In this document: positions 1-64,000 of the stretch, one piece after another
Layout: each line of letters opens with the position of its first letter
Numbering within the stretch: the stretch's first letter is position 1
NCBI GenBank assembly: GCA_026129405.1
Contig: JAHCID010000007.1
Location: 124,001 to 188,000 of the forward strand
DNA from: a bacterium
GTDB lineage: Bacteria; Desulfobacterota; Binatia; DP-6
Direction of reading: 5' to 3'
DNA length: 64,000 nucleotides
The notes under the pieces: model-generated
Told to the model about the DNA's origin: nothing
Databases searched by the model: none
What the model saw: the letters and a program-made list of their open reading frames with translations, nothing else
Program-made: the position numbers and the translations under genes

Positions 1-572
1 TGGTTCGTGGGCTCGTCGAGCAGGAGCGCGTCCGGCTTCATGAGCAGGAGCCGCGCCAGCGCCGCGCGCATCTTCCAGCCCCCGGACAGCTCGCCGACGT
101 CACGCGCGATCACCTCGGGCGCGAAGCCGAGGCCGGTCAGGATCTCCTGCGCGCGCGCCTCGAGGCCGTAGCCGTCGAGCTCGTCGAAGCGCGCCTGGAC
201 GTCGCCGAAGCGGGCGACGAGCCGCTCGAGGTCGTCGGCCCGCGCCGGGTCGGCCATGGCGTTCTCGAGCTCGTGCAGCTCGTGCGCGACCTGCGAGACC
301 TCCCCCGCCCCGGCCATGGACTCCTCGAGCACGCTGCGGCCGCCCATCTCGCCGACCGTCTGCGAGAAGTAGCCGACGACGACCCGCTTCTCCGTGAGGA
401 CGCTCCCCGAATCGGGCTCCTCCTCGCCGACGATCATGCGGAAGATCGTCGACTTGCCGGCCCCGTTCGGACCGACGAGGCCGATCTTCTCGCCGCGGAA
501 GACGGCCATCTGCGCGTCGAGGAAGAGGATGCGGCCGCCGTGCTGCTTCGAGATCGCTTCGAGACGGATCAT
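1..572 (-). CDS. ABC-F family ATPase, N-terminal part (cut by window edge)
   Basis: Translating leftward from the ATG at 572 gives about 190 residues of an ABC-F ATPase, a soluble ribosome-associated family (Uup/Ett/YheS type) that acts in translation or ribosome rescue. Visible motifs are Walker A GPNGAGKST (residues 34-42), the ABC signature LSGGW (162-166) and Walker B LLLDEPT just inside the edge. A linker-like helical stretch separates Walker A from the signature. No membrane segment is seen, which fits ABC-F rather than an exporter. The gene starts 13 bp after the upstream SDR stop, so it may be co-transcribed. The second ATPase domain lies outside the window, so the ABC-F subgroup cannot be set. 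Confidence 0.9.
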   Translation of the reverse strand, partial: MIRLEAISKQHGGRILFLDAQMAVFRGEKIGLVGPNGAGKSTIFRMIVGEEEPDSGSVLTEKRVVVGYFSQTVGEMGGRSVLEESMAGAGEVSQVAHELHELENAMADPARADDLERLVARFGDVQARFDELDGYGLEARAQEILTGLGFAPEVIARDVGELSGGWKMRAALARLLLMKPDALLLDEPTN

Positions 573-585
573 GGGGGCGCGGACC

Positions 586-1452
586 CTAGCAGATCGCCGT
601 GGCCGCCGCGCCGCCGCGGGCCGCGAGGAAGGCCTCGCTGCGCGCCCACAGCTCGGCGGCGAGCGCGGCGTCGTTCGCGAGCGGCAGCGGCGCCTTCGGC
701 GCGCAGCGGTCGTAGTAGAGGCCGCTTTCGCGCCCCGCCTCCTCGGAGGTGGCGCAGTGGAGCGTCGTCCGTGCGCCCTCCTGGTTGGAGATCATGCGGC
801 GGGTGACGAGCGGCCGGATCGGCCAGGGGATGCGGCGCCAGGCGTCCGAGGCGACCACGCCGGGGTGCAGCGCGTAGACCGTCACCCCGGTGCCGGCGAG
901 CCGGCGCGCCAGCTCCTGCGTGAAGAGGACGTTGCAGAGCTTCGAGACCGCGTACTCCTGGAGGCCCGTGAAGCTCGGCGTCGAGCGCTCGAGCACCGTC
1001 CAGTCGATGCCGCGCGCGTCGAAGTGCGCCTTGCTCGCGACGTTGACGATGCGCGCCGGCGCCGAGGCCACGAGCCGCGGCAGCAGCCGCTGCGTCAGCA
1101 GGAAGTGCCCGAGATGGTTGGTGCCGAAGTGCAGCTCGAAGCCGTCGGCGGTGAGGCCGCGCTGGCCGGCGACCCCGGCGTTGTTGACGAGGAGATGCAG
1201 CGGCAGCCCGGTCGCGAGGAAGGCGTCGGCAGCGCGGCGCACCGAGGCGAGCGACCCCAGGTCGAGTTCCAGCAGCTCGACCTGGGCCGAGCCCGTGGCC
1301 TCTCGGATGGCGGCCACGGCCTCGCGACCCTTCTCCCGGCTGCGGCTGGCGACGAAGACCAGCAGGCCCCGCCGGGCCAGGTCCAGCGCCGTCGCGCGGC
1401 CGATGCCCGTGTTCGCCCCCGTGACGAGGGCCACCGTCGTCCCGTCGCGCAT
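586..1452 (-). CDS. short-chain dehydrogenase (retinol/protochlorophyllide reductase-like)
   Basis: A 288-residue classical-type SDR that would use NAD(P)H to interconvert an alcohol and a ketone in the cytoplasm. The cofactor motif TGANTGIG is at residues 11-18, NNAG at 90-93, the catalytic Ser in NVAS at 140, and Tyr167/Lys171 in YAVSK. The length and the insert before YAVSK resemble the retinol dehydrogenase/WW-oxidoreductase group. The substrate cannot be read from the sequence. The ATG at 1452 is preferred over a longer frame because the Rossmann fold begins at once and a TAGTCC -10-like hexamer lies 12 nt upstream. It is divergent from the oxidoreductase at 1517. Confidence 0.9.
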   Translation of the reverse strand: MRDGTTVALVTGANTGIGRATALDLARRGLLVFVASRSREKGREAVAAIREATGSAQVELLELDLGSLASVRRAADAFLATGLPLHLLVNNAGVAGQRGLTADGFELHFGTNHLGHFLLTQRLLPRLVASAPARIVNVASKAHFDARGIDWTVLERSTPSFTGLQEYAVSKLCNVLFTQELARRLAGTGVTVYALHPGVVASDAWRRIPWPIRPLVTRRMISNQEGARTTLHCATSEEAGRESGLYYDRCAPKAPLPLANDAALAAELWARSEAFLAARGGAAATAIC

Positions 1453-1516
1453 GCCGCGGGACTACACCGCGACGCGGGGGATCGCCACGACGCATCCGGC
1501 GTGGCACTCACCGGAC

Positions 1517-1930
1517 ATGCCAGACTTCTCCCTCTTCGGCGACGAGCACGTGCGCCAGTACGAGGCCACCGGCGGCAAGGTCGGCCACGACTGGAACGGC
1601 ACCAGCATCCTCATCCTGCACACACGCGGCCGCAGGACCGGCGCGAGGCACAAGAACCCGCTCATCTACGGGCGCGACGGCGACGCCTTCGTCATCGTCG
1701 CCTCGAAGGGCGGCGCCCCCGAGCACCCGGGCTGGTACAAGAACCTCCTCGCCCACCCCGAGGTCGAGATCCAGGTTCGGGACCAGGTGATCCCGGTCAC
1801 CGCCCGCACCGCGACGCCGGCGGAGAAGCAGCGCGTCTGGCCGACGATGACGAAAGAGTGGCCGGACTACGACGGCTACCAGCGCAGGACCGCGCGCGAC
1901 ATCCCGGTCGTCCTGCTGACGCGGCGCTGA
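1517..1930 (+). CDS. deazaflavin (F420)-dependent nitroreductase-family oxidoreductase
   Basis: A 137-residue protein of the DDN-like deazaflavin-dependent oxidoreductase family, a split-barrel fold that binds F420H2 or a flavin. The family hallmarks are GRRTG near residue 40, followed by an N-P-L-I-Y strand, and the segment GGAPEHPGWYKNL around residues 66-78, which shapes the cofactor pocket. The length matches the family (about 130-150). ATG 1517 is chosen because the family fold starts directly after it. Substrate and true cofactor are unknown, and members can use FMN or haem instead. It converges on the FAD monooxygenase at 2124. Confidence 0.85.
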   Translation: MPDFSLFGDEHVRQYEATGGKVGHDWNGTSILILHTRGRRTGARHKNPLIYGRDGDAFVIVASKGGAPEHPGWYKNLLAHPEVEIQVRDQVIPVTARTATPAEKQRVWPTMTKEWPDYDGYQRRTARDIPVVLLTRR

Positions 1931-2123
1931 CGCGTCAGTCGCTGCGCACGCGGACGACGACCGCGTCGATCCGCTCGAGCCGCACGGCGGCGTCGAAGAA
2001 GTCCTTGCCGCCGAGGCGCTCCAGGTGGACGAGCTGACCTTGCCCGTACGGGCGGCGAGCACCTGGGCCACGGCGCGATCGGGTCGCGCAGGACGCGCCG
2101 ACGAGAGCCACCCCGCGACGGTG
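1931..2123 (-). other. intergenic stretch with orphan C-terminal-looking coding fragment
   Basis: There is no complete gene here. On the minus strand, in the same frame as the FAD monooxygenase and directly after its stop, an open stretch ends at the TGA at 1935-1937. Its last 25-30 residues look like real protein (LVHLERLGGKDFFDAAVR, then a V/R-rich strand). No start codon or recognised family is visible, so it may be the tail of a deleted gene. A perfect palindrome CTGACGCGTCAG (1927-1938) spans the two converging stop codons. Confidence 0.35.
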
Positions 2124-3806
2124 TCACACCGCGCGTCCGAGCATCGCCGCGAGCCCGCCGCGGAGCGCCGCCGCGGGCTCGGACACGCCGCGGAGCGCGC
2201 GCCAGGCGACGTGCTGATCCGGGCGCACGAGGAGCGCGCCGTCGGGCGCCAGGCCGGCGACGCGCGTCCACCACGCGTTCGCATCCGCGACGTCGACGCC
2301 GATCCGCACGCACGCGGGCGCCGGATCGAGCCCGCGTGCGGCCGCGATCCAGGCGTCGCCCGCCGGGCCGACCAGCAGCGTCGGCCGGCCGACGGCGACG
2401 AGATCGAGCGTCGAGCGGCGGGTGCCGCCGCCGTCGTCGATCCAGCCGTGCGCCAGGCGCGCGCCGGGCCGCGTCGACGGCACGAACGTGCGCACGGGAT
2501 CGTCCGCCGCCGGCGGCGGTGTGCCGTCGGGTGCCAAGGCGCCGTCGGTATACGCGTAGCCCAGCTGCAGGCCGAGCATGTCGAAGTGCTCCGCCTGGTT
2601 CGCGATCGCCGCCGCGACCTCGGCCCGGCGCGCAGGATCGGCGAGCACGGCCGCGTAGGCGCGCTGCGCCTCGGCCGGGTCGGGGTCGAAGCCGAGCGCC
2701 TGCGGCACCTCCATCATCCGCATCGCGTTCCGCAGGCTCTGCTCCGCGTTGTACTGCGCGACCGGGCGGCGCTCCGTTTCGTACGTGGCCAGCAGCGCCG
2801 GCGACGCCGAGCCGGCCAGCACGGCGGCGAGCTTCCAGGCGAGGTTGTGCGCGTCCTGCACGCCGGTGTTGAGGCCGAGACCGCCCGTCGGCGGGAAGCG
2901 GTGCGCGGCGTCGCCGGCGAGGAAGATGCGGCCGTCGCCGTAGCGCTCGGCGACCTGGCAGCTCATCGTCCACGCGGACGTCGTGCGGACCCGGAGGCCG
3001 ACGTCGGGCCGCAGCAGCGCCCGCCGCACGAGCGCCTCGCAGCGCGCGGCATCGTATCCCGCCGGCGACTCGTCCTCGGCCAGCGGGTGCATGAACACCC
3101 AGTCGCCGTCGATGTCGTGCGCGACGAAGGTGCCGGCGCAGGCCGGATCGCTCACCCAGTAGAGCACCGCCGGGCAGTCGGCGACGAGCGCGCGCAGGTT
3201 CGCCGCGAAGTGGATCATGAGGAAGCTCTGCAGGCGCTCGGGTCCGAGCGGCGTGATGCCGAGCGCCACCCGTACGCCGCTGCCCGCGCCGTCGGCCGCG
3301 ATCACGTAGCGGCTGCGCACGGCGTAGGCGCCATCCGGGCCTGCGATGCGCGAGGTGACGCCGTCCGCGTCGGCCTCGGACGCGAGCCAGCGATGCCCGA
3401 AGCGCGGCGGCGCGGCGCCGGACGCGGTGACGGCGTCGAGCAGGATCGGCTCGAAGCGGTGCTGCGCGAGGTTGCGCAGCGGCGTCGGCGTGAGGCCCAG
3501 CACCTCGTCGTCCTGGCGCTCGAAGCGCAGCCGGCCGAGCACCTCACCGCCGAGGCGCGTCACCCACACGGTCGCGCCCGCGTCCGCCGGCGGCGCGGAG
3601 GCGGCGGCGACGGCCGCCATGTCGACGCCCGCCTGCCGGCAGATCTCGAACGTGCGCGCGTTGACGACGTGCGCCGCCGGCGCGCGCTGCGGGCCGCCGC
3701 GGCGCTCGACGACGAGCGCCGCGACCCCGAGCCGCCGCAGCAGGAGCGCCGCCATGAGGCCCGTCGGCCCGGCGCCGACGACGAGGACCGCCGCGTCCGT
3801 CGTCAC
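2124..3806 (-). CDS. FAD-dependent aromatic hydroxylase (PheA/MhpA-type monooxygenase)
   Basis: A 560-residue group A flavoprotein monooxygenase expected to hydroxylate an aromatic ring with NAD(P)H and O2. FAD motifs are GAGPTG (11-16), the DG stretch near 172-179 and GDAAH (298-302), followed by the GGLGLNTGVQDAHNL region. A thioredoxin-like C-terminal domain ends with LLVRPDQHVAWR, typical of phenol hydroxylase-like enzymes. The GTG at 3806 overlaps the SDR stop by 4 bp (GTGA), which implies translational coupling. The upstream dioxygenase and SDR suggest a hydroxylation-then-ring-cleavage pathway. The exact aromatic substrate is unknown. Confidence 0.88.
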   Translation of the reverse strand: MTTDAAVLVVGAGPTGLMAALLLRRLGVAALVVERRGGPQRAPAAHVVNARTFEICRQAGVDMAAVAAASAPPADAGATVWVTRLGGEVLGRLRFERQDDEVLGLTPTPLRNLAQHRFEPILLDAVTASGAAPPRFGHRWLASEADADGVTSRIAGPDGAYAVRSRYVIAADGAGSGVRVALGITPLGPERLQSFLMIHFAANLRALVADCPAVLYWVSDPACAGTFVAHDIDGDWVFMHPLAEDESPAGYDAARCEALVRRALLRPDVGLRVRTTSAWTMSCQVAERYGDGRIFLAGDAAHRFPPTGGLGLNTGVQDAHNLAWKLAAVLAGSASPALLATYETERRPVAQYNAEQSLRNAMRMMEVPQALGFDPDPAEAQRAYAAVLADPARRAEVAAAIANQAEHFDMLGLQLGYAYTDGALAPDGTPPPAADDPVRTFVPSTRPGARLAHGWIDDGGGTRRSTLDLVAVGRPTLLVGPAGDAWIAAARGLDPAPACVRIGVDVADANAWWTRVAGLAPDGALLVRPDQHVAWRALRGVSEPAAALRGGLAAMLGRAV

Positions 3807-4582
3807 AGCAGCCCCGGGTGGGCGCCGCCGTCGAGCTGCAGGTTCTGCCCGGTGACGAAGCCGGCGTGGACGCTGCACAGAAACGCGCAGGCGGCACCGA
3901 CCTCCTCGGGACGCCCGAGCCGGCCGGCCGGGATGTGCGCCCGGATGCGCGCGTACGCCTCGTCCACGGTGATCCCCTGCACCATCGCCTGGAGCTGGGC
4001 CATCTGCACCTGGCGGTCGGTCTCGATGCGCTCGGGCAGGAGGTTGTTCACGGTGACGTTGGCCCACGCCACCTGCAGCGAGAGCGCCTTGCTCGCCGCC
4101 GTGAGCCCGGTGCGCACGCCGGCCGAGAGGCCCATCGGCGCCTGCGGCGCCTTCACCATCGCCGAGGTGATGTTGACGATGCGGCCGAAGCGGCGCTCGA
4201 CCATACCGTCGACCACGGCGCGCATGAGCGCCATCGGGGCGAGCATGTTGGCACGGAACGCAGCCGTCCAGGCGTCGTCGTCCCAATCCTGGAAGCGGCC
4301 CGGCGCCGGGCCGCCGTTGTTGGTGACGAGGACGTCGGGCTCGGGGCAGGCGTCGAGGAGCGCGGCGCGCGTCGCGACGTCGCCGACGTCGCCGGCGACC
4401 GTCATGACGGTCACGCCGGTCTCGGCGCGCAGCGCCGCCGCCGTGGCCTCCAGCTCGTCGCGCCCGCGCGCGTTGACGACCAGGTTCACGCCTTCGTGCG
4501 CGAGCGCGGTGGCGCAGGCGCGGCCGAGCCCGCGGCTCGACGCGCACACGATGGCCGTCCGTCCGCCGATGCCGAGGTCCAT
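3803..4582 (-). CDS. SDR-family oxidoreductase lacking the usual catalytic Tyr
   Basis: A 259-residue Rossmann-fold SDR. It has ASSRGLG in the cofactor loop (14-20), a TNNGGP motif (87-92) in place of NNAG, Ser140, and Lys165 within a T-A-A-S-K segment. The expected catalytic Tyr at 161 is Thr. The TNNGGP/ASSRG signature is a known SDR subgroup often annotated as 3-oxoacyl-ACP reductase in which the Tyr is not conserved, so the chemistry may be non-classical. It lies between the dioxygenase (2 bp gap) and the monooxygenase (4 bp overlap), so it probably acts in the same aromatic catabolic route. Confidence 0.85.
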   Translation of the reverse strand: MDLGIGGRTAIVCASSRGLGRACATALAHEGVNLVVNARGRDELEATAAALRAETGVTVMTVAGDVGDVATRAALLDACPEPDVLVTNNGGPAPGRFQDWDDDAWTAAFRANMLAPMALMRAVVDGMVERRFGRIVNITSAMVKAPQAPMGLSAGVRTGLTAASKALSLQVAWANVTVNNLLPERIETDRQVQMAQLQAMVQGITVDEAYARIRAHIPAGRLGRPEEVGAACAFLCSVHAGFVTGQNLQLDGGAHPGLL

Positions 4583-4584
4583 GC

Positions 4585-5517
4585 TCAGAAGTCCAGATCC
4601 GGCGGCGGGGGCGGCCCCCACTGGTTGCCCGCGGCCATGAGGGAGTGGGTCCCCGGCGCCGCGGCGGCGTCGAGGAGGTCGCTGTCCGTCCAGTGCTCGA
4701 CGGTGAAGCCGAAGGGGTCCTTCCAGTAGTCGAAGATCTGCCCGCCCAGGACGTGGCGACCGATGCCCCAGTAGTGGCGCATCCCGGCGGTCGCGAGGTG
4801 GTCGTGGCCGACCATGAGGTCGTCGAAATCGGCGACCTCCCAGGCGACGTGGCCGAGCTTCGCCTCGCCCATCTCGAGGAAGAGGAGCGTGTGATGGTCG
4901 GCCGGATCGACGCCGCGGTCGCAGCGCGCGAAGCGCCCGAGCGGCCGCGCCGGCTCCTCGACGAAGAGGTCGTCCGAGACGAGGAGGCCCAGGTGGCGGC
5001 GATACCACGGCCACAGCGCCGCGAGGTCCGCGGTCTTGATCGCCGCGTGGCCGCAGCGCTTCACCTGTGACGGCCCGGGGTCGACGCGCTGGAGCGTGCC
5101 GACGCGGGCTCGCGCCGCGCCGGTGTTGAGCGCCGGATGCGGCCGCACCGGCAGCGGCGCCGGCGTCGCGAGACCCCACACGACGTCGATGCGGCGGCCG
5201 TCGGGGTCGTGCAGCCGCACGACCTCGCCGCCGCCCGGCTCGCCCAGCGGCTGCACCGCCCCGCCCACCGCCGCCGCCAGCGTGACGAGGTCGCCCCGCG
5301 ACGCCGCGAGGAACGCCAGGCCGAGGAACGCCGGCTCGCCCAGATGCGTCACGTGGACGTGGTGGCGGGCGTCGGTGCCACGCATGTAGAGCGCGTGCGG
5401 CGTACGCGCGGCGCGCTGCATGCCGAAGTCGAGGAGGAACGCCTCCATCCGGTCCAGGTCCGGCGCGCGGAAGCGCGGGAACGCCAGGTCGGCGACCTTG
5501 ATGATCGGGTCCGTCAT
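4585..5517 (-). CDS. extradiol ring-cleavage dioxygenase (VOC, two-domain)
   Basis: A 310-residue type I extradiol (catechol 2,3-) dioxygenase with two vicinal-oxygen-chelate modules, roughly residues 5-120 and 150-290. The C-terminal module holds the metal triad His157 (GHAAIKT), His223 (GHVAWEV) and Glu274 (FTVEHW). The family cleaves a catecholic ring next to the hydroxyls using Fe(II). It is the first gene of a three-gene operon with an SDR and an FAD hydroxylase, divergent from an AraC regulator 79 bp away. ATG 5517 is chosen because the VOC fold starts at once and a TACCGT hexamer sits 13 nt upstream. Biphenyl, steroid or phenylpropanoid catechols are all possible substrates. Confidence 0.87.
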   Translation of the reverse strand: MTDPIIKVADLAFPRFRAPDLDRMEAFLLDFGMQRAARTPHALYMRGTDARHHVHVTHLGEPAFLGLAFLAASRGDLVTLAAAVGGAVQPLGEPGGGEVVRLHDPDGRRIDVVWGLATPAPLPVRPHPALNTGAARARVGTLQRVDPGPSQVKRCGHAAIKTADLAALWPWYRRHLGLLVSDDLFVEEPARPLGRFARCDRGVDPADHHTLLFLEMGEAKLGHVAWEVADFDDLMVGHDHLATAGMRHYWGIGRHVLGGQIFDYWKDPFGFTVEHWTDSDLLDAAAAPGTHSLMAAGNQWGPPPPPDLDF

Positions 5518-5524
5518 GCGGCCC

Positions 5525-5530
5525 ACGGTA
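5525..5530 (-). promoter_or_regulatory. -10-like TACCGT for a probable leaderless transcript
   Basis: A TANNNT hexamer whose T lies 13 nt from the ATG at 5517. At usual -10 to start-site spacing, transcription would begin at or within a few bases of the start codon. No Shine-Dalgarno sequence is present between it and the gene. Confidence 0.45.
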
Positions 5531-5551
5531 GCCGAGCGGCCGCGCGCCTTG

Positions 5552-5578
5552 CTTTGCAGGACGGGCCATTGTCTTTGC
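5552..5578 (+). promoter_or_regulatory. direct hexamer pair CTTTGC, candidate AraC operator
   Basis: Two exact CTTTGC copies at 5552-5557 and 5573-5578 are 21 bp apart, or two helical turns. They lie in the 79 bp region between the dioxygenase operon and the AraC regulator. AraC-family proteins bind direct half-sites at this spacing, so this is a plausible operator. Inference from spacing and position only. Confidence 0.4.
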
Positions 5579-5596
5579 CGACCGAGCCAAACCGCC

Positions 5597-6613
5597 ATGC
5601 CGACGAGCCCGCGCAGCCCGACGTCGACCTTCGGCCCCTGGTCCGCGACCATCCTGCGGGCGCTCGCGGCGCGCGGCCTCGACGCCGGGGCGCTCGCGGC
5701 CCGCGCGGGCATCGACCCCGCGGCCCTCGGCCCCGATGCCCGCGTCCCACGCACGGCGCTGAACCGGCTGTGGGCGGTGGCGGTGGAGACGACGGGCAAC
5801 CCTGCCCTCGGGCTCGAGATGCCCCGCTACACGGCACAGACGACGTTCCATGCCCTCGGCTACGCCGTGCTCGCGAGCGTCACGCTGAGGGAGGCGTTCG
5901 AGCGCATCGTCCGCCACCGCCGTCTCGTCGGCGACGTGCTCGAGCTGTCGCTCGTCGACGCGGGCGATCGCTACCGCTTCCACATCGACGTCTCGCGCCA
6001 GCCCGACATCCCCTTCCAGGCCGTCGACGCCGTGGCCGCGCTCTGCGTGCGGCAGGCGCGCGCGCTGCGCGCCCCGGCGCCGTGCGATCCCCTGCGCGTC
6101 GCCTTCGCGCGCCCGGCACCGCGCGACCGCGCGCCCTACGATCGGGTGTTCCGCGCCCCGATCGAGTTCGACCAGCCGGCGAACGTCGTCGAGTGGACGC
6201 GCGCCGACCTGGACGATCCGCTGCCGACCGGCAACGCCGAGCTCGCGCGCGGCAACGACGAGGTGCTCGTGCGCTTCCTCACCCGCCTCGAGCGGAGCCG
6301 CGTCGCGACGCGCGTGCAGCAGGCATTGCTCGACGCGCTGCCCGGCGGCGCGCCGTCGAAGGCGACGATCGCGCGCACGCTCGGCATGAGCACCCGAAAC
6401 CTCCAGCGTCACCTCGCCGCCGAGGGGACGTCGTTCAGCGCGCTGCTCGCCGACGCACGCGTCAGCGTCGCACGCACGTACGTCGAAGCCGGCCGGCTGT
6501 CGGTCACCGAGATCGCCTTCGTGCTCGGCTTCGCCGACACGAGCACGTTCTCGCGCGCGTTCAAGCGCTGGACCGGCATGTCGCCGCGCGCCTGGGCGAC
6601 GCGCCGTCGCTGA
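5597..6613 (+). CDS. AraC-family transcriptional regulator (Arabinose_bd-type sensor)
   Basis: A 338-residue regulator. Residues about 20-210 match the Arabinose_bd-type sensor found in OruR/ArgR-like AraC proteins, including an early segment of the form R-T-A-L-N-R-L-W. The last about 100 residues form the double helix-turn-helix (SKATIARTLGMSTRNLQRHL, then ITEIAFVLGF-like and S-T-F-S-R-A-F). It is divergent from the extradiol dioxygenase operon, so it most likely activates that operon in response to an aromatic or pathway intermediate. ATG 5597 is chosen because upstream codons overlap the divergent promoter region. Confidence 0.88.
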   Translation: MPTSPRSPTSTFGPWSATILRALAARGLDAGALAARAGIDPAALGPDARVPRTALNRLWAVAVETTGNPALGLEMPRYTAQTTFHALGYAVLASVTLREAFERIVRHRRLVGDVLELSLVDAGDRYRFHIDVSRQPDIPFQAVDAVAALCVRQARALRAPAPCDPLRVAFARPAPRDRAPYDRVFRAPIEFDQPANVVEWTRADLDDPLPTGNAELARGNDEVLVRFLTRLERSRVATRVQQALLDALPGGAPSKATIARTLGMSTRNLQRHLAAEGTSFSALLADARVSVARTYVEAGRLSVTEIAFVLGFADTSTFSRAFKRWTGMSPRAWATRRR

Positions 6614-6671
6614 CTCCGACGCGCTGCGCTCGCGCGCTGCGTCAGTAATTTCCTTGCTAAATTCGTTGACG

Positions 6672-6690
6672 AGCGAAGCACCCTTTCGCT
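6672..6690 (+). promoter_or_regulatory. inverted repeat AGCGAA-N7-TTCGCT upstream of secreted protein
   Basis: A 6-bp inverted repeat (6672-6677 and 6685-6690) lies about 65 bp before the secreted protein. It follows a TTGACG hexamer at 6665-6670 that could serve as a -35 element. This is a candidate operator or promoter, but no regulator is identified. The rest of 6614-6754 shows no gene. Confidence 0.25.
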
Positions 6691-6754
6691 ACGTCACCGA
6701 ACGTCCGTTTGGCTCACACTCAACAGAGTCTCGCGAAGAGAGGGGAACGACAGC

Positions 6755-7465
6755 ATGTGGACAGCACGTAGCGTGGGGATTCTCGCAGCCGGTGTGCTCG
6801 TGGCCTTCGCGGCCTCCGCCGGCGCGCAGGTGAAGGGAGCCGGCAAGTCGAGCGTCACGATCGTGAAGATGCCGGCCCCCGGGCCGTCGAGCCCGACGCC
6901 GAAGACGGCGGGGGCCGTGTCGTCGAAGCCGATGGCCGCGGTCGCCGGCAAGCCGCCGACGGGGGGCGGCTCGTTCGCGCTGAAGCTCGCGAAGGCCAGT
7001 GCCGATCCGGCCAAGCCCGGGTTCCCGGACGGCGAGTACGTGGTCGAAATCGAGGCGTCGGGCACCGCCGGCGGCGACCTCGTCGGCAGCCCGCTCGCCG
7101 CCGCATACTTCATCGAGTTCACGATGACGGGCGGGAAGTGCACCATCCACAGCCACCCGGACTTCTCCCCGGGCAGCCCGAGCTGCGGCGGCATGGCGCA
7201 GCCGCCCTGCGGCGCCCCCGAGGGCGTGGGCAAGTGCAGCGCGACCATCTGGCAGGTCGCCGGCAACATCCTCCAGGCCGCGGGCCTGGTCGCCAACCAG
7301 CCGTTCGATGCGCGCTTCCGCATCCGCACGAACCCCGACCCGGCGAACTGCGCCACCGGTCACCTGCTGCTCGCCGCGCTCGGCGTGCCGACCCCGCCGA
7401 CCAGCTCGTGCCGCTCGGGCATCGTGGTCGGCGCCGCGGGCGTCGCGCTCGCCACGCAGCAGTAA
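6755..7465 (+). CDS. secreted protein of unknown function, Cys-rich core
   Basis: A 236-residue protein I do not recognise. Residues 1-24 form a signal peptide (positive Trp-Thr-Ala-Arg start, hydrophobic GILAAGVLVAFAASAGA, Ala-X-Ala cleavage site), so it is exported. A Pro/Ala/Lys-rich linker (about 25-75) precedes a compact domain with six cysteines, which suggests disulfides in the periplasm or outside the cell. A purine-rich GAGAGGGG ribosome-binding site sits ahead of the ATG and decides the start. It is monocistronic and closed by a strong terminator 18 bp after the stop, suggesting it is well expressed. Confidence 0.75.
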   Translation: MWTARSVGILAAGVLVAFAASAGAQVKGAGKSSVTIVKMPAPGPSSPTPKTAGAVSSKPMAAVAGKPPTGGGSFALKLAKASADPAKPGFPDGEYVVEIEASGTAGGDLVGSPLAAAYFIEFTMTGGKCTIHSHPDFSPGSPSCGGMAQPPCGAPEGVGKCSATIWQVAGNILQAAGLVANQPFDARFRIRTNPDPANCATGHLLLAALGVPTPPTSSCRSGIVVGAAGVALATQQ

Positions 7466-7482
7466 CCCGCGTCCCACGGAAC

Positions 7483-7524
7483 GGGCGGGGTCCGGCGATG
7501 GACCCCGCCCGCCGCTCTTTTTTT
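7483..7524 (+). terminator. rho-independent terminator after the secreted-protein gene
   Basis: A perfect 11-bp stem, GGGCGGGGTCC (7483-7493) paired with GGACCCCGCCC (7500-7510), encloses a 6-nt loop. After GCCGCTC it is followed by seven T residues (7518-7524). This is the clearest intrinsic terminator in the window. Confidence 0.9.
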
Positions 7525-8463
7525 CAGAACTCGGGCGGCGGCATCGGCCCGCGCGGCTGCGGCCCCGCGTAGCCCCCGAGCGCCGCCCCCGCCGGCGCCA
7601 CGCCGCGGTCGCGCAGCTTGATCAGCGCGTCGCTCGCGTAGAGCCGCAGCGTCGAGTCGTGGCTCGCCAGCAGCGCGGCCATCGCCGGCACGGCGGTCGC
7701 GCCGGCGAACGCGCCGGGCGCCACACCAGCTGGCGCTGAAGCGGCGGCGACGCCTCCGGCAGGGCCGCGACCAGCGCCGGCACGCGGCCGCGGCATGCGA
7801 ATCCGACGCCAGCAGCGCCGCGAGCGCGCGGCCGTCCGGCGTCGAGCCCTGGCGCGGTGCGAGCCGCGCCCGCTCGGCGACGGCGGCCACCTCGCCGCCC
7901 TGCGTGCGCAGCTGCGCGAGCGTCGTGCGCGCGGCCAACGCCACGGCCGGCTGTGTCGGATCGAGCGCGACGTCGGTGAGCCGTGCGACCGCCGCCTCCG
8001 ACGTGCACAGCGTCGCGCAGCCCATGATCGCGCCCACGCGGACGGTCGGGTCCGGGTCGGCGAGCCGCTCCTCGAGCAGCGGCCGGGCACGCGGGTCGGC
8101 GAGCACGCCGAGCGCGCGCAGCGCATCGGCGCGGACGTCCGGGTCGGCGTCGTCGCGGGCGGCGGCGAGCAGCGGCGGCACGGACTCGGGCGCCTCGATC
8201 GCCGCCAGCACCTCGACGGCCTTCACGCGCACGTCGCGCGGCTCGCGCCCGAGCGCCGCCGCCAGCGCGGGGATCACGGGCACGCCGAGCTGCGCGAGCT
8301 GGTCGCCGGCCTCGTCGGCGCTGGCCGTGTCCTCGCCGAAGGCGCGGATCTGCGGGCCGACGTCGATGACGACGCGATACGGATCGGGCGGGGGCGAGGC
8401 GTCGCCGCCGCAGCCCGCGAGGGCCACGACGGCGGCGAGCACGGGGGCGGACGCGCGGCGCAT
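7524..8463 (-). pseudogene. HEAT-repeat lipoprotein, coding frame broken twice
   Basis: From ATG 8463 the protein starts with a lipoprotein signal (hydrophobic run ending ALAGC, Cys18). About 170 residues of HEAT/PBS-lyase-like helical repeats follow (ALRALGVLADPRARPLLEERL and similar). Near position 7800 the coding sense moves to a second frame (VPALVAALPEASPPLQRQL), and near 7735 to a third (ATAVPAMAALLASHDSTLRL, ending MPPPEF at 7524). Both shifts go the same way, as from one-base losses. Either the gene is decaying or the assembly has indels in GC-rich DNA. If intact it would be an outer- or inner-membrane-anchored scaffold. Confidence 0.7.
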
Positions 8464-8541
8464 CGGGCGTCGCTCATACACGGGACGCCCCGCGCCGGGC
8501 CACCGCTTCGCAGGCGACGCCGTCCGTCGTAGACCCGGGCG

Positions 8542-9498
8542 ATGGACGCCCTCGACTCGCCGCTGTCGCTCGCCGAGACGTTCGGCCTCTCGCCCCTCTC
8601 CGTGCGCCTGCGCGAGGCGCTCGTCACCTTCCGCGGCGACGAGGGCGTGCCGCCGTCGCGCTTCGACCGCACGAGCCTCGGCATCCTCGATCCCGTCCTC
8701 GGCGTCGGCCTCTGGCTCGGCCGCCGGCGCGCCGACGGCCGCGTCGCCATCTACAACCTCTTCAACCACACGCAGACGCCGATCGCCGACGGCTGGTCGG
8801 TGCGCCGCACGCAGGTCCGCGACTTCCGCGGCGGCACCCTCACCTACGACAGCCACAACGGCACCGACTTCGCGGTCCCGCCCGGCACCGTGGTGGTCGC
8901 CGCCGCCCCGGCCCGCGTGCTGCGCGTCTCGAGCGAGTTCAACCGCGGCGGGCTCAAGATATTCCTCGACCACGGCGGCGGGCTCGTGACCACGTCCAAC
9001 CACCTCGGCCGCGCGCTCGTGCGCCCCGGCGACCTCGTGCGACGCGGCCAGCCGATCGCCCGCTCGGGCGCGTCGGGCATCGACATGTTCCTCATGTTCC
9101 CCTGGAACGTCCCGCACGTGCACTTCAACGTCTGGCTCGGCACCGAGCCCGTCGATCCGTTCGCCCTGCCCGGCGAGCCGTCGCTCTGGCGGCGCCACAA
9201 CGACCCCGTCCCCGACGACGGCAGCGCCGACGACGCCGACTTCACTCCGACGCCATGGGAGCCCGAGCGCATCGAGGCCGGCATCGCCGCCTGCACCGTC
9301 GCCGACGTGCGGGCGGCGCTGCGCGCGATCCCGGCGCTCGACGAGCGCGCGATGGCGCTGCTCTTCCAGTACAACTACTACCCGACGCGCTTCCCCGAGC
9401 GGCCGGGGCTCCATGCCGGGCCGTGCCCGCGCCGGCCGCGCCTCGACCTGCCGTTCCGCGCCACGGACGCGGTCGGCATCGCCTTCCCGAACGCGTGA
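8542..9498 (+). CDS. M23-family metallopeptidase domain protein
   Basis: A 318-residue protein with a LytM/M23 fold. The zinc ligands are visible as His105 and Asp109 (HNGTD) and His194 in HVH (192-194), with His154 as a likely catalytic helper. Such enzymes cut peptidoglycan cross-links or act on glycyl peptides. There is no signal peptide at the N-terminus, so a cytoplasmic location or atypical export is possible. The C-terminal about 110 residues (after the HVHFNVWLG strand) are not recognised. Start ATG 8542 has TAGACC 12 nt upstream. Confidence 0.82.
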   Translation: MDALDSPLSLAETFGLSPLSVRLREALVTFRGDEGVPPSRFDRTSLGILDPVLGVGLWLGRRRADGRVAIYNLFNHTQTPIADGWSVRRTQVRDFRGGTLTYDSHNGTDFAVPPGTVVVAAAPARVLRVSSEFNRGGLKIFLDHGGGLVTTSNHLGRALVRPGDLVRRGQPIARSGASGIDMFLMFPWNVPHVHFNVWLGTEPVDPFALPGEPSLWRRHNDPVPDDGSADDADFTPTPWEPERIEAGIAACTVADVRAALRAIPALDERAMALLFQYNYYPTRFPERPGLHAGPCPRRPRLDLPFRATDAVGIAFPNA

Positions 9499-9514
9499 CC
9501 CGTACCCGCGTGAC

Positions 9515-10309
9515 CTATGCCGCGGCGTCCGTGCGGGCACGCTGGTCGTCGTAGACGAGCACCGTCAACGCGGCGCTGAAGGGCACGGCGAGCGCGGCGG
9601 CGAGCCAGGCGGCGATCTGGAGCGCCATGCCCGTCGTCGTGTCCGGGCCGTCGCCGACGAGACCGCCGAGGCTGTCCGCCCACGGCAGGACCGTGGCGGG
9701 CATCCAGGCGAGCCAGCCGACCAGGCCGACGACGCCGAGCTTCCAGTAGGCGCCGCGCGCGAGCGCCGCCGAGCGTCGCAGCGGCGGCGTACCCGGCTCG
9801 AGCGCGGCCACGACCACCACGAAGAAGTAGCGCAGCATCATCCACGTCGCCGGCACGAGGACGACGAGCAGGAGCACCGACGCCTCCAGCGCGACGATCT
9901 GCGGATCGTCGCTGCGCGGCACGACGACCCACACGCCGCCGGCGAGCACCGCCATCGGCGCGGCGACCGCCATCACCCACACCGTCGACAGGCCGAGCGC
10001 CCCGAGGACCGACAGCAGACGCTGCGCGCCGGCGGTGACGCCACCCGCCAGCGTCGGCGCCGCGCCACGCCGCGCCGCCGCCACCTGTACGATGGCGACG
10101 ACCGAGGCGAGCACCTCGACGACGCCGACCGCGAGCAGGGCGAGGATCTCGCCGCCCGACTCCGGCACCGGCGAGCCGCCGAGCCCCGCCAACGCACCCG
10201 GCAGGCCGAGCAGCGCCGCGGTGACGAAGAGGACGGTGAATTGCCGCCGGTAGACCTCGAGCGAGGCACGAACGATCGCGCCGCTCGACAGTGGATACGG
10301 GCTGCGCAC
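9515..10309 (-). CDS. multi-pass membrane protein of unknown function
   Basis: A 264-residue hydrophobic protein with about five to six predicted membrane segments (for example VLFVTAALLGLPGALAGL, ILALLAVGVVEVLASVVAIV, SVLLLVVLVPATWMML). It resembles glycerophosphoryl-diester-phosphodiesterase-type or DUF975-like membrane proteins only in general layout, so no function is assigned. GTG 10309 is chosen because the preceding frame overlaps the collapsed enoyl-CoA hydratase. A longer frame to 10453 is possible. It lies 2 bp after that remnant and may share its promoter. Confidence 0.65.
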   Translation of the reverse strand: MRSPYPLSSGAIVRASLEVYRRQFTVLFVTAALLGLPGALAGLGGSPVPESGGEILALLAVGVVEVLASVVAIVQVAAARRGAAPTLAGGVTAGAQRLLSVLGALGLSTVWVMAVAAPMAVLAGGVWVVVPRSDDPQIVALEASVLLLVVLVPATWMMLRYFFVVVVAALEPGTPPLRRSAALARGAYWKLGVVGLVGWLAWMPATVLPWADSLGGLVGDGPDTTTGMALQIAAWLAAALAVPFSAALTVLVYDDQRARTDAAA

Positions 10310-10311
10310 GC

Positions 10312-10437
10312 TCAGCGCAGCCGCGGCGGGCGCTTCCCGCGGAACGCCGCCACCGCCACGGCGTGCGCCGGCGACGTCCAGCAGGTGAGCGGCGCGACCG
10401 GGCCGCGCGTGGCCCGGACGACGAGGGCGTGGGACAT
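10312..10437 (-). pseudogene. enoyl-CoA hydratase remnant: N-terminus joined to C-terminus
   Basis: A 41-residue open frame. Its first about 18 residues (MSHALVVRATRGPVAPLT) resemble a crotonase N-terminus. Its last about 16 (AVAVAAFRGKRPPRLR) resemble the typical crotonase end, A-V-A-A-F-x-x-K-R-P-P. The about 220-residue catalytic middle is missing without loss of frame. Its own start signal is kept: TACCGC 12 nt upstream, inside a CCGCGGT-AGC-ACCGCGG inverted repeat (10442-10458). It is probably an internal deletion product with no enzyme activity. Confidence 0.6.
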
Positions 10438-10602
10438 GGGGCCGCGGTAGCACCGCGGCGCGGGCGGGGGCAACGGGAGGCCACGGAGCTCGCCGGTGCG
10501 CCAGCCGAGGTCGCGCCGCTCCCAGGCGCCGGGCTCGCCGTCGTCGGCGCGGCTCCGCCCCGCGTCGTGCGCGCGCCGGCCGCCGTGTGCTACGCCCGCC
10601 GC

Positions 10603-11667
10603 ATGCAGGTCGCCCTCCAGCTCATCTTCCAGAACTACCGGGGCGCGCTCTCCGACGCGGAGCACTTCGCGGTCGAGCGGCGCATCGCGGAGCTCACGGA
10701 GCCGCTCGGGTTCGACAAGGTGTTCGTGGTCGAGCACCACTTCTTCGACTATGCGGCCTGTCCCGACAACGCGCAGTTCCTGTCGTGGCTGGCGGCGCGG
10801 ACGGAGCGCATCGGGCTCGGAACGGGGGCGTTCATCCTGCCCTGGAACGATCCGCTGCGGGTGGCGGAGAAGATCGTGCTGCTCGATCATCTCTCGAACG
10901 GCCGGGCGGTGCTCGGGCTCGGGCGTGGGCTCGCGCGCGGAGAGTATGCGGGCTTCGGCGTCGACATGGCCGAGTCGCGCGATCGCTTCGACGAGGCGGC
11001 GCGGCTCGTCCTCGAGGCGACCGATCGCGGCTGGATGGAGGGGAGCGGCACCTACTACCCGCAGCCGCGCACCGACATCCGGCCGCGGCCGCTGCGCGGG
11101 TTCCGCGATCGGCTGTACGCCATCGGCATGTCGCCGGACTCGGTCGAGCAGGCGGCGCGCCTCGGGGCGCGGCTCGCGATCTTCTCGCAGATCCCGTGGG
11201 AGACGTGGGCGGCGACGTCGCTCGCGACCTACCGGCGCGTGTGGGGCGAAACGCAGGCGGGGACGCCGCCCGGGCCGCTCACCTCCGATCTCATGCTCTG
11301 TGCCCCGACCGACGCCGAGGCCGCCGACGCGGCGCGGGTGCACATGGCCGAGTACTACCTCTCGGTGCTGGACCACTACGAGCTCACCGGCGCGCACTTC
11401 CGGGGTACGCGCGGCTACGAGATGTACGCGCAGGCGTCCGAGGTGCTGTCGGCGATCGGCAAGGAAGACCAGGCGCAGATGTACCTCCAGGTGCAGAGCT
11501 ACGGCTCGCCGGCGACGATCCTCGAGAAGCTGCGCGCGCGCCGCGCCGCGATCGGCGACTTCGAGCTCGCCGTCATCGCGCGCTACGGCTCGCTGCCGAT
11601 CGAGCGCGTCGAGGCCAGCCTGCGGCTCTTCGCAGCCGAGGTGCTCCCCGAGCTGCATCGCTGGTGA
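10603..11667 (+). CDS. luciferase-like (LLM) flavin-dependent oxidoreductase
   Basis: A 354-residue TIM-barrel protein of the bacterial luciferase/alkanal monooxygenase superfamily. It uses reduced FMN or F420. Visible family features are the early V-E-H-H-F-F motif near residue 45, R-I-x-L-G-T-G with N-D-P-L-R-V-A-E (about 70-90), and GRAVLGLGRG near 103-112. Substrates in this superfamily range from aldehydes to alkanes and xenobiotics, so none is assigned. Start ATG 10603 has TACGCC 12 nt upstream. The stop overlaps the GTG of the next gene (GTGA), so the two are co-translated. Confidence 0.87.
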   Translation: MQVALQLIFQNYRGALSDAEHFAVERRIAELTEPLGFDKVFVVEHHFFDYAACPDNAQFLSWLAARTERIGLGTGAFILPWNDPLRVAEKIVLLDHLSNGRAVLGLGRGLARGEYAGFGVDMAESRDRFDEAARLVLEATDRGWMEGSGTYYPQPRTDIRPRPLRGFRDRLYAIGMSPDSVEQAARLGARLAIFSQIPWETWAATSLATYRRVWGETQAGTPPGPLTSDLMLCAPTDAEAADAARVHMAEYYLSVLDHYELTGAHFRGTRGYEMYAQASEVLSAIGKEDQAQMYLQVQSYGSPATILEKLRARRAAIGDFELAVIARYGSLPIERVEASLRLFAAEVLPELHRW

Positions 11668-12938
11668 TCGATCCGCCGGACGACGTCACGCTGGCGTGGC
11701 GCCTCGGCGCCGCGCTCGCGCTGGGCCTGCTCCTCGGCCTCGAGCGCGAGCGGGCGCGCGAGCCCGACGGCACCTTCGGCGGCGTCCGCACGTTCGCGCT
11801 GGTCACGCTCCTCGGCGCGCTCTGCGCCGTGGTGCAGACGCAGCTCGGGTTGCCGGCGATCGCGACCGTCGCCTTCGTCGGGCTGGCCGCGCTGCTCGTC
11901 ACCTCCTACGTCGCCACCTCCGATCGCGGGCATCTCGGGCTCACCTCGGAGATCACGGCGCTGCTGGCGTTCCTCCTCGGCACGCTGTGCGGCAGCGGCT
12001 GGATCGGCGTCGCGGCGATGGCGGCGGTGGCGAGCGTGCTCCTCCTCACGTTGAAGGGCTGGCTGCACCGGCTCGCGCGGCACGTCGAGCCCGCCGACGT
12101 CGAGGCGACGCTCAAGTTCGCGATCATCACCGTCGTCGTCCTGCCGCTCCTGCCCGATCGCCCGCTCGGGCCGCCGCCGTTCGACGTCCTCAACCCGCAG
12201 CGGCTGTGGTGGATGGTGGTCCTCATCGCCGGCGTCGACTTCGTCGGCTACGTGCTCGTGAAGGTCCTCGGCAGCGAGCACGGGCTCGGCCTGACGGGTC
12301 TCCTCGGCGGGCTGGTGTCGAGCACCGCGTCGACGCTCGGGCTCGCCCGCCGCAGCCGCGACGTCCCGCAGCTCGCCCGCGACCTGGCGCTGGCGGTCCT
12401 CCTCGCCTGGAGCGTGATGCTGGTGCGCGTGTGGATCCTCGTGTGCGTGGCGCATCCGCCGCTCGCAGCGGCGCTCGTCGTCCCACTCGGGGCGATGGGC
12501 GTCGCGAGCGCCGCCATCTGCGCCGCGCTGTGGTGGCGCACGCGGCCGCAGGAGCGCGGCAACGTCGCCGTCGGCGCCAATCCGTTCGAGCTCACGACGG
12601 CGCTGCGTTTCGGAGCCGTGTACGCGCTCGTGCTGATCGCCGTCCGCGTCGCGGAGCAGCGGCTCGGCGACGGCGGGCTCTACCTCGCCGGCGCCCTCGC
12701 CGGTCTCACCGACACCGACGCCGTCGCGCTGTCGATGGCGAGCCTCACCGCGACGACGCCCGCCGCGCTGCCGGCGGCGGCGCGCACGGTGCTGATCGCG
12801 GTGCTGGCGAACACCGCGACCAAGACCGCGCTCTGCATCGCACTCGGTGCGCCCGGGCTGCGCCGCGCGATCGTCCCCGCGGCGCTGGTGCTGGCGCTCG
12901 CGGGCGCCGCCGCCGGCTGGCTCGGCCCGTGGCCCTGA
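11664..12938 (+). CDS. MgtC/DUF4010-type integral membrane protein
   Basis: A 424-residue membrane protein with about 11-12 hydrophobic segments. The N-terminal module (LGAALALGLLLGLERER, then GGVRTFALVTLLGAL) matches the MgtC/SapB pattern of a small membrane domain with an R-T-F helix. The C-terminal half resembles DUF4010. The transported substrate, if any, is unknown. The GTG start overlaps the LLM gene by 4 bp. The pairing with an oxidoreductase may reflect operon membership rather than shared chemistry. Confidence 0.82.
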   Translation: MIDPPDDVTLAWRLGAALALGLLLGLERERAREPDGTFGGVRTFALVTLLGALCAVVQTQLGLPAIATVAFVGLAALLVTSYVATSDRGHLGLTSEITALLAFLLGTLCGSGWIGVAAMAAVASVLLLTLKGWLHRLARHVEPADVEATLKFAIITVVVLPLLPDRPLGPPPFDVLNPQRLWWMVVLIAGVDFVGYVLVKVLGSEHGLGLTGLLGGLVSSTASTLGLARRSRDVPQLARDLALAVLLAWSVMLVRVWILVCVAHPPLAAALVVPLGAMGVASAAICAALWWRTRPQERGNVAVGANPFELTTALRFGAVYALVLIAVRVAEQRLGDGGLYLAGALAGLTDTDAVALSMASLTATTPAALPAAARTVLIAVLANTATKTALCIALGAPGLRRAIVPAALVLALAGAAAGWLGPWP

Positions 12939-12953
12939 GCCGATCGGCCGCCC

Positions 12954-13463
12954 TCACCCCTCCTCGATCGGCAGCCCGCCGATGTAGTCCATCTTGCCGA
13001 GCTCGACGCCGTTGTGGCGCAGGATCGCGTACGCCGTGGTCACGTGGAAGTAGAAGTTCGGGATCGCCACCTCGGTGAGGTAGCGATCGCCGCGCATCCA
13101 CTTGCCCTGCAGCCACGGCGGCGCGACGCGCCGGGTCGCGAAGCCGGCGAGCTGCTCCGCGCCGACGCCGCGCAGGTAGGCGAGGCACGTGGCGACGCGC
13201 GCGCGCAGCTCGGTCACCGTGGTCTCGGTGTCCGGGTGCGACGGCGCGGCCTCGCCCGACAGGTACGCCGCGGCGAACTTCGCGGCGTCGCACGCCGACT
13301 GCACCTGGCGCGCCAGCTCGTACTGATCGGGCGCGAGGCGGGCCTGTGCGAGCACGTCGGGGGGGAACTTCCTCTGCTCGGCGAACGCGACGGCCTTCGC
13401 GAGCCAGGCGTCGAGGTTGCCGAGCATTTTCGCGAACTGCGGGATCGTGTCGGTGGCGCTCAT
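12954..13463 (-). CDS. DUF1993 family protein
   Basis: A 169-residue soluble protein matching the DUF1993 pattern: an N-terminal M-L-x-N-L-D-x-W-L-x-K-A segment, the central GFATRRVAPPWLQGKW-like stretch, and PNFYFHVTTAYAILRHNGVE near the C-terminus, then GxxDYIGG. The fold is probably a DinB-like helical bundle, with conserved His residues in F-H-V-T-T-A and R-H-N. No function is established. It has its own TACGGT hexamer 13 nt before ATG 13463 and is divergent from an SDR 84 bp away. Confidence 0.85.
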   Translation of the reverse strand: MSATDTIPQFAKMLGNLDAWLAKAVAFAEQRKFPPDVLAQARLAPDQYELARQVQSACDAAKFAAAYLSGEAAPSHPDTETTVTELRARVATCLAYLRGVGAEQLAGFATRRVAPPWLQGKWMRGDRYLTEVAIPNFYFHVTTAYAILRHNGVELGKMDYIGGLPIEEG

Positions 13464-13470
13464 GCCGCGC

Positions 13471-13476
13471 ACCGTA
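13471..13476 (-). promoter_or_regulatory. -10-like TACGGT for DUF1993 gene
   Basis: A TANNNT hexamer whose first T is 13 nt from ATG 13463. No ribosome-binding site lies between, which fits a leaderless mRNA. A partner TACACG on the other strand (13536-13541) lies 12 nt before the divergent SDR. Confidence 0.45.
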
Positions 13477-13547
13477 CGCGCCGGGCACGCCCACGCAAGG
13501 TTCGCATGCGCGTTGACACCGCATCGACCGCGGCCTACACGGCGCCG

Positions 13548-14366
13548 ATGCCTCTCCCCCACGCACCGCGCGCGGTCGTCACCGGAGCCGGCGGCGGGCT
13601 CGGTCGCGCGCTGTGCGTCGAGCTCGCGCGACGCGGCGGGCGTCTCGTCGTGAGCGACGTCGACGCCGACGCCGCCGCGGCCACCGTCGCGGCGCTCGGC
13701 GGTGCCGAGGCGCACGCGGTCTCCTGCGACGTCACGCGGCTCGCCGAGGTGGAGCAGCTCGCCGACGAGACCGAGCGCCTCCTCGGCGGCGTCGACCTCG
13801 TGGTCAACAACGCCGGCGTCGCGGCCGGCGGCGCCGTCGGCGACGTCCCGACGGCCGACTGGGAGTGGACGCTCGGCGTCAACCTGTGGGGACCGATCCA
13901 CGGCTGCCACGTCTTCGTACCCCGCCTGCGCCGCCAGGGGCGCGGCCACCTGCTCAACGTCGCCTCGGCGGCGGGCCTGCTCGCGGCGCCGCTGATGGGA
14001 CCCTACAACGTCAGCAAGGCGGGCGTCGTGGCGCTCTCGGAGACGCTCTACGGCGAGCTCGTGCCGCTCGGCATCGGCGTCAGCGTGCTCTGCCCGACGT
14101 TCTTCCAGACCGGCATCGTCGCGGCGTCGCGCATCTCGGGCGACGCCGCCATGCGCGACATGGCCGCGGCGCTCATGCGCCGCGCCGGCGTCCAGGCCGA
14201 CGCCGTCGCACGCATCGCCCTCGACGGCGTCGCGCGCGACGCCCTCTACATCCTGCCCCATGGCGACGGTCGCTGGCTGTGGCGTCTCAAGCGGCTCACG
14301 CCGGGGTTCTTCCACCGCCTGACGCCGAAGGCGCTCGCCTGGCGCAGCGGCCTCCCGGCGCACTAG
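13548..14366 (+). CDS. SDR-family NAD(P)-dependent oxidoreductase
   Basis: A 272-residue classical SDR: TGAGGGLG at about residues 12-19, NNAG in VVNNAG near 85-88, catalytic Ser in NVASAAG, and Y-N-V-S-K with the catalytic Tyr/Lys near 152-156. The C-terminal tail (about 225-272), with L-K-R-L-T-P and R-L-T-P-K repeats, is typical of SDRs annotated as acyl-chain or steroid-like dehydrogenases. The substrate is unknown. An upstream in-frame ATG at 13506 would add 14 residues. 13548 is preferred because of TACACG 12 nt before it. Confidence 0.88.
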   Translation: MPLPHAPRAVVTGAGGGLGRALCVELARRGGRLVVSDVDADAAAATVAALGGAEAHAVSCDVTRLAEVEQLADETERLLGGVDLVVNNAGVAAGGAVGDVPTADWEWTLGVNLWGPIHGCHVFVPRLRRQGRGHLLNVASAAGLLAAPLMGPYNVSKAGVVALSETLYGELVPLGIGVSVLCPTFFQTGIVAASRISGDAAMRDMAAALMRRAGVQADAVARIALDGVARDALYILPHGDGRWLWRLKRLTPGFFHRLTPKALAWRSGLPAH

Positions 14367-14438
14367 TGTCCCGAGTCCGAAGTTCGTTGCCGAAGATCGG
14401 GTGGGATCGCGCCGCCCGGCGCGGCGCGACGACGAGGC

Positions 14439-15569
14439 ATGGCCGTCGCGATGGTGAGGAGGAGCAACGCGGGCGGGCGGCGTGAGACCCGACCCTGCCC
14501 CCGACGCCTCAAGAACGGCGGCGAAGTGGCCGATAGTGCGCTCACCATGCCCGAGCGCATCCTCGCCCTCTCCCGTGAGGTATCGGACGTCGCCCGGCGC
14601 AACGTGCGCGATCTCCAGCGCATCACCGGGCGCACCAAGATCCTGGCCCTGAACTCGCTCATCGAGGCGGGCCGCGCCGGCCAGGCGGGCCGCGGCTTCG
14701 CGGTGGTGGCGAAGGAGATCGGCGAGTTCAGCGCCGAGGTGAACCGGGTGACCGACGGGCTCCAGGGCGCCCTCGCGGCCCGGCTCGCGGAGCTGGACCG
14801 GCTGGGCACGCAGCTGGTCACCAACGTCCGCGGCACGCGGCTCGCCGATCTGGCGCGCAACATGATCGAGATCATCGACCGCAACCTCTACGAGCGCTCG
14901 TGCGACGTACGCTGGTGGGCGACCGACTCCGCCGTCGTCGACTGCGCCGCCGGACCGACCGCCGAGCGGCGCGCGCACGCCAGCCGCCGCCTCGGCGTGA
15001 TCCTCGACTCGTACACCGTCTATCTCGACCTCTGGGTCGTCGACGCCCGCGGCACCGTGCTCGCCAACGGGCGCCCCGAGCGCTACCCCGACGCCGCCGG
15101 CCGGCAGGTGGCGCACGAGCCGTGGTTCCGCCAGGCGCTCGCGACCCGCGACGGCAGCGCGTACGCGGTCGCCGACATCGCCTGCAACGCGGGCCTCGGC
15201 GGACGCTCGGTCGCGACCTACGCCGCCGCGATCCGTGCCGGCGGCGAGACGTACGGCGAGCCGACCGGCGTCCTCGGCATCTTCTTCGACTGGGAGGGCC
15301 AGGCGCAGACGGTGGTCGACGGCGTGCGTCTCCTCGACGAGGAGCGCCCGCGCACCCGCCAGCTGATCCTCGACGCGCACCACCGCGTCCTCGCCGCCTC
15401 GGACCGCCGCGGCATCCTCGCCGAGACCTTCCCGCTCGACACCCGCGGCCGCACGATGGGCAGCTACGGCGACGGCGCCGGCAGCGTCGTCGGCTTCGCG
15501 CTGACGCCCGGCTACGAGACCTACGCCGGGCTCGGCTGGTACGGCGTCCTCGTGCAGCGGCAGGGCTGA
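14439..15569 (+). CDS. soluble chemoreceptor-like protein: MCP tip followed by Cache sensor
   Basis: Up to 376 residues. The methyl-accepting chemoreceptor hairpin tip comes first (ALNSLIEAGRAGQAGRGFAV, then V-A-K-E-I-G-E-F), around residues 65-105. A Cache/PAS-like sensory domain follows (about 130-370; LDLWVVDARGTVLANGRPER, HEPWFRQAL, GVLGIFFDWEGQ). No membrane segment or HAMP domain is present, and the order is the reverse of a normal receptor. The real start may be ATG 14547 or GTG 14526 instead of 14439. It probably senses a cytoplasmic ligand. No cheA/cheW is nearby, so its partner is unknown. Confidence 0.75.
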   Translation: MAVAMVRRSNAGGRRETRPCPRRLKNGGEVADSALTMPERILALSREVSDVARRNVRDLQRITGRTKILALNSLIEAGRAGQAGRGFAVVAKEIGEFSAEVNRVTDGLQGALAARLAELDRLGTQLVTNVRGTRLADLARNMIEIIDRNLYERSCDVRWWATDSAVVDCAAGPTAERRAHASRRLGVILDSYTVYLDLWVVDARGTVLANGRPERYPDAAGRQVAHEPWFRQALATRDGSAYAVADIACNAGLGGRSVATYAAAIRAGGETYGEPTGVLGIFFDWEGQAQTVVDGVRLLDEERPRTRQLILDAHHRVLAASDRRGILAETFPLDTRGRTMGSYGDGAGSVVGFALTPGYETYAGLGWYGVLVQRQG

Positions 15570-15573
15570 CGGC

Positions 15574-15591
15574 CTGTCCCAAAGGACAGGT
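15574..15591. promoter_or_regulatory. inverted repeat CCTGTCC-N4-GGACAGG
   Basis: A perfect 7-bp inverted repeat with a 4-nt spacer lies just after the chemoreceptor-like gene and 35 bp before the next SDR. There is no T-run. It could be an operator for the SDR or a weak terminator hairpin. Confidence 0.4.
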
Positions 15592-15625
15592 GTACTTCGT
15601 CGCGCGCCGGGTGCCTTCTGGCGCC

Positions 15626-16480
15626 ATGGCTGATCCGAAGACGTTCTTCATCACCGGCGTGAGCACGGGCTTCGGCCGCGCGCTCGCCGAAGCCGCGCTG
15701 GCCGACGGCCACCGCGTCGCCGGCACGGTGCGCGCGGCGGCCGCGCGCGCCGCCTTCGACGCGCTCGCGCCGGGTCGTTCCTTCGGCTTCCTCCTCGACG
15801 TCACCGACCTGCCCGCGGTGCCGCGCGTCGTCACCGAGGTCGAGGCCGACGTCGGCGCGATCGACGTGCTCGTCAACAACGCGGGCTACGGCTTCGAGGG
15901 CCTCGTCGAGGAGGGATCGCTCGTCGACTTGCACCGCCAGCTGGAGGTCAACGTCGTCGGCGCGGTGGCGGTGATCCAGGCGGTCCTGCCCCACATGCGC
16001 ACACGGCGGCGCGGCCACATCGTCAACGTCACCTCGATGGGCGGCCTCACGACGTTCCCGGGCCTCGGATTCTACCACGCGAGCAAGTTCGCGCTGGAGG
16101 GCATCACCGAGACGCTGCGCCAGGAGGTCGCGCCGTTCGGCATCGGCGTCACCGCGGTCGAGCCCGGACGCTTCCGCACCGATTGGGCCGGCCGCTCGAT
16201 GCTGCGCGCGCCGCGCCGGATCGCCGACTACGACGCGTCCTACGAGCCGGTGCGCGCGAACCGCGCCCGGTCGAACGGCACGCAGCCGGGCGATCCGCAG
16301 AAGGCGGCACGCGCGATCCTGACGCTGGTCACGTCGCTCGATCCGCCCGGGCACCTGCTCCTCGGGCCCGACGCGGTGCGCTTCGTGCGCGCCAAGCTCG
16401 ACGCCCTGTCGGCGGAGCTGGCGGCGTGGGAGGCGCTGTCGCTGTCGACGGACTTCGACGACGTCGCCAAGGCCGGCTGA
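15626..16480 (+). CDS. SDR-family oxidoreductase
   Basis: A 284-residue SDR with cofactor motif TGVSTGFG (about 10-17), VNNAGYG near 87-93, catalytic Ser in NVTSMGG, and Y-H-A-S-K (about 151-155). The TGVSTGFGRALAEAAL start and R-F-R-T-D-W-A-G segment are typical of the SDR group annotated as oxidoreductase or short-chain dehydrogenase/reductase SDR, usually 270-285 residues. The physiological substrate is unknown. ATG 15626 is chosen because it gives the normal short N-terminus. Confidence 0.88.
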   Translation: MADPKTFFITGVSTGFGRALAEAALADGHRVAGTVRAAAARAAFDALAPGRSFGFLLDVTDLPAVPRVVTEVEADVGAIDVLVNNAGYGFEGLVEEGSLVDLHRQLEVNVVGAVAVIQAVLPHMRTRRRGHIVNVTSMGGLTTFPGLGFYHASKFALEGITETLRQEVAPFGIGVTAVEPGRFRTDWAGRSMLRAPRRIADYDASYEPVRANRARSNGTQPGDPQKAARAILTLVTSLDPPGHLLLGPDAVRFVRAKLDALSAELAAWEALSLSTDFDDVAKAG

Positions 16481-16505
16481 GGCGGCGGCGCGGCGCGGCA
16501 GGCGC

Positions 16506-16958
16506 TCAGGCGGCGTCCGGATCGGGCTCCCACACCGGGAGCGTGACCTGGTCGGTGAGGCGCTTCCAGCACACCCGCACGGGCAGCCCGATGCGCATGG
16601 CGTCGGGCGGCGTGCGCACCATGTGCCCGACGATGCGCGGACCCTCGGCCAGCTCGACGACCACCATGATGTGCGGCAGCAGGTGCTCCATCGCCGGCAG
16701 GAACGGCGGCTGCGCGACGACGTAGGTGTAGACGGTCCCCCGGCCGCTCGCCTCGAACCACGCGAGGCGCGTGCCGTCCTGCCAGTAGAGCGGCTTCGGC
16801 GGCCAGTGGCAGGCGCCCGTCACGCGGTCGCGCTGCTGCATGAGCCGGCCCTCGCGGCAGCCGTCCCAGAACGGCCGCATGATCGGGTCGTCGAGATCCG
16901 GCAGCGGGTAGTCGGCATGCAGCGGCCGATCGTCCTCGAGGAAGCGGTCACTCGCCAC
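16506..16958 (-). CDS. DUF35 OB-fold acyl-CoA-associated protein
   Basis: A 150-residue DUF35-type protein (OB fold with a zinc-ribbon-like N-terminus), the usual small partner of thiolase-fold enzymes such as Ltp2-ChsH2. The zinc-ribbon cysteines are mostly absent: one Cys in D-G-C-R-E-G and one in G-A-C-H-W-P, so the ribbon may not bind zinc. The OB-fold part carries GTVYTYVVAQPPFLPAMEH and V-G-x-M-V. Its start overlaps the end of the thiolase-fold gene by 11 bp, which supports complex formation. Confidence 0.82.
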   Translation of the reverse strand: MASDRFLEDDRPLHADYPLPDLDDPIMRPFWDGCREGRLMQQRDRVTGACHWPPKPLYWQDGTRLAWFEASGRGTVYTYVVAQPPFLPAMEHLLPHIMVVVELAEGPRIVGHMVRTPPDAMRIGLPVRVCWKRLTDQVTLPVWEPDPDAA

Positions 16959-18129
16959 GGAGCACCACCGCGCTGGTCGCGACGCCCGAGGCGCCGGTGA
17001 CGAGCGTCGCCTTGCAGCCCGGGACCTGGTTCACGGACGTGCCGCGGATCTGCCGCACGCCCTCGAGGACGAGGTTGAAGCCGTGCACGTAGGCCTCGGA
17101 GAGCCCACCGCCGGAGGTGAGCACCGGCAGCGCGCCGCCGAGCTCGATGCGGCCGCCCTCGGTGAACGGCCCGCCCTCGCCGCGCTTGCAGAAGCCGTAG
17201 TCCTCGAGCCCCATGATCACCTGCGGCGTGAAGGCGTCGTAGATCTGCGCGCAGTCCATGTCCGCCGGCCGCAGCTGCGCGCGCGACCACAGGAGGTCGC
17301 CGCACCATTTCCCGGTCGTCTCCATCGTCGGCCAGTTGTTGTAGTTGGCGAGGTGCGTCGGGTTCGGGCCCGACGCCTGCGCCACCGCGTGCACGAGGAC
17401 CGGCTTCTGGCGCAGATCGCGCGCGCGCTCGACGGTGGTGAGGACGCAGGCGAGCGCACCGTCGGTCTCGAGGCAGCAGTCGTAGAGCGTCAGCGGCCAG
17501 CCGATGACGCGGCCGGCGAGGTAGGTCTCCAGGTCGAGCGGGCGGCCGCGCATCATCGCGTAGGGGTTCTGCTGCGCGTGCTTGCGGGCGGCGATCGCGA
17601 CGTTGCCGAGGTGCTCGCGGGTGGTGCCGAACTCGTACATGTGACGATGGGCCCACATGCCGATGACGTCGACCGGGCGGATCAGCCCCCACGGGGTGTG
17701 CAGCGCCTTGTCGTCCTTTACGAGCGTGCGCTCGTTGGCCCACGGACGCGACGTCTTGGCGCCGCGGTTGCGGGCACGGTGGCAGACGACGGTGGTGGCG
17801 AGGCCAGACGCGATCGCCGCCGCCGCATGCATGAGCGTGCCGCTCGACGCGCCGCCGCCGTAGGAGATCTTGGACCACCACGTCAGCTGGTCGACCCCCA
17901 GGCGGCGGGCGATGGAGACCTCGTGCGTGGCCTCCATCTCCAGCATGCACATGCCGTCCACGGCCTCGTTGGGGAGGCCGGCGTCGCGCAGGGCCAGCTG
18001 GATGGCCTCGACCGCGGTGTCGGCGATCGGCCTGCCGATGTCCTTGGCGAATGGCAGGTGGCCGATGCCGACCACGGCGACGCGGTCCTGGATGCGGCGG
18101 AAGAGGTCGGCGTCGAGCCCGTCGGACAC
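16948..18129 (-). CDS. thiolase-fold lipid-transfer-type enzyme without thiolase cysteines (Ltp2-like)
   Basis: A 393-residue thiolase-superfamily protein of the SCP-x/lipid-transfer group. The position that holds the nucleophilic Cys in true thiolases reads YGGGASSG, and the second catalytic Cys near the C-terminus reads VTGASGVA, so both are absent. Conserved Y-D-A-F-T and Y-V-H-G-F-N remain, as in the Ltp2 aldolase that works with a DUF35 partner on steroid side chains. Retro-aldol cleavage of a beta-hydroxyacyl-CoA is therefore more likely than thiolysis. GTG 18129 is the better start, and a frame open to 18231 would add 34 low-complexity residues. Confidence 0.8.
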   Translation of the reverse strand: MSDGLDADLFRRIQDRVAVVGIGHLPFAKDIGRPIADTAVEAIQLALRDAGLPNEAVDGMCMLEMEATHEVSIARRLGVDQLTWWSKISYGGGASSGTLMHAAAAIASGLATTVVCHRARNRGAKTSRPWANERTLVKDDKALHTPWGLIRPVDVIGMWAHRHMYEFGTTREHLGNVAIAARKHAQQNPYAMMRGRPLDLETYLAGRVIGWPLTLYDCCLETDGALACVLTTVERARDLRQKPVLVHAVAQASGPNPTHLANYNNWPTMETTGKWCGDLLWSRAQLRPADMDCAQIYDAFTPQVIMGLEDYGFCKRGEGGPFTEGGRIELGGALPVLTSGGGLSEAYVHGFNLVLEGVRQIRGTSVNQVPGCKATLVTGASGVATSAVVLRGE

Positions 18130-18258
18130 GATCCCGTCCGCGTACCACGCACCGCGCCGGGCGCTCAAACCGGCACGGCCTGAATCCGGACCGCGCACCG
18201 GCGTCCAACGCGAGCCCGTCCGTCCGTGCATGCATGCATCGCGCTCGTCCTCATGCTC

Positions 18259-18264
18259 TAAGAT
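18259..18264 (+). promoter_or_regulatory. -10-like TAAGAT before RND adaptor
   Basis: A TANNNT hexamer whose first T lies 14 nt before GTG 18273 (11 nt before GTG 18270). It supports these GTG codons over the upstream ATG at 18234, which lies before the hexamer. Confidence 0.45.
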
Positions 18265-18272
18265 TCGCCGTG

Positions 18273-19484
18273 GTGCCCGCCTTCCCCCGCGTCCACGCCG
18301 CCGTCGCCGTCCTGGTCCTCGTGCTGGCGGCCCTGGAGAGCGGGTGCGGACAGGGCGACGCCGACGCGACCGCGCGGCCGAAGGCCGCCGAGCCGAAGGC
18401 CGTCACGCTGGTACGGGCCGACGCCGGCACCCTGCCCCGCACGGTCACGGCCACCGGCACGCTCGCCGCCGAGGACCAGGTCGTGCTCAACACCAAGGTG
18501 GCCGGCCGCCTGACCGAGCTGCCGGTCGACCTGGGCTCGGTCGTGCGCGCCGGCGACGTCGTCGCCGTGCTCGATCCGACCGACTTCCGCCTGCGCGTCG
18601 AGCAGGCGCGGACGGCGCTGGCGCAGGCGCGGGCGCGGCTCGGCGTCCCCCTCGACGGTGACGCCGACGAGGTCGAGCCCGCGAAGGCCGCTCTCGTCCG
18701 CCAGGCGCGCGCGGTGCTCGAGCAGGCCCGCCTCCAGCGCGAGCGCTACGCCAGCCTGCAGAAGGACGGCATCCTCTCGCGCGCCGAGCTCGATCAGGCC
18801 GACGCCGACTGGCGCGTCGCCGAGGCGCGTTACCAGGAGGCGCTCGAGGAGGTGCGCAATCGGCAGGCGCTGCTGGCCGAGCGCCGCACGCAGCTCGCGC
18901 TCGCCGAGCAGCAGCTCGCCGACGCCACCCTGCGCGCCCCGTTCGACGGCGCCGTGCGCGAGCGCCACCTCTCGGTGGGCGGCTACCTCGACGTCGGCGC
19001 CGCGGTGGTGACGATCGTGCGCCAGCACCCGTTGCGCCTGCGTCTGCCGATCCCCGAGCGCGAGGCCGCGAGCCTGCGTACCGGGCAGACGGTGCGCGTC
19101 GAGGTCGAGGGCCATCCGATCCCCGCCGAGGGCCGCGTCGTACGCATCAGCCCCGCGGTCGACGAGAGAACCCGCACGATCATGATCGAGGCGGAGGTGC
19201 CGAACGCCGACGGCGGGCTGCGCCCCGGCGCCTACGCGCGCGCCGACGTCGTCGTCGATCCCGAGCAGCCGGCGGTGCTCGTGCCGGCGTCCGCGGTGGT
19301 CTCGTTCGCCGGCGTGACGAAGGTGCTCGGCGTCGCCGACGGCAAGGTCACCGAGAAGCGCGTCCGGCTCGGCCGCAAGAGCGCCGATGTGGTCGAGGTG
19401 GTCGACGGGCTCGCCGCCGGCGAGGCGGTCATCGTCGCGCCGGGCAACCTGACCGGCGGCCAGGCCGTCGTGGCGGAGCCGTAG
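18273..19484 (+). CDS. RND efflux periplasmic adaptor (membrane fusion protein)
   Basis: About 403 residues. An N-terminal hydrophobic export segment (VAVLVLVLAALESGC) ends at a Cys but is not a canonical lipobox. The adaptor layout follows: barrel-sandwich half (VVLNTKVAGRLTELPVDLGS), a long coiled-coil hairpin (about 95-215, rich in Q-A-R and E-Q-A-R repeats), the returning lipoyl half (ADATLRAPFDGAVRERHL), then beta-barrel and membrane-proximal domains. It links the inner-membrane pump to an outer-membrane channel. It lies 3 bp before the pump gene. No TolC-type channel is in the window. An alternative start is ATG 18234. Confidence 0.88.
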   Translation: MPAFPRVHAAVAVLVLVLAALESGCGQGDADATARPKAAEPKAVTLVRADAGTLPRTVTATGTLAAEDQVVLNTKVAGRLTELPVDLGSVVRAGDVVAVLDPTDFRLRVEQARTALAQARARLGVPLDGDADEVEPAKAALVRQARAVLEQARLQRERYASLQKDGILSRAELDQADADWRVAEARYQEALEEVRNRQALLAERRTQLALAEQQLADATLRAPFDGAVRERHLSVGGYLDVGAAVVTIVRQHPLRLRLPIPEREAASLRTGQTVRVEVEGHPIPAEGRVVRISPAVDERTRTIMIEAEVPNADGGLRPGAYARADVVVDPEQPAVLVPASAVVSFAGVTKVLGVADGKVTEKRVRLGRKSADVVEVVDGLAAGEAVIVAPGNLTGGQAVVAEP

Positions 19485-19487
19485 CGG

Positions 19488-22667
<3,180 letters not shown>

Positions 22668-22675
22668 GGCCGGCG

Positions 22676-23614
22676 TCACTCGAGGATGCGGATCGGCATG
22701 CTGCGCCGGCCGCCCGGCTCGAGGACGTAGCGCTTCACGCGCGGCATCACGCGCTCCGCGGTCTCGAGGTAGAGCCGCTTCTCGAGCAGCGCGGGATCGC
22801 GATCGTGCTCCGCGGCCAGCCGGGCGAAGCGGTCGGCGTCGGCGCGGGCGGCGTTCAGGCGGCGATCCTCGAACCCCTTCGCCTCGAGCAGCGTCTTCTG
22901 CGCCTCGCCGCGGGCGACGGGTACCGTGGTGTTGGCGTAGGCCTCGGCCTCGGAGACGAGGCGCTCGCGGTCGGCGCGCGCGTTCTGCACCTCCTGGAAC
23001 GCCTTCACCACCGGCGCGGGGGCGTCGACGCCGTCGAGGTTCACCGACAGCACCTGGATGCCGACGCGCCAGCCGTCGAGCATTCCCTGGGCGCGGCGCT
23101 GCACCTGCTCGCGCAGCAGGAGGCGGCCGCTGGTCAGGATGTCGTCGACCGGCATCCCGCTCGTCGCCGCCGTGAACGCCGCGCCGACGGCCACGCGCAG
23201 CAGCCGCTCCGGATCCTGCGTCCGCAGGAGGAACGCGCCGGGATCGGCGATCCGCCAGCTCACCTTGCTGCGCAGGTGGATGATGTTCGTGTCGCCGGTC
23301 ACCCAGCGACTCTCGATCGGATCGACGAGGTCGTGCCCGGTCGCGTCGGGCTTCGCCTGCGGCCGCACGCCGATGGGCATGGCGAACGTGCGCGTCACCT
23401 CCGCCCGATCGACGCAGCCGATCGGGCGCGGCCACCACCAGTGGACACCCGGCGGCACGGCCTGATCCTGCACGGCGCCGAAGAGGCGCGTCACCGCGAC
23501 GCTGGTCGGCGGCACCATGTAGATGCCGCTCGCGACCCAGGCGACGAACGCGCCGAGCCCGAGGCCGACGCGTACCCCGCGCCGCGCGAGCAGCGTGCGC
23601 AGCCGTTCCGTCAC
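22676..23614 (-). CDS. SPFH-domain protein, HflK-like (third of three in operon)
   Basis: A 312-residue single-pass protein: TM at about 15-33 (VGLGLGAFVAWVASGIYMV), then an SPFH/band-7 domain (VPPTSVAVTRLFGAV, D-T-N-I-I-H-L-R-S-K-V-S-W-R), and a coiled coil rich in Ala/Glu/Arg. It is related to HflK, a membrane scaffold that cages the FtsH protease in E. coli. The GTG start overlaps the upstream HflC-like stop by 4 bp. This second HflK-type copy, besides the one fused to the permease, is unusual and suggests a specialised SPFH assembly. Confidence 0.85.
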   Translation of the reverse strand: MTERLRTLLARRGVRVGLGLGAFVAWVASGIYMVPPTSVAVTRLFGAVQDQAVPPGVHWWWPRPIGCVDRAEVTRTFAMPIGVRPQAKPDATGHDLVDPIESRWVTGDTNIIHLRSKVSWRIADPGAFLLRTQDPERLLRVAVGAAFTAATSGMPVDDILTSGRLLLREQVQRRAQGMLDGWRVGIQVLSVNLDGVDAPAPVVKAFQEVQNARADRERLVSEAEAYANTTVPVARGEAQKTLLEAKGFEDRRLNAARADADRFARLAAEHDRDPALLEKRLYLETAERVMPRVKRYVLEPGGRRSMPIRILE

Positions 23615-24687
23615 GGCACCGCCGGTCCGCGGCCGGCCACCCGGCCGACCGGCGCGGCGGCGGTCGGCCCGGGCGGGGTGGCGGCGGTGACGCCCGAGCT
23701 CGGACGCCGGCCGCGGATCGCGGCCGGGCTGCGCACCGGCTGCGTGCGGCCGCGCGCGGCAGGGTCCGCTGCCTCGCCCGCGATCGGCGCGGCGAGCGGC
23801 GCGGCGTCGGCGGGCGGGCCGTTCAGGAGGCTCTTCATGAGCGGCGAGTCCGCCGGGAGGACGAGCGTCGTATCCTTGTCGATGATCTTGTCGTACGCCT
23901 CGAGCGTGCGGACGAAGCGGTAGAAGTCCGGGTTCCGGCCGAGCGCGTCGGCGTAGATGCGCGCCGCCTCCGCCTCGGCCTTGCCGCGCGTCTCGGCCGC
24001 CGTACGCTCGGCCTCGGAGATGATGCGCACGCGCTCGCGGTCGGCCTCGGCGCGGATGCGCAGGGCCTGCTCCTCGCCCTCCGAGCGGAACTGCTTGGCG
24101 ATGCGCTGCCGCTCGGCGCGCATGCGCTGGTAGACGCTGTTCTCGTTCTGCTGCGGGAACGACAGCCGCTCGAGCCGGTAGGCGACGAGCTCGATGCCGA
24201 ACTCCGTCGCCGCGGTCGTGCGCACGCGCTCCTCGACGTCCGCGACCAGCGCGTCGAGCCGCATCTTGGCGCGGTCGGTCGACACCAGCGCCTCGAACGG
24301 GACCGAGCCGAGCGCCGCGCCCACCTCGGAGCCGGCGACGGCGGCGAGACGCGACTCCGCCGTGTCGCGCAGGACGACCGTCTGCAGATAGCGCAGCGGA
24401 TCCGCCACCCGCCAGGCGAGGAACGAGCGGGTGACGATGTTCTTCTTGTCGAGCGTCAGGTACTCGGTCGGCGGCGGCTCGGTGAGGAGCGTGCGGGCGT
24501 CGAGGCGGACCACCTGGTCGATCAGGGGAATGCGCACGTGCAGGCCGGGGTCGGTGTAGACCTTCACGGGCCGGCCGAAGCGGGTGACGATCGCGTACTC
24601 GGTCTCGTCCACCACGAACGGCGTCAGCACGAGCAGCAGGGCGAGCACGCCGCCGGCGGCGAGCAGCACGCGGCCACGCGTCATCAT
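23611..24687 (-). CDS. hflC: HflC-like SPFH membrane protein with extended tail
   Basis: 358 residues: TM at about 6-24, then an SPFH domain opening with DETEYAIVTRFGRPVKVYTD, the classic HflC pattern. A coiled coil follows (EADRERVRIISEAERTAAE), then F-V-R-T-L-E-A-Y near the expected end of HflC. About 70 extra Pro/Ala/Arg-rich residues follow, not found in E. coli HflC (334). It overlaps both neighbours by 4 bp (ATGA upstream, GTGA downstream). It probably hetero-oligomerises with the fused HflK-type domain encoded just before it. Confidence 0.85.
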   Translation of the reverse strand: MMTRGRVLLAAGGVLALLLVLTPFVVDETEYAIVTRFGRPVKVYTDPGLHVRIPLIDQVVRLDARTLLTEPPPTEYLTLDKKNIVTRSFLAWRVADPLRYLQTVVLRDTAESRLAAVAGSEVGAALGSVPFEALVSTDRAKMRLDALVADVEERVRTTAATEFGIELVAYRLERLSFPQQNENSVYQRMRAERQRIAKQFRSEGEEQALRIRAEADRERVRIISEAERTAAETRGKAEAEAARIYADALGRNPDFYRFVRTLEAYDKIIDKDTTLVLPADSPLMKSLLNGPPADAAPLAAPIAGEAADPAARGRTQPVRSPAAIRGRRPSSGVTAATPPGPTAAAPVGRVAGRGPAVP

Positions 24688-26882
24688 TCGTCGTCCTCCT
24701 CCATCAGCTCTTCCATCGACGGCGGCGTCCGGGGCTTCGCGGCCACCGCCGGGCCGATCGCCGGCGCCGGCTGGCCCATCCCCTCGCCGCGCAGCCACAG
24801 CTCGTAGCCCTGCGGCCCGTCGTCGGTCGCCCGGATCACCTTGCGTGCGCCGGGCAGCACGCGCTCCGCGGTCTCGACGTAGAGCCGCGCTTCGGTGAGC
24901 GCCGGCGCCTGCTGGTGCACCTCGGCGAGCGCCAGGAAGCGGTATGAGTCGCCGTGCGCCTGCACCAGGCGCTGCATGGCCCAGGCCTGCGACTCCGCGA
25001 CCAGCTTCTCGGCCTCGCCGCGCGCCACCGCCACGACGCCGTTGGCATACTCGGTCGCCTGGTGGATCGTCGTCAGGCGGTCCTCGTGGGCGCTCGCCAC
25101 GTCGCGGAACGCCTCGTGCACGGTGTCGGGCGCGTGCACGTCGAGCAGGCGCACCGACACGATCGAGAGGCCGAGCCCGAGCCTCTCGGCGTCGGCGCGC
25201 ACGCGCCCCAGCAACCACGTCTCCACCTCGGCGCGATCGCGCGTGTAGGTGGCGTCGATCGGGTGCAGCGCCATGGCCTGGAGGAGCTGCGCCCGGGTGA
25301 CGGCGCCGAGCACCGCGTCGGGGTCCTCGACCTCGAGCCGGAAGCGGACCGGATCCGCGGCCCGGTACTGCACCTCGGCGTGGATGTCGATCAGGTTCTC
25401 GTCGGCGGTGACGTAGAGCGTGGCCTCGGGATCGCGGTCGCGCTCGAGCGATCCGGGGCGGGCGAGGAAGTTGATCGGACGCTCGCGCACCGCGTCGGTC
25501 TTCACCAGCGACAGCTCGTCGATGAACGGCAGCGCGTACACCAGGCCGGGCTGGCGCGGCGCGCCCTCGAGGGCGCCGAAGCGGCGCACCAGCCCGAGCT
25601 GTCCCGGCGGCACGCGGTGGATGCCCTCCAGCAACGTCGCCGCGACCCACACCGCCAGCACCGCCTGCGTGATGCGGCTGCGCAGCAGCGGCATGAGGTC
25701 GATCTCGCGTCCCCACGCGGCGGCGTCGCGCACGTTGGCGAACATCTCGTGGAGACCGGCGCGCAGGCCGGTGCGGCGCAGCGAGCGCACGAGGTACCAG
25801 GTGAAGACGAGCATCCCGAGCGTCTTCAGCGGCGCGAGCACCTCGGGCTCGAGCGGCTCGCCGAGCCGCACCATGTCGCCGAGGTCCGGCAGCAGGAGAT
25901 CGACGAGCAGCCCCGCGGCCATGGCCACGCCGATGATGGAGCCGAGATAGACCCGCACCATCTCGGGCCCGAGGAAGCGCCGCACGGTGGCCAGCGTGGC
26001 GCCGTTCATCGGCGGCCCGACGAGCAGGAAGACGAGCGCCGCGCCGGCCGACGCCCCCTTCGCGACGAACATCGCCGCGAGGGGCGTCGAGGCGCTGGCG
26101 CAGACGTACATCGGCGCGCCGAGGACGACCATCAGCGCCATCGCCGCGATCGAGGACGGGAAGTAGGTGTCGAAGAAGTCGGCCGGCAGGAGGGCCGAGA
26201 GGAAGCCGGTGAGGACCAGGGCGAAGGCCAGCCAGAAGCCGAGGTCGTCGAAGAGGTCGACGAAGGAGTAGCGCATGCCGCGCCGCAGCTTCTGGACGAA
26301 CGTCTCGGGCGTCGCCGGGGCGTCCGCGGCCAGCGGGTCGCCGTGGTCGTGGCCGTGGTGCGCGTGCTCGTCGTGGTCGTGGTCGTGGTCGTGCGCGGCG
26401 TCCGGCGCAGGGGCGCCGTCCGGGTGCACCCGACACGGCGGCGCCGCGAGCGGCCGGCCGTCGTCCGGCATGCGCAGCGACAGCGCGCCCGCGACCACGC
26501 CGGTGACGATCGCGACCAGCGGCCGGATGACGCCCATCACCGGCCCGAAGTAGGCGGTGGTGAAGGCCACCGCGTCGACGCCCACCTCCGGCGTCGTGAT
26601 CAAGAAGGAGAGCGTCGCCTCGCGGCTCGCGCCCTTCTTGCGCAGCTCGATCGCGGCGGGCAGCACCGCGCACGAGCAGAGCGGGATCGGCGCCCCGATC
26701 ACCGCCCCGCGCAGCGCCGCCCCGAGGCTGCGATCGCCGAGGTGGCGCGCCAGCCGGGACGGGTCGACCCAGACGTGGAGGATGCCGGCGACGACGAAGC
26801 CGACGAGGATCCACAGCCCGCCCTCGTACAGGGCGACCATGACCTCGCGCCCGAAGGCGTAGAGAAACTCGAGTCCCGGCAC
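24684..26882 (-). CDS. metal permease (SO_0444/ArsP-type) fused to HflK-like SPFH domain
   Basis: A 732-residue fusion. Residues 1-370 are a permease with about eight TM helices, a CSC motif at 69-71 (PLCSCAVLP), P-M-Y-V-C-A-S-A-S-T-P (257-267), and a cytoplasmic or periplasmic His/Asp loop (164-181, HDHDHDHDEHAHHGHDHG) suited to binding Zn/Cu. A further TM (about 405-420) leads into an HflK-type SPFH domain (VPPGQLGLVRRFGALEG onward) with coiled coil and the C-terminal T-A-E-R-V-L-P-G-A-R-K-V. GTG 26882 is chosen for its GGGGGGAG ribosome-binding site 4-5 nt upstream. It is the first gene of an operon with HflC- and HflK-like genes. Confidence 0.85.
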   Translation of the reverse strand: MPGLEFLYAFGREVMVALYEGGLWILVGFVVAGILHVWVDPSRLARHLGDRSLGAALRGAVIGAPIPLCSCAVLPAAIELRKKGASREATLSFLITTPEVGVDAVAFTTAYFGPVMGVIRPLVAIVTGVVAGALSLRMPDDGRPLAAPPCRVHPDGAPAPDAAHDHDHDHDEHAHHGHDHGDPLAADAPATPETFVQKLRRGMRYSFVDLFDDLGFWLAFALVLTGFLSALLPADFFDTYFPSSIAAMALMVVLGAPMYVCASASTPLAAMFVAKGASAGAALVFLLVGPPMNGATLATVRRFLGPEMVRVYLGSIIGVAMAAGLLVDLLLPDLGDMVRLGEPLEPEVLAPLKTLGMLVFTWYLVRSLRRTGLRAGLHEMFANVRDAAAWGREIDLMPLLRSRITQAVLAVWVAATLLEGIHRVPPGQLGLVRRFGALEGAPRQPGLVYALPFIDELSLVKTDAVRERPINFLARPGSLERDRDPEATLYVTADENLIDIHAEVQYRAADPVRFRLEVEDPDAVLGAVTRAQLLQAMALHPIDATYTRDRAEVETWLLGRVRADAERLGLGLSIVSVRLLDVHAPDTVHEAFRDVASAHEDRLTTIHQATEYANGVVAVARGEAEKLVAESQAWAMQRLVQAHGDSYRFLALAEVHQQAPALTEARLYVETAERVLPGARKVIRATDDGPQGYELWLRGEGMGQPAPAIGPAVAAKPRTPPSMEELMEEDDE

Positions 26883-27121
26883 CGACGCTCCCCCCCGGAG
26901 CCCGTTAGCAAGGATCGGGACCGCGACCGGGTACAGACGGGACCGTCGGCCCCCGGCATCCCGAGGCGCGCGCTGCCCGATGGCTGGGCATTGCGCCGCA
27001 CGCGCGGCGGGCACCGGGCGACGCCGGCGGGCGATGCAGGTTCGCATGGCCGGCGACGGCGGGCGCTCCGCATGTCGACGGGGCGACGCGGAAGGCGCGA
27101 CGGCGTCCGACCGGCGGCCGA

Positions 27122-28327
27122 TCATCCACCGCTGCGTGCGGCCGCGCCGCGCAGCCGCGCGAGCGCGCCGAGCGCGCACGCGTTCAGCACCGCGAACACC
27201 ACGAAGGCCGGCAGGTAGCGCCCCGTCCGATCCTGCACCCAGGCCGCGAAGACGGCGCCGAGGAAGCCCCCGGGCAGCAGCGCGAGCATGAGGGTGCCGT
27301 AGATGCGCGTCAGGTGTTGCGCCCCGAAGCACCACGCCACGAGCAGCGGCAGCATGACGTTCTCCGCCGCGACCGTGAGCCCGTGCACGGTGAGGAACAG
27401 CGGCAGGAGCCGCGGCACCTCGCCGACGGCGAGCAGCGCGAAGGAGCCGAGCGTCAGCAGACCGAAGGTCAGGAGCGCGGCCCGATGGACGGGGATGCGG
27501 TCGGCGACGAGGCCGACGCCGATCTTGCCCGCGATCCCGACCGCGATCGCCCACGCGAACCGGCGCGCCGCGGCGGCGTCGCTGAAGCCGACGTCGGTGA
27601 GGAACGCCACCAGGTGGTGGTTCACGCCGAGGTAGTAGAAGTAGAAGGTGAAGAGGACGCCCGCCAGGATCCAGAACGCGGGCGTCCGCACGGCCTCGGC
27701 GAGCGTCGCGCCGCCGAGCGTGTCGGGCGGGATCTCCGGCGCGGCCTGCGCGTCCGCGGGCCGCTCGCGCACCGCCCACAGCGCGAAGGGGATGATGAGG
27801 AGCCAGCCGCCGACGGCGAGCACGCGCAGCGCCACGCGCCAGCCCGCGCTCGCCGCGACCTCCGCCGCGACCAGCGGCACGAGCGCCCCGCCCAGGTTCG
27901 AGCCCACGAACACGAGCCCGAGCGCGAGCCCGCGCCGGCGCCCGAACCAGGCCGACACCACGCCGCCCGCCGGGATGTCGCCGAGCCCCGTGATCGCGAC
28001 CCCGAGGAGGAACCCGAGCGCGTAGAACGACCACAGCGATTGCATGACCGACAGCCCGAGCAGGGCGGCCGCCACCAGCGTGATGGCGGAGGCGAAGACC
28101 GCCCGCGCGCCGACGCGCTCGACCAGCGCGCCGACGAGCGGGCTCGCCAGCGCCATGGCGAGCAGCAGCGGTCCACCCGCGGCCGCGAAGGCCGTCCGGC
28201 TCCAGCCCATCTCGGCGACCACGGGCTTCAGGAAGACGGCGAAGACGTACCCGCCGAGCCCGAGCCCCATCTGGCAGACGAGGCAGCCGAGCAGCACCCA
28301 CCACCGCGCGCGATCGCCGGCTCGCAC
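27122..28327 (-). CDS. MFS transporter (monocarboxylate-type)
   Basis: A 401-residue major facilitator with 12 predicted TM helices. The early G-G-Y-V-F-A-V-F-L-K-P-V and G-W-S-R-T segment resembles the oxalate/formate-monocarboxylate (MCT/OFA) group. The loop 2-3 motif appears in weakened form, and R-R-R-G-L-A-L-G after TM4 is typical of these families. It would import or export an organic anion. The GTG start 28327 has TAAGAG 12 nt upstream. It is divergent from the AbgT-type gene across only 55 bp, so both promoters are packed together. Confidence 0.87.
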   Translation of the reverse strand: MRAGDRARWWVLLGCLVCQMGLGLGGYVFAVFLKPVVAEMGWSRTAFAAAGGPLLLAMALASPLVGALVERVGARAVFASAITLVAAALLGLSVMQSLWSFYALGFLLGVAITGLGDIPAGGVVSAWFGRRRGLALGLVFVGSNLGGALVPLVAAEVAASAGWRVALRVLAVGGWLLIIPFALWAVRERPADAQAAPEIPPDTLGGATLAEAVRTPAFWILAGVLFTFYFYYLGVNHHLVAFLTDVGFSDAAAARRFAWAIAVGIAGKIGVGLVADRIPVHRAALLTFGLLTLGSFALLAVGEVPRLLPLFLTVHGLTVAAENVMLPLLVAWCFGAQHLTRIYGTLMLALLPGGFLGAVFAAWVQDRTGRYLPAFVVFAVLNACALGALARLRGAAARSGG

Positions 28328-28382
28328 GCGGAGCTCTTAGCAAGCTTCCCGCCGGGCCCCCAAGCCGCTATCACGGCGCGCG

Positions 28383-29891
28383 ATGGACGGGCCGGTGGCG
28401 GGCGGGCTCCTCGGGCGCATCGAGCGCCTCGGCAACCGCCTGCCGGATCCCGTGACCATCTTCGTGTTGCTCGGGGCCGCGACGCTGGCGGCGTCGTCGA
28501 TCGCCGCGCACCTCGGCCTCGCGGTGACGCATCCCGTGACCGGCGCGCGCGTCGGTGTGGTCGACCTGCTGTCGTCGGCGGGCCTGCGCACCGTGTTGAC
28601 GGGCGTGGTCCCGAACTTCACCGGCTTCGCGCCGCTCGGCGTCGTGCTGACGGTGATGCTCGGGATCGGCATCGCCGAGCGCAGCGGGCTCCTCGCCGCG
28701 GTGCTGCGGGCCTCGGTCACCGGCGTGCCGCCGCGGCTGGTGACGCCGGCCGTCGTGCTCGCGGGGCTCAACTCCCACGTCGCCGCCGACGCCGGCTACG
28801 TCGTGCTGACGCCGCTCGCGGCCCTGCTCTTCGCGACCCTCGGCCGCCACCCGCTCGCCGGCGTCGCCGCCGTGTTCGCCGGCGTCGCGGGCGGCTTCTC
28901 GGCCAACCTCTTCCTGTCGGCGCTCGACCCGATGCTGGCCGGGCTCACGCAGGAGGCGGCGCGGCTGTGGGATCCGTCGTACACCGTCTACGCGACGGCG
29001 AACTACTGGTTCCTCGCCGCCTCGGTGCCGCTGCTGACGCTGGTGGGCTGGTTCGTCTCCGACCGCATCGTCGAGCCGCGGCTCGGCGCCTGGACGCCGC
29101 CCGCCGACGTGCCGGCGCTGACCCCGCTCGACGCGCTCGAGCGCCGCGGGCTGCGCTGGGCGGGCGTCGCCGTCGTGGTCGCGCTCGCCGGCGTGGTCGC
29201 GCTCGCCCTGCCCGGCGCGCCGCTGCGCGCGCCCGAGACGGGCGACCTGGAGCCGTTCTTCGCGAGCCTCGTGACGCTGCTGACGGTGGTGTTCGCCGTC
29301 CCCGGCATCGCCTACGGCGTCGCCACCGGCTCGCTGCGCTCGGACCGCGACGCCGCCGGCATGATGGCGCGGGCGATGGCCGACATGGGGCCCTACGTCG
29401 TGCTCGCGTTCTTCGCCGGACAGTTCGTCGCCTGGTTCCGCCAGTCGGAGCTGGGGCTCGTGGTCGCGATCTCGGGTGCGAATGCGCTCCGCGCCGCCGA
29501 CCTGAACGGCGTGCCCCTCCTCCTCGGATTCGTGGGCCTCACCGCGTTCATCGATCTCATCATGGCGAGCGCCTCGGCCAAATGGGCCGCGATGGCACCC
29601 GTCTTCGTGCCCATGTTCATGGCGCTCGGCTGGTCGCCCGAGGTGACGCAGGCGCTCTACCGGGTCGGCGATTCCTTCGCCAACTGCGTCACGCCCCTGA
29701 ACCCCTACTTCCCGATCGTCATCGTGGCCGTGCGCCGCTGGGCCCCCGAGGTGCGGCTCGGCACGCTGCTCGCGGCGATGGTGCCGTACGCCGTCGCCTT
29801 CGGCGTCGCCTGGAGCGCCCTGGCCGTCGCCTGGGTGCTCCTCGGTCTCCCGCTGGGGCCCGGCGCCCCCATCCGCTTCCCGCCCGGGTGA
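28383..29891 (+). CDS. AbgT-family transporter
   Basis: A 502-residue membrane protein of the AbgT/YdaH family (p-aminobenzoyl-glutamate transporters, some acting as antimetabolite exporters). The family start GRIERLGNRLPDPVTIFVLL is clear. Other hallmarks are GLNSHVAADAGYVVLTPLAA near residues 118-140 and the later SASAKWAAMAPVFVPMFM and NCVTPLNPYFPI segments, which line the re-entrant substrate site. About nine TM helices plus two hairpins are expected. The substrate is unconfirmed. ATG 28383 has TATCAC 14 nt upstream. Confidence 0.9.
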   Translation: MDGPVAGGLLGRIERLGNRLPDPVTIFVLLGAATLAASSIAAHLGLAVTHPVTGARVGVVDLLSSAGLRTVLTGVVPNFTGFAPLGVVLTVMLGIGIAERSGLLAAVLRASVTGVPPRLVTPAVVLAGLNSHVAADAGYVVLTPLAALLFATLGRHPLAGVAAVFAGVAGGFSANLFLSALDPMLAGLTQEAARLWDPSYTVYATANYWFLAASVPLLTLVGWFVSDRIVEPRLGAWTPPADVPALTPLDALERRGLRWAGVAVVVALAGVVALALPGAPLRAPETGDLEPFFASLVTLLTVVFAVPGIAYGVATGSLRSDRDAAGMMARAMADMGPYVVLAFFAGQFVAWFRQSELGLVVAISGANALRAADLNGVPLLLGFVGLTAFIDLIMASASAKWAAMAPVFVPMFMALGWSPEVTQALYRVGDSFANCVTPLNPYFPIVIVAVRRWAPEVRLGTLLAAMVPYAVAFGVAWSALAVAWVLLGLPLGPGAPIRFPPG

Positions 29892-29980
29892 GACCCGGTG
29901 CGCGCCGGGCCAATCGCCTGACACCTCCAGCCGCTGGCGCCAACGCCCGATACTGTTACAAGGACGAGCTCACCCCGGGC

Positions 29981-30757
29981 ATGGGCGAGGGCGCACATAT
30001 CGAGTTCGAAGCGGTGGAGATGGGCTTCGGCGGGCGAACGGTCTTCCGGAACCTGTCGTGCGTCATGCCCCGCGGGCGCATCACCGTGATCCTGGGCGGC
30101 AGCGGCTCGGGCAAGAGCACGATGCTGCGCCTGATCGGCGGCCTCGTGCAGCCGCGGGCCGGCCACATCCGCGTCGACGGCCGCGACGTCACCCGGCTCT
30201 CCGAGCGCGAGCTCTACGAGGTGCGCCGCGGGGTCGGCATGCTGTTCCAGAGCGGGGCGCTGCTCGACTCGATGTCGGTCTTCGACAACCTCGCCTTCCC
30301 GCTGCGCGAGCACACCGATCTCGACGAGACCGCCATCGCGACCGAGGTGCACGACCGGCTCGCCGCCGTCGGGCTGCGCGACGTCGACGACCTCCTGCCG
30401 AGCCAGCTCTCGGGCGGCATGGTGAAGCGCGTGGGACTCGCGCGCGCGATCATCCGCCGCCCCGGCATCGTCCTCGCCGACGAGCCGTTCTCCGGCCTCG
30501 ATCCCATCTCGACGAAGCGCATCGAGGGCCTCCTGCGCCGGATCAACGCCGGCCACGGGCTCACCCTGGTCGTCGTCTCGCACGACATCGACTCCACCAT
30601 GCGCATGGCCGACTGGATCGTGCTGCTCCAGGACGGCGGCGCCGTCCAGGGTCCGCCCGCCGAGCTGCGCCAGAGCCCGGACCGGCGCGTCCGCGCCTTC
30701 CTCGGGGAAGACCCCGGTGACGAGCACGACCCGTCGGCGCTCTCGGAGACGGCGTGA
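29981..30757 (+). CDS. mlaF: MlaF, ATPase of the Mla phospholipid transport system
   Basis: A 258-residue ABC ATPase. Walker A is GGSGSGKST (39-47), Q-loop FQSGALLDS, signature LSGGM (143-147) and Walker B LADEPF (165-170). The S-G-A-L-F/L-D-S-M-S-V-F-D-N and S-G-G-M-x-K-R segments are diagnostic of the MlaF/Ttg2A group. It drives lipid movement between inner and outer membrane. It is the first gene of mlaFEDAC. A TACTGT hexamer at 29951-29956, about 30 nt before the ATG, may be its -10 element. Confidence 0.95.
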   Translation: MGEGAHIEFEAVEMGFGGRTVFRNLSCVMPRGRITVILGGSGSGKSTMLRLIGGLVQPRAGHIRVDGRDVTRLSERELYEVRRGVGMLFQSGALLDSMSVFDNLAFPLREHTDLDETAIATEVHDRLAAVGLRDVDDLLPSQLSGGMVKRVGLARAIIRRPGIVLADEPFSGLDPISTKRIEGLLRRINAGHGLTLVVVSHDIDSTMRMADWIVLLQDGGAVQGPPAELRQSPDRRVRAFLGEDPGDEHDPSALSETA

Positions 30758-31533
30758 TGCTCGGGCCGATCCGCGACCTCGGCTTCCTCGCCGTGCGCAC
30801 GGTCGCCGACCTCGGCCGGATGGCGCAGTTCGCCGGCGACGTCGTCCGCTGCATCGTCCTGCCGCCGTACCGCTTCCGGGCGCTGCTCGACGAGATGTAC
30901 AAGCTGGGCGTCCTGTCCCTGGTCGTGATCTGCGTCTGCGGGCTCGCGGTGGGGATGGTGCTGGGCCTCCAGGGCTACAACACGCTCGAGCGCTTCGGCG
31001 CCACGGGCGCGCTCGGGGCGGTCGTCGGCCTGAGCCTCGTGCGCGAGCTCGGACCCGTGCTGACGGCGCTCCTCGCCACCGGCCGCGCCGGCTCCGCCAC
31101 CGCGGCGGAGATCGGCACGATGGTCGCCACCGAGCAGCTCGACGGCCTGCGCATGATGTCCATCGACCCGGTCGACGTCGTCGTCACGCCGAAGGCCGTG
31201 GCCATGGTGCTGGTGATGCCGCTGCTGTCGGCCCTGTTCATCGTGTGCGGCGTGTTCGGCGGCTACCTCGTCGGCGTGAAGCTGCTCGGCGTCGACGGCG
31301 GCGCCTACCTGTCGAGCCTCGAGACCTCGGTCGACTTCCACGACGACGTGCTCGGCAGCCTCGTGAAGGCGGTGGTGTTCGGCGGTCTGGTCGGGCTGAT
31401 CGCGACCTACCGCGGGTTCACGAGCGCGCCGACGTCGGCGGGCGTGAGCGCCGCCACGACCGCGACCGTCGTGGTCGGCTCGGTGTCCATCCTGCTGATC
31501 GACTACGTCATCACTGCGCTGTGGGGGGTATGA
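30757..31533 (+). CDS. mlaE: MlaE, permease of the Mla system
   Basis: About 258 residues of the MlaE/YrbE permease fold: five to six TM helices with the conserved G-x-x-L-V-R-E-L-G-P-V-L-T-A-L-L motif, then G-R-A-G-S-A-x-x-A-E-I-G-T-M and E-Q-x-D-A/G-L. It forms the inner-membrane channel with MlaF and MlaD. It starts at ATG 30757, overlapping the mlaF stop by 1 bp. A GTG one codon earlier is an alternative. Confidence 0.95.
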   Translation: MLGPIRDLGFLAVRTVADLGRMAQFAGDVVRCIVLPPYRFRALLDEMYKLGVLSLVVICVCGLAVGMVLGLQGYNTLERFGATGALGAVVGLSLVRELGPVLTALLATGRAGSATAAEIGTMVATEQLDGLRMMSIDPVDVVVTPKAVAMVLVMPLLSALFIVCGVFGGYLVGVKLLGVDGGAYLSSLETSVDFHDDVLGSLVKAVVFGGLVGLIATYRGFTSAPTSAGVSAATTATVVVGSVSILLIDYVITALWGV

Positions 31534-31537
31534 GCAC

Positions 31538-32014
31538 GTGAGCCGTTCTCCGGGACGCGATCTCCTCGTCGGACTCTTCGTCGTCGCGGGCCTCGCGGCC
31601 ATCGCCTACCTGTCCCTGCGCGTCGGCGGGGTCACGTTCACGACCACCGAGCCGCTCGTCGTCTACGCCGACTTCGACGAGCTCGGGGGCCTCAAGGCGC
31701 GCGCGCCGGTGGTGATCTCGGGCGTGAAGGTCGGCCAGGTGAGCGGCATCGCGCTCGACCAGGACTACCGCGCCCGCGCGACCCTCCAGCTCGACCCGGC
31801 GCTGCGGCTGCCGAGCGACACCTCGGCCTCGATCGTGACCGCCGGCCTCCTCGGCGACCGCTACGTCTCGCTTCAGCTCGGCGGCGACGACACTCTCCTC
31901 AAGTCGGGCGATGCGCTCGCGTTCACGGAGTCGGCGGTGCTGCTCGAGCGGCTGCTGGGGAAGTTCATCCACAATACGGACGTCGGAAAGGGCGACGGAG
32001 GGGGAGGATCGTGA
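31538..32014 (+). CDS. mlaD: MlaD, MCE-domain lipid-binding protein
   Basis: 158 residues: N-terminal TM anchor (LLVGLFVVAGLAAIAYLSL), then one MCE domain. It carries the YADFDELGGLKARAPVVISG and V-K-V-G-Q-V motifs and T-A-G-L-L-G-D-R-Y-V. It is a periplasmic hexameric lipid channel in the Mla complex. Length is normal for MlaD (150-185). The GTG start is 4 bp after the mlaE stop. Confidence 0.94.
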   Translation: MSRSPGRDLLVGLFVVAGLAAIAYLSLRVGGVTFTTTEPLVVYADFDELGGLKARAPVVISGVKVGQVSGIALDQDYRARATLQLDPALRLPSDTSASIVTAGLLGDRYVSLQLGGDDTLLKSGDALAFTESAVLLERLLGKFIHNTDVGKGDGGGGS

Positions 32015-32832
32015 TGTCGCGTCTCGCATGGCTCGGGGCTGCGCTCGGGCTGGGGCTCTGTCTCGCGGGCGGCGCGCCCCCGGCCCACGCCGACGAGAGT
32101 GCCCCGGAGGTGGAGCGGCCGGCGACGGCCGCCCCGGCGGCAGCACAGGCGCAGACGCCTGCCGAGGTCGCGCCCCAGATCGTGGAGTACGACCCCTGGG
32201 AGGGCTTCAACCGCAAGATCTTCGCCTTCAACGACGGCCTCGACACCTGGGTGCTCGAGCCCACGGCGAGGGGCTGGGCGTACATCACGCCGCAGCCGAT
32301 GCGCACCGGGTTCTCGAACTTCTTCAACAACCTGCGCTTCCCGGTGAACTTCGTGAACAACGTCTTCCAGCTGAAGCTGTTCGACGCCTCGCAGGACGTG
32401 GCCCGCTTCGTCGTCAACACGGCGATCGGCGGCGCCGGCTTCCTCGACCCGGCGAGCGACCTCGGCCTGCGCCAGTCGTACGAGGACTTCGGCCAGACCA
32501 TGGCGCACTGGGGCACGCCCGCCGGGCCCTACTTCGTGCTCCCCATCCTCGGCCCGTCGACCGTGCGCGACACCGCCGGGCTGCCCGTCGACGCCGCCGC
32601 GACGATCTATCCGTTCTTCGTCAGCGCGGCGGTGACGATCGGCCCGCGCATCCTCGACGTGATCAACACCCGCGCCGCCTTCCTGAGCGAGGTCGCGGAG
32701 GCGAAGGAGGCGTCGTTCGACTACTACGTCTTCGTGCGCAACGCCTATCTCCAGCGCCGGCAGGCGCTCATCGAGGACCGCGCGGAAAAGGACAAGACCT
32801 ATGACGACAGCCTCTACGAGATCGTGGACTGA
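32014..32832 (+). CDS. mlaA: MlaA (VacJ) outer-membrane lipoprotein-like component
   Basis: About 272 residues. The N-terminal export signal (LAWLGAALGLGLCLAGG) has a Cys but no clear lipobox, so lipidation is uncertain. The MlaA signature follows: YDPWEGFNRKIFAFND, then NFFNNLRFPVNFVNNVFQLK, F-L-D-P-A, and D-F-G-Q-T-M-A-H-W-G-T-P-x-G-P-Y. It removes mislocalised phospholipid from the outer leaflet. ATG 32014 is preferred over GTG 32011 because of the GGAGG-rich stretch just upstream. It overlaps mlaD by 1 bp and mlaC by 32 bp. Confidence 0.93.
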   Translation: MSRLAWLGAALGLGLCLAGGAPPAHADESAPEVERPATAAPAAAQAQTPAEVAPQIVEYDPWEGFNRKIFAFNDGLDTWVLEPTARGWAYITPQPMRTGFSNFFNNLRFPVNFVNNVFQLKLFDASQDVARFVVNTAIGGAGFLDPASDLGLRQSYEDFGQTMAHWGTPAGPYFVLPILGPSTVRDTAGLPVDAAATIYPFFVSAAVTIGPRILDVINTRAAFLSEVAEAKEASFDYYVFVRNAYLQRRQALIEDRAEKDKTYDDSLYEIVD

Positions 32833-33430
32833 GCGCCTCGCCCTCGGGGCCTTCGTGCTGCTCGCGACCGTCGCGGTGGCGCGCGCCGGGGAGGATCCGA
32901 AGGCGGTCGTGCAGGCGAACGCCGACCGGATCATCGCGGTCCTCTCGAACGAGGCGCTGTCGCAGGAGCAGAAGCGCCAGCAGGTGGAGGACATCGTCGT
33001 CTCGGGCGTCGACTTCGAGATCCTCTCGCGCCTCGTCCTGGCGCGGAACTGGAGCCGCTTCTCGCCCGCGCAGCAGGACGAGTTCATGCGCGAGTTCCGC
33101 CGCCACCTCTCGCAGACCTACGGCCGGCGCCTCGACCAGTACCGCAACGAGAAGATCCAGGTGACCAGCGAGCGCACCGAGTCGAACGGCGACGTCACCG
33201 TGAAGTCGCGCATCCTGCGCGGCGGCGCGGGCGCCGACGTCGACCTCGACTACCGGCTGCGCAAGGTCGACGGGCAGTGGAAGATCATCGACTTCGTGAT
33301 CGAGCAGGTGAGCCTGGTGTCGAACTTCCGCTCGCAGTTCCAGGACATCGTAGCGTCGGGCGGGCCCGAGAGGCTGCTCACGGTGCTGCGCGAGAAGACG
33401 GCGAAGGGCGAGGAGTTCAAGGCGTCCTGA
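32801..33430 (+). CDS. mlaC: MlaC (Ttg2D) periplasmic lipid carrier
   Basis: 209 residues with a signal peptide (LALGAFVLLATVAVARA), then the MlaC fold: D-F-E-I-L-S-R-L-V-L-A-R-N-W-S, Q-Q-D-E-F-M-R-E-F-R, and W-K-I-I-D-F-V-I-E-Q-V-S-L-V-S-N-F-R-S-Q-F near the end. It shuttles phospholipid across the periplasm between MlaA and MlaFED. It overlaps mlaA by 32 bp. It is the last operon gene, and no clear terminator is seen in the following 110 bp. Confidence 0.94.
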   Translation: MTTASTRSWTERLALGAFVLLATVAVARAGEDPKAVVQANADRIIAVLSNEALSQEQKRQQVEDIVVSGVDFEILSRLVLARNWSRFSPAQQDEFMREFRRHLSQTYGRRLDQYRNEKIQVTSERTESNGDVTVKSRILRGGAGADVDLDYRLRKVDGQWKIIDFVIEQVSLVSNFRSQFQDIVASGGPERLLTVLREKTAKGEEFKAS

Positions 33431-33547
33431 GGCCGCGCCGGGCGCGCCTGCGGTCGGCTTCGGTGGCCGTACGGCCCGTGCAGCGACGCGTCTGACACGG
33501 TGCGGGGTTGATGGCACGGAGGGCGACGCGGTACCCATGCCGGCGTC

Positions 33548-34813
33548 ATGCGCGCCGCGTTGGGGCTGGTGGCCCTGCTCGTCCCTGGCCTCGTGGCCGC
33601 TGCCGTCGGCCCCGGGGACCATCCGCGGACCGGCGACGTCGCGGGGACGCCGCGGGACTGGGTGCTGCACGTCCCGCCCGGATACGACGGCACGCGGGAC
33701 CTGCCGCTGGTCCTCGACCTGCACGGCTGGACGTCGACCGGCGCCGAGCAGCGCATCGTCTCCGGGATCCAGGCGGTGGCCGATCGCGAGGGCGTCCTCG
33801 TGGTGTGGCCGAACGGCGTCGACAACGCCTGGAACGCCGGCATCTGCTGCGCCGGCGCCAGCCGGGACGACGTCGCCTTCCTGCGCGAGGTGGTCGCGCG
33901 CACGGCCGCCGAGGTCCGCGTCGACCCCGAGCGCATCTACGCGACGGGCCTCTCGAACGGCGGCGCCATGTCGCATCGCCTCGCCTGCGACGCCGCCGAC
34001 CTCTTCGCGGCGGTGGCGCCGATGGCCTTCCCGCTGCCGTACGCCGACTTCGCGGACTGCCGGCCGGCGCGCGCCATCCCGGTGCTGACCGTGATGGGCC
34101 TCACCGACACCCTCGTCGCCTACGAGGGCGGCCCGTTCCCGTCCGCGGCCGACACCTTCGCCTGGTGGCGCGACGCGAACGGCTGCACCGGCACGCCGGC
34201 GACCGTGGCCCACGGCGTCGCGCGCTGCGAGACGTACGCGTCGTGCAACGCCGGAGTCGAGGTCTCTCTGTGCAGCGTGGTCGCGCAGGCCTTTCCCGGA
34301 CTGCCGATCAGCGGGCACGTCCTCTACCTGAACGACCAGCTCGTGCTCGCCGAGGAAGCGTGGCGCTTCCTCTCCCGCTTCACGCTGTCCGAGGTCGCAC
34401 CGGCGGCCGAGACCGCGCTCTCGGGCACCGCACGGCTGCGCTTCGGCACCCGCAAGGGCGCGCGCGAGCGCATCACCTGGACGGCGGCGGTGAGCGCCGG
34501 CACGTGGAACGCGACGACCGCCGACGGCGCGAAGCTCGGCGGCAGCGCGCGACGCCGCAAGCGTGCACGCGCAGTGACGCTGACCCCGACCGCCCCGTCG
34601 CTGGAGCGGCTGACCGCCGAGGTGCTCGCGCACGTCGAGGCGCTCACCGGCACGTCGGGCTGGCAGATCACCCTCGACCCGAACGCCGTCCTGCACGTCC
34701 AGCTCGACCGCAACGGCGTCCCGCGGGCGCTGCGCGCCACGCTCCGCATCCGGCGGAGCGACGTGGCAGGCGCCGCCGTGGGTCGCCTCACCCTGGCGCT
34801 GAAGCGCCGCTGA
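33548..34813 (+). CDS. secreted LpqC/PHB-depolymerase-like esterase, copy 1
   Basis: 421 residues: signal peptide (LGLVALLVPGLVAAAV), then an alpha/beta-hydrolase of the poly-hydroxybutyrate depolymerase/feruloyl esterase (LpqC) type. D-L-H-G-W-T-S-T-G precedes the nucleophile elbow GLSNGGAMSH (Gly-x-Ser-x-Gly), with D in M-G-L-T-D-T and His in S-G-H-V. After the catalytic domain comes about 125 residues (L-S-G-T-A-R-L-R-F-G onward) of unknown fold, shared with the next gene. It is probably a periplasmic or secreted enzyme acting on polyesters or aryl esters. Confidence 0.85.
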   Translation: MRAALGLVALLVPGLVAAAVGPGDHPRTGDVAGTPRDWVLHVPPGYDGTRDLPLVLDLHGWTSTGAEQRIVSGIQAVADREGVLVVWPNGVDNAWNAGICCAGASRDDVAFLREVVARTAAEVRVDPERIYATGLSNGGAMSHRLACDAADLFAAVAPMAFPLPYADFADCRPARAIPVLTVMGLTDTLVAYEGGPFPSAADTFAWWRDANGCTGTPATVAHGVARCETYASCNAGVEVSLCSVVAQAFPGLPISGHVLYLNDQLVLAEEAWRFLSRFTLSEVAPAAETALSGTARLRFGTRKGARERITWTAAVSAGTWNATTADGAKLGGSARRRKRARAVTLTPTAPSLERLTAEVLAHVEALTGTSGWQITLDPNAVLHVQLDRNGVPRALRATLRIRRSDVAGAAVGRLTLALKRR

Positions 34814-34831
34814 CACCGGGAGATTCGCCGC

Positions 34832-36094
34832 ATGCTGCTTCCCTCGCTCCTCCTCACCGCCCTGCTGCTCCCGTCGCTCGCGGCGGCGGTCCTCGTGCCC
34901 GGAGACAACGACCGCACCATCGACGTCGGCGGTCAGACGCGCACGTACCGCGTCCACGTGCCGCCCGGCTGGACGCCGGCGAAGCAGGTGCCGCTGGTGC
35001 TCGACATCCACGGCTGGAGCGCGAACGCAGCGGTGCAGCAGGCGCTGTCGGGCCTCGAGGCGGTGAGCAACCGGGAGGGGTTCCTGGTCGTGTGGCCGCA
35101 GGGCCTCAACAACGCGTGGAACGCCGGGGTGTGCTGCGGCAATCCGGGGCTCGACGACGTCGCCTTCCTGCGCGCCGTCATCGAGGCGGCGACGGCCGAA
35201 GGCAACGTCGATCGGCGGCGGACCTACGTCACCGGCCTCTCGAACGGCGGCGCGATGTCGCACAAGCTCGCCTGCGAGGCGTCCGACCTGTTCGCGGCGG
35301 CGGCGCCGATGGCGTTTCCCCTGCCCTATCCGAACCTCGCCACCTGCGCGCCCGCCCGCCCGATGCCGATCCGCATGGTGATGGGCCTGACCGACGTCCT
35401 GGTCGCGTACGAGAACGGCTCGTTCGGCTCGGCGCCGGGGACCTTCGCCCGCTGGCGCGACATCCACGGCTGCTCCGGCACGCCGGCGCTGGTGCCGCAC
35501 GGCGCCGCCCGCTGCGAGACGTTCGCCCCGGCGCAGTGCGCGACAGGCTTCGAGGTGGGCCTGTGCAGCGTCGTCGCACAGGAGTACCCGGGCGCGTTCT
35601 TCAGCGGCCACATCCTCTACGTCAACCCCGACCTGAACCTCGCCGAGGAGGCCTGGGCGTTCTTCGCGCGCAACCTCCTGCCGGTGCCGTTCCCCGCCGA
35701 GCCGCAGGCGTTGCGCGGCACGGCGAAGCTCCGCTTCGGCGGCCGCCGCACGACGTGGAAGGACCTCACCTGGCGGCTCGGCCTCGCCGACACGGCCGTC
35801 GTCGAGACCGACCGCGGCACCATGCTGCGCGCCGCCATCGGCTCCGGGAAGCGGCGCACGCGCACGCTGACGCTCGACGCCGAGAGCCGGCGCGCGCTGC
35901 TCTCGGACGTCGTCGCGCGCATCGAGGCGCTCACCGGGCAGACGGGCTGGAACGTGACGCTCGCCGACGCGCCGCTCGTCTACCAGGTCGACAAGCAGGG
36001 TGCCCCGAAGGTACTGCGCGCGACGCTCCAGATCGTCGGCGCCGACCGCGCCTCGTCCGGCAAGCTGGTCCTGAAGCTGCGGCTGCGACGCTGA
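34832..36094 (+). CDS. secreted LpqC/PHB-depolymerase-like esterase, copy 2
   Basis: A 420-residue paralog of the preceding gene, clearly alignable along its length: signal peptide, D-I-H-G-W-S, nucleophile GLSNGGAMSH, M-G-L-T-D-V, S-G-H-I-L-Y and the same C-terminal module (LRGTAKLRFGGRRTTWKDL). A GGGAGA ribosome-binding site precedes ATG 34832, and the gene is 18 bp after copy 1, so the pair is one transcript. It is probably a tandem duplication that has diverged. Substrate specificity cannot be read. Confidence 0.85.
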   Translation: MLLPSLLLTALLLPSLAAAVLVPGDNDRTIDVGGQTRTYRVHVPPGWTPAKQVPLVLDIHGWSANAAVQQALSGLEAVSNREGFLVVWPQGLNNAWNAGVCCGNPGLDDVAFLRAVIEAATAEGNVDRRRTYVTGLSNGGAMSHKLACEASDLFAAAAPMAFPLPYPNLATCAPARPMPIRMVMGLTDVLVAYENGSFGSAPGTFARWRDIHGCSGTPALVPHGAARCETFAPAQCATGFEVGLCSVVAQEYPGAFFSGHILYVNPDLNLAEEAWAFFARNLLPVPFPAEPQALRGTAKLRFGGRRTTWKDLTWRLGLADTAVVETDRGTMLRAAIGSGKRRTRTLTLDAESRRALLSDVVARIEALTGQTGWNVTLADAPLVYQVDKQGAPKVLRATLQIVGADRASSGKLVLKLRLRR

Positions 36095-36104
36095 CGCGCA
36101 CGGC

Positions 36105-36133
36105 GCGGCCGGGCGACGCCGTCGCCCGGCCGC
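36105..36133. terminator. 13-bp perfect hairpin between convergent operons
   Basis: GCGGCCGGGCGAC (36105-36117) pairs perfectly with GTCGCCCGGCCGC (36121-36133) around a GCC loop. It sits between the esterase pair and the end of the hopanoid operon. No T-tract follows on either strand, so it may be a factor-assisted bidirectional terminator. Confidence 0.55.
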
Positions 36134-36140
36134 CTCGCCG

Positions 36141-37139
36141 TCACGCGCCCATCTGCCAGCGGGCCATGCGCAGCACGTCGCTCGGCGAGTCGCCGAGCTT
36201 GCGCACGACGGACGGCTCGAAGCCGGAGTGCATGAAGCAGTTCTGGCAGCGCGCGTCCTCGCGCGTCTCCCAGTAGTCCCAGTCGACGCCGCCCCAGAAG
36301 TCGCGCCAGGTCGGGTAGTACTTGCCTTCGATCAGGTAGCAGGGACCCTTCCAGCCCTTCGGCGAGCGCGTCGGGTTGCCCCACGGCGTGCACGGGTAGT
36401 CGCGCTTGCCGGCGGCGAACTCGAGGAAGAGCGGCGTCGACGACACCGGGTAGCGCTTCGCCAGCTCGAGCACGCGCGTGAACTTCTCGTGCGTCTCCTG
36501 CTTGTGGAGGAACCGGTCCGCCGCGATCTTCTCGTAGTGGTAGCCGGGCGAGAGCAGGATGCCGTCGATGCCGAGGCCCGTGAGGAAGGCGCACATCTCC
36601 TCGATCTCGTCCATGCCGGTCTCGCGGAAGATCGTGGTGTTGGTGCACACGGCGTAGCCGCGCTGCTTGCCCTCCCTGATCATCTCGATCGCCCGGTCGA
36701 AGGTGCCCGGGCGGTCGGTGATCTTGTCGTGCGTCGCACGCATGCCGTCGAGGTGCACGTTGATCATGAGGCGCTTGTGCGGCGTGCCCTTCTTCCAGAA
36801 GCGGTCGAGGAGGATGCCGTTGGTGCAGACGATGACGTGCTTCTTGCGCGCGATCGTCCGCTCGACCAGCTCGGCCAGCTCCGGATACACCGTCGGCTCG
36901 CCGCCGCAGATCGACACCACCGGCGCCCCGCACTGGTCGACCGCCTCGAGGCATTGGTCGACCGTGAGGCGGTCCTTCAGGTTGCCGTTGTAGCGCTCCG
37001 GCGAGCAGCCGATGCAGGCGAGGTTGCACGTGTGCAGGGGCTCCAGCATCAGCACGAACGGATAGCGCCGGTTGCCGGCCCACCAGTTGCGGAGCTGCCA
37101 CTTCATCATGTCGGTGGCGACGTGCAGGGGAAATCGCAT
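36141..37139 (-). CDS. hpnH: HpnH, hopanoid adenosyltransferase (radical SAM)
   Basis: 332 residues. The radical-SAM cluster motif C-N-L-A-C-I-G-C lies at Cys38, Cys42 and Cys45, followed by CGGEPTVYPEL and a C-terminal SPASM-like Cys set. HpnH adds adenosine to diploptene, the first step to C35 bacteriohopanepolyols. It is the last gene of the operon, 26 bp after hpnE, with a good GGAGGA ribosome-binding site. Its presence means the organism can make extended hopanoids, not only diploptene. Confidence 0.93.
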   Translation of the reverse strand: MRFPLHVATDMMKWQLRNWWAGNRRYPFVLMLEPLHTCNLACIGCSPERYNGNLKDRLTVDQCLEAVDQCGAPVVSICGGEPTVYPELAELVERTIARKKHVIVCTNGILLDRFWKKGTPHKRLMINVHLDGMRATHDKITDRPGTFDRAIEMIREGKQRGYAVCTNTTIFRETGMDEIEEMCAFLTGLGIDGILLSPGYHYEKIAADRFLHKQETHEKFTRVLELAKRYPVSSTPLFLEFAAGKRDYPCTPWGNPTRSPKGWKGPCYLIEGKYYPTWRDFWGGVDWDYWETREDARCQNCFMHSGFEPSVVRKLGDSPSDVLRMARWQMGA

Positions 37140-37165
37140 CGGGTCCTCCGTGTGCTCTCGGGCGC

Positions 37166-38518
37166 CTAGCACGCGCCCCATTGCGCCGCCACCAATTCCG
37201 CGGCGCGCTCGCCGCTCTCGACGGCGCTCTCGATGGTGGCGGGCAGGCCGGTGGCCGTCCAGTCGCCGGCCAGGAAGAAGCCGCCGAGCGGCGTCACCGG
37301 GCCGGGTCGCCGGCGCTCGGTCGCCGGCGTCAGCGACGTCGTCGCGTGCTTCTCCTTCACCACCACCGCGTGCCGCAGCGCCGCCGCACGCGCCGCCGGC
37401 AGCACGGCGCGCAGGTCGGCGAGGACGCGCTCGGCGACCCGCGACGTCTCCCAGCCGACGACCTCCCGCCCGGCGCTGATGACGGCGCTGACGCACTGCC
37501 CCCCGCCGGCCGTCTCGCCCGTCAGCCGGGTGCGGTTGAACGCCCACTGCGTGGTCGTGCCGAGGAGCCCGACGAAGTCGCCGTCCAGCACGGGGCGGTC
37601 GAGCCAGCAGTGGGCCGAGACGATGGGCGAGGTCTCGAAGGCGTCGAGGCCGTCCAGGGCGGGGGCGGCGCGCAGCGCGGGCGGCAGCAGCGGGCCCAGC
37701 GCACGCGGCGTCACCGTGCTGATGCAGGCGTCGGCGGCGAGCCGCCGCCCGTCGCGCAGCACGACGGCCGACAGGCGCGTGCCGTCGGTCTCGAGCGCCG
37801 CCGCCGGCGCGCCCGACTCGACGCGGCCGCCGTGCGCCTCGATGTGACGGCGGGCGTCGTCGGTGTAGAGGTCCGACAGGCCCACGCGCGGCAGCACGAA
37901 CTGCGAGTCGGCGCGCGAGCGGAAGAAGGCGCGCGCCAGCACCTCGGCGAACGGGCCGGCGGCGGCGCGCTCGGGCGACTCGTTCAGCGTCGCCAGCACG
38001 ACGGGCGTCCAGAACGCGGCGCGCGCGTGCGCCGACTGTCCGAGCCCGACGAGCAGCTCGTCGACCGTCGCCGCCGCCAGGGCCGCGTCCCGGCGCCGGT
38101 GACGCGCGAGGAGCCGCAGGCCGCCGAGCAGCGCCCGCAGGCGCTCGCCGCGCGACAGCAGGCGATAGCGCGTGATGCCGGCGAGCATGTGCAGCGGGCT
38201 CGGCCAGCCCGGGCATGCGATCGAGCCCTTCCCCTCGGTCGGATGCACGAGGTCGACGCGCAGGTTCTCCTGGCGCACGAGCTTCCCGGCGGCACCGATG
38301 CGGCGCAGGAAGCCGAGCGTGCGCGTGTAGCAGCCCATCATCGCGTGCTGGCCGTTGTCGACGGTCTCGCCGGTCGCCGCGTCGCGGAACGAGTAGGCGC
38401 GGCCGCCGAGACGCTGGCGCGCCTCCAGCACGGTGACACCCAGCCCGCGCTCGGCGAGCGCGACCCCGGCGGCGAGCCCCGCGAAGCCCCCACCGACGAT
38501 CACCACGTGGCGGGTCAC
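37166..38518 (-). CDS. hpnE: HpnE, squalene-forming FAD oxidoreductase
   Basis: A 450-residue flavin amine-oxidase-fold protein. Dinucleotide motif GGGFAG (9-14) is followed by L-E-A-R-x-R-L-G-G-R-A-Y and the family C-terminal G-D-W-T-A-T-G-L-P-A-T-I-E-S-A-V-E-S-G. HpnE reduces hydroxysqualene to squalene after HpnD and HpnC. It overlaps the hpnD gene by 4 bp (GTGA start). Phytoene desaturase relatives share the fold, but the operon context supports HpnE. Confidence 0.9.
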   Translation of the reverse strand: MTRHVVIVGGGFAGLAAGVALAERGLGVTVLEARQRLGGRAYSFRDAATGETVDNGQHAMMGCYTRTLGFLRRIGAAGKLVRQENLRVDLVHPTEGKGSIACPGWPSPLHMLAGITRYRLLSRGERLRALLGGLRLLARHRRRDAALAAATVDELLVGLGQSAHARAAFWTPVVLATLNESPERAAAGPFAEVLARAFFRSRADSQFVLPRVGLSDLYTDDARRHIEAHGGRVESGAPAAALETDGTRLSAVVLRDGRRLAADACISTVTPRALGPLLPPALRAAPALDGLDAFETSPIVSAHCWLDRPVLDGDFVGLLGTTTQWAFNRTRLTGETAGGGQCVSAVISAGREVVGWETSRVAERVLADLRAVLPAARAAALRHAVVVKEKHATTSLTPATERRRPGPVTPLGGFFLAGDWTATGLPATIESAVESGERAAELVAAQWGAC

Positions 38519-39381
38519 GTCAGCGCCGCCAGCTGCGAGCGCCCCCACGCCGCGAGCGCGAGGCCGACCTTCTCGTAGCGGTGCAGCGTGACGCGGGCGC
38601 CGAAGACGTCGAAGCGCCGCGCCTCGATGCGATCGAGCAACCGCTCGTAGATCGCGCGCATGGCCTCGGCCGGCGCGAGCGCCCGGCGGTCGCCCGGATC
38701 GAGCGCGCCCGACGCCCGCAGGTAGTAGGCCCGCGCCCGCCCGCACTCGAACGCGAGCAGCGCGCCCACGTGCGGCGACCAGCGGCCGGAGAGCAGCTCG
38801 TCTTCCGACACGTCGAAGCGCGCCAGGTCCTCGAGCGGCAGGTAGATGCGCCCGCGCTGCGCGTCCTCGGCGACGTCGCGCAGGATGTTCGTCAGCTGGA
38901 AGGCGATCCCGAGGTCGACGGCGTAGTCGGTCGCGGAGTCGTGCTTGCGGCCGAACACCTCGATGCAGAGGAGCCCGACCGTGGACGCCACCCGCCAGCA
39001 GTAGGTGTAGAGGTCGTCCCAGGTCGCGTAGCGACGGACGCGGAGATCCATCTCGACGCCGTGGATCAGCTCCTCGAACGGCTCGCGCGGCAGCCGGAAG
39101 CGCTGCACGGCGTCGGCGAGCGCCACGCCGATGGGATGCGTCGCATTGCCGGCGACGACGCGATCCAGCTCGTCGCGCCAGCGCGCGAGCAGCGCGGCCG
39201 GGTCCTTGCGCCCCTCGTCGTCGGCGACGTCGTCGACGAAGCGACAGAACGCGTACACCGCCTCGAGGCCGGCGCGCCGCTCGGGCGGCAGGAGGCGGAA
39301 CGCCTGCGCGAAGTTGCTGCCGCTGCGCTTCAGCACGTCGCGGCAGTAGGCGTGCGCCTCGGCGAGCGCCGACGGAATCAC
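38515..39381 (-). CDS. hpnD: HpnD-like presqualene diphosphate synthase
   Basis: A 288-residue squalene/phytoene synthase. The first Asp-rich motif is DDVADD (50-55), the second NILRDVAED (165-173), with RIYLP after it. The C-W-R-V-A-S-T-V-G-L-L segment is typical of HpnD. It joins two farnesyl diphosphates to presqualene diphosphate. The GTG start overlaps HMG-CoA synthase by 4 bp. No HpnC is seen in the operon, so HpnC is elsewhere or this enzyme does more than one step. Confidence 0.88.
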   Translation of the reverse strand: MIPSALAEAHAYCRDVLKRSGSNFAQAFRLLPPERRAGLEAVYAFCRFVDDVADDEGRKDPAALLARWRDELDRVVAGNATHPIGVALADAVQRFRLPREPFEELIHGVEMDLRVRRYATWDDLYTYCWRVASTVGLLCIEVFGRKHDSATDYAVDLGIAFQLTNILRDVAEDAQRGRIYLPLEDLARFDVSEDELLSGRWSPHVGALLAFECGRARAYYLRASGALDPGDRRALAPAEAMRAIYERLLDRIEARRFDVFGARVTLHRYEKVGLALAAWGRSQLAALT

Positions 39382-40607
39382 GCCGCCCACGCCTCCGAGC
39401 GGTACACGCGCTTGTGGTCGCGCACCTCGGCGAGATGGCAGACGCCGCCGTAGCCCGCCGGCGGCGTGCCGCCGCGCGGCCCGTCGCGCAGCAGCGCCTC
39501 GTACTCGGCGACGTCGACCTCGCGCCGGCCCGCGAGCAGCGCGCGCGCGCCGATCGCGCCCGCCGCCGCCGCGCTGCCGGTCGGGAAGCGGCCGGTGAAG
39601 AACTCGGCGCAGCTGCCCGAGCCGTAGGAGAAGAGCGCGACGTCGCGTTCCTCCAGCGCGCTCGCGTGCTGCTCCGCCATCCAGGCCAGGGCCAGCCAGA
39701 GCGACGCCGTGTAGGTGTTGCCCGACTGCCGCGCCAGCGCCAGCCACGGGTCGACGCGCTCGGCGTACGAGCGCTCGAAGGCGTGCGCGCGCGCGTCGGC
39801 GTCGCCGTCCTCGCCGGCGACGAGGCGCGCGTGCGCCTTGTGCGCCATCTTCGGAAAGGGCGTGTGGTAGAGGAAGGCTGCGAAGCGCTCGAGCAGCGGC
39901 CCCGCGCCGTCGCCGTTGCGCGCCGTGCGCCAGTCGGCGAGCGCGCCGGTCAGCGCGTCGAGATAGCAGTCGAGCGAGAACTTGCCGTCGACGAGCGCCT
40001 CGCGGCGGTCGAGCGGCCTCCAGAAGTCCCAGACGCTGCTCGCATGGACGCCGGTCGCCGGATCCAGCCGCAGGAGCCGCGGCGCCGCCGAGACCACCAT
40101 CGCCGCCGCGCCCGCGCCCTGCGTGAACTCGGCGCTGGAGCCGAGCTCGTAGCGGGCGATGTCCGACGCGAGCACCAGCGCCTTGCGCCCGCGCGACGCC
40201 GGCGAGCGCACCCAGTCGGCGGCGAGCAGCACGCCGGCGGTGCCGCCGTAGCAGGCGTGCTTCACCTCGAAGGTGCGGCACGACGCCGGCAGGCCGAGCA
40301 GCTCGTGCACGAAGATGCTGGCGGGCTTGGCGTGGTCGACGGCCGTCTCGGTGCCGAGGACGAGGAGCCCGATCTCGTCGCGGCGCACCTCGCCGCGCGC
40401 GAACAGCGGCGCCGCGGCGTTGACGGCGAGCGTGACGGTGTCTTCCCAGGGCGGCGTCACGGCCATCGCGTGCGCGCCGAGGCCGACGGTGATCTTCTCC
40501 GCCGGCACGTCGCGCGCCGCGGCGAGGCGCTCGAGCGGCAGCACGTAGCGCGGCAGGTAGACGCCCAGGGCGTCGATGCCGACGCCGATCGGATCGGGGG
40601 TGCTCAC
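39378..40607 (-). CDS. mvaS: HMG-CoA synthase
   Basis: A 409-residue thiolase-fold HMG-CoA synthase that condenses acetyl-CoA with acetoacetyl-CoA. The catalytic Cys119 sits in KHACYGGTAG, the general base Glu55 in PWEDT, and the substrate His in Y-H-T-P-F-P-K-M-A-H-K-A-H. Length is normal (about 390-420). It sits inside a hopanoid operon with HMG-CoA reductase, so isoprenoid units are made at least partly by the mevalonate route. The GTG start overlaps the cyclase stop by 4 bp. Confidence 0.92.
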   Translation of the reverse strand: MSTPDPIGVGIDALGVYLPRYVLPLERLAAARDVPAEKITVGLGAHAMAVTPPWEDTVTLAVNAAAPLFARGEVRRDEIGLLVLGTETAVDHAKPASIFVHELLGLPASCRTFEVKHACYGGTAGVLLAADWVRSPASRGRKALVLASDIARYELGSSAEFTQGAGAAAMVVSAAPRLLRLDPATGVHASSVWDFWRPLDRREALVDGKFSLDCYLDALTGALADWRTARNGDGAGPLLERFAAFLYHTPFPKMAHKAHARLVAGEDGDADARAHAFERSYAERVDPWLALARQSGNTYTASLWLALAWMAEQHASALEERDVALFSYGSGSCAEFFTGRFPTGSAAAAGAIGARALLAGRREVDVAEYEALLRDGPRGGTPPAGYGGVCHLAEVRDHKRVYRSEAWAA

Positions 40608-42553
40608 GATGCGGCCTCCGTCCCGCGCAGACGCCGGCGCCAGCGACCGAGGGCCATGAGCGGGAAGTAGTCGCGGTACATCCAGTACCGCAGGTAGAAG
40701 TGGCCCGGGAATCCCGTGCCGGTGAAGAGCGTCTCGTCCCACCCCCCACCGGGCCGTTGGCGCTCGAGCAGCCAGGCGACGGCGCGCTCGCACTCCGGGC
40801 TCGCGCCGCGCTCGCCGGCGAGCAGCCCGAGCACCGCCCACGCCGTCTGCGACGGCGTCGACTCGCCCTGCCCGGCCAGCGTCTCGTCGTCGTACGAGGC
40901 GAGCGTCTCGCCGAAGCCGCCGTCGGCGTTCTGGTGCCGCTTCAGCCAGGCGACGGCGCGCTGCATGTGCGCCGCCTCGGGCTCGTCGCCGATGGCGCGC
41001 AGGCCGGAGAGCGCCGACCAGGTGCCGTAGACGAAGTTCGCGCCCCAGCGGCCCCACCACGAGCCGTCGGGGCGCTGCGTCCGCAGCAGGAAGGCGCGGC
41101 CGCGGCGGGCGCGCGCGTAGCCGAGGTCGAAGCCCTGCTGGCCCATCAGCTCGAGCAGGCGGCCGGTCAGGTCCTCCGTCGGCGGGTCGATCATCGCGCG
41201 CATGTCGGCGAACGGTATCTCGTTCAGCCAGGCGGCGTCGTTGTCCGTGTCGAAGGCGCCCCAGCCGCCGCTCCGGCTCTGCATGCCATAGGACCAGTTG
41301 GTGCCGTACGCGATCGCGCGGCGCTGGCGACGGACGTCGCTCGCGCGGATGCGGTCCAGCACCATGAGGATCACCGCCGAGTCGTCGACGTCGGGGTACC
41401 AGTCGTTCGCGAACTCGAACGCCCAGCCGCCGGGATCGAGGTCGGGGTTGTAGACGCTCCAGTCGCCCGGGGCGAAGATCTGGTTGTCGATCAGCCAGTC
41501 GGCGGCACGCACGAGCGCGTCGTGCGTGCCGGGAAGGTCGGAGTCGAGGAGCGCCTTGGCGGTGAGCGCCGTGTCCCACGTCGGCGAGACGCAGGGCTGG
41601 AAGAAGAGCTGGCCCTGGTGCTCTATGAGGAAGTCCTCGATGCCCCGGATGCCGTTCACGATCGCGGGGTGGTCGTCGCGGTAGCCGAGCGTGCGCAGCG
41701 CCATCACGCAGTTCAGCATCGGCGGCTGGATGCCGCCCCAGCCGCCGTTCGCGTCCTGGCGCTCCAGGATCCACTGCTCCGCCGCGCGCAGCGCCCGGGC
41801 ACGGAAGGGCTTCCAGGGGCTCCTGCCCACCACCTCGAGCGTGCGGTTCAGGGCGAGGAAGAAGTTGCGCCAGGTGAAGAACTGCCTGCTGCGCGGGAAG
41901 CCGAGCGACTCGGGGGTCGGGCTCGGGTCGCACCACAGCTCCTCCACGCCGCAGCCGGGCTCGAGCGCGACGCGCGGCCGGAACGCCATCAGCACGGTCA
42001 TCGGCACGACCGTCTCGCGCGCCCAGCTCGCCATCTTCCAGATGTTGATCGGGAACCACGGCGGCAGCAGCACGAGCTCGACCGGCATCGCCGGCAGGCC
42101 CCACCACGGGAACTGCCCGAAGTAGGCGAGGAACGTGCGCGTGAACACCTGCGCCTTCTCGAGCCCGCCGTGCGCCAGGATGAACTCGCGCGCACGCCGC
42201 ATCGCGGGATGATCCGCGGAGACGCCGGTCAGCTTGAGGGCGAAGTAGGCCTCGATGGTCGTCGACTGGTGCCCCGGCCCCCCGTGGTAGAGGGGCCAGC
42301 TGCCGTCGTCCGACTGCGTCGCCAGCATGCGCGCCGCGAGCCGCTGCTCGGTCTCCTGCGGACGCCGGCCCATGAAGCGGTTGAAGACGACGTACTGCGC
42401 GTCCATCCCGACGTTGGCCTCGAGCGGCGCGTGCCAGTAGCCGTCGGGCGCCTGCAGGCCGAGCAGGTACTCCTGGCTGCGGGCGATGGCGTCGTCGAGC
42501 GCCGGGCCGCGCGCGGCGACCTCACCCGGATCGGTGACGGCGGCGAAGCTCAT
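40604..42553 (-). CDS. shc: squalene-hopene cyclase
   Basis: A 649-residue class II triterpene cyclase. The protonating D-x-D-D motif is DVDD (388-391), and several QW repeats are visible (QDANGGW at 266-272 and later copies near 500-600). The family start Q-x-P-D-G-Y-W and the T-G-F-P-G-H-F-Y-L-R-Y end are present. It converts squalene to hopene/hopanol on the inner membrane. ATG 42553 overlaps the HMG-CoA reductase stop by 4 bp. Confidence 0.95.
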   Translation of the reverse strand: MSFAAVTDPGEVAARGPALDDAIARSQEYLLGLQAPDGYWHAPLEANVGMDAQYVVFNRFMGRRPQETEQRLAARMLATQSDDGSWPLYHGGPGHQSTTIEAYFALKLTGVSADHPAMRRAREFILAHGGLEKAQVFTRTFLAYFGQFPWWGLPAMPVELVLLPPWFPINIWKMASWARETVVPMTVLMAFRPRVALEPGCGVEELWCDPSPTPESLGFPRSRQFFTWRNFFLALNRTLEVVGRSPWKPFRARALRAAEQWILERQDANGGWGGIQPPMLNCVMALRTLGYRDDHPAIVNGIRGIEDFLIEHQGQLFFQPCVSPTWDTALTAKALLDSDLPGTHDALVRAADWLIDNQIFAPGDWSVYNPDLDPGGWAFEFANDWYPDVDDSAVILMVLDRIRASDVRRQRRAIAYGTNWSYGMQSRSGGWGAFDTDNDAAWLNEIPFADMRAMIDPPTEDLTGRLLELMGQQGFDLGYARARRGRAFLLRTQRPDGSWWGRWGANFVYGTWSALSGLRAIGDEPEAAHMQRAVAWLKRHQNADGGFGETLASYDDETLAGQGESTPSQTAWAVLGLLAGERGASPECERAVAWLLERQRPGGGWDETLFTGTGFPGHFYLRYWMYRDYFPLMALGRWRRRLRGTEAAS

Positions 42554-43854
42554 CGCCGGGCCGCGCTTTCCGCATGCAGCGCGGCGAGGATCTCGCGCGC
42601 CTTGTGCAGCTTGATCTCGCCCGAGGCGATGAGCCGCTCGACGACGCGGTCGGCGAGCTCCTCGGAGGCGCCGACCGCGAGCGCGAGGCCGCGTGCGTGC
42701 AGCGCCATGTGGCCGCGCTGGATGCCGTCGGTGACGAGCGCACGCAGGGCCGCGAAGTTCTGTGCCAGCCCGACGGCGGCCATCACCGCCGCCAGATCCC
42801 GCGCCGACTCGACGCCGAGCAGCCGCAGCGCGAGACGCGCGCGCGCGTTCAGCTCGAGGTTGCCGCCCACGGTCGCGACGGCCAACGGCACCTCGAGGCG
42901 GCCTTCGAGGGCGCCGCCCTCGACGCGCCACGTGCTGAGCGGACGATACGCGCCCTCGCGCACGGCGTACGCGTGCGCCCCCGCTTCGATGCCGCGCCAG
43001 TCGTTGCCGGTCGCGAGCGCGACGGCGTCGATGCCGTTCATGACGCCCTTGTTGTGGGTGCAGGCACGGTAGGGATCGACCCAGGCGAGCGCCCACGCCT
43101 CGGCGACGCGTGCGGCGACGGTGTCGCCGGGCAACGTGCGCGTCGTCAGCACCTCGAAGGGGAAGCGGACGCGGGCACGCGCGAGCCGGCGATCCGCGAG
43201 GTTCGAGAGGATGCGCAGCCGCGCCTCGCCGCCGGTGAGCTCCTCGACGGCGGGCGCGAGCGCCTCGACGACGGTGTTGACGGCGTTGGCGCCCATGGCG
43301 TCGCCGCAGTCGAGCAGGACGTCGACGGCGAGCATGCCGCCGAGGCCGGCGTCGGGCAGCACGCGCACCTCGATGCCGCGCGCCCCGCCGCCGCGGCGCA
43401 CCATGTTCGGGTGGACGGCGTCGGCGGCCGCCATCAGGCGCGGCGCCGCCTGCTCGATGCGCAGGCGCGCGGCGGCGACGTCGGGCACGCGGATCAGCAG
43501 GATCTGGCCGATCATGACGCCCGGGTCGGCGTCGGCCTCGAAGCCGCCGGCCTCGCGCGCGAGCCGCGCGGCCGAGCTGGCCGCCGCGACCACGGACGGC
43601 TCCTCGACCGCCATCGGCACCAGACGATCGCGACCGTTGATGCGGAAGTTGAGGCCGATACCGAGCGGCAGCCCGAGCACGCCGACGGCGTTCTCGATCA
43701 TGTGGTCGGCGGCCTCGAAGGCCATCACCTCGGTGCGCAGCGCCTCCAGCTCGGCGGCGCCGAGCCCGGTGCGTGCGGCCAGGGCCTCCAGGCGCCCGTC
43801 GTGCTCCAGCCGGCCGAACCCGACGATGCGCGAGCCCTGCTCCTCGGTCTGCAT
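42550..43854 (-). CDS. mvaA: HMG-CoA reductase, class II
   Basis: 434 residues, soluble, matching class II (bacterial) HMG-CoA reductase: catalytic Glu in ENAVGVLGLPLGI, Lys in N-K-G-V-M-N-G-I-D-A, Asp in the D-A-M-G-A-N-x-V-N-T segment, and His in R-G-H-M-A-L-H-A-R. Class II enzymes often use NADH. It makes mevalonate from the product of HMG-CoA synthase two genes downstream. It is the first gene of the hopanoid operon, with a GGAGGA ribosome-binding site 5 nt before ATG 43854. A CTGACC-N4-GGTCAG palindrome lies upstream. Confidence 0.93.
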   Translation of the reverse strand: MQTEEQGSRIVGFGRLEHDGRLEALAARTGLGAAELEALRTEVMAFEAADHMIENAVGVLGLPLGIGLNFRINGRDRLVPMAVEEPSVVAAASSAARLAREAGGFEADADPGVMIGQILLIRVPDVAAARLRIEQAAPRLMAAADAVHPNMVRRGGGARGIEVRVLPDAGLGGMLAVDVLLDCGDAMGANAVNTVVEALAPAVEELTGGEARLRILSNLADRRLARARVRFPFEVLTTRTLPGDTVAARVAEAWALAWVDPYRACTHNKGVMNGIDAVALATGNDWRGIEAGAHAYAVREGAYRPLSTWRVEGGALEGRLEVPLAVATVGGNLELNARARLALRLLGVESARDLAAVMAAVGLAQNFAALRALVTDGIQRGHMALHARGLALAVGASEELADRVVERLIASGEIKLHKAREILAALHAESAARR

Positions 43855-43879
43855 GCGTTCCTCCACGCCGCGATGCGTC

Positions 43880-43895
43880 CTGACCTGTTGGTCAG
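43880..43895. promoter_or_regulatory. palindrome CTGACC-N4-GGTCAG, candidate repressor operator
   Basis: A perfect 6-bp inverted repeat lies 26-41 bp upstream of the HMG-CoA reductase start, where a repressor would block the promoter or early transcript. Half-site CTGACC recurs in the second palindrome about 110 bp away, suggesting one regulator binds both. A TetR-type factor is plausible, but none is encoded nearby. Confidence 0.55.
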
Positions 43896-43988
43896 CGCCC
43901 GGGTCGCCTTTGCTTTCCTGCATCCGCCTCCGCCGCTCTTCCGCCGATCTGGTCTGGCTTTTCCCGGCCTTCGGGATCGGGCGTCGTC

Positions 43989-44018
43989 CTGACCGCTCGA
44001 TCTAAACCGATCGGTCAG
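43989..44018. promoter_or_regulatory. second operator-like palindrome (CTGACCG-N16-CGGTCAG)
   Basis: An outer inverted repeat CTGACCG (43989-43995) and CGGTCAG (44012-44018) encloses an overlapping 10-bp perfect palindrome ACCGATCGGT (44006-44015), a shape common in TetR-family operators. It shares the CTGACC half-site with 43880-43895. Confidence 0.55.
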
Positions 44019-44253
44019 GCGTCTACGGAAGCGCCGGTGCCTTGTCAAGGTCGCTGGATACTGCGCGGGGGCGTGCCTGCGCGCGGGAGGCGGCGGGGAC
44101 GAGACCGCCGTCGCCGTACTCTTCGTACCCGGGGGGCGCGAGTGCGAAGAGCGCACGCTTCCGCGGAGGCCGGATGCGGCCGCCGCTGCGTCGAGACGAG
44201 CCGGGCCGCGGGCGGGTTTGACCCCGGACCGACTGGCCTGGGATAGGCGGCAC

Positions 44254-44718
44254 ATGTCGATGCGTCGCTGCGCCGTCCTGCTGGTCCTTGGCATCGCCGC
44301 GGTCGCGGCCGCCGTCTCCGCCCCGATGCCCGAGGACGTTGTCGGCGACTGGGTCCCGGCCGGCGGCAGCTGCGACGCGACGACGCGCTTGCGGGTCGAG
44401 TCGCAGCGCATGACGCTGGTGAACGGCAGCGACCAGCAGTCGTGGGGCGACCTCGAGACCGCCCTCACCTTCTTCGGCCCCGAGTACGACGGCATCTCGA
44501 CGGTGGTGATGCCGGACTTCGACAGCGGCGACCCGCCGTTCACCGTCTACTTCAACGCCGACGAGAAGAAGGGCGTGACCAAGGTCGAGATCTACGTCCC
44601 CATGCAGGGCAACACGAACGCGCAGGTCGCGGCGATCCAGGCGAAGCACGAGAAGCTCGCGAAGCGCTTCCCGGGGCTCAACATGACGCCGCTCAAGAGG
44701 TGCGCGGCGACGAAGTAG
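44254..44718 (+). CDS. small secreted protein of unknown function
   Basis: 154 residues with a signal peptide (RRCAVLLVLGIAAVAAAVSA), then a compact domain with two Cys (near 40 and near the C-terminus) that could pair in the periplasm. No family is recognised. Repeated aromatic/acidic strands (ALTFFGPEYDGISTVVMPDF, FTVYFNADEKKGV) suggest a beta-rich fold. ATG 44254 is chosen for the signal peptide, with TAGGCG 10 nt upstream. It converges on the EVE-domain gene. Confidence 0.7.
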   Translation: MSMRRCAVLLVLGIAAVAAAVSAPMPEDVVGDWVPAGGSCDATTRLRVESQRMTLVNGSDQQSWGDLETALTFFGPEYDGISTVVMPDFDSGDPPFTVYFNADEKKGVTKVEIYVPMQGNTNAQVAAIQAKHEKLAKRFPGLNMTPLKRCAATK

Positions 44719-44724
44719 CGGGGA

Positions 44725-45135
44725 TCAACCGCCCTTCGCGACGATGCGGTCGAAGGCCGCCTTCTCGAGCGGCATCACGCTGAGCCGCGACTGCCGCACG
44801 AGCGGAATGTCCTGCAGCACCGGGTCGGCCTTCACGTCGGCCAACGTGACGGGCGTCGCCAGCGCCTTCACCGGCACCAGGTCGACGACGACCCAGCCCG
44901 GCTCCTTCGCCGTGGGATCGGGGTAGGCCTCGCGGGACACCTCGGCGATCCCGACCACGGCGGTGCCGACGACCGAGTGGTAGAACAGCACCCGGTCGCC
45001 GGCCCGCATGGCCTGGAGGTTGTTGCGCGCCTGGAAGTTGCGGACGCCGTCCCACATGGTCCGGCCGTCCTTCACCAGCTGGTCGAAGGAGTACTTCGTG
45101 GGCTCCTGCTTCACCAACCAGTAGCGGCGCGCCAT
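44725..45135 (-). CDS. EVE-domain protein
   Basis: A 136-residue EVE (PUA-like) protein. The family start Y-W-L-V-K-Q-E-P-x-x-Y-S-F-D-x-L is followed by T-x-W-D-G-V-R-N-x-Q-A-R-N-N-L, then G-D-x-V-L-F-Y-H-S and P-L-x-R-Q-S-R-L-S-V-M-P at the end. EVE proteins read modified bases in DNA or RNA through an aromatic pocket. It is downstream of the thiolase (6 bp) and probably co-transcribed. Confidence 0.92.
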   Translation of the reverse strand: MARRYWLVKQEPTKYSFDQLVKDGRTMWDGVRNFQARNNLQAMRAGDRVLFYHSVVGTAVVGIAEVSREAYPDPTAKEPGWVVVDLVPVKALATPVTLADVKADPVLQDIPLVRQSRLSVMPLEKAAFDRIVAKGG

Positions 45136-45141
45136 CGGACT

Positions 45142-46335
45142 TCAGGCGGCCTCGAACAGCCCCGCGGCGCCCATGCCGCCGCCGATGCACATGGTGACGA
45201 TGCCGTAGCGCTTGCCGAGCCGCTTCAGCGTGAGCAGGAGCGAGCCGACCTGGCGCGCGCCGGTCATGCCGTACGGGTGGCCGATCGAGATCGAGCCGCC
45301 GTTCGGGTTCAGCTGCTCCATCGTGATGCCGAGCTTGTCGCGACAGTAGACGACCTGCGACGCGAACGCCTCGTTCAGCTCGACGATGTCGATGTCCTCG
45401 ATCTCGAGCCCCGCGCGCGAGAGCAGCTTCGGCACGGCGAAGATCGGCCCGATGCCCATCTCGTCGGCCTCGCAGCCGGCGAACACGGTGCCGCGGAAGA
45501 AGCCGAGCGGCTCGATGCCGAGCGCCTTGGCGCGGTCGGCCGACATGATGATGACGGCCGCGGCGCCGTCGGAGAACTGCGAGGCGTTGCCGGCCGTGAC
45601 GCTGCCCGTCTCCTTGAAGGCCGGCGGCAGCTTCTGCAGGCTCTCGAGCGTGGTCTCGGGACGGTTGCACTCGTCGCGCTCGACCGTGACCTCCTTCTCC
45701 GAGGTCGTGCCCGTCGCCTTGTCGGTGACCTGCATCTTCACCGTGAGGGGCGTGATCTCTTCCTTGTGGAAGCCGTTCTTCTGGAAGGCGGCGGTGCGCT
45801 GCTGCGACGCGAGCGCGTACTCGTCCTGGGACTCGCGCGAGATCTTGTAGCGCTCGGCGACGATCTCGGCCGTCAGCCCCATCGGCATGTAGACGTCGCG
45901 GTAGTGGTCCATCAGCCAGGGGTTGAACAGACCGTTCTTGTTGAAGTCGTTCTGCATCATGGTGATCGACTCGAGACCGCCCGCGACCACCGCGTCGGCG
46001 CCCTCGTTCTCGACCATGTGGGCGGCGACGGCGACCGCGTTGAGACCCGACGAGCAGAAGCGGCTGACGGTCGAGCCCGCGACCTCGTGCGGCAGGCCGG
46101 CGAGGATCGCGACGTTGCGACCGACGTTGAAGCCCTGCGGGCCCTCGGGGAAGCCGGTGCCCATGACGCAGTCGTCGATCTCCTTCGGATCGAGCGACGG
46201 CACCTTGGCGAGGGCGGACTTGACGGCGTGGGCCGCGAGGTCGTCGGGACGGGTCTGGTTGAACGAGCCGCGGAACGACTTGGCGAGCCCGGTCCGGGCG
46301 GTCGCGACGATCACGGCTTCACGCATCTTCCGCAT
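45142..46335 (-). CDS. acetyl-CoA acyltransferase (thiolase)
   Basis: A 397-residue true thiolase: nucleophile Cys94 in SRFCSSGLNA, His in S-I-G-H-P-Y-G-M-T-G-A-R, and second Cys in C-I-G-G-G-M-G. It performs beta-oxidation thiolysis or the reverse Claisen condensation, which would also supply acetoacetyl-CoA to the HMG-CoA synthase encoded 5 kb away. GGAGG lies before ATG 46335, and a Met three codons in is an alternative start. Confidence 0.93.
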   Translation of the reverse strand: MRKMREAVIVATARTGLAKSFRGSFNQTRPDDLAAHAVKSALAKVPSLDPKEIDDCVMGTGFPEGPQGFNVGRNVAILAGLPHEVAGSTVSRFCSSGLNAVAVAAHMVENEGADAVVAGGLESITMMQNDFNKNGLFNPWLMDHYRDVYMPMGLTAEIVAERYKISRESQDEYALASQQRTAAFQKNGFHKEEITPLTVKMQVTDKATGTTSEKEVTVERDECNRPETTLESLQKLPPAFKETGSVTAGNASQFSDGAAAVIIMSADRAKALGIEPLGFFRGTVFAGCEADEMGIGPIFAVPKLLSRAGLEIEDIDIVELNEAFASQVVYCRDKLGITMEQLNPNGGSISIGHPYGMTGARQVGSLLLTLKRLGKRYGIVTMCIGGGMGAAGLFEAA

Positions 46336-46509
46336 GGGAAAGTATCCTCCAAGGAGCGTTTTCTGGTGAACCCGGGTCGGGTACCACGCGTGATCGGCCG
46401 CAACAACCGCGCCAGCCCCGATCGGGCGGATCGCCGGCCGAACCGGTCCACGAGCCCCAACGCGGCGCTCTGCTTGAGGTTCGCGGCCTCGCCGGGTAGG
46501 GCGAAACCC

Positions 46510-47316
46510 ATGCGAATCTCTCGTGCCGCCCTCGCTGCCGCCACCCTCCTCGCCGCCACGAGCACCCTCGCCGCGCCGCCCGACGCCGCCACGCTCGCGG
46601 CGAAGATGAAGGCCGCGCTCGAGCCCCAGCGGGCCAGCGTCCGCAGCATGACGCTCACCATCAGCGGCATCGGCGGCCCCGGCGGGGTCGAGACCGTCTA
46701 CACGGCGGTCCAGGCGCGCAAGAGCGTCGACGGGCGCGCGCGCATGCTCACGGCCATCGTCACGCCCCCCGGCGAGCGCGGCATCGCCAGCCTGGTCGAG
46801 GACGGCGACAAGACCCACGTCGACGTCGTCGCGGTCTGGCTGCCGATGATCCGCCGCGTCCGCACGCTGACCCCGCTCGGCCAGAACGAGGCCTTCCTCG
46901 GCTCCGACTTCACCTATGCCGACCTCGGCCTCGTCGACATGAAGGGCACCTACACCGTGGGCACGGCGACGGAGAAGAACGGCACGAAGGTCTGGGAGCT
47001 GCAGGTCGTGCCGCCGCAGCACTGGTACTACTCGAAGGTCGTCGCCTTCCTCGACCAGACCACGCTGCTCCCGATCGAGCGCAACTACTACGACCCGAGC
47101 GGCCACCTCTGGAAGGTGGAGACGTTCAGCGACGTCACGGTCGTCGACGGCACGCCGGTCGCGTTCACGGTCCGCATGGAGGATCGTGAGTCGAAGAGCT
47201 GGAGCACGATGGTGACGAAGTCGGTGAAGTTCGACGTCGACCTGCCCGACGCGCTCTTCACCAACGACGGCCTGCCGACGGCGCTCGAGTCGCCGGCGCT
47301 GAAGGGCGTCGAGTAG
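46510..47316 (+). CDS. LolA-like outer-membrane lipoprotein-sorting protein
   Basis: 268 residues: signal peptide (ISRAALAAATLLAATSTLAA), then a half-barrel LolA/LolB-type fold of the kind annotated as outer membrane lipoprotein-sorting protein. Features are W-L-P-M-I-R-R-V-R, then G-S-D-F-T-Y-A-D-L and L-P-I-E-R-N-Y-Y-D-x-x-G. In related systems these proteins accompany RND-type MmpL exporters. Here the neighbours are a thiolase and a racemase. ATG 46510 has TAGGGC 13 nt upstream. Confidence 0.85.
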   Translation: MRISRAALAAATLLAATSTLAAPPDAATLAAKMKAALEPQRASVRSMTLTISGIGGPGGVETVYTAVQARKSVDGRARMLTAIVTPPGERGIASLVEDGDKTHVDVVAVWLPMIRRVRTLTPLGQNEAFLGSDFTYADLGLVDMKGTYTVGTATEKNGTKVWELQVVPPQHWYYSKVVAFLDQTTLLPIERNYYDPSGHLWKVETFSDVTVVDGTPVAFTVRMEDRESKSWSTMVTKSVKFDVDLPDALFTNDGLPTALESPALKGVE

Positions 47317-47350
47317 CGGCGCTGGGGCCGGCAGGCGCGCGCGGGACGTC

Positions 47351-48652
47351 TCAGGCCGCCGCCGGCGTTCCGTGCAGCGGCACCGTGCGACCGCCGATGG
47401 TGGCGAGCACGTAGGGCCCCTCCGGAATCGCGACCACGCGCGCGCCGTCGCCGTGCCGCCGGCGCGCCGCCGCCACGGCGTCCTCGACCGACCCCGCGCG
47501 CTGGACGGGCAGTCCCGCCAGCGCGTCCGCCGCCAGCGCCGGCGCCACGACGGTGAGCGACGCGCGCCGCAGCACCTGGTCGAGGTGCTGCACCATCCAC
47601 TGGTCGATCACGAAGAAGCCGGGCGAGGTCAAAAGGTCCATCGCGCGCTCGCCGCCGCGCAGGCGATCGAGCATCTGCTGGAAGTCGGCGCTGCCGAGCC
47701 CCTCGCGCATCTCGGCCGCGAGAACGATCGTGCCGCCCGGCTTCACGATGCCGAGCGCCGCCACCGGGCCCTTGATGGCCTGATAGAAGGTCGCGTCGAG
47801 CGGGTAGCCGCCCGCCGACGTGACCACCACGTCGAACGCCCCGTCGCAATCGACCCGCGCCTGCGCCAGCGCCCGCGCGCGCGCCGGCGCGTGCGCGGCT
47901 TCGAGGTCGCCGGCGAACACGCCCGTCAGCCGGCGCTCGCGATCGATCGTCACGTTGACGAGGAAGTCGACGCCCGCGCGGCGCGCGACCTCGAGCAGGT
48001 CGGCGTAGAACGGATTGCCCGCGACGATGCCGGGCCCGCAGTGCGCCTCCAGCATGTCGGCGCCGTGCGTACGCCGGATCGTCTCCGTCGCGGCGATGCC
48101 GGTCGCGATCGACTTCGGACCGCCCGAGAACCCCGCCATCAGGTGCGGCTCGACGAGGCCGGTGACGATCTTGAGATCGGCGTCGAGGTAGCCGGCGTCG
48201 ATCACCATCGCCGTGCCCTGCGCGCTCGTGCCGACGTGGCGATGCGCCGCCCCGTCGCGCGCGACGTGGTTGCGGAAGCGCCACCCCGCGACGATCCCGG
48301 GGCTCGTCATCGCGGTGAGCTCCGCGTCGGTGGCGGGGCGATGCAGCCCGGTGGCGACGAGGATCTCGATGGCGTCGCGCGGCACGCCCGCGGCGTCGAG
48401 CTCGGCCAGCAGCGGCGGCAGCAGCACGCCGTAGGGAATCGGCCGCGTGCGATCGGAGACGACGATGCACACGCGCCGCTTGCCGCGCGCCAGCTCGGCG
48501 AGCGGCGGCGTCCCGAGCGGCGCGCGCAGCGCGGCCCGGATCGCGGCCGCAGGGTCGGCGAGCGCCGGGGCGCCGGGCCGCTCGAGGACGGGCGTGCCGT
48601 CGGGAAGCGTGACGTCGAGGCCGGACGTGCCGTGGTCGAGGCGCAGCTGCAC
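47351..48652 (-). CDS. larA: LarA-family nickel-dependent racemase
   Basis: A 433-residue LarA homologue. The N-terminal R-x-L-x-x-x-L-x-x-G and SDRTRPIPYGVLLPPLL segment, T-G-L-H-R-P and V-E-P-H-L-M-A-G-F-S-G-G-P-K-S-I match the nickel-pincer racemase family. These enzymes racemise or epimerise alpha-hydroxyacids using an NPN cofactor made by LarB/C/E. None of those maturation genes is in the window. The GTG start has TAGATC 12 nt upstream. The true substrate may not be lactate. Confidence 0.85.
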   Translation of the reverse strand: MQLRLDHGTSGLDVTLPDGTPVLERPGAPALADPAAAIRAALRAPLGTPPLAELARGKRRVCIVVSDRTRPIPYGVLLPPLLAELDAAGVPRDAIEILVATGLHRPATDAELTAMTSPGIVAGWRFRNHVARDGAAHRHVGTSAQGTAMVIDAGYLDADLKIVTGLVEPHLMAGFSGGPKSIATGIAATETIRRTHGADMLEAHCGPGIVAGNPFYADLLEVARRAGVDFLVNVTIDRERRLTGVFAGDLEAAHAPARARALAQARVDCDGAFDVVVTSAGGYPLDATFYQAIKGPVAALGIVKPGGTIVLAAEMREGLGSADFQQMLDRLRGGERAMDLLTSPGFFVIDQWMVQHLDQVLRRASLTVVAPALAADALAGLPVQRAGSVEDAVAAARRRHGDGARVVAIPEGPYVLATIGGRTVPLHGTPAAA

Positions 48653-48728
48653 GATCGGGATCTAGGCGGGGGCGCCGCGGCTGGCAAGCCGCGCGCCCCC
48701 GGCACGCGCGCGTGACTCGTCGACGACG

Positions 48729-49496
48729 CTACGGCCGGATCGTGATCCCGCCGTCCACCGGGATCACCGTGCCCGTCACGTACGCCCCTGCCTTCGACGC
48801 GAGGTAGATCGCCACGCCCGCCATGTCGTCCGGCTCGCCGATGCGGCCGAGCGGGCAGCTGGCGACGATCGCGTCGCGGAAGCGATCGAGCGTCACCGCC
48901 ATCATCTTGCTCTCGAATGGGCCCGGGGCGACGGCGTTCACGGTGATCTTCGGCGCGAGACGCGCCGCGAGCACGCGCGAGAGGTGGTGCACCGCGGCCT
49001 TGCTGGACGAGTACGCGAACGTCTCCAGCATCGGCACGCGCAGGCCGTCGATCGAGCCGATGTTGATGACCCGTCCCGGATCGCCCGGGCCTGCCGCCGC
49101 CTCGAGCAGCGGGACGCAGGCGCGGGTCAGGTGGAAGACGCCCTTCAGGTTGAGCGCCAGCACCTTGTCCCAGGCGTCGTCGGGGTAGCTCTCGAGCGGC
49201 GCGCCCCAGTTGGCGCCGGCGTTGTTCACGAGCACGTGGAGCTTCGGCTCGCGGTCGGCGATGGCCTTCGCGAGCCCGTCGCAGCCGGCCTGCGTGCCGC
49301 AGTCGGCGGCGAGCGGGATGCACGTGCCGAGCTTCGCCAGCTCGGCGGCGGCCTCGTCGCAGGCGGACTGCTTGCGCGACGAGACGTAGACCTTCGCCCC
49401 GCCCTCGACGAAGCCGCGCGCGATCATGAGGCCGATGCCGCGCGAGCCGCCGGTGACGAGGACGACCTTGCCCTTGACGGAGAAGAGATCGCTCAT
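48729..49496 (-). CDS. SDR-family oxidoreductase (RhlG/FabG-like)
   Basis: A 255-residue classical SDR: TGGSRGIG (15-22), VNNAGANWG near 90-98, Ser in NIGSIDG, Tyr/Lys in Y-S-S-S-K, and a C-terminal G-T-V-I-P-V-D-G-G. The DGLRVPMLETFAYSSSK stretch is typical of the RhlG/beta-ketoacyl reductase-like subgroup. ATG 49496 has TAGACC 15 nt upstream. The substrate is unknown. Confidence 0.9.
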   Translation of the reverse strand: MSDLFSVKGKVVLVTGGSRGIGLMIARGFVEGGAKVYVSSRKQSACDEAAAELAKLGTCIPLAADCGTQAGCDGLAKAIADREPKLHVLVNNAGANWGAPLESYPDDAWDKVLALNLKGVFHLTRACVPLLEAAAGPGDPGRVINIGSIDGLRVPMLETFAYSSSKAAVHHLSRVLAARLAPKITVNAVAPGPFESKMMAVTLDRFRDAIVASCPLGRIGEPDDMAGVAIYLASKAGAYVTGTVIPVDGGITIRP

Positions 49497-49630
49497 GGGC
49501 CGGGAGGTCTAGCGCAACCCTCCCGGCCAGCCTACCCCGCCGGCGCGAAGCCGCCGGGGCCGGGCCTCCATCCGCGATCCGCCACCGTCCGAGGGTCGCG
49601 ACACCGGCGCCGGGCGGGGCGGCGGACCAC

Positions 49631-49700
49631 GGCCCGCCGCCCGCCGCTCGCCGCTCGCCGCTCGCCGCTCACCGCTTGCCGCCGGCCGCTTGCCGGCTGC
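49631..49700. repeat. heptamer tandem repeat, consensus CGCTCGC, about 9-10 units
   Basis: Consecutive 7-nt units run through 49631-49700. Three identical CGCTCGC copies (49645-49665) are flanked by one- to three-base variants (CGCCCGC, CGCTCAC, CGCTTGC, CGCCGGC). The period is exactly seven, so it is not codon-driven. It lies just before the long inverted repeat and the four-helix-bundle gene. Confidence 0.85.
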
Positions 49701-49756
49701 GCGCTCGCGCTGACCGCGCTCGGAGCTGCACCGACATCGAATGCATCGACGCGCAG

Positions 49757-49986
49757 TCTCCTCGGTGGTGCCGTCCACGCTCGTGCGGTCGCCTCACCCT
49801 TGCGCCGCGCCGCGCACCGGCGCTTGCCGAGCGCATGACCGGCCGTGCCTGCGCGATCGACCGCCGCACAGCTGCGCCTCCGACGTGACGTGCACGTCCG
49901 CGCGCGCGCTCGTCACGCGCCGTGCGCGTCTGCGGCGCGAGCGGGTGAGAGCCGACCGCACGGCGCGGACGGCACCACCGAGGAGA
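49757..49986. repeat. long imperfect inverted repeat capping the four-helix-bundle gene
   Basis: The outer arms are a perfect 20-bp match: 49757-49776 pairs with 49967-49986. Pairing continues inward over about 23 more bases (49777-49799 with 49943-49966) with a few mismatches and a bulge. The about 140-nt centre (49800-49942) shows further partial complementarity and holds the palindrome GACGTGCACGTC. The right arm ends in AGGAGA, the Shine-Dalgarno sequence of the gene at 49992, so a folded transcript would hide it. Confidence 0.8.
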
Positions 49987-49991
49987 AACCC

Positions 49992-50321
49992 GTGTTCGAT
50001 GCCCTCGAGATGTCCCTGCAGTTCCTGGAGCGCCTGGTCCCCGTCGAGACCCGTATCCGCCAGCGCAGCGCCTCGCTCGCCAAGCAGCTCGCCCGCGCGT
50101 CCGAAAGCGTCGCGCTCAACCTCGGCGAAGGTCGGCTGCGCTGCGACGGCGACAAGCGCCGGCACTACGAGATGGCCGCGGGCAGCGCCGCCGAGGTCAC
50201 CGTCGCGCTGCGCATCGCGGTCGCCAAGCGCTACGTCCCCGCCGCCGAGGTCGCCGAGCTCGAGGCGCTGCTCGATCGCGTCCGCGCGATGCTGTGGCGT
50301 CTGACCCACCACCGGCGGTGA
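49992..50321 (+). CDS. four-helix-bundle protein (S23/IVP family)
   Basis: 109 residues, all helical, matching the four-helix-bundle family named after the 23S rRNA intervening-sequence protein. Features are the early F-L-E-R-L-V-P, the S-L-A-K-Q-L-A-R-A-S-E-S-V-A-L-N-L-x-E-G core, and Y-E-M-A-A-G-S-A-A-E-V. The family forms pentamers and binds nucleic acid. The related Avd protein works with diversity-generating retroelements, but no reverse transcriptase or rRNA is present here. GTG 49992 is set by GAGGAG 7-12 nt upstream, which lies in the inverted repeat. Confidence 0.85.
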   Translation: MFDALEMSLQFLERLVPVETRIRQRSASLAKQLARASESVALNLGEGRLRCDGDKRRHYEMAAGSAAEVTVALRIAVAKRYVPAAEVAELEALLDRVRAMLWRLTHHRR

Positions 50322-50403
50322 TGGCCTCGCCTCCCCCGGGGAGCGCGCGGGAGCCGTTTGTTCAGGATCGACAGCGGCGGCCTCGCCGTGATCGAGTAGC
50401 GCG

Positions 50404-50858
50404 ATGGCGAAGCGCTACCGCACGTGGAATCCCGCCCAGTCGTTCCTGCTGCCGCCGTCGCCGCTCGAGTGGCTGCCCGAGAGTCATCTGGCGTTCTTCA
50501 TCCTCGAGCTGGTCGCGCAGCTCGACCTCGACGCGATCGACGAGACGTTGCAGCGCAAGGACCCGCGCGGCGAGCGTCCGTACGCACCGCGGATGATGGT
50601 GGCGCCTGCACGTGGACGCATGCGCGCCGTGCTCGCGACCTCCGAAGGCAAGGCCGTCTATGCACGACGCAAGTGCACCGTCGAGCCCGTCTTCAGATCG
50701 TCAGCGCTCGCGGCTTCCGCACGTTCCTGCTGCGCGGTCTGCGCAAAGTCCGCTGCGAGTGGGCCCTCGTCTGTCTCACCCACAACCTGCTCAAGCTCTT
50801 CCGCGCTGCAAACCGCACGGTGAGCGCGCTGGCCAGCCCCGCCACCGCCGCTGCCTGA
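50404..50858 (+). mobile_element. collapsed IS1182-type transposase
   Basis: The first 65 residues (MAKRYRTWNPAQSFLLPPSP onward, through Y-A-P-R-M-M-V) are the start of an IS1182-family DDE transposase. The frame then jumps into C-terminal sequence (A-S-E-G-K-A-V-Y-A-R-R-K-C-T-V-E-P-V-F). After one frameshift near 50693 it continues in another frame (IVSARGFRTFLLRGLRKVRC, then L-L-K-L-F-R-A-A) to the stop at 50858. About 300 or more residues of catalytic core are missing. It is not active. Terminal repeats were not identified. Confidence 0.8.
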
Positions 50859-50928
50859 ACTCCATCGCACGCGTCGCGCGCGCCGCCCCCGGCGTCCGAG
50901 GCGCCGAACGACTACGCACGACACGTTC

Positions 50929-52013
50929 CTACGCCGGCGCGCGCTCGGCCAGGAACTCGGGCCGCGGCGCGGTCCCGCCACCCGGCTCGCCGTGCTCCCG
51001 AAGTCGATCACCTGGAAGGTGTCCTGCGGGTGCATGCGATCCAGGATCCAGCGCATCGTCTCCTTCGCCTTGTCGAGCGGCGCGCCCATCTGCGAGCCGG
51101 AGCGGTCGATGACGAAGACCAGCTCCTTCGGCGCCGCCTCCGCCGCCGGCACGCGGCGCGGCGGCACCAGCACGACGCTCACATAGCCGTCGCCGCTCGC
51201 CGTGCGGTGCGTCAGATAGGCGCTCTGCACGTCGTCGCTCGCCACCGCCCAGCGCAGCACGAAGTCGCGGTTCGGGATCTCGCGCGCCTGACGCAGGCGG
51301 ACGCGGGCCGTGGTCGGCGTCGGCCGCTCCACGTCGATCGCATGCAGCGCCGAGGTCACCGCCTGGATCGGCACGCCGGCGTCGACGGCGACGGCGATCG
51401 CGATGTCGTGCCCGGCGCGCCTGCCCTCGGGCGTCACCGGCGGCGTCACGCGATCGGCGTCCGGCGTCCCGGGCGGCGAGAAGCGCGGCCCGACGACGGT
51501 CGGGAAGGTCAGCTCGAACGTGCCGTCGGCGTAACGCAGCGGCTCCGTGTACTCGAGGTGTACCTCCACGCCGGCGCCGGGCATCAGGTTGGCGACGCGC
51601 TGGGTGAAGACGTTCGGCCGCTCCTCGTCGAGGAGCGCCGCCACCTGCCCCGCCTGCTTGGCGGCGTCGTAGATGGCCTGTGCCTCGGCGCGGCGCTCGA
51701 TCTCGCCCTCGATCGTGCGCGCGCCGGTCGTGAGCCGCATGGTGTCGACGGCGCCCTTCTCCGAGAGCGGGAAGGTGTAGACGGCCTCGATCGGATCGGG
51801 GAACGGGTTGCGGAAGCGCTGCGTGATCGACACGCGCGCGACGAAGCCTGCGACCGACACCTGCACGTCGGTGTGCTCGAGCGGGCAGCCGCCGCGCGAC
51901 GTGCCGTCGGGCGCGAGCGCGTCGAGCCCGGCGGTGACGGCCGGCGCGGCGGCGGCAGGAGCGCCGCCGAGAGCGGCGCAGACGAGGGGGACGAGAGCCA
52001 GGGACCTTCGCAT
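50929..52013 (-). pseudogene. VIT/von Willebrand A protein, truncated and out of frame at the 3' end
   Basis: From ATG 52013 (AAGGAGG ribosome-binding site upstream) the protein has a signal peptide, a VIT domain (about 30-160; TDVQVSVAGFVARVSITQRF, NPFPDPIEAVYTFPLSE), and the start of a vWA domain with the MIDAS motif DRSGSQMG. After DTFQVIDFG (about 51000) normal vWA sequence stops. What looks like the true C-terminus (A-P-R-P-E-F-L-A-E-R-A-P-A) follows in a shifted frame to 50929. At least the rest of the vWA domain is deleted. The break lies about 70 bp from the transposase remnant. Confidence 0.75.
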
Positions 52014-52117
52014 CGGGAACCTCCTTCACGAGAGAAGGTCTGCGCCGGCGGGGAATCGGATCACGCGCGCGAAACCCCAGCCTGGGCGCCGTGTTGGTGG
52101 TCCGCGTCACCCTCCCG

Positions 52118-52123
52118 TACGAT
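52118..52123 (+). promoter_or_regulatory. -10-like TACGAT before ECF sigma gene
   Basis: A TANNNT hexamer whose first T lies 16 nt before ATG 52134. It overlaps the alternative ATG at 52122, which argues for 52134 as the start. Confidence 0.35.
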
Positions 52124-52133
52124 GCCCGCCGCC

Positions 52134-52661
52134 ATGCCGGACCGGACCCGGGTCGTAGAGCGCCTGCTCGCGGGCGAGCGGCTGGCGTTCCTCGAGCTGA
52201 ACCGGCTGGTCACGGCGACGCTACGGCAGCTGCGCGCCTGGGACTTCCACGACGAGTGGGACGACCTCCGCCAGGAGGTGCTCCTCGCGGTGGTCGCGAG
52301 CGCGAAGGCGGGCCGGCTGCGTGACCCCGAGGCCTGCGTCGGCTACGTGCGCATCGTCACGCGCAACAAGTTCGTCGACCGGCTGAAGCACCGCCTGCGC
52401 TGGAAGGAGACGGAGACGCTGCCCTGGGACGACGCCGCCGCCCATGCCCTCGCCACGCCGCCCGACGACGGCGAGCGCGCCGCGCTCGACGCGGCCGTCC
52501 GCGATCTCGCGCCCGACGAGCGCCGGGTGCTGGACGGCGTCTACCGGGAGGGCAAGACGTATCAGGAGGTCAGCGACCAGACCGGCATCCCGCTCGGGAC
52601 CATGAAGCGGCGCCTGCGCGACGCCCTGACGACGCTGCGGCGCCGGCTCGCGCCGGGATGA
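52134..52661 (+). CDS. ECF-type RNA polymerase sigma factor
   Basis: A 175-residue extracytoplasmic-function sigma factor. Region 2 contains W-D-D-L-R-Q-E-V-L-L-A-V and Y-V-R-I-V-T-R-N-K-F-V-D. Region 4 has the helix-turn-helix YQEVSDQTGIPLGTMKRRLR. It redirects polymerase to a stress or envelope regulon and is probably held off by the anti-sigma-like gene 48 bp downstream. ATG 52134 is preferred, and ATG 52122 would add four residues. It is divergent from the broken VIT gene. Confidence 0.9.
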   Translation: MPDRTRVVERLLAGERLAFLELNRLVTATLRQLRAWDFHDEWDDLRQEVLLAVVASAKAGRLRDPEACVGYVRIVTRNKFVDRLKHRLRWKETETLPWDDAAAHALATPPDDGERAALDAAVRDLAPDERRVLDGVYREGKTYQEVSDQTGIPLGTMKRRLRDALTTLRRRLAPG

Positions 52662-52709
52662 TCCGATGCGCCGCCGCCCACCGACCATAGGGACGAGGAC
52701 CACGCGTCC

Positions 52710-53790
52710 ATGAGCTGCCGCCGCGCCTTCGACATCGACCTCGCCGCCTTCCTCGCGGCGCCGCGGGACGCCGCGTGGGACGCGTTCCGCGCCCACTATC
52801 CGACCTGCCCCGCCTGCGCCGCGGAGGTCGCCGCGTGGACCGAGCTCGGGGACCGGCTCGGCGCGGACGCCCACCCGGAGCCCGCCCTGTTGCTGCGCTG
52901 GGCGGAGGCGCGCGACGAGCTCGACCCGGGCACGCGCCGCCGTCTCGCCCGCCACCTGGACGGCTGTCCCGGGTGCAGCGAGGAGCTGCGCGCGCTGGCA
53001 CGCTTCGACGCGGCCGGGCCCGGCGCCGCCGACCACCGTCACGAGGTGCGGGCGGTGGCCGGCGCCGCGCCGGTCGCGGAGCCGGACGGCCGGCCGCCGC
53101 GGCCTCGGCAGCGGCGCCCGCGCCGAGGCGGCGGGTCGCCGCTGCGAACCGTCCGGGCGGGTGCTCTGGCATCCGGCCTTCGCCTGGGCGGCGGTGCTCG
53201 TGGTGGCGTTGAGCTCGCTCGTCGAGCGCCACGCGCGGGTCGGAGTGCCGACGGGACGCCCGCCGGCGACGGTCGGATTCGAGGGGCCGCGGCGCCGCGC
53301 CGGCGCCAGGACGACGGCCGCATCGCCACCGCCCCGCCCGCGACGCGCGCGGGCGGTGGCGCCGCCGCCTGCCGCGCCGCGCCGGAGAGAAGGCCGCAGC
53401 GCCCGCCGAGCCGGCCCAGCGATCGCCAGGACGCCGAGAGCGCGGGGGGGGGCGGGGGGGGCGGGGGCCGGCGGCGGCGCGCGCGGGCGCATGCCGCAGG
53501 CACTCGGAGCCGCCGGCGCAGGAGCGCCGACCGTCGCCGTCCAACCCGGCACGCCGACCAGCGCGCTCTACATGACGCTGCCGCAGGACGCGCGCGGCGG
53601 CGGCGACTTCGAGCTGCGCATCGCGGCGGTCGGCGGCGAGCGCGAGCTGCGCCAGCGCATCGTCGTCGGCAACGCCTCGCGCATCGCCGCGATGAGCGTG
53701 CCGTCGGCGTGGCTGGTCGCGGGCCGGTACGAGGTCACGCTGTGGCACGAAGGCCGTGAGGTGAGTCGCGCGACGCTCGACGTGCCGTAG
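52710..53790 (+). pseudogene. zinc-finger anti-sigma-like membrane protein, frameshifted
   Basis: The first frame encodes a zf-HC2-like anti-sigma domain with two cysteine sets (P-T-C-P-A-C-A-A-E-V near 30-35 and H-L-D-G-C-P-G-C near 84-90). Past about residue 110 that frame becomes Arg-rich nonsense. The sense continues in another frame, where a TM segment (FAWAAVLVVALSSLVERHAR) appears near 53170, then a Pro/Ala-rich stalk and a C-terminal domain ending at 53790. One net base gain near 53040-53160 would join them. A G9-C-G8-C-G5 tract (53444-53467) lies in the stalk. It probably restrains the adjacent sigma factor if expressed. Confidence 0.7.
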
Positions 53791-53804
53791 GCGACGCGGC
53801 GCCG

Positions 53805-54122
53805 TCAGGGCGGCGGCACGCTGCGCCGGCGGAGCTGCTCGGCGATCTCCCGCGCCACCTGCTCGGGATCGATGCCGTGCTCCTCGAGGAGCCGTCGCGC
53901 GTCGTCGGGCGAGGTGAGCGGCGCCTCCGCGAGCGTGGACGTCGTCGTCGGGCGCGGCGGTGCGGTCGTGGTGACGGCGGTGGACGGCGGCGCGGCGAGC
54001 GTCGTCGACGTGGTCGTCGTCGTGGCCGCGGACCCGACCGCGGTCTCCTCGGGCGGGCGCGCGCGGGCGAGCAGCAGCACGACGACGAGGAGCGCCGCCG
54101 CGCCGAGCACGGCGAGCCGCAT
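53805..54122 (-). CDS. small membrane-anchored Thr-rich protein
   Basis: 105 residues with no recognised family. The N-terminal TM anchor (LAVLGAALLVVVLLLARA-like) is followed by a low-complexity Thr/Ser/Pro/Ala stretch (TTTTTSTT, then P-P-R-P-T-T-T-S-T-L-A), as in cell-surface stalks. A short C-terminal helix follows (DDARRLLEEHGIDPEQVARE). ATG 54122 overlaps the acyl-CoA ligase stop by 1 bp, so the two are coupled. It may be a short cell-envelope linker. Confidence 0.65.
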   Translation of the reverse strand: MRLAVLGAAALLVVVLLLARARPPEETAVGSAATTTTTSTTLAAPPSTAVTTTAPPRPTTTSTLAEAPLTSPDDARRLLEEHGIDPEQVAREIAEQLRRRSVPPP

Positions 54123-55738
54123 CAGGCCGACGCCCGGGCCGACGCCATCGACGGCGACAGCGCGCGGCGCTGCACCTTGCCGTTGCGCGTCCGTGGCAGC
54201 ACGTCGACGAGATACACGATGCGCGGCGCCTTGTAGGCGGCGAGATGCTCGCGCGCCCAGGCGAGCACGGCGTCGGGCGTGAGGCCCGAGCCGGGGCGCG
54301 GCACGACGTAGGCGGTGACCAGCGTCTTGTCGCCGCCGACGTCCTCGCCGACCGCCGCCGCTTCGGCGACGGCGGGATGGGCCGAGAGCACGCGGTCGAC
54401 CTCGTGCGGCGAGACGCGGTAGCCGAAGGTGTTGATGAGGTCGTCGCGCCGGCCGAGGAACCAGAGGTAGCCGTCGGCGTCGCGACGCGCCCAGTCGCCG
54501 GTGAGAAACCACTCGCCGCGGAAGCAGCGCGCCGTCTCCTCGGGCTGGTTCCAGTAGCGCAGCAGCAGCGCCGGGTCCGTGCGCGGGATGCAGAGCATGC
54601 CCTCGGCGCCGTCCGGCACCGCGGCGAGCGTCTCGGGATCGAGGAGACGCACGTCGTGGCCGGGCTGCGCGAAGCCGGCGGAGCCGGGGCGGATCGGGCG
54701 CGAGCGCGTCGTGCACAGGTAGTAGGAGCACTCGGTCATGCCGAGCGCCTCGTAGACGTCCCGGCCGAAGCGCGCGCGCCACGCGGTCAGCACCTCCGAC
54801 GGCAGCGGCTCGCCCGCGCTCATGCAGTGGCGCAGCGTCGGCACGTCGGCGGCGCCGGCGGCCGTCTTCTGGAGGATCTGCCGGTAGATCGTCGGCACGG
54901 CGATGAAGATCGTGGCGCCGTGGCGGGCGATGCGCGCCGGCCAGGCCGTCGCGTCGGCCGCGCCCTCGTGCACGATCGTGGTGTGCCCGCGGTAGAGCGG
55001 ATCCATCATCCCGGTGCCCAGCGTGTAGGTCCAGTTGTACTTGCCCGCGTGCAGCACGCGGTCGCCTTCGGGACGGAAGTCGAACCAGTAGGTCGACGAC
55101 GGCTGGCGGCCGAGCAGCGCGCGGTGCGCGTGCAGCACGCCCTTCGGGAAGCCGGTCGTGCCCGAGGTGTAGACGAGATAGGCGGGGTCGTCGGCGCGCG
55201 TATCGTGCGGCGGCGCCGGCGACGCCGCGGCGAGCGCCGTCTCGAAGTCCGCGACCGCGAGCCGGCGCCCGGCGGGCGCCTCGCCGTCGCCGACGAGCAG
55301 CGCGTGGCGCAGCGTCGGCTGCGCCTCCAGGTCGTCGTGCAGCGCGCGCCAGGTCGCGCGATCGCAGACGATGGCGGCGGCGCCCGCGTCCTGCGTGATC
55401 CAGCGCACCTCGTCGGCGGTGAGCTGCGTCGAGGTCGGCACGGCGACGAGCCCGGCGCGCAGCGCGCCGAGGAACGCGACGGGGTACGCGAGGCAGTTCG
55501 GCAGGCGCACGAGGACGCGATCGCCGGGCGCGAGCCCGAGCCGCGCGACGAGACCCGTCATGCGGGCGACGCGGTCCGCCAGCTCGGCGTACGTCAGCTG
55601 CAGCACACCCGCGACGTCGTCGTCGACGATCACGGCAGGCCGGTCGGCGACGGGGGAGCCGGCGTGCGCGTCGGTGCAGGCCGCCCCGACGTTGAAGCGC
55701 TCGGGGACGTTCCACACCCAGGGCGGGAACGGCGTCAC
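54122..55738 (-). CDS. AMP-dependent acyl-CoA ligase (benzoate-CoA ligase-like)
   Basis: A 538-residue adenylate-forming enzyme. P-loop motif YTSGTTGFPKG, the second motif with Y-E-A-L-G-M-T-E-C-S, T-G-D-W-A-R-R-D near the hinge, and the terminal lysine in R-T-R-N-G-K-V-Q-R-R are all present. It activates a carboxylic acid to its CoA thioester. The overall sequence resembles the benzoate/2-aminobenzoate-CoA ligase group, but the acid is not certain. Its GTG start overlaps the stop of the collapsed SDR by 4 bp. Confidence 0.88.
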   Translation of the reverse strand: MTPFPPWVWNVPERFNVGAACTDAHAGSPVADRPAVIVDDDVAGVLQLTYAELADRVARMTGLVARLGLAPGDRVLVRLPNCLAYPVAFLGALRAGLVAVPTSTQLTADEVRWITQDAGAAAIVCDRATWRALHDDLEAQPTLRHALLVGDGEAPAGRRLAVADFETALAAASPAPPHDTRADDPAYLVYTSGTTGFPKGVLHAHRALLGRQPSSTYWFDFRPEGDRVLHAGKYNWTYTLGTGMMDPLYRGHTTIVHEGAADATAWPARIARHGATIFIAVPTIYRQILQKTAAGAADVPTLRHCMSAGEPLPSEVLTAWRARFGRDVYEALGMTECSYYLCTTRSRPIRPGSAGFAQPGHDVRLLDPETLAAVPDGAEGMLCIPRTDPALLLRYWNQPEETARCFRGEWFLTGDWARRDADGYLWFLGRRDDLINTFGYRVSPHEVDRVLSAHPAVAEAAAVGEDVGGDKTLVTAYVVPRPGSGLTPDAVLAWAREHLAAYKAPRIVYLVDVLPRTRNGKVQRRALSPSMASARASA

Positions 55739-55974
55739 CGCAGCACGGGTGCCGTGCTCGGCGCGCGCCCCTCGACGAGGTCCTCCATGCGCGCGCGTGC
55801 GTGCGCCGTCGGCTCGGAGTGGGTGGTGAGGATGTCGAAGCGGTCGGTGCGGATGGCGTCGACCACCGCGGCCGCGACCTCGGCCGGCGGCAGGCTGCGC
55901 ACGAGATCCTCGAGCGCGGCGGGCCGCTCGGCGCCGCCCGTGACCACCGCCGTCCTGCCGCGTCGCTCGTGCAT
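55735..55974 (-). pseudogene. SDR remnant: N-terminus joined to C-terminus
   Basis: A 79-residue frame starting like an SDR (MHERRGRTAVVTGGA) that jumps straight to the SDR C-terminal pattern (LPPAEVAAAVVDAIRTDRF, then A-R-A-R-M-E-D-L-V-E-G-R). The about 190 residues with the active site are missing without frame loss. It keeps the TAGGCC hexamer 12 nt before ATG 55974 and a 4-bp overlap with the ligase gene. It probably survives as a leader for the ligase, not as an enzyme. Confidence 0.65.
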
Positions 55975-56011
55975 CCCGGCGGCCTATCGCACGCCGCTCC
56001 GGGGCGTCAAT

Positions 56012-56578
56012 TCACGCCGCCCGCTGGGCGCGGAAGCGGAAGGCGCCGCCGTGGCGCTCGACCTGCACGTCGACGAACCCCGCCGCCGCGAGTCGCGCCG
56101 GCAGGGCCTCGGGCGCGACCGGCACCAGCGTGTCGCGCACATGGACGAGGCGGAAGAGCAGGCTCGTGACGCTGTCCGACCCGGCGAGCCACGCCCCCGG
56201 CCGCAGCACGCGCGCCACCTCGGCGAGGAGCCGGTCCTGGAGCGCGGGGCTCGGCACGTGGTGCAGCATCGTGCACGCGACCGCGGCGTCGAAGGCCGCG
56301 TCGGGAAACGGCAGGCGCGTGGCGTCGCCCTGGAGCACGGTGACGTTCGCCCCGGCGAGGCGCGCCGCGAGCGCGGCGGCGAGCGCCGGGTCGATCTCGA
56401 CCGCGGTGAGCCGCGCCACCCGGGCGCGCAGGACGTCGGTGACGAGCCCCGGCCCCGGTCCGACCTCGAGCGCGTGCGTCCCGAGGTCGACGCCGCCGAG
56501 CACCCAGGGCGCGAGACGGTGGTGGACGGTGCGGCGCCAGTGCGCCGAGCGGCAGTACCAGCGATGGACGCGGTTCAT
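56012..56578 (-). CDS. class I SAM-dependent methyltransferase
   Basis: A 188-residue methyltransferase domain: motif I LEVGPGPGLVTDVL (about 38-51), acidic strand-2 end in V-E-I-D-P, G-D-A-T-R-L-P-F-P-D-A-A-F-D near 85-98, and M-L-H-H-V after it. It resembles the Methyltransf_11 group. The methyl acceptor (lipid, quinone or small molecule) is unknown. ATG 56578 is divergent from the AraC gene, with 93 bp between. Confidence 0.87.
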   Translation of the reverse strand: MNRVHRWYCRSAHWRRTVHHRLAPWVLGGVDLGTHALEVGPGPGLVTDVLRARVARLTAVEIDPALAAALAARLAGANVTVLQGDATRLPFPDAAFDAAVACTMLHHVPSPALQDRLLAEVARVLRPGAWLAGSDSVTSLLFRLVHVRDTLVPVAPEALPARLAAAGFVDVQVERHGGAFRFRAQRAA

Positions 56579-56658
56579 GCGCCCACCATGCCCGGCCCGC
56601 GTGGCGTCGGTCTCGCGTCATCCGGCCGATCGATGTCGTGAATCGGTCACATGCGGGC

Positions 56659-56664
56659 TAGGGT
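56659..56664 (+). promoter_or_regulatory. -10-like TAGGGT before AraC-family gene
   Basis: A TANNNT hexamer whose first T lies 13 nt before ATG 56672, with seven bases between the hexamer and the A of ATG. This is textbook spacing for initiation on the start codon. No ribosome-binding site is present. Confidence 0.5.
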
Positions 56665-56671
56665 CGACGCC

Positions 56672-57457
56672 ATGCCGCGTTCCCGCCGGGTGCCGACGTT
56701 CCTGGCCGTGCCCATGCGCGCACCCGTGGTCGGTCTCGCCGAACGCTACGCCGCCGGCGCCACGATCCCGCGCCATCGCCACCCCGTCGGGCAGCTGGTC
56801 TTCGCGGCGAGCGGCGTCATGACCGTCGGCACCCCCGCCGGCACCTGGGTCGTCCCGCCGCTGCGGGCGGTGTGGCTGCCGCCGCGGACCGTGCACGGCA
56901 TCCGTATGATCGGGACGGTCGCCGTGCGGATGGTATACGTGGCGCCGTCGCACGCGGGCGGGCTGCCGGGCGCGCCCTGCGTGGTGCAGGTGTCGCCGCT
57001 CCTGCGCGAGTGCATCCTGCGCCTGATGGAGCTGCCGGCGTCCCGCCCCGCCGACGGGCCGGCGGCGCGTCTGGTCGCCGTCCTGCTCGACGAGATCCGG
57101 GCGGCGCCGGTCTCGCCCCTCCACCTCCCGCGGCCCGCCGACCCGCGCGCCCGGCGCCTCGTGCGCGCGCTCGAGGCCGATCCGAGCGACCGGCGGCCGC
57201 TGGCGGCGTGGGCGCGCACGACGGGCGCGAGCACGCGCACGCTCGCCCGCCTCTTCCAGCGCGAGACCGGCCTCGGCTTCCGCGCCTGGCGCCAGCAGCT
57301 GCGCCTGCTGCGCGGCCTCGAGCGGCTCGCCGCCGGCGAGCCGGTCACGCGCGTGGCGCTCGACGTCGGCTACGACAGCCCGAGCGCCTTCGTGGCGGCG
57401 TTCCGCCGCGCGCTGGGAACGTCGCCGGGCCGCTACTTCGCCGGGCGCGCGCCGTGA
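56672..57457 (+). CDS. AraC-family regulator with cupin sensor (NimR-like)
   Basis: A 261-residue regulator. The N-terminal cupin (about 20-110; Y-A-A-G-A-T-I-P-R-H-R-H-P-V-G-Q, then W-L-P-P-R-T-V-H) could bind a small ligand or metal. The C-terminal double HTH (about 165-258) contains AAWARTTGASTRTLARLF and V-A-L-D-V-G-Y-D-S-P-S-A-F. This NimR/YdeO-like layout often controls an adjacent transporter or enzyme. Here the divergent methyltransferase is the natural target. Confidence 0.87.
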   Translation: MPRSRRVPTFLAVPMRAPVVGLAERYAAGATIPRHRHPVGQLVFAASGVMTVGTPAGTWVVPPLRAVWLPPRTVHGIRMIGTVAVRMVYVAPSHAGGLPGAPCVVQVSPLLRECILRLMELPASRPADGPAARLVAVLLDEIRAAPVSPLHLPRPADPRARRLVRALEADPSDRRPLAAWARTTGASTRTLARLFQRETGLGFRAWRQQLRLLRGLERLAAGEPVTRVALDVGYDSPSAFVAAFRRALGTSPGRYFAGRAP

Positions 57458-57483
57458 GCGGCGGACACGCGGGCGGGATCTGC

Positions 57484-57489
57484 TACCCT
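57484..57489 (+). promoter_or_regulatory. -10-like TACCCT before ABC1 kinase gene
   Basis: A TANNNT hexamer whose first T lies 14 nt before GTG 57498, with eight bases between. This fits leaderless initiation. Confidence 0.45.
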
Positions 57490-57497
57490 GCCGCGGT

Positions 57498-58856
57498 GTG
57501 GATCGCGCAGCGTCCCTCCGTGACCGGGTGCGCCCGGAGCCGGCCGCTCGGGTGACGACCGTCCCGCGCCGCGCGCGCTGGCGCATCGCGGTCCGCTCGG
57601 CGCAGATGGCGCGGGCGAGCCTCGCGGCCTCGGCGGTCTTCGCCCGCGAGCTGGTGCGCCTGCGTGGGCGCGGCGTCGACGCCGTGCCGCACGCCCTCGG
57701 CCGCGCGCTGGTGCGCGTCTGCACCGTGCTCGGCGCGACCTTCATCAAGGTCGGCCAGATCGCCTCGACCCGCGCCGACCTCCTGCCGCGCGGCCTGGTC
57801 GCCGAGCTGGCGCTGCTGCGCGACCAGGTGCCGGCGTTCGACTTCGCGCGCGTGCGGGCGATCGTCGAAGGCGACCTCCGCCAGCCGCTGGAGGCGCTCT
57901 ACGCCGACTTCGAGGAGACCCCCGTCGCCGCGGCCTCCGTGGCCCAGGTGCACCGCGCCGTCTGGCGGGCGACGGGCGAGACGGTGGCCGTCAAGGTGCG
58001 GCGGCCCGACATCCTCGAGAAGGTCCGGCTCGACCGCTCGATCCTGCTCTTCGTCGGGCGCACGCTCGAGCGGCTGGTGCCGTCGTTCCGGCTGATGTCG
58101 CTCGAGGGCGCGCTCGAGACCTTCTGCGCCGCCGTCGAGGAGCAGATCCACCTCGTCAACGAGGCCGCGCACAACCGCCGCTTCACCCGCAACTTCGCCG
58201 GCGATCCCGACGTCCGCTTCCCGCGCCTGGTCGACGCCGGCTGCTCCGACGGCGTCCTCACCATGGAGTTCGTCGACGGCGTGCACGAGGACGCCCTCGC
58301 CGAGCACGGCGTCGACGTGCGCCGCATCGTCGACGCCGGCATGCGCTGCGTGTGCCGCATGGTCTTCCTGCACGGCTTCGTGCACGCCGACCTGCACCCC
58401 GGCAACGTGCGCTTCCTGCCGCCCGGTCGCATCGTCCTGCTCGACCTCGGCCTCGTCGGCGCGCTCGACGACGCCGACCGCCTCACCACCGCCGAGCTGC
58501 TGTTCGCGCTCTCGACCGGCGACGGGGCCACGGTCGCGCGCCTCTTCTACGACAACGCGCCGCACGCCGCGGTGCCCGACTACGCCGCCTACGAGGGCGA
58601 GATCGTCACCTTCGTCGACCACATCCGCGCCCGCGGCCTCGAGAACCTCCAGGTGACGCTCGAGATCGCGCGCATCTTCGACATCCTGCGCCGCCACCGC
58701 ATCCAGGCGCGCAGCCACATGACGATGGTGAACCTGGCGCTCATGACCGCCGAGGGCCTCGGCAAGCGCCTCGCGCCCGACCTCTCGCTCACCGACGCGG
58801 CGCTGCCCTACCTCGCCGAAGCCCTCGGCCGCAGCGCGCCCGCGCGCGGCGCCTGA
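57498..58856 (+). CDS. ABC1/UbiB-family atypical kinase
   Basis: 452 residues of the ABC1 (UbiB/ADCK) family. The signature KxGQ motif is in I-K-V-G-Q-I-A-S-T-R-A-D-L-L-P, the ATP Lys in V-A-V-K-V-R-R-P, and the catalytic loop in H-A-D-L-H-P-G-N. These proteins support quinone biosynthesis or lipid homeostasis as atypical ATPases. UbiB-type C-terminal TM helices are not obvious, so this may be one of the many non-UbiB paralogs. The GTG start is supported by the adjacent TACCCT hexamer. A later in-frame start would also be possible. Confidence 0.88.
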   Translation: MDRAASLRDRVRPEPAARVTTVPRRARWRIAVRSAQMARASLAASAVFARELVRLRGRGVDAVPHALGRALVRVCTVLGATFIKVGQIASTRADLLPRGLVAELALLRDQVPAFDFARVRAIVEGDLRQPLEALYADFEETPVAAASVAQVHRAVWRATGETVAVKVRRPDILEKVRLDRSILLFVGRTLERLVPSFRLMSLEGALETFCAAVEEQIHLVNEAAHNRRFTRNFAGDPDVRFPRLVDAGCSDGVLTMEFVDGVHEDALAEHGVDVRRIVDAGMRCVCRMVFLHGFVHADLHPGNVRFLPPGRIVLLDLGLVGALDDADRLTTAELLFALSTGDGATVARLFYDNAPHAAVPDYAAYEGEIVTFVDHIRARGLENLQVTLEIARIFDILRRHRIQARSHMTMVNLALMTAEGLGKRLAPDLSLTDAALPYLAEALGRSAPARGA

Positions 58857-58948
58857 GTGGCCGTCTTCGACCTGCGACGCGGGCGGTGCGCGCGGCGCGC
58901 GACGCCGCCCGGCCTTGACCCTCGCGGCCGCGTACCGTAGCGCCGGCG

Positions 58949-59359
58949 GTGATGCCGCAGCTGCTCCTCTGTACGCTGTGCGACGACGTCCGCTTCGAGG
59001 TCGGCAACAAGCACACCCTCGTCGGGCTCTTCGACACCTTCAACGTCACCGACTTCGCCCAGCCGCTGCCGCCGTTCCGCGTCTTCGCGCGGCTCGCCGT
59101 CGACGCGCCGGGCACCCACACGGTGGTCCTCCGCATCCAGCACGTGGAGACCGATTTCCGCGTCGAGGTCACGGGACGGGTCGACGCCCGCCAGCCGAGC
59201 GAGGTGACCGGCCGCTTCGAGGCCATCTTCTCGGCGACGCTGCCGGCCATCCGCCTCCCCGGTCCCGGCCGCTACGACGTGCGCTTCGCGATCGGCGGCA
59301 CCGACATCGGCGGCTGCGCCTTCCTCGCGCACGAGGTGACGCGCCCGGTCCTCCAGTAG
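58949..59359 (+). CDS. small beta-rich protein of unknown function (DUF6941-like)
   Basis: 136 residues, no signal peptide. It starts M-P-Q-L-L-L-C-T-L-C-D-D-V-R-F-E and has K-H-T-L-V-G-L-F-D-T-F, then alternating strands to the end. This layout looks like the DUF6941-type domain, but I recognise it only loosely. GTG 58949 or ATG 58952 may be the start. The gene is 12 bp before the enoyl-CoA hydratase and likely shares its transcript. Confidence 0.6.
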   Translation: MMPQLLLCTLCDDVRFEVGNKHTLVGLFDTFNVTDFAQPLPPFRVFARLAVDAPGTHTVVLRIQHVETDFRVEVTGRVDARQPSEVTGRFEAIFSATLPAIRLPGPGRYDVRFAIGGTDIGGCAFLAHEVTRPVLQ

Positions 59360-59371
59360 TACAGAGCGCGC

Positions 59372-60142
59372 ATGGAGACCGTGCGCTTCGACGTCGAGGG
59401 TCCCGTCGCGATCGTCACCATCGACCGGCCCGAGGTGCGCAACGCCGTCGACGGTCCGACCGCGACCCGGCTCGCCGACGCCTTCCGCCGCTTCGATGCC
59501 GACGCCGACCTCGCCGTCGCCGTGCTGACCGGCGCGGGCGGCACGTTCTGCGCGGGCGCCGACCTGAAGGCCGTCGCCGACGGCCGCGGCAACCGCGTCG
59601 CCGAGGACGGCGACGGTCCGATGGGCCCGTCGCGGATGCTGCTCTCGAAGCCGGTCGTCGCCGCGGTGGAGGGGCATGCCGTCGCGGGCGGCCTCGAGCT
59701 GGCCGTGTGGTGCGACCTGCGCGTCGCCGCCACCGACGCCGTCTTCGGCGTCTACTGCCGGCGCTGGGGCGTGCCGCTGATCGACGGCGGGACGATCCGC
59801 CTGCCCCGGCTGATCGGCCACGCGCACGCGCTCGACCTGATCCTCACCGGGCGCGGCGTCTCGGGCGAGGAGGCGCAGCGCATGGGGCTCGCGAACCGGC
59901 TCGTGGCGCCGGGCAGCGCGCGCGCCGAGGCGGTGCGTCTGGCCGCGGAGCTGGCGCGCTTCCCGCAGGGCTGCCTGCGCAGCGACCGCCTGTCGTCGTA
60001 CGCGCAATGGGCGTTGCCGCTCGACCAGGCGCTGCGCCACGAGACGCGGGCGGGACTCGAGGTCATCCGCTCGGGCGAGACGCGCGCGGGCGCGGCCCGG
60101 TTCGCCGGCGGCGCCGGCCGGCACGGCCGCTTCGGCGACTGA
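59372..60142 (+). CDS. enoyl-CoA hydratase/isomerase (crotonase)
   Basis: A 256-residue crotonase. The oxyanion-hole segments are A-G-A-D-L-K (about 66-71) and G-H-A-V-A-G-G-L-E-L-A (about 101-111). The second catalytic Glu position near 121-131 is in an A-T-D-A-V-F-G-V-Y-C-R-R-W-G-V-P stretch, so the usual Glu pair is not fully conserved and the reaction may be isomerisation or another crotonase chemistry. The C-terminal tail is Gly/Ala-rich. It converges on the phosphatase gene. Confidence 0.88.
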   Translation: METVRFDVEGPVAIVTIDRPEVRNAVDGPTATRLADAFRRFDADADLAVAVLTGAGGTFCAGADLKAVADGRGNRVAEDGDGPMGPSRMLLSKPVVAAVEGHAVAGGLELAVWCDLRVAATDAVFGVYCRRWGVPLIDGGTIRLPRLIGHAHALDLILTGRGVSGEEAQRMGLANRLVAPGSARAEAVRLAAELARFPQGCLRSDRLSSYAQWALPLDQALRHETRAGLEVIRSGETRAGAARFAGGAGRHGRFGD

Positions 60143-60149
60143 CGCCGCG

Positions 60150-60752
60150 TCAGACCGGCCCGCCGCCGGTGGCGAGCCCGTCCAGGTGGCTCGTCGAGTC
60201 GAGCAGCGTCACCCGCCGCGGCGGCACGCCCTCGAGGTCGGTGACCGAGGTGTTGCCCCAGGTCATGCCGAGCCGCATGCCCGGTGCGAGCTCGGCGTGG
60301 CGGCCGACGATCGCCCAGCACACGAGGCCGTGCGTGATCACCGCCAGCGGCCCCGGCGTCGCGGCCGCGAGCGCGCACACCCGTGTCCACGCCGCCGCCA
60401 CCCGCGCGAAGAAGGCGTCCCAGGTCTCGCCGCCGGGCGGCGCGTAGTCGGGCGCGAAGATGTCGGTGCCGAGCTCGGCGTAGGCGCGGCCGCGCACGTC
60501 GCCGAAGTGACGCTCGCGCAGGAGCGGCTCCAGCTCGACGGGGAGGCCCGTGGCCGCGGCCACGGCGTCGGCGGTCTCGCGGGCGCGGCGGTAGTCGCTC
60601 GACAGGATGCGGGCGACGCGCGCGTCCCGGAGGCGGGCGGCGAGACGCTGCGCCTGGGCGCGGCCGCGCGCGCTCAGCGGGGCGTCCGGGAGCTGCACCA
60701 CGCGTCGCGCGTTGTCGTCGGTCTCGCCGTGCCGGATCAGATGGAGCGCCAC
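60150..60752 (-). CDS. histidine phosphatase family protein
   Basis: A 200-residue phosphoglycerate-mutase-like phosphatase: R-H-G-E at residues 7-10 (His8 nucleophile), S-S-D-Y-R-R-A-R-E-T-A near 50-60, and I-T-H-G near 138-141. It removes phosphate from a sugar or nucleotide, but the substrate is not readable. The GTG start has TACGCA 12 nt upstream. The stop lies in a CTGACG-N3-CGTCAG palindrome formed with the converging crotonase stop. Confidence 0.92.
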   Translation of the reverse strand: MALHLIRHGETDDNARRVVQLPDAPLSARGRAQAQRLAARLRDARVARILSSDYRRARETADAVAAATGLPVELEPLLRERHFGDVRGRAYAELGTDIFAPDYAPPGGETWDAFFARVAAAWTRVCALAAATPGPLAVITHGLVCWAIVGRHAELAPGMRLGMTWGNTSVTDLEGVPPRRVTLLDSTSHLDGLATGGGPV

Positions 60753-60783
60753 GCCCGATGCGTAGCCTGCCCGCAGGCCCGGG

Positions 60784-62694
60784 TCACGCGTCGGCCGCCC
60801 GCGGCGCCGCCAGCAGGCGCTCGAGCGCGTCCAGATCGGGCGGCTTCGAGAGATGCGCGGTGAAGCCCGCCGCGCGCGTGCGCGCCCGGTCCTCGGGCTG
60901 CGCGTAGCCGGTGAGCGCCACCAGCTGCACCCCCCGCAGGGCCGGATCCGACGACAGCCGGCGCGCGACCTCGTAGCCGTCGATGCCGGGGAGGCCGATG
61001 TCGCACAGCACGGTGTCCGGGCGGAACGTGTGCGCGCGGGCGATGGCGTCGAGGCCGTCGTGTGCGACCTCCACCGCGTGCCCCATGAGGCCGACGAGGG
61101 CCCCCAGCGCTTCGGCGCCGTCCGCGTTGTCCTCGACGACGAGCACGCGCCGACGCGCCGCCGGGACGGTGCGCGCAGGCGCCGGCGACGCCGCCGGGGC
61201 GTCGTCCGGCCGCAGCGGCAGGCGCACGACGAACTCGGCGCCGTGGCCCGGCCCGGCGCTGTACGCGGCGACGGTGCCGCCGTGCATCTCGGTGAGCGAG
61301 CGCACGAGCGCCAGACCGAGCCCGAGGCCGCCGCGGCTGCGATCGAGCGTACGGTCGGCCTGGGCGAACGGCTCGAAGAGCCGGGAGAGCACGTCGCGCG
61401 CGATGCCGACGCCGGTGTCGCGAACGTGCAGCACGGCGCCCCCGTGGTCGCGGGCGAGCGCGAGCGTCACCGTGCCGCCCGCGGGCGTGAACTTCGCCGC
61501 GTTGCCGAGCAGGTTGCCGACGATCTGCGCCAGCCGGGTGGCGTCGCCGGTGACCGGCAGCGGCTCGGACCCGACCTCGATGCGGAGCGCGATGTTCGCG
61601 GCGTCGAACGCCGCCCGATGGTCCTGGGCCGCGCGCCCGACCACGACCTCGAGCTCCACCGGCTCGCGCCGCAGCGACATCTTCCCGCTCGTGATGCGCT
61701 GCACGTCGAGCAGGTCGTCGATCAGCCGCGCGAGGTGATGCGTCTGCCGGTCGATCACCGCGAGCGCCTGGCGGCCCTGCGGGCTGTCGGCGGGCAGGCG
61801 GTCGAGGAGGTAGAGGCTCGTGCGGATCGGCATCAGCGGGTTGCGCAGCTCGTGCGACAGCACCGCGAGGAATTCGTCCTTGCGCCGATCCGCCTCGAGC
61901 AGGCGCTCCTCGGCGCGTTTGCGCTCGGTGACGTCGACGAAGGCCCCGACCGCCCCCGTGACGCGGCCGTCGGGAGTGCGCAGGGGCGTGGCGTTGCCGA
62001 ACATGTGGACGCGGGTGTCGTCGTCGAAGACGAGCGTGAACTCCCAGCCGCGCACCTCTTCGCCGCGACTGGCGGCGATCCGCAGCGGCCGCTCGTCGTC
62101 CTGCACCTCGCGCCCCTCCTGGAGCACGCGGAAGCCGCCGCCCACGGGGCCGATGGGCGCGGTGTCGTCGGTGCGCCGGCGCAGCAGCGCCGCACCCGCC
62201 GGATTGGTCTCGATCCGGCGGGCCTCGGCGTCGCGCGCGATGAACACCGCCGCCGGAACCGCGGCCAGCACCGCCTCCAGCTCGGTGATCCGCTGCACGA
62301 GCTGCCGGCGCTGCCGGTGCAGCTCGAGGAAGACGTCGACCTTGCTGCGCAGCATGCGCGGGTCGATCGGCTTGAAGAGGAAGTCGACCGCGCCGGCCTC
62401 GTAGCCGTTGAAGAGACGCGTCTGGTCGTGGAGCGCGGCGGTGACGAAGATGATCGGGATCGCCCGCGTGCGCTCCGTGCCGCGCATGAGCTCGGCGAGC
62501 TCGACGCCGTCCATGCCGGGCATCTCGATGTCGATCAGCGCGAGCGCGACGTCCTCGGTGAGCAGCAGCTCGAGCGCGGCGCGGCCGGAGGTGGCCTGTA
62601 GCAGCTCGCGATCCTCCTGGCGCAGGACGGCGACGAGGGCCGTCAGGTTCTCCGGCCGGTCGTCGACCAGGAGTATCTTCGCGGGGGCGTTCAC
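60784..62694 (-). CDS. hybrid sensor kinase: receiver-PAS-HisKA-HATPase-receiver
   Basis: 636 residues, no membrane segment. An N-terminal receiver has acceptor Asp55 (ALIDIEMPG). A PAS-like domain follows (about 140-255), then HisKA with His281 (F-L-A-V-L-S-H-E-L-R-N), HATPase_c (G-D-A-T-R-L-A-Q-I-V-G-N-L-L-G-N-A-A-K-F and D-T-G-V-G-I-A) and a C-terminal receiver with D-I-G-L-P-G-I-D-G. It senses a cytoplasmic signal, possibly fed by the N-terminal receiver. The GTG start overlaps the cheB-like stop by 4 bp. Confidence 0.92.
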   Translation of the reverse strand: MNAPAKILLVDDRPENLTALVAVLRQEDRELLQATSGRAALELLLTEDVALALIDIEMPGMDGVELAELMRGTERTRAIPIIFVTAALHDQTRLFNGYEAGAVDFLFKPIDPRMLRSKVDVFLELHRQRRQLVQRITELEAVLAAVPAAVFIARDAEARRIETNPAGAALLRRRTDDTAPIGPVGGGFRVLQEGREVQDDERPLRIAASRGEEVRGWEFTLVFDDDTRVHMFGNATPLRTPDGRVTGAVGAFVDVTERKRAEERLLEADRRKDEFLAVLSHELRNPLMPIRTSLYLLDRLPADSPQGRQALAVIDRQTHHLARLIDDLLDVQRITSGKMSLRREPVELEVVVGRAAQDHRAAFDAANIALRIEVGSEPLPVTGDATRLAQIVGNLLGNAAKFTPAGGTVTLALARDHGGAVLHVRDTGVGIARDVLSRLFEPFAQADRTLDRSRGGLGLGLALVRSLTEMHGGTVAAYSAGPGHGAEFVVRLPLRPDDAPAASPAPARTVPAARRRVLVVEDNADGAEALGALVGLMGHAVEVAHDGLDAIARAHTFRPDTVLCDIGLPGIDGYEVARRLSSDPALRGVQLVALTGYAQPEDRARTRAAGFTAHLSKPPDLDALERLLAAPRAADA

Positions 62695-63305
62695 GCCGGC
62701 GTCTCCGTCGGCGGTGCCGCGAGCACCGCGAGGGCACTGGCGATGGCGCGCACGGGCGCGACCAGGGCCCCGGGACAGGCGGCGATCGCGGCCTCGGGCA
62801 TCGTCGGGACGCCCGCCTCGGCCGGTGCCTGGACGAACGTCGGCGCGCCGGCCCGGCCGATGGCGGCGAGGCCGCGGGCGCCGTCGTCGTTCGCGCCCGA
62901 GAGCACGACGCCCGCCACCCGCACCCCGTAGACGTCGACCGCCGACTCGAAGAGCACGTCGATCGACGGGATCGAGAAGTTCACCGCCGCGTCGACGGTG
63001 AGCGCCAGCGCGGGGCCGGCGTCGACGAGGAGGTGGTAGTCCGGCGGCGCCACGTGCACCGTGCCCGGGCGGATCGGCTGCTTGTCCTCGACCTCGACGA
63101 CGGGCCACCCGCAGCGGTACGCGAGCGCCTCGGCGAGGCTGCTCGGCCGCTGCCGCGGCAGGTGGACCACGACGACGATCGGCGGCGCGAAGTCGACCGG
63201 GAGGCCGGCGAGCAGCGCGCTCAGCGCATCGATCGCGCCGGCCGAGCCGCCGACGACGACGGCGGCGATGCCGCCCGGTCCGCCGATGTCGGTGAGCGTC
63301 GTCAT
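62691..63305 (-). CDS. cheB: CheB-like protein-glutamate methylesterase, catalytic domain only
   Basis: 204 residues covering just the CheB methylesterase domain. The catalytic triad is visible as Ser21 in VVGGSAGAIDAL, His48 in VVVVHLPRQ and an Asp in L-S-G-A-N-D-D-G-A-R-G. The receiver domain of classical CheB is absent, so control must come from partners. It overlaps cheR-like and hybrid-kinase genes by 4 bp on each side. This CheR-CheB-hybrid-kinase trio outside a flagellar cluster usually regulates signalling rather than motility. Confidence 0.92.
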   Translation of the reverse strand: MTTLTDIGGPGGIAAVVVGGSAGAIDALSALLAGLPVDFAPPIVVVVHLPRQRPSSLAEALAYRCGWPVVEVEDKQPIRPGTVHVAPPDYHLLVDAGPALALTVDAAVNFSIPSIDVLFESAVDVYGVRVAGVVLSGANDDGARGLAAIGRAGAPTFVQAPAEAGVPTMPEAAIAACPGALVAPVRAIASALAVLAAPPTETPA

Positions 63306-64000
63306 CGCTTCTGGTAGACGCGCTCCACGCGCGCCACCTCGTCGAACGCTCCGCCGTGCCGCGAGAAGCGCAGCGTCTCCTTGGCGCCGAGGCCGAGAAA
63401 GCCCTTGTGGCCCAAGGCGTCGCGCAAGAGGCCCACCGCCTGCTCCTGGAGCTCGTGGTCGAAGTAGATGAGCACGTTGCGACAGGTGGCGAGCTGCACC
63501 TCGGCGAACACGCCGTCGGTCGTGAGGCTGTGGTCGGCGAAGACCACGGACGCGCGGAGCGTCTTGTCGAGCACCGCCGAGCCGTAGCCGGCGGTGTAGT
63601 AGTCGGACAGCGAGCCGGTGCCGCCGGCGGCGAGATACGCCTCGCTGAACTGCGCCATGCGATCGAGCCCGTAGACGCCTGCCTCGGCGGCGCGGAGCGC
63701 GTCGGGGTTGATGTCGGTGGCGTAGATGAGGCTGCGGTCGAGGAGCCCCTCTTCCCGCAGCAGGATCGCGAGCGAGTAGACCTCCTCGCCCGTGCTGCAC
63801 CCGGCCACCCAGATGCGGACCGACGGATAGGTGCGCAGATACGGCACGACCAGCCGGCGCAGCGCGACCCAGAACGGCGGGTCGCGGAACATGTCGCTCA
63901 CCTGCACCGTGAGGTACGAGAGCAGCGTGCGGAAGAGCTCCGCGTCGCGCAGCACGCGCTCCTGGAGCCCGGACAGGCTGCGGCATTCGAAGCGCCGCAT
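63302..64000 (-). CDS. cheR: CheR-like methyltransferase, 5' part beyond the window
   Basis: The last 232 residues of a CheR-type glutamate O-methyltransferase. SAM motif W-V-A-G-C-S-T-G-E-E-V-Y-S-L-A-I is followed by A-T-D-I-N-P-D-A-L and C-R-N-V-L-I-Y-F. The sequence enters at L-S-G-L-Q-E-R-V-L-R-D, the usual end of the N-terminal CheR helix bundle, so the real start lies beyond base 64000. It methylates chemoreceptor-like proteins. Its natural partner is the CheB-like gene it overlaps. Confidence 0.9.
   Translation of the reverse strand: MRRFECRSLSGLQERVLRDAELFRTLLSYLTVQVSDMFRDPPFWVALRRLVVPYLRTYPSVRIWVAGCSTGEEVYSLAILLREEGLLDRSLIYATDINPDALRAAEAGVYGLDRMAQFSEAYLAAGGTGSLSDYYTAGYGSAVLDKTLRASVVFADHSLTTDGVFAEVQLATCRNVLIYFDHELQEQAVGLLRDALGHKGFLGLGAKETLRFSRHGGAFDEVARVERVYQKR

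Follow-up and report, generated by a model that had tools for sequence, protein, structure and literature searches.

The 64-kb window, by which we mean the whole 64,000-nt stretch of DNA that was analysed, carries a long hairpin followed directly by a gene for a small four-helix-bundle (4HB) protein. We think it quite likely that together they form a single copy of a multicopy unit that spreads horizontally, and whose Avd/S23-like protein recognises its own hairpin and promotes the spread of the unit. The unit is apparently an undescribed multicopy element, common in a group of deltaproteobacteria; we call it new because it had no match in Rfam, Pfam, PADLOC or the open-access literature, where no paper describing such units was found. 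Its parts come in the order degenerate 6/7-nt tandem array, hairpin, 4HB gene and, usually, second array. The window copy lacks the right array and has an IS1182 remnant as its neighbour. Features of the window copy are:

49635–49708, plus strand: degenerate heptamer tandem array, (CGCCGCT)x10.4 (TRF period 7, 81% matches), on the array side of the unit
49757–49986, plus strand: long hairpin (inverted-repeat search, fold z-scores, covariance model R1)
49757–49776, plus strand: outer left arm with the anti-Shine-Dalgarno (anti-SD) TCTCCT at 49757–49762, a perfect 20-bp complement of 49967–49986 with covarying counterparts in relatives
49812–49834, plus strand: left side of the conserved inner core, GCGCACCGGCGCTTGCCGAGCGC (comparison of hairpins)
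49908–49928, plus strand: right side of the conserved inner core, GCTCGTCACGCGCCGTGCGCG, with the GTCAY motif in a conserved internal loop (comparison of hairpins)
49981–49986, plus strand: Shine-Dalgarno (SD) AGGAGA, at the end of the right arm (sequence)
49992–50321, plus strand: 4HB gene, GTG start, 109 aa, PF05635/TIGR02436 (profile matches, AlphaFold2 model, dN/dS)

The original prediction had reported an inverted repeat at 49757–49986 with a 20-bp perfect and a roughly 23-bp imperfect part. The repeat is present, its outer part pairing 49757–49780 with 49963–49986 (24 nt, 96% complementary, outer 20 bp perfect), but its extent had been understated: the whole segment is a single hairpin of ∼230 nt with arms of ∼105 nt, in which pairing continues nearly to the apex (the arm alignment has 80 Watson-Crick matches against ten mismatches and seven gap positions). 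The heptamer array just left of the hairpin had not been listed in that prediction. Folded as RNA, 49740–50000 reached −187 kcal/mol with z = −10.2, and 0/200 shuffles did as well. When the 64 kb were scanned in 981 sliding windows, two of these were slightly lower in energy, with z of only −3.9 and −2.6 against −9.7 for the hairpin, the sole stretch of the window to stand out from its own shuffles to such a degree. The right arm does end in AGGAGA, the SD of the gene at 49992, 5 nt before the GTG, and this SD is paired within the hairpin base. The hairpin matches no known structured-RNA family: Rfam 15 covariance models had no match over 49000–51500, and in 11 unit loci gave sub-threshold matches only, none located at hairpins. 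A promoter and terminator scan found nothing, the sigma-70 consensus being uninformative at 76% GC, and no target-site duplication was visible by eye at 49757/49986.

Assignment of the gene to the S23/IVP type held up. Its product scored 53 bits against PF05635 (cut-off 33.8, E 4.5e-14) and 52.9 bits against TIGR02436 (cut-off 24); all 22 relatives match PF05635 and no other family, and PADLOC returned no defence family. The AlphaFold2 model of the window protein (pLDDT 94.5) has four helices and is closest to S23-family structures, with TM 0.87 to 2RLD and 0.81 to 2GSC. Next it resembles DGR Avd, with a TM-score of about 0.8 to 4DWL and to the ribonucleoprotein structures 8UB7/8UBE. Values of dN/dS were 0.23 between the window copy and that of isolate MGR_bin64 (see below), 0.28 between the window and L172, and 0.25 between L228 and L229, so the protein has been kept. 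Near-identical copies gave 0.09 to about 1 from four to seven substitutions each, one such pair in genome G549 being at about 1 from just four. Apart from pairs that differ by only a few substitutions, these ratios indicate purifying selection on the protein.

As sole query, P0001 found no relatives among genome contigs, viral contigs, plasmids or phages. When 85,000 genomes were scanned with a profile, one near match emerged, L070 (87% aa identity), from Deltaproteobacteria bacterium isolate MGR_bin64, where there are 177 nt of a homologous hairpin and then the contig ends. Unit DNA of the window and MGR_bin64 is 84.6% identical over 49826–50306, with no match outside the unit. For rpoB, identity between these genomes is just 69.7% over 888 aa. 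The unit is thus far closer than the genomes, which indicates horizontal movement. MGR_bin64 contains additional copies, whole or truncated, in which the hairpin is likewise preceded by heptamer arrays. The protein type occurs in 29 of the 35 genomes of the MGR_bin64 order, at up to 24 copies or matches each; inverted pairs are frequent, as are positions at the end of a contig.

For comparison of units, 40 regions were retrieved, many of them from fragmented MAGs. G549 has six copies with near-identical 4HB genes, and what these copies have in common is limited to the stretch from array to array. The genes flanking units are unrelated to one another: they encode an EF-Tu-type GTPase, a glutathione S-transferase, an iron-sulphur/molybdopterin oxidoreductase, a HAD hydrolase, an ABC transporter, a TPR protein, a glutathione peroxidase and a sugar transferase. 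No reverse transcriptase domain was found among the neighbours scanned at the window and the other units, and no transposase domain, Y1 included, among those at the other units. We ran R1, a covariance model of the hairpin, over one whole genome, that of G549; it found 13 hairpins, every one (13/13) directly upstream of a 4HB gene and on its strand. Over 407 kb of control sequence, other 4HB loci included, R1 had no match. On the window hairpin it scored 125 bits on the strand of the gene and 28 bits on the other. Close relatives of the window host, in its class, carry other 4HB subfamilies, mostly without such leaders, and a subset with strong nearby folds had no R1 match.

The original prediction of a stand-alone mobile unit is strongly supported by the multicopy dispersal, by the hairpin-gene linkage and by the confinement of similarity to the unit; mobility itself is inferred. 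Against it, no transposition event was seen in the genomes compared and the unit encodes no mobility enzyme. No empty site was seen either: in relatives from the host's family, there is no synteny upstream of the SDR gene. The single copy in the window genome, its missing right array and the adjacent IS1182 remnant also count against this reading.

Some copies depart from the usual layout. At L205 (1470–2392), two near-identical divergent 4HB genes have in common one 293-nt palindrome (z = −24), each arm of which is the leader of one gene. L245 (G524:C482, about 756–1152) is a 5′-only copy that consists of an array and a left arm but lacks the right arm and the gene, which suggests that truncated copies exist. 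At L219, L223, L216 and L228 the unit apparently lies downstream of both flanking genes, which converge on it.

The genome of the window itself has one hairpin copy and one PF05635 gene, and no multicopy MITE was found in it. Classification of the unit as a MITE was rejected: each unit has a conserved gene (the dN/dS of 0.23 for window and MGR_bin64), and no duplication is visible. To the right of the 4HB gene lies an internally deleted remnant of an IS1182-family transposase (50404–50858), adjoined by a VIT/sortase-target gene (50930–52013, minus strand) whose family similarity stops near the remnant. The hairpin might be a MITE-like or IS-derived palindrome that came from this remnant and happened to land ahead of a domesticated 4HB gene. 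The N-terminal piece of IS1182 at 50404 and the length of the arms, reminiscent of terminal repeats, fit such an origin, which we nonetheless hold to be highly improbable: the hairpin has no second copy in its own genome, elsewhere it always goes with a 4HB gene and not with IS1182, and the similarity to the MGR_bin64 ortholog takes in the hairpin and the gene without extending downstream.

Compensatory arm changes across relatives, which the original prediction entailed, are present. Ten diverse hairpins aligned by sequence alone gave 42 consensus pairs, with both sides changed in 22. Paired cells amounted to 91.9% (77.7% in shuffles) and the covariation score was 0.343 (0.103 in shuffles); 0/500 shuffles reached either value. 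Slid controls scored 0.05–0.08, a comparison somewhat favourable to the structure, which was taken from the same alignment. The inner core is conserved in sequence as well, with GCGCAC..GCCGAGCGC on the left, GCGCTCGTCACG..CGTGCGC on the right and an internal loop around GTCAY. This motif is polar: among non-redundant upstream regions it occurred in sense in 33/51 and in antisense in 8/51, with shuffles at about 7. Upstream fold z had a median of −2.5 for unit genes and −0.6 for control genes (p 1e-8).

Which nucleic acid is folded was approached through the mismatches. Over 35 hairpins there were 37 G-U and 53 A-C oppositions without the array-type copy L192, and 58 and 54 with it; the held-out model alignment had 17 and 30. 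Selection on a sense RNA should tolerate G-U above A-C, and since the counts show no such preference, the test does not favour RNA pairing. A folded DNA strand is as likely as a folded RNA. The counts fit as well with copying of arm onto arm by template switching (quasi-palindrome correction), and DNA template switching can also produce covariation in a palindrome. It could therefore be that the hairpin is an inverted duplication without structural function, kept palindromic in this way; few G-U intermediates, many flips from G-C to C-G and the equality of G-U and A-C would follow. We rate this as quite improbable. Arm copying would erase the conserved mismatched internal loops and the strand-specific motif, and it leaves aside both the 13/13 linkage to 4HB genes and an architecture that is common to L166 and the window, very different as these are in sequence. 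Loops and polarity together speak against pure template switching.

The original prediction held that the leader hides the SD. This is so in the window copy and, judged by pairing of SD and anti-SD, in about half of 40 non-redundant relatives; in the rest the SD lies beyond the hairpin and the pairing is absent. Across the 40 units, the SD pairs with its own left arm at −39.6 kcal/mol and with the arms of others at −31.5 (p 2e-4), and the own arm ranks first in 13/40 and in the top three in 21/40. In many copies such pairing is kept although the sequences differ: TCTCCTCGGTGG in the window, GTCTCCTGG and GGTTCTCCGTCGC in L208− and L208+, GCAGCTCCTTCGTC in L189, GGTCCCTTTCGCG in L166 and TCCTTTCGGTGG in L233. 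Since about half of the copies have their SD outside the hairpin, masking cannot be its whole function, and is a frequent extension of the unit, not its universal core.

The same data bear on the proposal, in line with the original prediction, that the hairpin serves above all as a cis-regulatory leader in the RNA, with translation controlled by the protein, RNase III or another factor that acts on the hidden SD, and with passive spread. We find this rather unlikely, though it accounts for much: the burial of the SD in the window copy, its far better pairing with its own arm, the covariation of the SD/anti-SD helix, the strict placement of the hairpin on the strand of the gene and the end of the hairpin base just before the start codon. 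Against it stand the copies with an exposed SD and the lack of the wobble preference expected of a sense RNA helix, and it leaves arrays, copy number and inverted pairs unexplained.

Our preferred reading of the unit is a small selfish element, with an Avd-like protein that probably binds the hairpin beside its gene. The 4HB protein, of a family that forms pentameric rings, would recognise the folded strand of its own hairpin via the conserved internal loop, and the complex would promote spread of the unit with the help of host enzymes. Transcripts with both arms should be poorly translated, as the hairpin base covers the SD here and in about half of relatives, and the protein would thereby be kept scarce.

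Arrays are a constant companion of the unit. At 34/34 unit loci with usable flanks, 6/7-nt arrays lie alongside, on both sides in 23, and array density is 108 bases per kb at units compared with 17 in controls taken from the same genomes. In G524 C482 and C230, and in L214/L172, the hairpin copies are again preceded by heptamer arrays. Left and right arrays often have a vocabulary common to one element. Of nine single units with signal, seven have inverted and two have direct arrays, while arrays are direct in all four pairs with signal, which are divergent (loci in this contrast: singles L214, L216, L192, L217, L174 and L181; pairs L202, L203, L208 and L210). Insertion into a pre-existing array would yield direct arrays only, unlike the mostly inverted arrays of singles. 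It is a tentative possibility, one we would not bet on, that the unit represents a new class of minimal mobile element, consisting of one gene and one structured nucleic acid. The Avd-like protein and host enzymes would then insert or copy the unit, leaving degenerate hexamer/heptamer arrays at its ends, and the mirror-image arrays of the seven singles would be the outcome of repeats being added at each 3′ end of a linear DNA, as at telomeres; beside this stand the direct arrays of the four divergent pairs.

The unit resembles several known systems in part. Intervening sequences (IVSs) of 23S rRNA likewise combine a PF05635-family protein with a strong stem. That of Coxiella burnetii, termed a selfish element, has an S23 ORF, a stem-loop of −143 kcal/mol whose terminal stem measures 28 bp, and, ahead of the ORF, a few heptameric repeats (PMC4990558). 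However, these elements sit in 23S rRNA with the ORF between the arms of the terminal stem, whereas our unit is intergenic, with protein genes as neighbours, multicopy, flanked by long arrays on the outside, and its ORF starts 5 nt past the right arm. The unit was thus rejected as a 23S rRNA IVS, being outside any 23S rRNA gene and having an ORF not enclosed by the stem; the tie to 23S rRNA insertions drawn in the original prediction holds for the protein family but not for the locus. With DGR Avd the unit has in common the small 4HB fold; it differs in its long hairpin, and no reverse transcriptase domain was seen among the neighbours scanned. REP/BIME sequences with their RAYT, and IS200/IS605 ends, are likewise imperfect palindromes, GC-rich and dispersed, which share a conserved motif, are strand-polar and often stand in inverted pairs; the unit differs in having its own 4HB gene for each hairpin and a much longer hairpin, of ∼140–300 nt. 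Elhai and co-workers reportedly described, in 2008, small dispersed repeats of about 20–30 nt, without a gene, in tandem heptamers of cyanobacteria. By that description, they are like the unit in being mobile-looking repeats tied to degenerate heptamer arrays.

Stand-alone PF05635 proteins are widespread and have a fold in common with Avd, a reverse transcriptase partner. Here such a protein has a specific, conserved cis-partner in the motif-bearing hairpin, so that what these proteins bind and do can be put to a direct test of binding and mobility. The repeat family may also shape large deltaproteobacterial genomes and break their assemblies.

Another widespread 4HB subfamily (HEKLDVY...NIAEGNGK...DRRRYFEIARGSALE) was noted in Verrucomicrobia, Desulfobacterota, gammaproteobacteria and others. 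Near its genes, 6/7-nt arrays occurred at 29/79 loci (L082, L103, L115, L075, L133 and L136 among them), a count without matched control, and some of the arrays fold as hairpins. The association with arrays may be general for stand-alone 4HB genes. Many proteins of this subfamily (L071–L149) have C-terminal tails of the type DPDSDPD..., apparently translated from hexamer arrays that enter the end of the gene.
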